The notes beneath the pieces are model-generated. The model saw only the letters and a list, made by a program, of their open reading frames with translations, searched no databases and was not told the origin of the DNA. Below, piece after piece: positions 1-21,572 of a DNA stretch of 21,572 bases. The stretch is from a virus: positions 1 through 21,572 of the IMG/VR virus record IMGVR_UViG_3300005264_000837; one strand, written 5' to 3'. How positions within the stretch are numbered: position 1 is the stretch's first letter; each line of letters begins with the position of its first letter. Both the position numbers and the translations under genes were made by a program.

Positions 1-624
1 GTTGGATTGTTGGGGAAACAGCAAACCAATTTCGCTAATGATTTTGAGTCAAGAATTGAGACTTTAGAGCGAATGATTGAAGATTTGACCGATTGCGATG
101 GATGTTGCTTTTATGCAAATGCTGATAATTTGAGTTTCACGGGTGGAGACATTGGGTATGGTGTTTATTCAAATCCTTTGTTCTTTCAAAATATCCTAAC
201 TCACGGGGCGAACATTACAACGGACGCAACGGGAACGGTATACATAGCACCAAAAAGTGGATGGTATCAAGTTAATTTGATACTTGAAATTGATGTAACG
301 TGGGCGACACCACCCACGCCGTTGTGGGTAAAAATGATGTCAACTTTATTCAGAGCCGGCACGAAATACAAGAATCTTGGCTTTGATGAAAGTTACGCAG
401 AAAAGAACGGATCAGGAACATTGACAAACCAATATCAATATAATTTGGGTGGTTCTTCTGGTGTTTATTTAACGGCTGGCGATAGTTTGGATGTTAGGAT
501 AATATCTAACACAACAACGCCATCAAGCCCCCCGACGACAATTGTATATGGTGGGTTTGATATAACTTATCAATGTGATAAACAGGCAGAAGAAGCGGCA
601 ATAACAAATACTTATGCAATATAA
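1..624 (+). CDS. C1q/jelly-roll-like virion protein, 5' end possibly cut by window edge
   Basis: The reading frame is open to the left edge, so the true start may lie outside; the first possible start inside is a TTG at 7, giving 205 aa. A short helical N-terminus (about residues 1-30) is followed by a beta-rich domain. Segments such as APKSGWYQVNLIL and VYLTAGDSLDVRI have the look of C1q/TNF-like jelly-roll folds, in which a 'sGwY.v' strand and an 'l.aGD.l.v' strand are typical. Such domains in phages usually sit in receptor-binding or decoration proteins. It lies just upstream of a second beta-rich small protein and the terminase genes. The fold call is by eye; the specific role is inference. 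Confidence 0.6.
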   Translation, partial: VGLLGKQQTNFANDFESRIETLERMIEDLTDCDGCCFYANADNLSFTGGDIGYGVYSNPLFFQNILTHGANITTDATGTVYIAPKSGWYQVNLILEIDVTWATPPTPLWVKMMSTLFRAGTKYKNLGFDESYAEKNGSGTLTNQYQYNLGGSSGVYLTAGDSLDVRIISNTTTPSSPPTTIVYGGFDITYQCDKQAEEAAITNTYAI

Positions 625-636
625 AAAGGGCTTAAA

Positions 637-1047
637 ATGGCTTTTGTGAGAGACGAAATAAAAATATATGAAGTACCGGCAATATTCACCCCCGTGGGTC
701 ATACTGACGGGCTTTGTTTATCGACAAAATTAACAATTTCCGATATTTTGGGAGCTTGTAACCCAACGGCAACTTTAGAAATTGTTGGTGTTGATGTGAT
801 TGAAATGAAAAGTTCAGGGAATTTTGCTGATAATGATTCAAGATTATTCTTGAGTTTCACAGACTTTACGGACGCTGGCATTAACAATACATTTTTAACA
901 GGCAACACTTTAAGTTTAGCCGGTGCGAAAGCTACAAATTTAATGATTCCGCAAACAAATATCTATTGTCAATTAGTTGCTGCAGGTGGCACGGCTTATG
1001 ACGGCACGGCAAGACTATATTTTAGAATAAAATTTAGAGTACATTAA
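637..1047 (+). CDS. small beta-rich protein upstream of terminase, unknown function
   Basis: A 136-aa protein starting at ATG with an AAGGG site 6-7 bases upstream, 12 bases after the preceding gene. It is rich in Val, Ile, Thr, Ala and aromatic residues with no transmembrane segment or signal peptide, and ends in an alternating pattern (ARLYFRIKFRVH) typical of a terminal beta strand. I do not recognise a family. Its place beside the C1q-like gene and before the terminase pair suggests a minor virion component, for example a decoration or fibre-associated protein, but this rests on context only. Confidence 0.7.
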   Translation: MAFVRDEIKIYEVPAIFTPVGHTDGLCLSTKLTISDILGACNPTATLEIVGVDVIEMKSSGNFADNDSRLFLSFTDFTDAGINNTFLTGNTLSLAGAKATNLMIPQTNIYCQLVAAGGTAYDGTARLYFRIKFRVH

Positions 1048-1061
1048 AAAAGGAAAACACA

Positions 1062-1577
1062 ATGGTGGAAAAGTCAGGAACTTTGACCCATAAAGGGAAT
1101 CCAAAAACGAATAAATGGAATTTATCGAATTGGAAAAAACATAAGAAATTATTTAAAATAGCCTTTGAAAGTTGTGCAGGGACAACGACAATTTTAAAAC
1201 ATTTGAACGTGGCAAAGGCTTCTTATTATAAAAAACGTAGTGAGGACCCGGAGTTCAAAGAGTTTGTTGATTCTTTAGCGATTCCAAAAGCTGCAAAATT
1301 GGTTGAACTTTCAAAAGAGGCTTTGCCAAGTTTATTGAAACCCAAAAAAGTTTGGTTAAAAAAAGAAGTTTTAGATAAAAATGATAATGTTGTAATGCTA
1401 AGATACCAAAAATATATACAGATTAACACATTTTTATTAGACAGAATTTTAATGACAAACGGACAATTCTCAGGCTTTGTAGGCAACACAACAGACACGA
1501 CAACGAGCTTAGCAGAATTTGCGAAAATATTAGATAAGCAAAATAATTTAGACAATAAAAAAGATAGCAAAAAATGA
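1062..1577 (+). CDS. terS: putative terminase small subunit
   Basis: A 171-aa basic protein directly upstream of the large terminase, with which it shares an ATGA overlap (stop TGA within 1574-1577), a common arrangement for small/large terminase pairs. Residues about 28-65 contain a helix-turn-helix-like stretch (AFESCAGTTTILKHLNVAKASYYKKRSEDPEF), the usual DNA-recognition element of small terminases that binds the packaging site. The C-terminal half is helical and could form the oligomeric ring. A GGAAA site lies about 6-8 bases before the ATG. The call rests on position, size and the HTH look; it could instead be a generic DNA-binding protein. Confidence 0.65.
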   Translation: MVEKSGTLTHKGNPKTNKWNLSNWKKHKKLFKIAFESCAGTTTILKHLNVAKASYYKKRSEDPEFKEFVDSLAIPKAAKLVELSKEALPSLLKPKKVWLKKEVLDKNDNVVMLRYQKYIQINTFLLDRILMTNGQFSGFVGNTTDTTTSLAEFAKILDKQNNLDNKKDSKK

Positions 1578-2878
1578 GATTAAAGGGACTAACACAAATA
1601 CAATATGATTATTTAAACGATGTGAAACACCGTTTTATTATTGTTAGTGCTGGCAGACGTTCCCGAAAAACTCTAATAGCAAAGCATAAAACATTGCAAG
1701 TGGCATTTAATAACTCTGATTTGAGGATTGTACAGGCAGCCCCAACATTTAAACAGGCAAAGAAAATATTCTGGACTGACTTATTGAAAATGACTAAACC
1801 AGTTTGGATGCGAAAACCTGACTTAACAGAACGGACTGTTTTTTTAAAAAATGGTACAACAATTGAGCTGGCTGGACTTGATAACCCTGATAAAATTGAA
1901 GGTTCTAAACTTGATTTTATACATATTTCAGAGTTCCCAAATTGCAAGGAACACGTTTGGGCTCAACACGTTCGTCCGATGTTAGCGGATACTGATTCTT
2001 ATGGATGTGCTATTTTAGATGGAACACCTGAAGGCAGAAATTTTTATTATGACATGGCTTTGGATACTTGTGGTGGGCGAATACCAAAAACTCAACCGAT
2101 GTTGGGAGCTTATGGAGATAATGAAGATTTCCCGGAATGGGCTTTATATACTTGGTTTTCTTCGGACGTTTTAGATAAAAAGGAAATTGCAGCGGTCAAA
2201 AAAGAAGTTGATATACAGACATTTAAACAAGAATATGAGGGATCTTTTGAAGATTTATTTGATGTTGTTTATTATGCTTTTAGTGCTGATAACCACACGA
2301 CGGCTCAATATAGCTCAGGGGCTTTACAAACTTGGTTGTGCTTTGATTTTAACGTAAATCCAATGACGTGTGTAATCAACCAAAAATTAGGGGATGGTAA
2401 ATGGTATGCTATAAAAGAATTTGTACATCCATCAAGCAACACGAAAAGAACCGGCTTAATGATACGGGATTGGTTAGTTGAAAACGGTTTCCCCCCTTGG
2501 CTTGGTCTTACTGGCGATTACTCAGGGAATTCAGATAAAACAAGTGCAACCTATACGGATTGGATTATTTTAAAAGACATTTTCCCAGAATATAAAGAGC
2601 ATAGGGCGATTGTAACAAAGTCTTTAAAAAATAGGGTCAATGCTTTAAATAGCAAAATGCAACCAATGGAAGGCGAACCAACGCAATTTATAAACCCGAA
2701 AATATGTCCTGAATTAAACAAGGGCTTGAATAGATTAAGAGTTGATACGAGTGCCAAAAGATTTGCGTTTGATGTTGGTGGGCGTGTCGATTACTCACAT
2801 ATTACAGACTGTTTGGATTACCATGCTTTTAATGTTGAAAATCCATTATTAAATAGAATAACTACAACAATAGGATAA
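1574..2878 (+). CDS. terL: terminase large subunit, DNA-packaging ATPase and nuclease
   Basis: A 434-aa protein with both domains of a phage packaging motor. The N-terminal ATPase has a Walker A-like GRRSRKT at residues 27-33 (the second glycine is Arg, but K32-T33 are kept), a Walker B-like strand LDFIHISE ending in the likely catalytic E120, and a coupling motif LDGTPEG at 148-154. The C-terminal RNase H-like nuclease shows the expected acidic residues: D258 in CFDFNVNP, D315 in GLTGDYSGN, and D406/D412 in RVDYSHITDCLDY. It powers DNA entry through the portal, encoded next, and cuts the concatemer. Length is normal for the family. Confidence 0.95.
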   Translation: MRLKGLTQIQYDYLNDVKHRFIIVSAGRRSRKTLIAKHKTLQVAFNNSDLRIVQAAPTFKQAKKIFWTDLLKMTKPVWMRKPDLTERTVFLKNGTTIELAGLDNPDKIEGSKLDFIHISEFPNCKEHVWAQHVRPMLADTDSYGCAILDGTPEGRNFYYDMALDTCGGRIPKTQPMLGAYGDNEDFPEWALYTWFSSDVLDKKEIAAVKKEVDIQTFKQEYEGSFEDLFDVVYYAFSADNHTTAQYSSGALQTWLCFDFNVNPMTCVINQKLGDGKWYAIKEFVHPSSNTKRTGLMIRDWLVENGFPPWLGLTGDYSGNSDKTSATYTDWIILKDIFPEYKEHRAIVTKSLKNRVNALNSKMQPMEGEPTQFINPKICPELNKGLNRLRVDTSAKRFAFDVGGRVDYSHITDCLDYHAFNVENPLLNRITTTIG

Positions 2879-2885
2879 AAAATAT

Positions 2886-4571
2886 ATGGCTTATGCTGGC
2901 AGTACTTGGGATGATGTGATAAACAAAAGAACCCACGACCCCGACGGGCGAGTGAATTCATCATATTACGAATTTGCTTATAAAGATAGTTTGTTCGCAA
3001 CTTGGCAATACACACCATTTAAATTGGATATTGCTGAAATGTCATATCAAAAAGCAATGGCAGTTTTCGGTCAAACTGGTCAAACGGCAGAAGAGGCACG
3101 CCGGGAGTTGTTGTATCAATACCTTAAATATAGCAACTTTAGCAGTACAAAACAAGACGACGTCATTAAATCAATGTTCCCAACATTACCAACATCAAAT
3201 AGTTTTGTGAATAGGATCATTAAAAACATTGCAAATATTTATATCAATATGCCTTTGCGTAGCTATGAAGGCAACGGAACGGAATTGCTTGAAGAAACAT
3301 TAACAGAAGCCTCCTATAATTCGACAATGTTGAACACTTACAGAAAAGCCAAATTAAATGGAGAATGTTTGGTAAGACCACGGATAAGACGTGGGAAATT
3401 AACATATCAAATATTGACACCTGAGAGTTATCGAGTCACTAAAGACGAACACGGGAATATTTTAGAGTACTGGCGACCGTATTATGAATACGTTGTTAGT
3501 TTGTCGGGTGTTTCGGAATCAAAGCTAAGATTTGAAGTTTGGACATTGGAAGAATTCAAGATTTTAGATGGTGAAGACGAACATTTAAAACCGATAAAAT
3601 TCACGCAAAAAACCCAAAGAATTGACACAACAACAAACGGGATAATTGAAACGGAAAATGAATATACATCGTTCCCGAATCCGTACAAAGATTATAAAGG
3701 GAATCCAATAATTCCAATTGCTATTTTAAACTTTAGTCAAAACGATGACGACGGCACGGAAGAATCAAAAGACAATTACGAATTAGTCAAAACTCAATTA
3801 GAATCTAATTTAATGGATTTCATAACTAAAGAAAACTACATATATAATTCTATTGGATTTTGGGTTATGATGAATATAGACATGGAAAACTCAAATATCC
3901 CAATTGGTAATTCACGTGGAATTGTTATGCAAGGCGTTCAGGAACCCGTTGAAGGTGGGAATGCAATGCCAAGTATTGAACACGTTACAGCCGATGGGGT
4001 TTATAATGAATTGATTGAAGCTAATAAAACAGTATTAACGCAACGGATGAGAGACGCTGGACTTCCTGAGTCAATGGTTTCACAAAACCCCGGGATTGCG
4101 GCGTCAGGTGCTGCAATGCAAATTGATTGGAGGGAATTAATTGAGACCAGAAAAGAAGATTATGGAGTTTTAAAAAGGTTTGAAAATGAGTTAATAAATT
4201 TAACTGCAATGTTTTTGAATTTTGATAGTGCAAGTACTTTAAAAGGTAAATTTAAAAGTGAGATTATTGTTACCATTGACTACGTTGAACAATCGTTCAA
4301 TGATTGGGCTGAAAAGAAAGAATCAAACGATTACAAACGCCGTAACGGCTTAATTACCGTAAAAGAATATGTTGAACAAATGGCAGGGGTTGACACAATT
4401 TTAGATGATGACGAGGCAATTGAATATATGAATAATAATATTAACAAATTTGAAGGGGTTAAAAGCAATGACAGCGAAGGAACAGGAACAGAAACAATCG
4501 GATTTGATGAATCTGACACAAAGCAAACAATTAACGCAGAACAATCGGAAGGGCTTACAAGCTCTAAATGA
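2886..4571 (+). CDS. portal protein
   Basis: A 561-aa protein immediately after the large terminase, the standard place for the portal. It carries typical features of SPP1/HK97-type portals: an N-terminal region reading FVNRIIKNIANIYINMPLRSY, a clip/wing segment with ILTPESYRVTKDEHGN and YWRPYYEYV, PNPYKDYKGNPIIPIAIL, and a helical C-terminal half with a QMRDAGLPESMVSQNPGIAASGAAMQ-like stretch near residues 383-412. The portal forms the dodecameric ring at one capsid vertex, docks the terminase and later the neck. The last about 35 residues are polar and low in complexity, and their DNA is shared with another gene in a different frame. Confidence 0.88.
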   Translation: MAYAGSTWDDVINKRTHDPDGRVNSSYYEFAYKDSLFATWQYTPFKLDIAEMSYQKAMAVFGQTGQTAEEARRELLYQYLKYSNFSSTKQDDVIKSMFPTLPTSNSFVNRIIKNIANIYINMPLRSYEGNGTELLEETLTEASYNSTMLNTYRKAKLNGECLVRPRIRRGKLTYQILTPESYRVTKDEHGNILEYWRPYYEYVVSLSGVSESKLRFEVWTLEEFKILDGEDEHLKPIKFTQKTQRIDTTTNGIIETENEYTSFPNPYKDYKGNPIIPIAILNFSQNDDDGTEESKDNYELVKTQLESNLMDFITKENYIYNSIGFWVMMNIDMENSNIPIGNSRGIVMQGVQEPVEGGNAMPSIEHVTADGVYNELIEANKTVLTQRMRDAGLPESMVSQNPGIAASGAAMQIDWRELIETRKEDYGVLKRFENELINLTAMFLNFDSASTLKGKFKSEIIVTIDYVEQSFNDWAEKKESNDYKRRNGLITVKEYVEQMAGVDTILDDDEAIEYMNNNINKFEGVKSNDSEGTGTETIGFDESDTKQTINAEQSEGLTSSK

Positions 4572-4665
4572 TTTAGTTCACTTACAAGTAGCTAAAATCA
4601 AAGTTCTGGAAAAGAAAATGGATGAAATAACTAAAGAAATTAAACCAAAAAAGGGTAAAAAATAA
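4468..4665 (+). CDS. small coiled-coil protein overlapping the portal end
   Basis: A 65-aa product beginning MTAKEQEQ. A TTG eighteen bases upstream would lengthen it, but the ATG at 4468 has a GAAGGGG site at normal distance and is preferred. Its first 104 bases overlap the portal 3' end in another frame; its stop overlaps the scaffold ATG (TAATG at 4663-4667). The protein is highly charged and Gln/Lys/Leu-rich, with a likely coiled coil over residues 15-55 and a Lys-rich tail (KPKKGKK). No family is recognised. Position between portal and scaffold suggests a capsid-assembly or DNA-associated minor protein. Confidence 0.65.
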   Translation: MTAKEQEQKQSDLMNLTQSKQLTQNNRKGLQALNDLVHLQVAKIKVLEKKMDEITKEIKPKKGKK

Positions 4666-5303
4666 TGTCAGAACCAATCCCAATTCCAAAGGTCGAGCCA
4701 AAAGTTGACGGGAATAGTTTAGAAAATGCTGATAATTCGACATTGTTGGCAGAAATTGCAAAGCTACGTACTGAAAATGCAAACAGGCGTGTTAAAAGTG
4801 CCGAAGTTGCAAAGGAAAACGAAGATATTAATTTGAAATATAGCGAATTGATGTCAAAAATTAATGAAGAAACCGACGCAAAAAAGCTGGAGGCTGAAAT
4901 GCAATTAAAAAAAGATGGTGAGTTTGAAGCCCTGTTAAAGTCCAAAGAAAATGATTTTCTTTCAATGGCTGAAACTAATGAAAAATTAACAGCTCAGAAC
5001 TTGGCATTATTGGAATTTCAAAATGAAGTTATTGAAACGAAATTAGAATTAATTCAAGATGACGAATTACGTGAAATTTTAAAAGAAACCAAAAACATAA
5101 AGTTGATCAATAAAACTTTAGAAATGCAAACGAACACACAAAAAAACTCAATAGGTGCAAATGATTCGGGTAAGACACCCAAAGATTACACAAATTTTAA
5201 TCTTGATGATTGGAATAATTTGGCAACAACAGACCCGGCTGGTTTTCAATCTTTGATGGAAAAAGAAGAATATCAGAAGGCATTTATGAAAATACGTAAT
5301 TAA
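4665..5303 (+). CDS. putative capsid scaffolding protein
   Basis: A 212-aa acidic protein placed directly before the major capsid gene, which is where scaffolds are encoded. It is dominated by heptad-like charged helices (about residues 22-140), including repeated Glu/Lys/Leu runs such as LLAEIAKLRTENANRR, followed by a flexible Asn/Ser/Thr segment and a short C-terminal helix containing DPAGFQSLMEKEEYQKAF, the type of helical tail that contacts the capsid protein. Scaffolds guide procapsid assembly and then leave or are degraded. No protease motif is visible here. Start overlaps the stop of the small coiled-coil gene, implying translational coupling. Confidence 0.65.
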   Translation: MSEPIPIPKVEPKVDGNSLENADNSTLLAEIAKLRTENANRRVKSAEVAKENEDINLKYSELMSKINEETDAKKLEAEMQLKKDGEFEALLKSKENDFLSMAETNEKLTAQNLALLEFQNEVIETKLELIQDDELREILKETKNIKLINKTLEMQTNTQKNSIGANDSGKTPKDYTNFNLDDWNNLATTDPAGFQSLMEKEEYQKAFMKIRN

Positions 5304-5326
5304 TAACTAAACAGGAATAAAAAATT

Positions 5327-6301
5327 ATGGCAACAATTATTTCTCCCCTTTTGTACGAACCGTTTGTACAACAGGCATTGATATCAACTCCAAATCTTAT
5401 AAGCATGGGATTTGTAGATATTGACACGGCTTTCGATATGGCTGAGGGTGATTTTACAAAAGTCCCTTATCATAATAAACTCACAAGCGTTTCGGCAAAC
5501 AATAACATTGAAGCGGGAACAACCCTGACACCGACTGAAGTTGATGACTTTGAAATCCAAGGCGTCACAATCAGGCGTGGTGATTCTCAGTACGAGACAC
5601 AAGTTGATGCCTCAAGGCGTGGCAGTTCTGCACTTCTTGGCATTAAATCACAAGTTCCACAGGTTGCAATGGATTATATGCAAGATGATTTAGTTGCAAC
5701 AATTAACGGTGCTTTTGATACTGGTGGGGCTTTGGCTTCAACTAATACGGTTGACATAACCAGCATCGGCGATGGTACTCCAGAGCTACAAAGAGTTGAT
5801 TCTGCGGTTGAACAAGTTATGGGTGAAAATGGCAGAGATATTACAGGATATATTGTTAATTCAAAAACTGAATCTGATTTAAAGGCAATTGGATTGGTTG
5901 AATATGTAAACGCCGGTACTTTTGGCGAAAACATATTATACAATGGAAGAATCCCAACGTACAACGGACGCCCTTTACTTGTGAATAATACACTATGTGC
6001 CGTTGACACAACCACAACCCCCGACCAATATGCAATTTATGCAGTTGGTGGAAAACCATTTTGGATATCCCGACAATTAGGGTTGAATATTAAAGAAGAT
6101 AATAATATTCTCATCGGTGGTGGAAAAGACTACTTTGCATGGTATCAATTCTTCGGCGCTGGTGTTAAAGGCGTTTCATATACAGGGACTGCACAACCTT
6201 CGGCTGCAACCTTGGCAACTGTTGGAAATTGGTCTAAAAAGTGGGCTACAAAGGACATTAAAATAGTAAAGATTATTACTAATAAATTAGCGAGTGCATA
6301 A
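5327..6301 (+). CDS. major capsid protein (HK97-like fold likely)
   Basis: A 324-aa protein after the scaffold gene with a GGAAT site before the ATG. The N-terminal region (LLYEPFVQQALISTPNLISMGFV, DFTKVPYHNKL) and the later stretches TLTPTEVDDFEIQ, a helix around ALLGIKSQVPQVAMDYMQDDLVATINGAF (about residues 103-130) and YIVNSKTESDLKAIGL are characteristic of capsid proteins of this class: E-loop strands, spine helix and a P-domain/A-domain core. There is no long N-terminal delta domain, which fits a separate scaffold gene. The stop shares its last base with the ATG of the next gene. Assignment is from position, length and pattern. Confidence 0.8.
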   Translation: MATIISPLLYEPFVQQALISTPNLISMGFVDIDTAFDMAEGDFTKVPYHNKLTSVSANNNIEAGTTLTPTEVDDFEIQGVTIRRGDSQYETQVDASRRGSSALLGIKSQVPQVAMDYMQDDLVATINGAFDTGGALASTNTVDITSIGDGTPELQRVDSAVEQVMGENGRDITGYIVNSKTESDLKAIGLVEYVNAGTFGENILYNGRIPTYNGRPLLVNNTLCAVDTTTTPDQYAIYAVGGKPFWISRQLGLNIKEDNNILIGGGKDYFAWYQFFGAGVKGVSYTGTAQPSAATLATVGNWSKKWATKDIKIVKIITNKLASA

Positions 6302-6720
6302 TGAAAATAAAAATGATAATACCGGCTTTGTTTGGCATTATGCTTTTGATTGGTTTGGTTAATGCCGAAACCTTTAATAGTATTGAGCCGACAGATTTGG
6401 CAGCGGGTGACACCGTCACGGCAACGAGTGGAAATATGTACATCGAAGATGCTGAATGGATTTGGATTACGACTCACGTTGTTAATACAAATTCTGCAAA
6501 TGTCACAATGTTGACACAAGGTTATTACGACGGTACTTGGGCGACAATGGATAGCGTTCTATTCACCGATAGTACAACCGTATTTGATAGAATGATACGG
6601 AATAATGACACAAATCGAGTAGGAGCGACCGATAGAGTTAGAACTGTATTAACAGTTGGTTCTAACGGCGATTCCACAGCACAGATTCAATATTTCCAAA
6701 ACATAGAAATTAGGGAATAA
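6301..6720 (+). CDS. protein with Sec signal peptide between capsid and connector genes
   Basis: A 139-aa protein overlapping the capsid stop by one base. Its N-terminus is a clear export signal: positive MKIKM, a hydrophobic core of about 15 residues (IIPALFGIMLLIGL) and a VNA cleavage-like site near residue 22. The mature part of about 117 residues is Thr/Asn/Asp-rich and looks all-beta (WIWITTHVVNT, TMLTQGYYDGTWATM, IQYFQNIEIRE), resembling a small decoration or adhesion domain. Position would fit a head decoration protein, but a cleavable signal peptide is not expected for one assembled in the cytoplasm. It may act in the envelope of the infected cell or be a virion protein with a hydrophobic anchor. 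A second start at 6313 is possible. Confidence 0.7.
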   Translation: MKIKMIIPALFGIMLLIGLVNAETFNSIEPTDLAAGDTVTATSGNMYIEDAEWIWITTHVVNTNSANVTMLTQGYYDGTWATMDSVLFTDSTTVFDRMIRNNDTNRVGATDRVRTVLTVGSNGDSTAQIQYFQNIEIRE

Positions 6721-6723
6721 ACA

Positions 6724-7134
6724 ATGGCAACTTTGGATAGTTTAAGAGCTGATCCAGACGTAATGCGACAAGGCAACGACGATAACCCCGAAATTCAGGG
6801 GTTATCCGATGCCGATTTGGTTGTCTTGAATTTGGAATCAGCACAAGCAATATTAAAAAAGGACTTGAAGGCTTCAATAAATGCATATGAAGATAGCACT
6901 TCAATTGATACGGTATTGGATCAAATTGTTGACAAATATGAAGAATGTTTACAGCTGGCTTTGATGTATTTGCAATTAAAAGTTATGTATCAACAAGACT
7001 ATGAAATTGACTCAAAAAACTCACATAGGTTTGATACTTATGCAAGGCTATATGATGACGAAAAGGCATTATTCACAAATTACAAACTTTCAAGCCGTTC
7101 GAATACAAGAATGGTCAATTTCTTAAGGGGTTAA
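6724..7134 (+). CDS. putative head-tail connector (adaptor) protein
   Basis: A 136-aa mostly helical acidic protein, two genes downstream of the capsid gene, where the gp6/gp15-type head-tail adaptor is normally found. Helices are predicted by eye over DLVVLNLESAQAILKKDLKASINAY and DTVLDQIVDKYEECLQLALMYLQLKVMYQQDY, followed by an extended C-terminal tail ending in RMVNFLRG. Adaptors of this kind form a ring under the portal. There are no catalytic motifs. The assignment rests on gene order and helical composition, so a different neck role is possible. Confidence 0.55.
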   Translation: MATLDSLRADPDVMRQGNDDNPEIQGLSDADLVVLNLESAQAILKKDLKASINAYEDSTSIDTVLDQIVDKYEECLQLALMYLQLKVMYQQDYEIDSKNSHRFDTYARLYDDEKALFTNYKLSSRSNTRMVNFLRG

Positions 7135-7135
7135 T

Positions 7136-7696
7136 TTGGGAACTTTTAACAAATCATTTACGGATTTAATTGTCGGTGAATTTCAGGACAAAATGACCGA
7201 CACAAAAGCCAAAAAGCAAATTAAACTTTTGGCAGAAGATTTAAATCAATTTATGATAAATAGAATATTATTAGGGCGTGATATTGATAATAGGATATTC
7301 AAACCATTATCAAAAGGTTACACCAAAACAAAACGCCGTTTTATTACTGGCAATATCGGGAAATCCAAAAGTTTAAAAAAGATTTTCAAGCAAAGAGTTA
7401 ATAAATACCGTGCTAAAAATGTCCCAAACTTTATAAGATTATCAGGGCGCTTATTAAAAGCGATCCGTTCAAAAGTTAAATCTTTTCGGGTTTTGTCAGG
7501 TGGGAAGGGCATAATGTACTCAATTGAGTTTTCAATTTTAGATAGCCAACAAGAAAAGGCGGAATGGGTTACAACTGGTGGAAAATCTAAAAAACGCCGT
7601 GAGTTTTTCGGACTTGGCAGAGCCGAAAGCCTAAAGAAGAAACAAAAAGAGATTATCAATGCAAGATTAAGCAAAATTTTTAAAACTTTTAAGTGA
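7136..7696 (+). CDS. putative neck/tail-completion protein (HK97-gp10 or virion-morphogenesis type)
   Basis: A 186-aa strongly basic protein starting at TTG. The start is supported by an AAGGGG ribosome binding site (7125-7130) five bases before the TTG, with the preceding stop lying between them; no suitable ATG exists nearby. The N-terminal helix (LAEDLNQFMINRI), the Lys/Arg-rich loop around residues 60-100 (YTKTKRRFITG, FKQRVNKYRAKN) and the LSGRLLKAIRS segment resemble phage virion-morphogenesis or HK97-gp10-like proteins that sit at the head-tail joint or at the tail end. The C-terminus is also Lys-rich. Family placement is tentative. Confidence 0.55.
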   Translation: MGTFNKSFTDLIVGEFQDKMTDTKAKKQIKLLAEDLNQFMINRILLGRDIDNRIFKPLSKGYTKTKRRFITGNIGKSKSLKKIFKQRVNKYRAKNVPNFIRLSGRLLKAIRSKVKSFRVLSGGKGIMYSIEFSILDSQQEKAEWVTTGGKSKKRREFFGLGRAESLKKKQKEIINARLSKIFKTFK

Positions 7697-7703
7697 GATT
7701 GAA

Positions 7704-7892
7704 ATGGCATTTGGAGTTATAGAAAAAACGTTGTATCCAATTTGCAAAACTTGTATAATGGTAAAATGTACAAAGTTGGATTATTTAACGGTAACATATG
7801 AAGTTGCCGGGAATGATGCGATTATGAAATCATTTTGTAGTATTTTACAAAAAAGTAAAAGTGTAACAATAAAAAATTTTGGGGATAAATGA
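7704..7892 (+). CDS. small conserved-looking protein of the neck region, unknown function
   Basis: A 62-aa product between the basic neck protein and the probable tail terminator, overlapping the latter by four bases (ATGA at 7889-7892). It contains four cysteines, including a CKTC pair near residues 14-17 and later single cysteines, and short beta-like segments (LDYLTVTYEVAG, SVTIKNFG). The CXXC could bind metal but there is no complete four-ligand pattern with usual spacing. No transmembrane segment. I do not recognise it. Confidence 0.6.
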   Translation: MAFGVIEKTLYPICKTCIMVKCTKLDYLTVTYEVAGNDAIMKSFCSILQKSKSVTIKNFGDK

Positions 7893-8305
7893 CAACGGTA
7901 ACAACTATTAGTTTAGGCGTTAAAAACTTTGTAGAGTCTGCACTTGGTTCGGGCTGGGATTACGTAACTTTATTGGGTGTGGCTTCATTGGATTCGGCGA
8001 AGGATAAAAAGTCCACAAAATCAACTAAAACGGCTTTTATAACTATATTAGATGACAGCCCTGAGAGTTACCACGTTAACCAAACGCCAGCACTAAGGGA
8101 ATATAAATTTATTGTTTGGTTAACAGATTCAAGCGATATGGAAACCCACCAATTAACACTTAAAAACGCCTTTGATTCAAAACAAGAGACAATGTTCACG
8201 GTTACCGGCTCAGGGAATTTCGGACTTATGGACGTTGGAGGCGAACATATACACGATGATACATATTCTTACTATCAACAAAATATTACAGTATTGGGGA
8301 ATTGA
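7889..8305 (+). CDS. putative tail terminator / tail completion protein
   Basis: A 138-aa protein in the slot where tail terminator proteins occur, between neck proteins and tail tube. Its pattern, an N-terminal helix (LGVKNFVESALG), beta strands (TAFITILDD, YKFIVWLTDS), a middle helix with METHQLTLKNAFDS, and C-terminal strands ending in YSYYQQNITVLGN, matches the alpha/beta layout of lambda gpU-like terminators, which cap the tail tube and join it to the head. The tail tube gene would normally follow directly; here two other genes intervene. The call is from context and secondary-structure look only. Confidence 0.5.
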   Translation: MTTVTTISLGVKNFVESALGSGWDYVTLLGVASLDSAKDKKSTKSTKTAFITILDDSPESYHVNQTPALREYKFIVWLTDSSDMETHQLTLKNAFDSKQETMFTVTGSGNFGLMDVGGEHIHDDTYSYYQQNITVLGN

Positions 8306-8632
8306 ATGTATCAAAAAGAAAAAATAAGAATAATAGATAAATTATACGATTTACCAATTAAGACAGTTGATAAGGGTTATCATAAACATAATAATATTGA
8401 GCATTGGGTTGTTGAATTTGAAAATGGTGTTTCTTTGATTGTGGAATGTCAACATTTTTTAGATAGTAATTATACGACAATGAAAATTGATTCTCACGGC
8501 GTCAAAATTACTGAGAATGAAATGCTAAATTCATTGAATTGGTTTTGGGAATTATTTAATAAAATTGATTCCTTTTCAGCAAGTGACGAAAAGCAAAATA
8601 TTGATGAATTATTGAAGAAATTAAATGATTAA
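8306..8632 (+). CDS. hypothetical protein paired with the glycosyltransferase
   Basis: A 108-aa protein whose ATG begins on the base after the previous stop, and whose end overlaps the glycosyltransferase start by eight bases, so the two are probably co-translated. It shows an N-terminal beta-rich part (KIRIIDKLYDLPIKTV, IEHWVVEFENGVSLIVEC) and a C-terminal helical part rich in Asn, Asp, Glu and Lys. No signal peptide or membrane helix. I do not recognise a family. Together with the next gene it looks like an insertion into the tail module, so it may serve the same sugar-related task. Confidence 0.65.
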   Translation: MYQKEKIRIIDKLYDLPIKTVDKGYHKHNNIEHWVVEFENGVSLIVECQHFLDSNYTTMKIDSHGVKITENEMLNSLNWFWELFNKIDSFSASDEKQNIDELLKKLND

Positions 8633-10043
8633 AAATTTGGTTATTGTTGTCGCGGGTGCGAATTCTTTGCATAATATTTATAAAGATTCCGATAATTATG
8701 TTTTAAAGGTTATTGATTACCGGGAAACTCCTGGCACAAAGTATCCTTTAATATATAATTATTTGGTAAATGATTTATTCGCTCAAGAAAAGCAATACGA
8801 AAATTACTTATTCCTTGATGATGACATAATGTTAATCACAGAAGATATTGACAAAATATTTAACGAAATGGATAAGGGTAACTGGCAAGTTGGAACGCCT
8901 TCATTTAACGCCCAAAATATGCCCCACAACACAATGCAAACTGATAATAATTGTGTAGGACATACGACAAACGCAATGGATATTTGTAGTGTATTTATGA
9001 AACACGATTATTTGTTGCAAGTTTTTGAATCCTTTAAATTGAACAAATCAGGTTATGGCTTGCAAAATTATTGGTACTCAAAAACAGAGGTTGAATTCTT
9101 TGTTTTAGACACCGTACAAGCGATGCACACAAAGCCCAGCAATTACGGCAAAGATTCAATATACAACTTAACAGACGGCGAAGAGGGTGCTTATAATGAG
9201 TATTTGGAAATGTGGGTGCTAATTGAAAAAGAATTTGGCAAGAAAAAAGAAGATCACATTGCAAAATTTATAAAAAAATACTTAAAAAATGTAATTAGTT
9301 TCCCAATTATTTATTGTGATTCGGATAAGGGGAATCTAATAAATTGTATTAAGTCATTGCCTCAAGATAGTCAAATTATTATTGCTGAAACAATACCGTA
9401 TAATGGCGGATGGAGAATTGATATTAAGGACGAAAAAGCGGACGGATCTTTTATTGTTGCTGAAATCCATTATCCAATGTATGATAAAAATGGCAATGAA
9501 AAGAACCTTTTCAATTTTGCCAACGCTCGAAATTTGGTTAAATCTTTAGCCACAAGACCAGTAATTTTTAGCATTGACGCGGACGAACTTTTATTAAACA
9601 GACAACACGAATTGATTAAACAAGAGGCTCTGGAGTTAGCAAATCAAAATGAGTATAATTATGTAAATATTACAAATTCATCAACTTGTAAATATGGCAT
9701 AGATAAAGACAAAACACAACCAATATTTGAAATGGTGGAACAATCAAGAATTTTCAAAAATAAACCTTCAATCAATTGGGTTTTCCCAAACCAAGAACAA
9801 ATCACAGAATTTATTGATGGCAAACACCAGCCAAGAAATGTTAAAAAATCAATAATTAAAATTGATCATACTGGTTATGAGATAGATAAAGAACACCTTT
9901 TGAGAAAATTTGAACGTAACTTTAAGATGTATTTGGATAATATTTCGGAAAATGGTTACGAGGACTACGAACACGCAAAACATTACTTACACAGAGAAGC
10001 AAATAACTATTATAAACTTAAAGAACAAATGAAAGATGAATAA
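8625..10043 (+). CDS. two-domain glycosyltransferase (DUF707-like plus GT2-like)
   Basis: A 472-aa protein with two apparent transferase domains. The N-terminal part (about residues 1-200) has an acidic FLDDDIML motif at 64-70, like the metal-binding aspartates of DUF707-type enzymes. The C-terminal part (about 225-472) looks like a GT2 enzyme: an NFANARN segment near 297-303, the metal/sugar-nucleotide DXD motif in IFSIDADELL (D318-D320), RIFKNKPSINWVFPNQ, then IKIDHTGYE and a basic helical tail, as in GT2 enzymes that decorate cell-surface glycans. No membrane segment is seen, so it is probably cytoplasmic. It could alter the host surface against superinfection or glycosylate virion proteins; its place between tail terminator and tube genes leaves both open. 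Confidence 0.8.
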   Translation: MIKNLVIVVAGANSLHNIYKDSDNYVLKVIDYRETPGTKYPLIYNYLVNDLFAQEKQYENYLFLDDDIMLITEDIDKIFNEMDKGNWQVGTPSFNAQNMPHNTMQTDNNCVGHTTNAMDICSVFMKHDYLLQVFESFKLNKSGYGLQNYWYSKTEVEFFVLDTVQAMHTKPSNYGKDSIYNLTDGEEGAYNEYLEMWVLIEKEFGKKKEDHIAKFIKKYLKNVISFPIIYCDSDKGNLINCIKSLPQDSQIIIAETIPYNGGWRIDIKDEKADGSFIVAEIHYPMYDKNGNEKNLFNFANARNLVKSLATRPVIFSIDADELLLNRQHELIKQEALELANQNEYNYVNITNSSTCKYGIDKDKTQPIFEMVEQSRIFKNKPSINWVFPNQEQITEFIDGKHQPRNVKKSIIKIDHTGYEIDKEHLLRKFERNFKMYLDNISENGYEDYEHAKHYLHREANNYYKLKEQMKDE

Positions 10044-10045
10044 AA

Positions 10046-10630
10046 ATGTCTGACTTTAGAAAAGGTGCGATAGGTGGTGGTAACCTAATTGAATTATTTG
10101 AAATTGCAACAGGTGCATTCACTACTTCTTGGGTTACCTTAGATAAACAAGTGGGGGTAACTTACACGGGACACCCCGCAAGCGGTAACCTAACAATTAC
10201 AGCCGATTCACGGCAAAGAAACGAGGATTTAAACAATTTCCTCGCTGCGAAACTATCAACAACGGTGGTTTCTGTTAATGATGAAATTTACGAAAATGAT
10301 TCAAAAGACACGGTAATCACTGGGTTGGATTCCAGGTCAAGAGACGGAAAAGATTTTGGGTTTATTGCATATATGGCAATATCTACAAATGATGACGGCA
10401 CGACAACAAAACGAGAAGTATTGTATGGTAGGGCTATTCTAGCAGACGGCACGGGTGACAGCTCCACAAGTGCGGGTGCTATAACTCCGATTTCAATAGT
10501 AATCCAAGCTGTTGATCAAGAAGCGGTCACAATCGGCTCGGCTTTATTTGATGCCGATATGGTTACAATTACAACAGGTGTTACCGTTGGACTAACTGAA
10601 TTCGGTGCTATACAATACATGACACCATAA
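10046..10630 (+). CDS. putative major tail tube protein
   Basis: A 194-aa protein in front of the tail assembly chaperone and tape measure genes, the position of the tail tube protein. It is beta-rich, Thr/Ser/Gly/Asp-heavy, with no Cys or Trp clusters, and segments such as VGVTYTGHPASGNLTITAD, GFIAYMAISTNDDGTTTKREVLYGRA and ISIVIQAVDQEAVTIGSALFD fit the strand-loop-strand plan of lambda gpV/SPP1 gp17.1-type tube subunits. These stack as hexamers around the tape measure. No sheath gene precedes it, arguing for a non-contractile tail. No sequence-family match was tested. Confidence 0.65.
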   Translation: MSDFRKGAIGGGNLIELFEIATGAFTTSWVTLDKQVGVTYTGHPASGNLTITADSRQRNEDLNNFLAAKLSTTVVSVNDEIYENDSKDTVITGLDSRSRDGKDFGFIAYMAISTNDDGTTTKREVLYGRAILADGTGDSSTSAGAITPISIVIQAVDQEAVTIGSALFDADMVTITTGVTVGLTEFGAIQYMTP

Positions 10631-10663
10631 ACAAATAATTATTAATTTTTAAAGGGTTGTAAA

Positions 10664-11230
10664 ATGGAGAAAAACCAATTGGAAGTAATCAAAGAATTGA
10701 TTCCAAATTTAGAAGAGTTGATTCTTGAGGGACAGAAAAAAGCAAAAGACGAACAAAACAAAATTGAATCAGATTTTGAAATTGTAGACAATGAAACAAA
10801 ATACAAGGTCAAAACTTTTGAAGTGATAACAGGGAAATTATACACTGATTTAATGGCAATTATTGAGACTTTCCCTATGGAGAAAATCAAAATTGTAATC
10901 AATGAAGAAAAGGTGAAAAACCCTGATATTACAATTACTGAATTAGCTACGATATTACATAAAAAACACAAGTTTTCTATTGCTGATATTTTAGCATTCA
11001 ACAAAGGTGATTTTGTGGATTCTGAATTCATGATAAAGGAAATGATTTATTATTTCAAGTTTTTTCAAGCGATTATAAATCCTTTTGGTTTGACTCCTGA
11101 GCGAAAAGAAAAGATACTTGAGGATATTGTATATGATGGGACGCCAAATGATTTTTGGATGTCACAAAATTACGATTTAATCAAGAAAAAGGTATTATTT
11201 TTTCGTAAAAAACTTAACCCAACAAATTAA
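10664..11230 (+). CDS. tail assembly chaperone, upstream (G-like) product
   Basis: A 188-aa charged helical protein between tail tube and tape measure, where lambda-like phages encode the G and G-T chaperones that keep the tape measure soluble during tail assembly. An AAAGGG site precedes the ATG at about 9 bases. The end of the frame has two homopolymer stretches, T6 (11198-11203) and A6 (11207-11212), just before the stop at 11228-11230, and a long frame with no start codon continues downstream (next entry). This is the expected layout for frameshifted chaperones, supporting the assignment even though the sequence itself is diverged. Confidence 0.65.
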   Translation: MEKNQLEVIKELIPNLEELILEGQKKAKDEQNKIESDFEIVDNETKYKVKTFEVITGKLYTDLMAIIETFPMEKIKIVINEEKVKNPDITITELATILHKKHKFSIADILAFNKGDFVDSEFMIKEMIYYFKFFQAIINPFGLTPERKEKILEDIVYDGTPNDFWMSQNYDLIKKKVLFFRKKLNPTN

Positions 11231-11510
11231 TAAAATTGCATGGCTAAGGCGTACAACTCCGATATACACAATATTAGAGAACGACGCCCAAACCATTGCG
11301 GACCAACGACGCAAAGATAAAAAGTTACCACAGCCCACAATAAGTGGGCTAATTGGTAACGAAATTACAAACAATGAGGCGTTAAGCACTTGTTTAAACT
11401 TATGTGATAATCAAATTGAGCCTGCTTTAAGGTTTTACAATGAATATGATTATTACGACGTAAATTTACTTTACACCCAATTACTCGCTAACTCATATAG
11501 GGTTATATAA
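11211..11510 (+). CDS. tail assembly chaperone, frameshifted downstream (T-like) segment
   Basis: Between the chaperone stop and the tape measure ATG lies a frame open from 11181 to the stop at 11508-11510. Its 109 codons contain no ATG, GTG or TTG, so it cannot start independently by normal rules. It can only be translated by ribosomes leaving the upstream gene by a +1 (equivalently -2) shift in the 11181-11228 window. The A6 run at 11207-11212 (codons AAA AAA) would let tRNA-Lys slip and resume at AAC 11211, giving a fusion of about 281-282 aa; the T6 run at 11198-11203 is an alternative. The segment encodes about 99 residues with a tyrosine-rich end (YNEYDYYDVNLLYTQLL). Known precedents are Mu (-2) and SPP1/PSA (+1) tail chaperones. 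Confidence 0.75.
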   Translation, partial: NLTQQINKIAWLRRTTPIYTILENDAQTIADQRRKDKKLPQPTISGLIGNEITNNEALSTCLNLCDNQIEPALRFYNEYDYYDVNLLYTQLLANSYRVI

Positions 11511-13210
11511 TGCCAGATAAAATAATTGTTCCAATTGAATTTGAAACTAAAAAGAGTGCCGAAAAGGCAGCCAAACAAGCCGAAAAGCAATTCACAGATA
11601 TAAAAATGAATGTTGATGTTGACGCCAACACGTCACAAGCAACAAAAAAAGTCAAGAAATTAGAATCAGAATTAAAGGGAATTGACAGCCCGAAAATAAC
11701 ACCTGAAGTGGATACCGCCCCAGCGGAAAGTGCTTTAAGTGGTTTACAAGACAAGATAACAGACTTTGCGGCTTTGGGTGCCGCTGGTATAGCAGCAGCC
11801 GTTGGTGCTGCAATGGCTGAACTTGTGGCAAGAGGTGGCGAACTTGAGGCAGAATTCAGGAAATTATCGGCACGAACTGGGCGAGTTGGTGAAGATTTAG
11901 ACGTATTAAGAGAAAAAGCCGATTCATTGTTTTTGGCTGGCGTAGGCGAGGATGTTACCGAAGCCGGGAATGCCTTTGCAATGGCAGATCAACAATTGAA
12001 ACAATTTTTAAAAAGTGACGAAGAAATTGAAAAGTTTACAAAATCGGCTGCTGGCATTGCTAATACTTTTGATTTAGAAATTAATGAAGTATTATCAAAG
12101 TCACGTACTTTTATAGCTAACTTTGGGCTTGACGCTGCTGAAGCTGGCGACCTTATAAGTTTGGTTATGAGAGACGCCGCAAACCAATCTGAGGACGTTC
12201 TCGACACTTTATCTGAGTATTCCGTAAAGATGAAAGAAGCCGGGATTAACTCGGAACAATTCACAGGGTTATTAATCAAAGGTGTGCAGGCTGGTGCATG
12301 GAATACGGATAAATTAGCGGATTCCATCCAAGAAACAAGTTTAAGGCTAGAGGGATTTTTGACGTCTGCCTCCTTAACTGGGTTGGTCGACCAAATCGGT
12401 GGGGCTGGTGGTGAAATTGCGGCAGAGTTAGCAACCGTAGCAAAAGAAGCCGAAGCCGGTGAAATTGACACACTTGAATTATTGGGGATTTCAGGAAAAC
12501 GGATAAAAGAAGCGGTTGATTCTGGCGAAATTACAGAAACAATCGGGAGGTCTTTGATTGGGGCTGTTAGTGGTGTCCCTTCAGAGGCTATTGGTTCTGA
12601 GATTTACGGGAAAATGTTTTCAGCACCAATTGACGAAAACGAAATAAAAAAACAAGCCAAACAAGCTGGTCAGTTAATGGCTGATTCTTTAGAGCCAAAA
12701 GGGATTGCGTCAGTCATGCGAATTGTTGACGTTGCAATTAATGATTTAGCAACAACTTTGTCAAGGGCGTTGGCACCTGTTTTTGAGTTGTTGGCTCCGA
12801 TTGTTGCGGCAGTTTATGCGAATATGAAAGTATTATTTACAATAATCGAATGGGTTTTAAAACCTATTGGGTGGCTTGTTGACGGATTCAAATTAATCTA
12901 TGAAGAATTGAAGGTCTTTGAGCCGATTTTAAAAAGTGTTGGTGAGGTTTTTGACCATACCGCGGTTGTGGTTGACGGTGTTTTAATTGAGGCTTTAGAT
13001 GCTGCAAGATTAATATTTAATAGCTTATCAGAGGCAATTTTTGGCAGTGATGAAGAAACAAAAGAGCTTGGCGAAACAATGGAAGGCTCGGCAAGTTGGG
13101 TTGAATCATTTGCAGCCGGCTTAAAGAATGTTACGAAGTGGGTTGGCAATTTCGCAAGTGGTGTTCGTGACTCAATCGAGAATTCAAACAACTTGGCGAC
13201 ATTCAATTGA
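11510..13210 (+). CDS. tape measure protein, N-terminal portion
   Basis: A 566-aa protein following the chaperone genes. It has the hallmarks of a tape measure: an N-terminal coiled-coil stretch rich in Ala/Lys/Glu (about residues 10-55), an Ala/Gly-rich segment (FAALGAAGIAAAVGAAMAEL), a domain with TGRVGEDLDVLREKADSLF and GNAFAMADQQLKQFL, and a membrane-like hydrophobic region near residues 415-470 (LAPIVAAVYANMKVLFTIIEWVLKPIGWLV). The ATG overlaps the chaperone stop (TAATG). It ends in TGA at 13208-13210, exactly where the C-terminal part of a tape measure continues in another frame. Length governs tail length only if the two parts act as one. Confidence 0.85.
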   Translation: MPDKIIVPIEFETKKSAEKAAKQAEKQFTDIKMNVDVDANTSQATKKVKKLESELKGIDSPKITPEVDTAPAESALSGLQDKITDFAALGAAGIAAAVGAAMAELVARGGELEAEFRKLSARTGRVGEDLDVLREKADSLFLAGVGEDVTEAGNAFAMADQQLKQFLKSDEEIEKFTKSAAGIANTFDLEINEVLSKSRTFIANFGLDAAEAGDLISLVMRDAANQSEDVLDTLSEYSVKMKEAGINSEQFTGLLIKGVQAGAWNTDKLADSIQETSLRLEGFLTSASLTGLVDQIGGAGGEIAAELATVAKEAEAGEIDTLELLGISGKRIKEAVDSGEITETIGRSLIGAVSGVPSEAIGSEIYGKMFSAPIDENEIKKQAKQAGQLMADSLEPKGIASVMRIVDVAINDLATTLSRALAPVFELLAPIVAAVYANMKVLFTIIEWVLKPIGWLVDGFKLIYEELKVFEPILKSVGEVFDHTAVVVDGVLIEALDAARLIFNSLSEAIFGSDEETKELGETMEGSASWVESFAAGLKNVTKWVGNFASGVRDSIENSNNLATFN

Positions 13211-14463
13211 GTGAAGGCACGGCAAAGCCTACGGGTGCGATTGGACAAGTATTGCAACCATTAGTAAATGAAACATCGCTCGCAACTTTGGACAAACGTT
13301 TGGAACATTACGCTCAAATGGATATACACCCCGTAATTAGTCCAATGTTAGATATTAAGAAAATCGAACGTGACACGAAAAGTTTGGCAAGTTCTTTCAC
13401 CGATAATTTAGCGGGTTTCCAAGAAAGTTTAACAGGCTTATTTGTTGACGAAGGCAAAGAAAGACGAAAAGCGAATCAAGACGAATTAGAATCCAATGAA
13501 AAGGATTTAAAAAAATCGTTAGGATTGCAGGAAATCAGTTATGAAGAGTACCAAAGTCAATTATCAGAAGTACGAAAAGCTGCAGCCGAAGAAGAAAAAG
13601 CCATTGCGAAAGAAACGGGCGGGGATTTGAGTAAATTGCAAAAAGGAATTGCGGCTGGTTTTGGCTACATGAATACGGTAATGGCTGAACAAATGCAAGA
13701 ATCTTTGCAAGGCACAGGGGGGCTTGTTGATGTTTTCCAAAATTATTTAGATGGAACTGAATACGGTGTTACAAAATGGTCGTATGATATTGGGGACGTG
13801 TTTAATAGTTTAGGAGAATCGGCAGGCGAAATCTTTGCCGTTATGGGTGCTGAAGTTGGTGCTGCAATTGCTAATGGTGAAAATGGTTTCAAAGCACTTG
13901 GGAAAGCCGCGGCAAATATGGCAAGTCAGTTGTTAATGTCAATTGCTCCATTGGTTATCGAATCGGCTTTTTCTTCTTTACCATTCCCATTAGCCTTGGC
14001 AGCCGTTGGGATTGGATTGCCTTTAGTATTTGGACTTTTGGAATCGTTTAAGGGTGCTGAAGAGGGTGTGATTGGTATTGATTCAAATTATAATACAAAA
14101 CCCGGTAAAACGGATAAAATACCATTTCTACTTGCACAAGGCGAGGGCGTTTTGAGTAAATCGGCAGTTGATTCAAGCGGACAAATAGTAAGCAATAAAG
14201 AACTTTTCCAATATGCAAATAAAACGAATCAACCAATGGAAAATTTAGTATTGCAAAGGTTGCAAACAAGCCCACAAAACAATGTATCGGCACAACACGG
14301 TCAAAACAACGCTTTGCAGTTAGAAATTGCAAGATTAAGCAAAGTAAATGCAGAAATGGCAGGGGTTTTAAAAGATGGAATAAATGTAAATTCACATTCT
14401 CATTTGAAAATCACAAAACCAAACAGTATAAAAGTTAAAAAACAAGTTGCATTATATAGGTAA
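13207..14463 (+). CDS. tape measure protein, C-terminal portion in a second frame
   Basis: A 418-aa frame beginning at a TTG that overlaps the upstream stop (TTGA, 13207-13210), with no visible ribosome binding site. It looks like the rest of a tape measure: a charged coiled coil (about residues 75-140), Ala/Gly-rich amphipathic helices, a hydrophobic stretch near 240-275 (LLMSIAPLVIESAF, LALAAVGIGLPLVFGLLES) and the GEGVLSKSAV motif common near tape measure C-termini. One extra T at 13207-13208 would fuse it to the upstream part into 984 aa. It may be made by re-initiation at the overlap, by a -1 shift, or the split may be a sequence error or mutation. The frame is intact, so it is listed as coding. 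Confidence 0.75.
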   Translation: MSEGTAKPTGAIGQVLQPLVNETSLATLDKRLEHYAQMDIHPVISPMLDIKKIERDTKSLASSFTDNLAGFQESLTGLFVDEGKERRKANQDELESNEKDLKKSLGLQEISYEEYQSQLSEVRKAAAEEEKAIAKETGGDLSKLQKGIAAGFGYMNTVMAEQMQESLQGTGGLVDVFQNYLDGTEYGVTKWSYDIGDVFNSLGESAGEIFAVMGAEVGAAIANGENGFKALGKAAANMASQLLMSIAPLVIESAFSSLPFPLALAAVGIGLPLVFGLLESFKGAEEGVIGIDSNYNTKPGKTDKIPFLLAQGEGVLSKSAVDSSGQIVSNKELFQYANKTNQPMENLVLQRLQTSPQNNVSAQHGQNNALQLEIARLSKVNAEMAGVLKDGINVNSHSHLKITKPNSIKVKKQVALYR

Positions 14464-14469
14464 AAAAAT

Positions 14470-14964
14470 ATGAGTGTTCCATATTCAGTAGGTTTTTTCG
14501 GTGCTGATGAAAATTATACAAGCGGTGCGGCTGGGGTTTATAACCCAACGGTTACCGAATTAGGTGTTGAACAAACGGCAAACCCTGACTTCAATTTGTC
14601 GGTTTCTTCGGTTGATGCTTATGGTATGTTTTTATCAAGAGAAGCCGAAGGCGATAACGACACTTTTTTAGATAACACGATGTCAACAATTACAACATAT
14701 AGAGACGGCTTCAAAGTTAGGGTAAAAGCAAAGGCATTTCCTTTGCAGTCCGCCCCGGTGGTATCTTTGGAGAGTTACGCCCCTTTTTTATTGACATTGC
14801 AAAAGCCTTATTTGTGGGTTAGGAGCAATAATTTCCCATTAGGTTTTATAACAACGTCAACAACTCAAGCGGTTGTGGTTTCGGGTTTTGAAACTATAAG
14901 AGTTGGAAGTTTTTATATTTTTGAAATCGATTTGAAATTTGTAAACGCAACAAACACGGGTTAA
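14470..14964 (+). CDS. putative distal tail protein
   Basis: A 164-aa beta-rich protein directly after the tape measure, the usual slot for distal tail (Dit-like) or minor tail proteins that start the tail tip. It contains aromatic, strand-like segments (VPYSVGFFGADENY, LLTLQKPYLWVRSNNFPLGFI, VRVGSFYIFEIDLKFVN) and no membrane helix or catalytic motif. It ends two bases before the next ATG. The exact tail-tip role cannot be settled from the sequence. Confidence 0.55.
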   Translation: MSVPYSVGFFGADENYTSGAAGVYNPTVTELGVEQTANPDFNLSVSSVDAYGMFLSREAEGDNDTFLDNTMSTITTYRDGFKVRVKAKAFPLQSAPVVSLESYAPFLLTLQKPYLWVRSNNFPLGFITTSTTQAVVVSGFETIRVGSFYIFEIDLKFVNATNTG

Positions 14965-14966
14965 TA

Positions 14967-15296
14967 ATGCCATACAATCCAAATTTAGTATATTATAATG
15001 AAATTAGTACCAAAAGAAATTGGTCTTATCGGTTATATTTTATTCCGGCAAGTTCGACGCCTTTGCCGATTGATTTAGTTGCAACCAATTTTGAAACGGA
15101 CGGCATTGTCAAAATGCCTGATTTCATTTTAAGGGATTCGTTAAAAATCAAAGCCGATTACGACGAAGAATTACCTTTGGGCTTGCCATTGGCTGGTGAA
15201 ATGGAAATAAATATGCGACTCGATAGACTTCAGGATCAATCAACTCAAGATTGGTCAGCAATGAGAGAAGATATTGTGCAAGCCACAAATGTTTAG
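14967..15296 (+). CDS. tail tip protein, N-terminal portion
   Basis: A 109-aa product beginning with an aromatic strand-like segment (PNLVYYNEISTKRNWSYRLYFIP) and containing DFILRDSLKIKADYDEELPLGLPLAGEM, which resembles the beginning of tail-tip/hub proteins. The frame stops at TAG 15294-15296, but a different frame overlapping it from 15227 continues for 444 residues after LDIFRATL. Adding one T to the TTT at 15292-15294 would give a single 553-residue protein reading QATNV-LDIFRA. Whether the short form is a real separate protein is uncertain. Confidence 0.6.
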   Translation: MPYNPNLVYYNEISTKRNWSYRLYFIPASSTPLPIDLVATNFETDGIVKMPDFILRDSLKIKADYDEELPLGLPLAGEMEINMRLDRLQDQSTQDWSAMREDIVQATNV

Positions 15297-16627
15297 ATAT
15301 TTTTAGAGCCACTTTGCAAGATGTTACAATTGATTATTTGAAAGAAGTTTGTGATTTATCGGCAAATGAGGACGACATTTCAGGGGTCACTTATTTACGT
15401 TGGGACTATACAAATGCAGACGGCACGCCTTCCACGGCAACAATGCCAGATGTTATTGAGGGTGGATTCGATATAAAGGCTTTATCTTATACCAATTTTG
15501 TGACTGCGGTTCACACGGCGGCGATTAACTTAATTAGTCCATTAACGCGAACAACATGGACAGCCGAAACCGTAAAGGATTCAATGTTGGGTTCATTGGT
15601 TTTATACAAATTAAACACAAGTTATGGATTAAAGGCATTGGTCGGTACGCCTTTGGTTTCTTCTCAAATACGTTTTATATCCAGAATTTTAGACGGCTCT
15701 AAAGAAATTGCAGGGATGTTAACAGCAACCAAGTCCGATAATTCATTTTTTGCTTTTGAGAACGTTTGGGATTTGCTCACAAATTGGTTGCCAAGTTTAT
15801 TTTCAAAAGGTTATTTAAATATTAATTTGACTAAAGGCACTTCAATTATTGCAGAAATTGGTTTTAAGGGTGTTTTTGAGGCAACGGCTGGCAATGCTTA
15901 CGTAATTACAAAAGCCGATATGGTTAACGATGATGTTGAATATACAGAAGGTTTTGAAATTGTAAACGCTGGTTATATTGCCTGTGCTGATATGTCTGAA
16001 AACCAAGGCAACACTTATGAAGTTAAAAATAAATCCTCAAGATGGTCAGATAATAAATTTGAGTACGAGCCTATAGTCCACAATATGATTCCAATGGCAA
16101 TAAAAGGGGTACACAAATCGGGGACGGTGTTTTCGCCCACGGCAAAACATAGATACAAACCCGAATATGATTTAATGCGGGGTTTGTTGTATATGCCAAC
16201 GTCAACAAGTGCCGCAAAAACCCACGACTGGCTTAAATTTGCACTTGGGGACGGTACTTTTATAGAATCGGAGAGTATCACATCATTCTCAGATTTACCA
16301 ACGACACTGCCAGGCCGACGGAAACAATTAAACAACTGGATTGAAGAAAGACACACTTTGTCTGGCTTTGCTTATACACTTGCAAAAGCGGGTTTACAGG
16401 TTTTTGGGAATGAATTTCAAACTCAAATACCTTGTACGTTGCAACTTGAGAAAGCACTGCCAAGGCATTTGGGAGATATATATACAATAGATGTTAATGA
16501 TTTATACCCATTTGATATAACCACAAAGATTGACAGCGATCCAGACAATGCGGTTTTAACAAGTGTCGAATGTGACTTTTACAAACAAGAATCTGAAGCA
16601 ACTTTTTTTATTAGAGGTGATAGATAA
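15251..16627 (+). CDS. tail tip protein, C-terminal portion in a second frame
   Basis: This frame is open from 15227; the first usable start is a TTG at 15251, without a ribosome binding site, giving 458 aa. Its first 15 residues merely re-read the end of the previous gene in another frame and look non-native (MVSNERRYCASHK), so the true protein probably begins around LDIFRATL (15293). The body is beta-rich with aromatic strands and a C-terminal part containing HTLSGFAYTLAKAGLQVFGNEF and IYTIDVNDLYPFDI, similar in feel to tail hub or Tal-type structural domains that end in a beta-sandwich. Likely role: tail-tip hub or receptor-binding platform. Confidence 0.65.
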   Translation: MVSNERRYCASHKCLDIFRATLQDVTIDYLKEVCDLSANEDDISGVTYLRWDYTNADGTPSTATMPDVIEGGFDIKALSYTNFVTAVHTAAINLISPLTRTTWTAETVKDSMLGSLVLYKLNTSYGLKALVGTPLVSSQIRFISRILDGSKEIAGMLTATKSDNSFFAFENVWDLLTNWLPSLFSKGYLNINLTKGTSIIAEIGFKGVFEATAGNAYVITKADMVNDDVEYTEGFEIVNAGYIACADMSENQGNTYEVKNKSSRWSDNKFEYEPIVHNMIPMAIKGVHKSGTVFSPTAKHRYKPEYDLMRGLLYMPTSTSAAKTHDWLKFALGDGTFIESESITSFSDLPTTLPGRRKQLNNWIEERHTLSGFAYTLAKAGLQVFGNEFQTQIPCTLQLEKALPRHLGDIYTIDVNDLYPFDITTKIDSDPDNAVLTSVECDFYKQESEATFFIRGDR

Positions 16628-17121
16628 TGGGTTTTAATAGGAATAAAGCAAAATCAATTAATCCAACTAAAATGGTAAATTATCGCAAAACTGGTAATGC
16701 TATGAATGTTGCAATTAATAGCACAACCAAAAATATATTTGTGCCGTATGTAATTACGGGCGGACTTGGCGAGGACGTGGATATTTCCACAAATTCGTTT
16801 TTGGCGTCTTTTAACCCTGAAGATGGTTTATGGTATAAATCCACGGCTTTAAAGTCTGATAACTTGCCAGCGTGTGGGGTTTTTGTACAATCAGGATCAA
16901 CAGGTGACACGGTAAATATTCAACAATTTGATGAAATTGCTTTGAACGGTGCTGATTTTGATTTAACCAAGCCGGTTTATTTAGACAATGGCACGCCAAA
17001 TTTTTCACAAGATTTATTAACAGACCCGACAAGTGCAAAAGATTTAAGGCAATATATAGGTTTCCCAATTTCCGATAATCATATAATTTTGAACATTTCA
17101 GAGCCTAAAATTTTGTATTAA
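16627..17121 (+). CDS. small tail fibre- or cement-like protein
   Basis: A 164-aa protein, last gene of the virion operon, with a GAGGTG site before an ATG that overlaps the upstream stop (TAATG). It is beta-rich, and its end, PVYLDNGTPNFSQDLLTDP followed by YIGFPISDNHIILNIS, follows a pattern often seen in phage tail-associated or cement proteins, where a 'vYl..gG..t' strand pair is followed by a 'G.a.s...i.i' strand. An intrinsic terminator starts 27 bases after the stop. Exact role unknown; a tail-surface or receptor-related part is plausible. Confidence 0.55.
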   Translation: MGFNRNKAKSINPTKMVNYRKTGNAMNVAINSTTKNIFVPYVITGGLGEDVDISTNSFLASFNPEDGLWYKSTALKSDNLPACGVFVQSGSTGDTVNIQQFDEIALNGADFDLTKPVYLDNGTPNFSQDLLTDPTSAKDLRQYIGFPISDNHIILNISEPKILY

Positions 17122-17147
17122 TTGCACAGAGTTAATACAACAACCCG

Positions 17148-17178
17148 ACCCCGCAAGGCTTATTTTTGTGGGGTTTTT
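17148..17178 (+). terminator. intrinsic terminator of the virion operon
   Basis: Stem ACCCCGC (17148-17154) pairs with GTGGGGT (17168-17174), seven pairs including one G-U, with a 13-base loop, followed by a T-run starting at 17174. It lies 27 bases after the last virion gene. Confidence 0.85.
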
Positions 17179-17192
17179 ATTTATCAGGATTT

Positions 17193-17204
17193 TTTGTATA
17201 TTGC
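17193..17204 (+). promoter_or_regulatory. promoter-like repeat, copy 1 (TTTGTATATTGC)
   Basis: First of four near-identical 12-mers in a 300-bp gene-free stretch. TATATT resembles a -10 box (one mismatch to TATAAT) and also partly the TANNTTTG -7 box of Bacteroidota. The copy sits between one terminator and the next, so a transcript of about 50 bases is implied. No convincing -35 is visible; a T-run occupies that place. Confidence 0.5.
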
Positions 17205-17224
17205 GATTGTTAATAATTGATTTT

Positions 17225-17259
17225 GCCTTTTTTGGTTTCGTGCTGGAAAAGGCTTTTTT
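17225..17259 (+). terminator. intrinsic terminator after promoter-like copy 1
   Basis: Stem GCCTTTT (17225-17231) pairs with AAAAGGC (17247-17253), seven perfect pairs, followed immediately by TTTTTTATTT. It lies about 20 bases downstream of the promoter-like repeat rather than behind any gene. Confidence 0.75.
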
Positions 17260-17272
17260 ATTTGGGGGACTA

Positions 17273-17284
17273 TTTGTATATTGC
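17273..17284 (+). promoter_or_regulatory. promoter-like repeat, copy 2 (TTTGTATATTGC)
   Basis: Identical to copy 1, 80 bp downstream, right after the previous terminator. The implied transcript of about 80 bases carries a hairpin (CTGTCTT 17300-17306 with AAGACAG 17317-17323) before the next terminator. Confidence 0.5.
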
Positions 17285-17333
17285 AGTTGCAAGACTCGTC
17301 TGTCTTGTATAAACAAAAGACAGAATAATATTG

Positions 17334-17366
17334 AGCCTGTGCCTTCGTAAGCTAACAGGCTTTTTT
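17334..17366 (+). terminator. intrinsic terminator after promoter-like copy 2
   Basis: Stem AGCCTGT (17334-17340) pairs perfectly with ACAGGCT (17355-17361), followed by TTTTTATT. No protein gene precedes it. Confidence 0.85.
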
Positions 17367-17397
17367 ATTGCATACATTTTGATTTTAAAATATATTA

Positions 17398-17409
17398 TTT
17401 GTATATTAC
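17398..17409 (+). promoter_or_regulatory. promoter-like repeat, copy 3 (TTTGTATATTAC)
   Basis: Third copy with one change (A for G at base 11). This one has a good -35-like TTGATT at 17379-17384, exactly 17 bases before TATATT, supporting a sigma-70-type promoter. Downstream lies a TAGTG-GAAA-CACTA hairpin (17422-17435) with a GNRA loop, then a terminator. Confidence 0.6.
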
Positions 17410-17445
17410 ACACGCTCAACATAGTGGAAACACTAACTCTCTTGG

Positions 17446-17473
17446 AGTCCCCAACCTTGGGGGCTTTTTTTAT
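17446..17473 (+). terminator. intrinsic terminator after promoter-like copy 3
   Basis: Stem GTCCCC (17447-17452) pairs with GGGGGC (17459-17464), one G-U pair, loop AACCTT, followed by seven T. Confidence 0.85.
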
Positions 17474-17483
17474 TGCCAAAAAT

Positions 17484-17495
17484 TTTGTATATTGC
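17484..17495 (+). promoter_or_regulatory. promoter-like repeat, copy 4 (TTTGTATATTGC), likely promoter of the 17677 operon
   Basis: Identical to copies 1 and 2 and 86 bp after copy 3. Unlike the others it is not followed by a terminator, so it probably drives the four-gene operon starting at 17677 through a leader of about 170 bases. Confidence 0.55.
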
Positions 17496-17560
17496 AAATG
17501 TTGATAATCCCTGAAGGTTGAGGAGGCGCACACAAATGACATTATTTTGTTATAAGGTTC

Positions 17561-17585
17561 ACGGGTTCAAGTCCCGTTAGGGGAG
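17561..17585 (+). other. tRNA 3'-end-like sequence (T-arm plus acceptor strand)
   Basis: ACGGG-TTCAAGT-CCCGT (17561-17577) is a perfect tRNA T-arm: five pairs and the invariant TTCAA loop. It is followed by TAGGGGA (17578-17584) as an acceptor 3' strand and G as discriminator, without CCA. TCCCTGA at 17508-17514 could pair with the acceptor strand at six of seven positions, giving a 78-base span, but no normal D-arm or anticodon arm with U33 can be drawn. It looks like the 3' end of a tRNA (Glu-type acceptor by memory), either an attachment-site core, a decayed tRNA, or a tRNA mimic in the leader of the next operon. Confidence 0.55.
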
Positions 17586-17599
17586 CAAAACACAAAGCC

Positions 17600-17636
17600 T
17601 GCCCCACCTCTCAAGGAAGTGCAAAAGGGGTGGGCG
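17600..17636 (+). promoter_or_regulatory. hairpin in the leader of the 17677 operon
   Basis: GCCC-C-ACCTC (17601-17610) pairs with GGGGTGGGC (17627-17635), nine pairs with one bulged C, loop of 16 bases. No T-run follows, so it is not a terminator; it lies about 25 bases before the AGGAG site of the next gene and may stabilise or regulate the leader. Confidence 0.5.
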
Positions 17637-17676
17637 TAGATTTAAATTTGTTTGAGCAACAAAGGAGAGAAAAATC

Positions 17677-18339
17677 ATGCCATTGAACAAAGTAAAACCT
17701 AATCCCAAATTAATGTATAACTTCATTACTCACACTTGGAATGCCATTAAAGGGGAATGTCCTCACAATTGTTCTTATTGCTATATGAAACGCTGGGGGA
17801 AACAACCTGATTTGAGATTTGATGCAAAGGAATTAAAAACAGACTTAGGTTCTAATAATTATATCTTTGTCGGGAGTTCCTGCGATATGTTTGCAGAAGC
17901 AATACCTGAAGATTGGATTATTAAGACATTGGGACACTGTGGAAATTTCGATAATACGTATTTATTCCAAACTAAGAACCCAAAAAACATAAGAAGAATA
18001 TTACCAGAAAAATCAATTGTTTGCGTTACGGTTGAATCAAATCGAGATTATCCATCGGTATCAATAACACCAAAACCGTGCGACCGATTGAATGAATTAT
18101 CAAAAGTCCGGCGTATTTATGGGAAAATGATAACCATAGAGCCGATAATGCAATTCGATTTGAAGCCGTTTGTCAAAATGATTAAAAAGTGCGATCCTAT
18201 TCAGGTTAACATTGGGGCAGATTCCGGGAAAAATAAACTTCCCGAGCCAACAAAAAAAGAAGTTGAATCATTGATTCCAGAATTGCAAAAGTTTACAAAA
18301 GTGCATTTGAAACCAACATTGAATAGGATTATAAAATGA
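17677..18339 (+). CDS. radical-SAM-like phage protein (Gp37/Gp68, DUF5131-like)
   Basis: A 220-aa protein with a strong AGGAG site about 9 bases before its ATG. Near the N-terminus it has a cysteine triad C28-X3-C32-X2-C35 within GECPHNCSYCYMKRWG, the pattern that holds a 4Fe-4S cluster in radical SAM enzymes. It is followed by IFVGSSCDMFAEAIPEDW, YLFQTKNPKNI, VCVTVESN and MITIEPIMQFDL, segments arranged as in phage Gp37/Gp68-family (DUF5131) proteins. At 220 aa it is near the usual size of short members. The reaction is unknown. It heads a four-gene ATGA-linked operon with a DNA methyltransferase, so a nucleic-acid modification role is possible but unproven. Confidence 0.75.
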   Translation: MPLNKVKPNPKLMYNFITHTWNAIKGECPHNCSYCYMKRWGKQPDLRFDAKELKTDLGSNNYIFVGSSCDMFAEAIPEDWIIKTLGHCGNFDNTYLFQTKNPKNIRRILPEKSIVCVTVESNRDYPSVSITPKPCDRLNELSKVRRIYGKMITIEPIMQFDLKPFVKMIKKCDPIQVNIGADSGKNKLPEPTKKEVESLIPELQKFTKVHLKPTLNRIIK

Positions 18340-18563
18340 GTATTGAAGACCAACGAGATTTTTTGCATATCTTAAAAGACCAATTAACTCCCGGATACGT
18401 TACAATTTTTAATGATATATTTTCAAAAAACTTATATGAAAAAGCATTATTTATGGAAAATTTAGGTTATGTAAAATTGTACAAATCGTGCGAACCTATT
18501 ATTGGGGGCGTCCAAAATTACGTTAAAATAATAGGGATTACCGAAAAAGGGGGGCTGTTATGA
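18336..18563 (+). CDS. small protein of unknown function
   Basis: A 75-aa protein starting inside the end of the previous gene (ATGA overlap 18336-18339) and ending in an ATGA overlap with the next. Helix-rich first half (IEDQRDFLHILKDQL, YEKALFMENLGYVKLY) then a beta-like end (NYVKIIGITEKGG) that resembles the wing of a winged-helix fold. No family recognised. Its strict coupling to neighbours supports expression as part of the operon. Confidence 0.6.
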   Translation: MSIEDQRDFLHILKDQLTPGYVTIFNDIFSKNLYEKALFMENLGYVKLYKSCEPIIGGVQNYVKIIGITEKGGLL

Positions 18564-18901
18564 GTACCGGGAACAACCTAATTGAAGCCATTGGGGAAAG
18601 TGTAGAAAAGCACCCGAATTTGTGGGATTTTGTAAAAGGTTTTGACGTTGTTTCTCTAAAACATTCCTATTTAGATATTGTAATTGAATTAGTCCACTAC
18701 AATAATTCAGCACAACCAAGCAATTACATTTTCAATTTCAAAAATAAGTATGAAACCAAGGGCGATTTCAACTTAATCAGGGATAAAAGTTATACACCAA
18801 ATTCAATAATACAGGCATTCCGAACCAAACAAGCCAACTACATAGACAAAACCGAAATTTACAAAGATCAATTGTATAATAATTTGATTAAATTGCTATG
18901 A
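18560..18901 (+). CDS. hypothetical protein in the methyltransferase operon
   Basis: A 113-aa protein linked by ATGA overlaps on both sides (18560-18563 and 18898-18901). The central part has strand-like segments (VVSLKHSYLDIVIELVHYN, NYIFNFKNKY) and the end is helical and charged. No motif, signal peptide or membrane helix is seen, and no family is recognised. Location directly before the methyltransferase is the only functional hint. Confidence 0.6.
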   Translation: MSTGNNLIEAIGESVEKHPNLWDFVKGFDVVSLKHSYLDIVIELVHYNNSAQPSNYIFNFKNKYETKGDFNLIRDKSYTPNSIIQAFRTKQANYIDKTEIYKDQLYNNLIKLL

Positions 18902-20226
18902 AAAAATTATATAATGAAGATAATACAATTGCCTTGCCTAAATTAGAAAGCAATTCAATCGATTCCATAGTTACAGACCCGCCAAGTTCTATAAATTTCA
19001 TGGGGTTAGATTGGGATTCAGACAAAGGCGGTCGGGATAATTGGGTTTCTTGGATGGAATCGGTTGCGGTTGAATGTTTGAGAGTTTTAAAACCGGGTGG
19101 TCATGCTTTGGTTTGGGCTTTACCAAGAACATCACACTGGACGGCGACGGCGTTCGGAAATTCAGGCTTTGAAATCAGAGATATAATTCACCACGTTTTC
19201 GGTTCAGGGTTTCCCAAAAGTTTAAACATTTCAAAAGCGATAGACAAACACAAAGGCTTGGAACGTGAGGAATATGGAAACCGCAAATCAATTTCAACAG
19301 GTTTTAGATATAACCTAAATGAATTATATGAATTAAGAGAAAAAGGGATAAAAAGAACTAAAGATAATAGAGATGTAGAAACGGCTATTAAATATGCTGA
19401 AAATCCACAAAGAGAAACCGCCCCCGCTTCAGAAGAGGCTAAAAAATGGGATGGATTTGGTAGTGCGATCAAGCCAGCAGTTGAACAATGGCTTTTACTC
19501 AGAAAACCAATATCAGAAAAATCAATTGCTGAAAATGTTTTGAAGTGGGGGACGGCTGGGCTTAATATTGATGGTTGCAGAGTGGGAACAACCGCAAAAT
19601 CTTTTCGAGATAATAGAACGGATAGAATACAACAAAATGTTTATGGCAAATATGTGGTTACTGATTATAATGGATCTAAAGGCAGATCCCCGAGCCATTT
19701 AATACTCGACAATTCCGACGAGGTGAAAGCGTGTTTTCCTGAGACTAAAAGCGGGGGGAGTGTCAATACATTAGGGAGTGGGAATAGCAACAATACGGGG
19801 GGCGGTTGGACAATCGGCGGCAAGACAACAACAGGGATTCATGACTCCGGCAACGCCTCACGATATTTCAAAAAACTTGACCGATACGAACGAATCGCAT
19901 ACTATCCAAAGGCGTCGATAAAAGACAGGGACGAGGGACTGGAAGAGAATAACACCCACGCGACCGTAAAAAATACTGATTTAATGCGGTATCTTTGCCG
20001 ATTGGTCACACCTCCTGAAGGCGTTTGCTTAGATCCTTTTCTTGGTTCGGGGTCAACTGGTAAGGCTTGTATGTTGGAAGGCTTTTCATTTGTCGGTATC
20101 GAAAAAGAAAAAGAGTATTTTGAAATTGCCAAGGCACGAATTGAACACGCTGAAAAATACCCAGAACAAATAAAAAAAGGTCTTGAAATTCAAGAACCTG
20201 GAGAAAATCAACAAAGTTTATTTTAA
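18898..20226 (+). CDS. DNA methyltransferase with atypical DPPS motif
   Basis: A 442-aa amino-methyltransferase of the beta-type order: motif IV first (TDPPSS, residues 26-31, followed by INFMGLDWD), SAM-binding motif I near the C-terminus (DPFLGSGSTG, 379-388) and a following acidic strand (VGIEKEKEYF). The middle includes QWLLLRKPISEKSIAENVLKWGTAGLNIDG, a block common in phage DNA adenine methylases, and LMRYLCRLVTPPEG. Two normally conserved spots differ: the catalytic DPPY is DPPS, and the usual HPTVKP is HATVKNTD. It probably modifies phage DNA against restriction, but activity or base specificity may be changed. Last gene of the ATGA-linked operon. Confidence 0.85.
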   Translation: MKKLYNEDNTIALPKLESNSIDSIVTDPPSSINFMGLDWDSDKGGRDNWVSWMESVAVECLRVLKPGGHALVWALPRTSHWTATAFGNSGFEIRDIIHHVFGSGFPKSLNISKAIDKHKGLEREEYGNRKSISTGFRYNLNELYELREKGIKRTKDNRDVETAIKYAENPQRETAPASEEAKKWDGFGSAIKPAVEQWLLLRKPISEKSIAENVLKWGTAGLNIDGCRVGTTAKSFRDNRTDRIQQNVYGKYVVTDYNGSKGRSPSHLILDNSDEVKACFPETKSGGSVNTLGSGNSNNTGGGWTIGGKTTTGIHDSGNASRYFKKLDRYERIAYYPKASIKDRDEGLEENNTHATVKNTDLMRYLCRLVTPPEGVCLDPFLGSGSTGKACMLEGFSFVGIEKEKEYFEIAKARIEHAEKYPEQIKKGLEIQEPGENQQSLF

Positions 20227-20243
20227 CGGCAAAGAGCCGATAT
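20227..20243 (+). terminator. weak hairpin after the methyltransferase
   Basis: CGGC (20227-20230) pairs with GCCG (20236-20239), loop AAAGA, followed by ATATATTTTA. Only four pairs, so termination is doubtful; it begins right after the stop codon. Confidence 0.3.
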
Positions 20244-20316
20244 ATTTTAATCACTTATTACCGAAAGGAAATTTTTTTTATGGTTGAATAGTTCAAAACA
20301 AGATCAAATTATACGA

Positions 20317-20343
20317 GCGGGTTGGCAACAGCCCGCAATTTTT
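20317..20343 (+). terminator. strong GNRA-loop hairpin before the lipoprotein gene
   Basis: GCGGGTTG (20317-20324) pairs with CAGCCCGC (20329-20336) at all eight positions (one G-U) around a GCAA tetraloop, followed by AATTTTTA. It has terminator form but sits only 22 bases before the lipoprotein ATG, so it may be an attenuator or a terminator of the preceding operon with a new start inside. No promoter is clear between it and the gene. Confidence 0.7.
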
Positions 20344-20364
20344 ATATTTAAAGGAATATTTAAA

Positions 20365-20841
20365 ATGAAAAATCTATTATTAGGGCTTTGTTTGTTGGTG
20401 GGGTGTAATGATGCCAAGAATGAAGCAAAAAGCGAATCTGAGCGTTTAAAAGCGGTTGTGACGCCTGTGAGAATGTTTGATATTAACGACGTTGTTTTAT
20501 GCCATTGGAAGAAACCACCAACGGACGAAAATATTATGTTATTCTTGATTGAATCGCAATTTGAGCATATAATTGAAAACTTTTGTGTAGCTCGAAAAGA
20601 GACGGGGAACGGTCGGGCTGGTATTGGTAAAAAATATAATAATCACCACGGGCTTAAACGCGCCAGTACTTACCAAATGTTCACGGATTCGATAAGCACT
20701 AACAACGATTTATATTTTGATAGTTGGGTGTTCTCTTACATGAATTACAACGAACGCCGTAAAAAATATAAAGCGTGGTGTAACTGGCAAGTTCACAGGG
20801 AATATGCTGATGAACTTTATAAAAAAGTTATTCAAAAATAA
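20365..20841 (+). CDS. putative glucosaminidase-like lysis lipoprotein
   Basis: A 158-aa protein with a lipoprotein signal: MKNLLLGLCLLVGC, lipobox LVGC with Cys14. The ATG at 20365 has an AAAGGA site 9-10 bases upstream; a longer frame from TTG 20284 would run through the hairpin and hide the signal, so it is rejected. In the mature part, FCVARKETGNGRAGIGKKYNNHHGLKRA (residues 73-100, E79 as likely acid) resembles the core of FlgJ/LysM-linked glucosaminidases, where a catalytic Glu is followed by an NN.fGiK motif. It could cut peptidoglycan at lysis or be an envelope protein used in infection. Family match is by eye; the end overlaps a minus-strand gene by 14 bases. Confidence 0.65.
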   Translation: MKNLLLGLCLLVGCNDAKNEAKSESERLKAVVTPVRMFDINDVVLCHWKKPPTDENIMLFLIESQFEHIIENFCVARKETGNGRAGIGKKYNNHHGLKRASTYQMFTDSISTNNDLYFDSWVFSYMNYNERRKKYKAWCNWQVHREYADELYKKVIQK

Positions 20842-21154
20842 GGGCTGCGGCTTCTGGCTTAAGTCCTAATTTGTCACCAAGATATTTTTTGTAAAGTTTG
20901 GTATGCGAATAGTTTTTATAAAGAGCGTTTGTTGCTTGCCTGTTTTCTGCCTTTTCCTTTTCCATTGCTTTTAAGAGCTTGGATTTTTTAGATTGACCTA
21001 AATTGCGACGGATAAACGCCTCCCCTGATTTCAGGATCAACAACGGATTTGTATTCGGGATATAATCAACTCCAGGAATCAACTTTGCAACCAAACCACG
21101 GACGATCCAATGAGTAACTTCATATTCGTTTTGTAGTTCTTTAATTGTTGTCAT
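20828..21154 (-). CDS. small DNA-binding-like protein, minus strand
   Basis: A 108-aa basic protein. The N-terminus (TTIKELQNEYEVTHWIVRGLVAKLIPGVDYIP, residues 2-33) reads like the helix-turn-helix of small MerR/excisionase-type proteins, with a following wing-like strand; the rest is Lys-rich and helical (SKKSKLLKAMEKEKAENRQ). The ATG overlaps the end of the upstream 65-aa gene by 14 bases, with a GGAAAGG-like site before it. It converges on the + strand lipoprotein gene, sharing its last 14 bases. A regulator of the minus-strand operon is a reasonable guess; a small structural protein is not excluded. Confidence 0.65.
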   Translation of the reverse strand: MTTIKELQNEYEVTHWIVRGLVAKLIPGVDYIPNTNPLLILKSGEAFIRRNLGQSKKSKLLKAMEKEKAENRQATNALYKNYSHTKLYKKYLGDKLGLKPEAAALIFE

Positions 21155-21338
21155 TTAACGACCTTTCCAATAATTCATTTTTAAGTATTAAATTTTCCTT
21201 TTGGAGTTCCATTAGTTCATTTTCGGCGTCGCTTTCGGCTTGCAATATACTCCCCAATATATAAAAAGGCAAACAAAGTACTATAATCCAAATTGCAACA
21301 AGTATAATTGATTTGATTTTATTGATTACCACTTCCAT
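21141..21338 (-). CDS. small membrane protein with coiled coil (spanin- or holin-like)
   Basis: A 65-aa protein with one membrane segment at about residues 9-30 (IKSIILVAIWIIVLCLPFYILGSIL) and a charged coiled coil in residues 34-60 (ENELMELQKENLILKNELL). An excellent AGGAGG site lies 8-9 bases before its ATG (minus strand). A single N-terminal helix plus a periplasmic coiled coil is the layout of inner-membrane spanins, though it is short for one and no outer-membrane partner is identified. A holin-accessory or signalling role is also possible. It lies between a 48-aa membrane protein and the 108-aa HTH-like gene. Confidence 0.65.
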   Translation of the reverse strand: MEVVINKIKSIILVAIWIIVLCLPFYILGSILQAESDAENELMELQKENLILKNELLERSLNDNN

Positions 21339-21465
21339 TTTTTACCCTCCTGATTTCTTCAATTATTCCATCTTTGATTTTTTGCCGTTCTTGGCAAGCC
21401 CAATACCCTATAATACTTTGGTAAACTATAATCAGGATAAACCCGAAAAGTAGGAATAGATTCAT
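21319..21465 (-). CDS. 48-aa small membrane protein, minus strand
   Basis: Read from the minus strand, ATG at 21465 to TAA at 21319, encoding 48 residues starting MNLFLLFGFILIIVYQSIIGY, a single hydrophobic segment of about 20 residues, then a basic/charged tail (QERQKIKDGIIEEIRR). An AAGGG site lies about 6 bases before the ATG, and the gene overlaps the following 65-aa gene by 20 bases. Such tiny single-span proteins near lysis genes are often holin or lysis-accessory proteins; no family can be named. Confidence 0.6.
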   Translation of the reverse strand: MNLFLLFGFILIIVYQSIIGYWACQERQKIKDGIIEEIRRVKNGSGNQ

Positions 21466-21466
21466 A

Positions 21467-21572
21467 TTAACCCTTCATATATTGATCAATAATTTTTTTT
21501 GCTTTATCAAATCCAATTGCAAAACTGACTTTGAATCCTTCGGCTTTTAATCTCATTAGATAATTAAATTGT
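21467..21572 (-). CDS. partial gene at the right edge, minus strand
   Basis: The minus-strand frame is open from the window edge to TAA at 21467-21469 (about 35 residues visible). It ends RLKAEGFKVSFAIGFDKAKKIIDQYMKG. An internal ATG at 21556 would give 29 aa, so it may start there or further out. It directly precedes the 48-aa membrane gene, whose ribosome binding site lies in its last codons. Function unknown. Confidence 0.5.
   Translation of the reverse strand, partial: QFNYLMRLKAEGFKVSFAIGFDKAKKIIDQYMKG

Follow-up and report, generated by a model that had tools for sequence, protein, structure and literature searches.

A serial array of promoter-like repeats and terminators between two phage operons, a candidate cluster of small-RNA genes

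Why does a phage keep, between two of its operons, a gene-free stretch in which four near-identical 12-mers alternate with what look like intrinsic terminators? Phage noncoding RNAs are poorly known, especially in uncultured phages, and an arrangement of this kind could encode several of them, or could serve some other purpose at an operon boundary. The stretch of DNA that we analysed (the window, 21,572 bases) is a whole viral contig, in which a phage virion operon is followed by the array and then by accessory genes. The array lies exactly between two operons on the same strand, the second of which starts with a DUF5131 gene, followed by two small genes and a DNA methyltransferase. The genes that frame the argument are:

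1574-2878, terminase, virion operon
5327-6301, major head protein, virion operon
11510-13210, tape measure, virion operon
16627-17121, plus strand, final virion-side gene upstream of the array, 164 aa, function unknown, weak similarity to phrog_12121
17677-18339, plus strand, DUF5131 family gene, of the radical-SAM-like phage Gp37/Gp68 type, opening the next operon

We found no better-known kin for this contig; the closest terminases are only about 30% identical, and the virion-side proteins flanking the array have no relatives in the viral collection. Shine-Dalgarno-like sites lie upstream of 15 of the 23 genes, against 1-4 at control positions, which disfavours a Bacteroidota host, and a search of 247 Bacteroidota genomes, run without a positive control, retrieved no relative of the terminase. 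Separately, the DUF5131 protein (17677-18339) shows 58-59% identity to proteins from two viral contigs, and a 472-aa protein encoded within the virion operon (8625-10043) has weak similarity to glycosyltransferases.

The four near-identical 12-mers of the original prediction are indeed present: TTTGTATATTGC occurs three times without change, and the remaining copy carries a single mismatch (TTTGTATATTAC). Distances between successive copies are 80, 125 and 86 bases.

17193-17204, plus strand, 12-mer copy 1, exact, putative long -10 element
17273-17284, plus strand, 12-mer copy 2, exact
17398-17409, plus strand, 12-mer copy 3, one mismatch
17484-17495, plus strand, 12-mer copy 4, exact, without a terminator ahead of the next gene

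There are no further exact copies in the 21,572-base record. With a 31-column matrix derived from these copies, the copies themselves reach scores of 29-38 and the rest of both strands stays at or below 16.3, and the array is the only place in the whole window where a 10-mer is present four times within 420 bases; in the shuffle control for this last count, the shuffles reaching four copies may do so via poly-T words. The 12-mer turned up rarely in 395 Bacteroidota genomes, where we inspected 30 sites and found about two thirds of them inside open frames.

A terminator-like hairpin with a T-run follows each of copies 1-3, as had been proposed, two of them detected by scanning and that of copy 2 by folding (-12.1 kcal/mol), because its bulged stem was overlooked by the terminator scanner. 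With the terminator of the upstream virion operon, a G+C-rich hairpin followed by a T-run thus occurs four times between 17147 and 17471, inside 330 nt:

17147-17179, plus strand, terminator of the upstream virion operon, hairpin 17147-17175, T-run 17174-17179 at the -35 position of putative promoter 1
17225-17259, plus strand, terminator 1, hairpin 17225-17253, T-run 17254-17259 at the -35 position of putative promoter 2
17333-17366, plus strand, terminator 2, AGCCTGT..ACAGGCT hairpin 17333-17362 followed by T6, found by folding only
17444-17471, plus strand, terminator 3, hairpin 17444-17467, T-run at the -35 position of putative promoter 4

When the region was shuffled, 283 of 300 shuffles contained no terminator and three were never reached; likewise, in the 479 kb scanned (loci plus window), only the array holds three terminators within 400 nt. 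The matrix scores, the shuffles and this unique terminator cluster led us to reject a chance origin of the array.

In three of the four copies, the two kinds of element are set at a fixed distance. Measured from the final G or C of a terminator stem to the beginning of the 12-mer behind it, this distance is exactly 20 nt for copies 1, 2 and 4 (17173 to 17193, 17253 to 17273 and 17464 to 17484) and was not part of the original prediction; for copy 3 it is 38 nt. The 20-nt distance brings the terminator T-run (T5-T7) to the -35 position, 17 bp before TATATT, and copy 3 has a hexamer of its own at that position:

17379-17384, plus strand, TTGATT, -35-like, 17 bp ahead of the TATATT of copy 3

The hexamers at the -35 position of copies 1 to 4 are therefore TTTTTA, TTTTTT, TTGATT and TTTTTT, with a 17-bp spacer throughout, and TATATT, a 5/6 match to TATAAT, is present in all four copies. 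A sigma-70 scan passes copy 3 only. This spacing is what would be expected of the -10 part of a promoter whose T-rich upstream element is packed against a terminator, and from it we infer promoter activity, exerted through some polymerase or sigma factor; the 12-mer would plausibly be a phage-specific promoter element with a long -10. A promoter of the Bacteroidota type (TTG ... TAnnTTTG) was discarded, given that its -7 element is unmatched in the 12-mer, which has TATATTGC, and that Shine-Dalgarno sites are present.

What follows copy 4 differs from what follows the other copies and also goes beyond the original prediction: a degenerate tRNA, a strong hairpin and the DUF5131 gene, with no terminator between them.

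17508-17585, plus strand, degenerate tRNA whose T arm is perfect, acceptor stem paired at 6 of 7 positions, anticodon loop of 6 nt
17598-17638, plus strand, strong leader hairpin of the next operon, with a weak resemblance to abiF RNA

The tRNA-like sequence begins 12 nt past copy 4 and matches the Rfam tRNA model from end to end, with 19.3 bits against a gathering threshold of 29; ARAGORN finds it only with a lowered threshold. Having an anticodon loop of 6 instead of 7 nt and a score below the family cut-off, it is by these criteria a decayed, non-working tRNA. The same positions could be read as a tRNA-derived attachment site; nevertheless, the exact 29-mer at the tRNA 3' end is absent from a genome collection of 84,980 species and a 25-mer is absent from the viral contigs, and we rejected a prophage attachment site for the genomes sampled, although a host outside them might have one: the 5' half of the tRNA is present too, which agrees better with a decayed tRNA gene. 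A frame of 14 codons that follows a GAGGAGG site (17536-17580), possibly a chance occurrence, overlaps the 3' half of the tRNA and stops before the leader hairpin. The hairpin, of which 17598-17635 weakly resembles abiF antitoxin RNA, was also rejected as an abiF RNA (RF03085): it scores 21.6 bits against a cut-off of 37, with other database matches at 33-57, it has ACCTCT...AAGTG instead of the conserved GCCUCU...AUGC core, and no terminator lies behind it. Reading the 12-mers as putative promoters gains weight from the terminators downstream of them and from the tRNA relic.

Alternatively, a phage protein, such as a repressor or a replication or antitermination factor, might bind the 12-mer as an asymmetric site and act at the terminators; mycobacteriophage stoperators are a known asymmetric repeat and provide a precedent. 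Conservation extends over all 12 positions, beyond what a host sigma-70 -10 requires, and a fixed distance of 20 nt could suit a factor that acts on termination. Clustered motifs have, moreover, been mistaken for promoters before: a clustered 12-bp motif of phage 7-11 was predicted to represent late promoters (PMC4331800), and primer extension yielded a consensus other than this motif (PMC8948821). Rechecking phage 7-11, we found four 12-mer copies within 260 bp of one intergenic region, with no terminators between them, a case indicating that repetition alone is no proof of a promoter. In our array, however, TATATT, a T-rich or TTGATT element at 17 bp and a terminated unit downstream are together what a promoter would be expected to display, and copy 4 precedes a tRNA-like gene, so we regard a binding site as decidedly improbable.

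Yet another explanation is a relic of local duplication: repeated copying of one terminator-promoter segment, followed by decay or replacement of the bodies, would have left an array with no selected function of its own. Copies 1 and 4 share 73% identity across 52 nt, including the start of the part that would be transcribed, and the tRNA has decayed already. Yet three copies have kept an intact 12-mer next to bases that have diverged, and the terminator stems are well formed and unrelated to each other in sequence. As was first proposed, the bodies differ and the repeat is conserved; the bases between T-run and 12-mer also vary among copies, which suggests constraint on the spacing and the 12-mer and not recent copying. 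A mere relic thus appears very doubtful to us.

With starts placed about 7 nt past TATATT, the first three putative promoters would produce RNAs of about 51, 78 and 58 nt, in agreement with the three transcripts of 50-80 bases originally envisaged:

17209-17259, plus strand, predicted RNA 1, about 51 nt, unpaired 5' arm and terminator
17289-17366, plus strand, predicted RNA 2, about 78 nt, two mutually exclusive hairpins ahead of the terminator
17414-17471, plus strand, predicted RNA 3, about 58 nt, TAGTG-GAAA-CACTA hairpin at 17422-17435

The internal hairpins claimed for the second and third units were recovered, that of unit 3 with its GAAA loop and that of unit 2 in two alternative forms, 17288-17309 (-9.4 kcal/mol) and 17299-17324 (-9.5 kcal/mol). 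Compared with shuffles, units 1, 2 and 3 have fold z values of -3.7, -2.8 and -3.3, mostly owed to the terminators, and unit 1 is little beyond a terminator. The unit bodies gave no RNA-family matches at the gathering threshold, and the duplex energies of the predicted RNAs with phage start regions were no better than random. Judged by sequence, then, the three units would have the anatomy of a tandem sRNA cluster, each with a putative promoter, a body and a terminator.

As a separate observation, predicted RNA 1 (17209-17259) has two 13-nt perfect complements in phage mRNA, one (16648-16660) near the start codon of the gene directly upstream of the array and the other (4642-4654) near the ribosome site of gene 4665; two such matches occur in about 1% of random 51-nt segments.

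The short units could, however, be of no consequence, and this is the main rival explanation: at an insulated boundary, stacked terminators would halt the virion operon and repeated promoters would restart transcription, with only copy 4 mattering for the DUF5131-methyltransferase operon and the short RNAs being functionless by-products. The position between two same-strand operons, the density of terminators, the dissimilar bodies and the scant content of unit 1 all agree with insulation, and Kayvirus provides a known case of a promoter placed immediately after a terminator (PMC7698491). Nonetheless, a single good terminator and a single promoter would suffice for that purpose, and insulation accounts neither for the tRNA relic nor for the internal hairpins of units 2 and 3; we consider it somewhat unlikely as the whole explanation. 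Titration of host RNA polymerase by decoy promoters had been suggested as well, to which titration of a sigma factor may be added, and repeated promoter-like sites with short terminated transcripts, as predicted here, would be compatible with such decoys. Four sites per genome are, however, a small sink, a DNA decoy needs no terminators and our searches produced nothing specific in favour of decoys, which we find hardly credible. Among the functions initially put forward, small RNAs retain the backing of the tRNA relic and the differing bodies, and insulation that of the strong boundary terminators; nothing specific backs decoys.

Overall, we interpret the array as a cluster of phage small stable-RNA genes at the boundary between the virion and accessory operons, made of fused terminator-promoter cassettes and with a fourth promoter serving the tRNA relic and the next operon, and we assign this interpretation a probability of roughly 0.5. 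An RNA-gene cluster is favoured by the degenerate tRNA behind copy 4 together with the differing bodies. Each 12-mer would act as the long -10 of a promoter, paired at a distance of 17 bp with an upstream element that is TTGATT in copy 3 and T-rich in the other three, where the DNA encoding the U-tract of the terminator before it would supply the element. Promoters 1-3 would give rise to the short RNAs of about 51, 78 and 58 nt, each stopped by its own terminator, and promoter 4 to a transcript beginning just before the decayed tRNA and entering the DUF5131-methyltransferase operon. The terminators that close the cassettes would also block transcripts reading through out of the virion operon; we infer, even so, that the RNAs and not insulation are the selected trait. 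A more specific version, which we hold to be unlikely, is that of a phage-specific cassette whose U-tract doubles as an upstream promoter element at a fixed 20 nt and which is deployed in series to express, in the infected cell, small regulatory RNAs unrelated to one another. Should the array function as proposed, it would represent a compact way of stacking RNA genes, with the T-run of one terminator shared with the next promoter, and it would supply defined short RNAs to test; if it only insulates, it would still be a clear example of fused terminator-promoter boundaries.

We looked for a further copy of the array at both DNA and protein level, among phage records, viral contigs and bacterial genomes, and retrieved none from these collections, which may omit close relatives. 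A GCTTTTT-gap-12-mer pattern gave 15 matches, all lacking a terminator stem, and the tandem-pattern matches were discarded: that in L011 is a coding repeat, that in L048 a CRISPR array, and those in L049 and L050 are repeats of other kinds. Two loci, L014 and L048, have CRISPR-like arrays with repeats of 36 and 47 nt that contain TTTGTATATT; L048, a contig from the viral collection, begins with its array. In L050, a locus of 5832 bp, TTTGTATATTAACA is found five times on the minus strand (2269-2525); this part of the viral contig has few genes, and the copies may be operators or iterons. The original prediction knew of no named system with this layout, and neither the literature nor the data that we searched provided a match for such a promoter-terminator array.

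Partial likenesses to known systems are nevertheless evident. Bacterial tandem small-RNA genes of the LhrC, PrrF or OmrA/B type each have their own promoter and terminator, and their copies have similar bodies and regulatory targets. The array resembles them in its consecutive short units but differs from them in its dissimilar bodies. In type II-C CRISPR arrays, for example in Flavobacterium, there is a promoter inside every repeat (PMC10309648). The array is similar in its repeated promoter-like sequence, with one small RNA predicted per unit, and TTTGTATATT also ends the 36-nt CRISPR-type repeat of L014; unlike those arrays, it has a 12-nt repeat, irregular spacing and terminators, and lacks a repeat of 36 or 47 nt. 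A CRISPR-repeat or RNA anti-CRISPR mimic was rejected, the alignment to the L014 and L048 repeats being near chance.

Among phages, promoters of the phiEco32 sigma factor consist of a single 9-bp element, tAATGTAtA, with starts 6-8 bp downstream (PMC8948821); these and phage 7-11 share with the array a short phage-specific motif, but of a different sequence. Late promoters of Kayvirus (Staphylococcus phage vB_SauM-515A1) lack a -35, their long -10 being TGTTATATTA, and the same phage has abundant noncoding RNA regions of 525-570 bp adjoining tRNA genes (PMC7698491). Kayvirus promoters are dispersed and do not form a serial promoter-terminator array; what Kayvirus and the array have in common is a long -10 (putative here) containing TATATT, RNA (predicted here) beside a tRNA, and a promoter, putative in our case, after a terminator. 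In all, the serial layout at a fixed distance is unmatched in the data and papers searched, and its parts are ordinary, each of a known kind.
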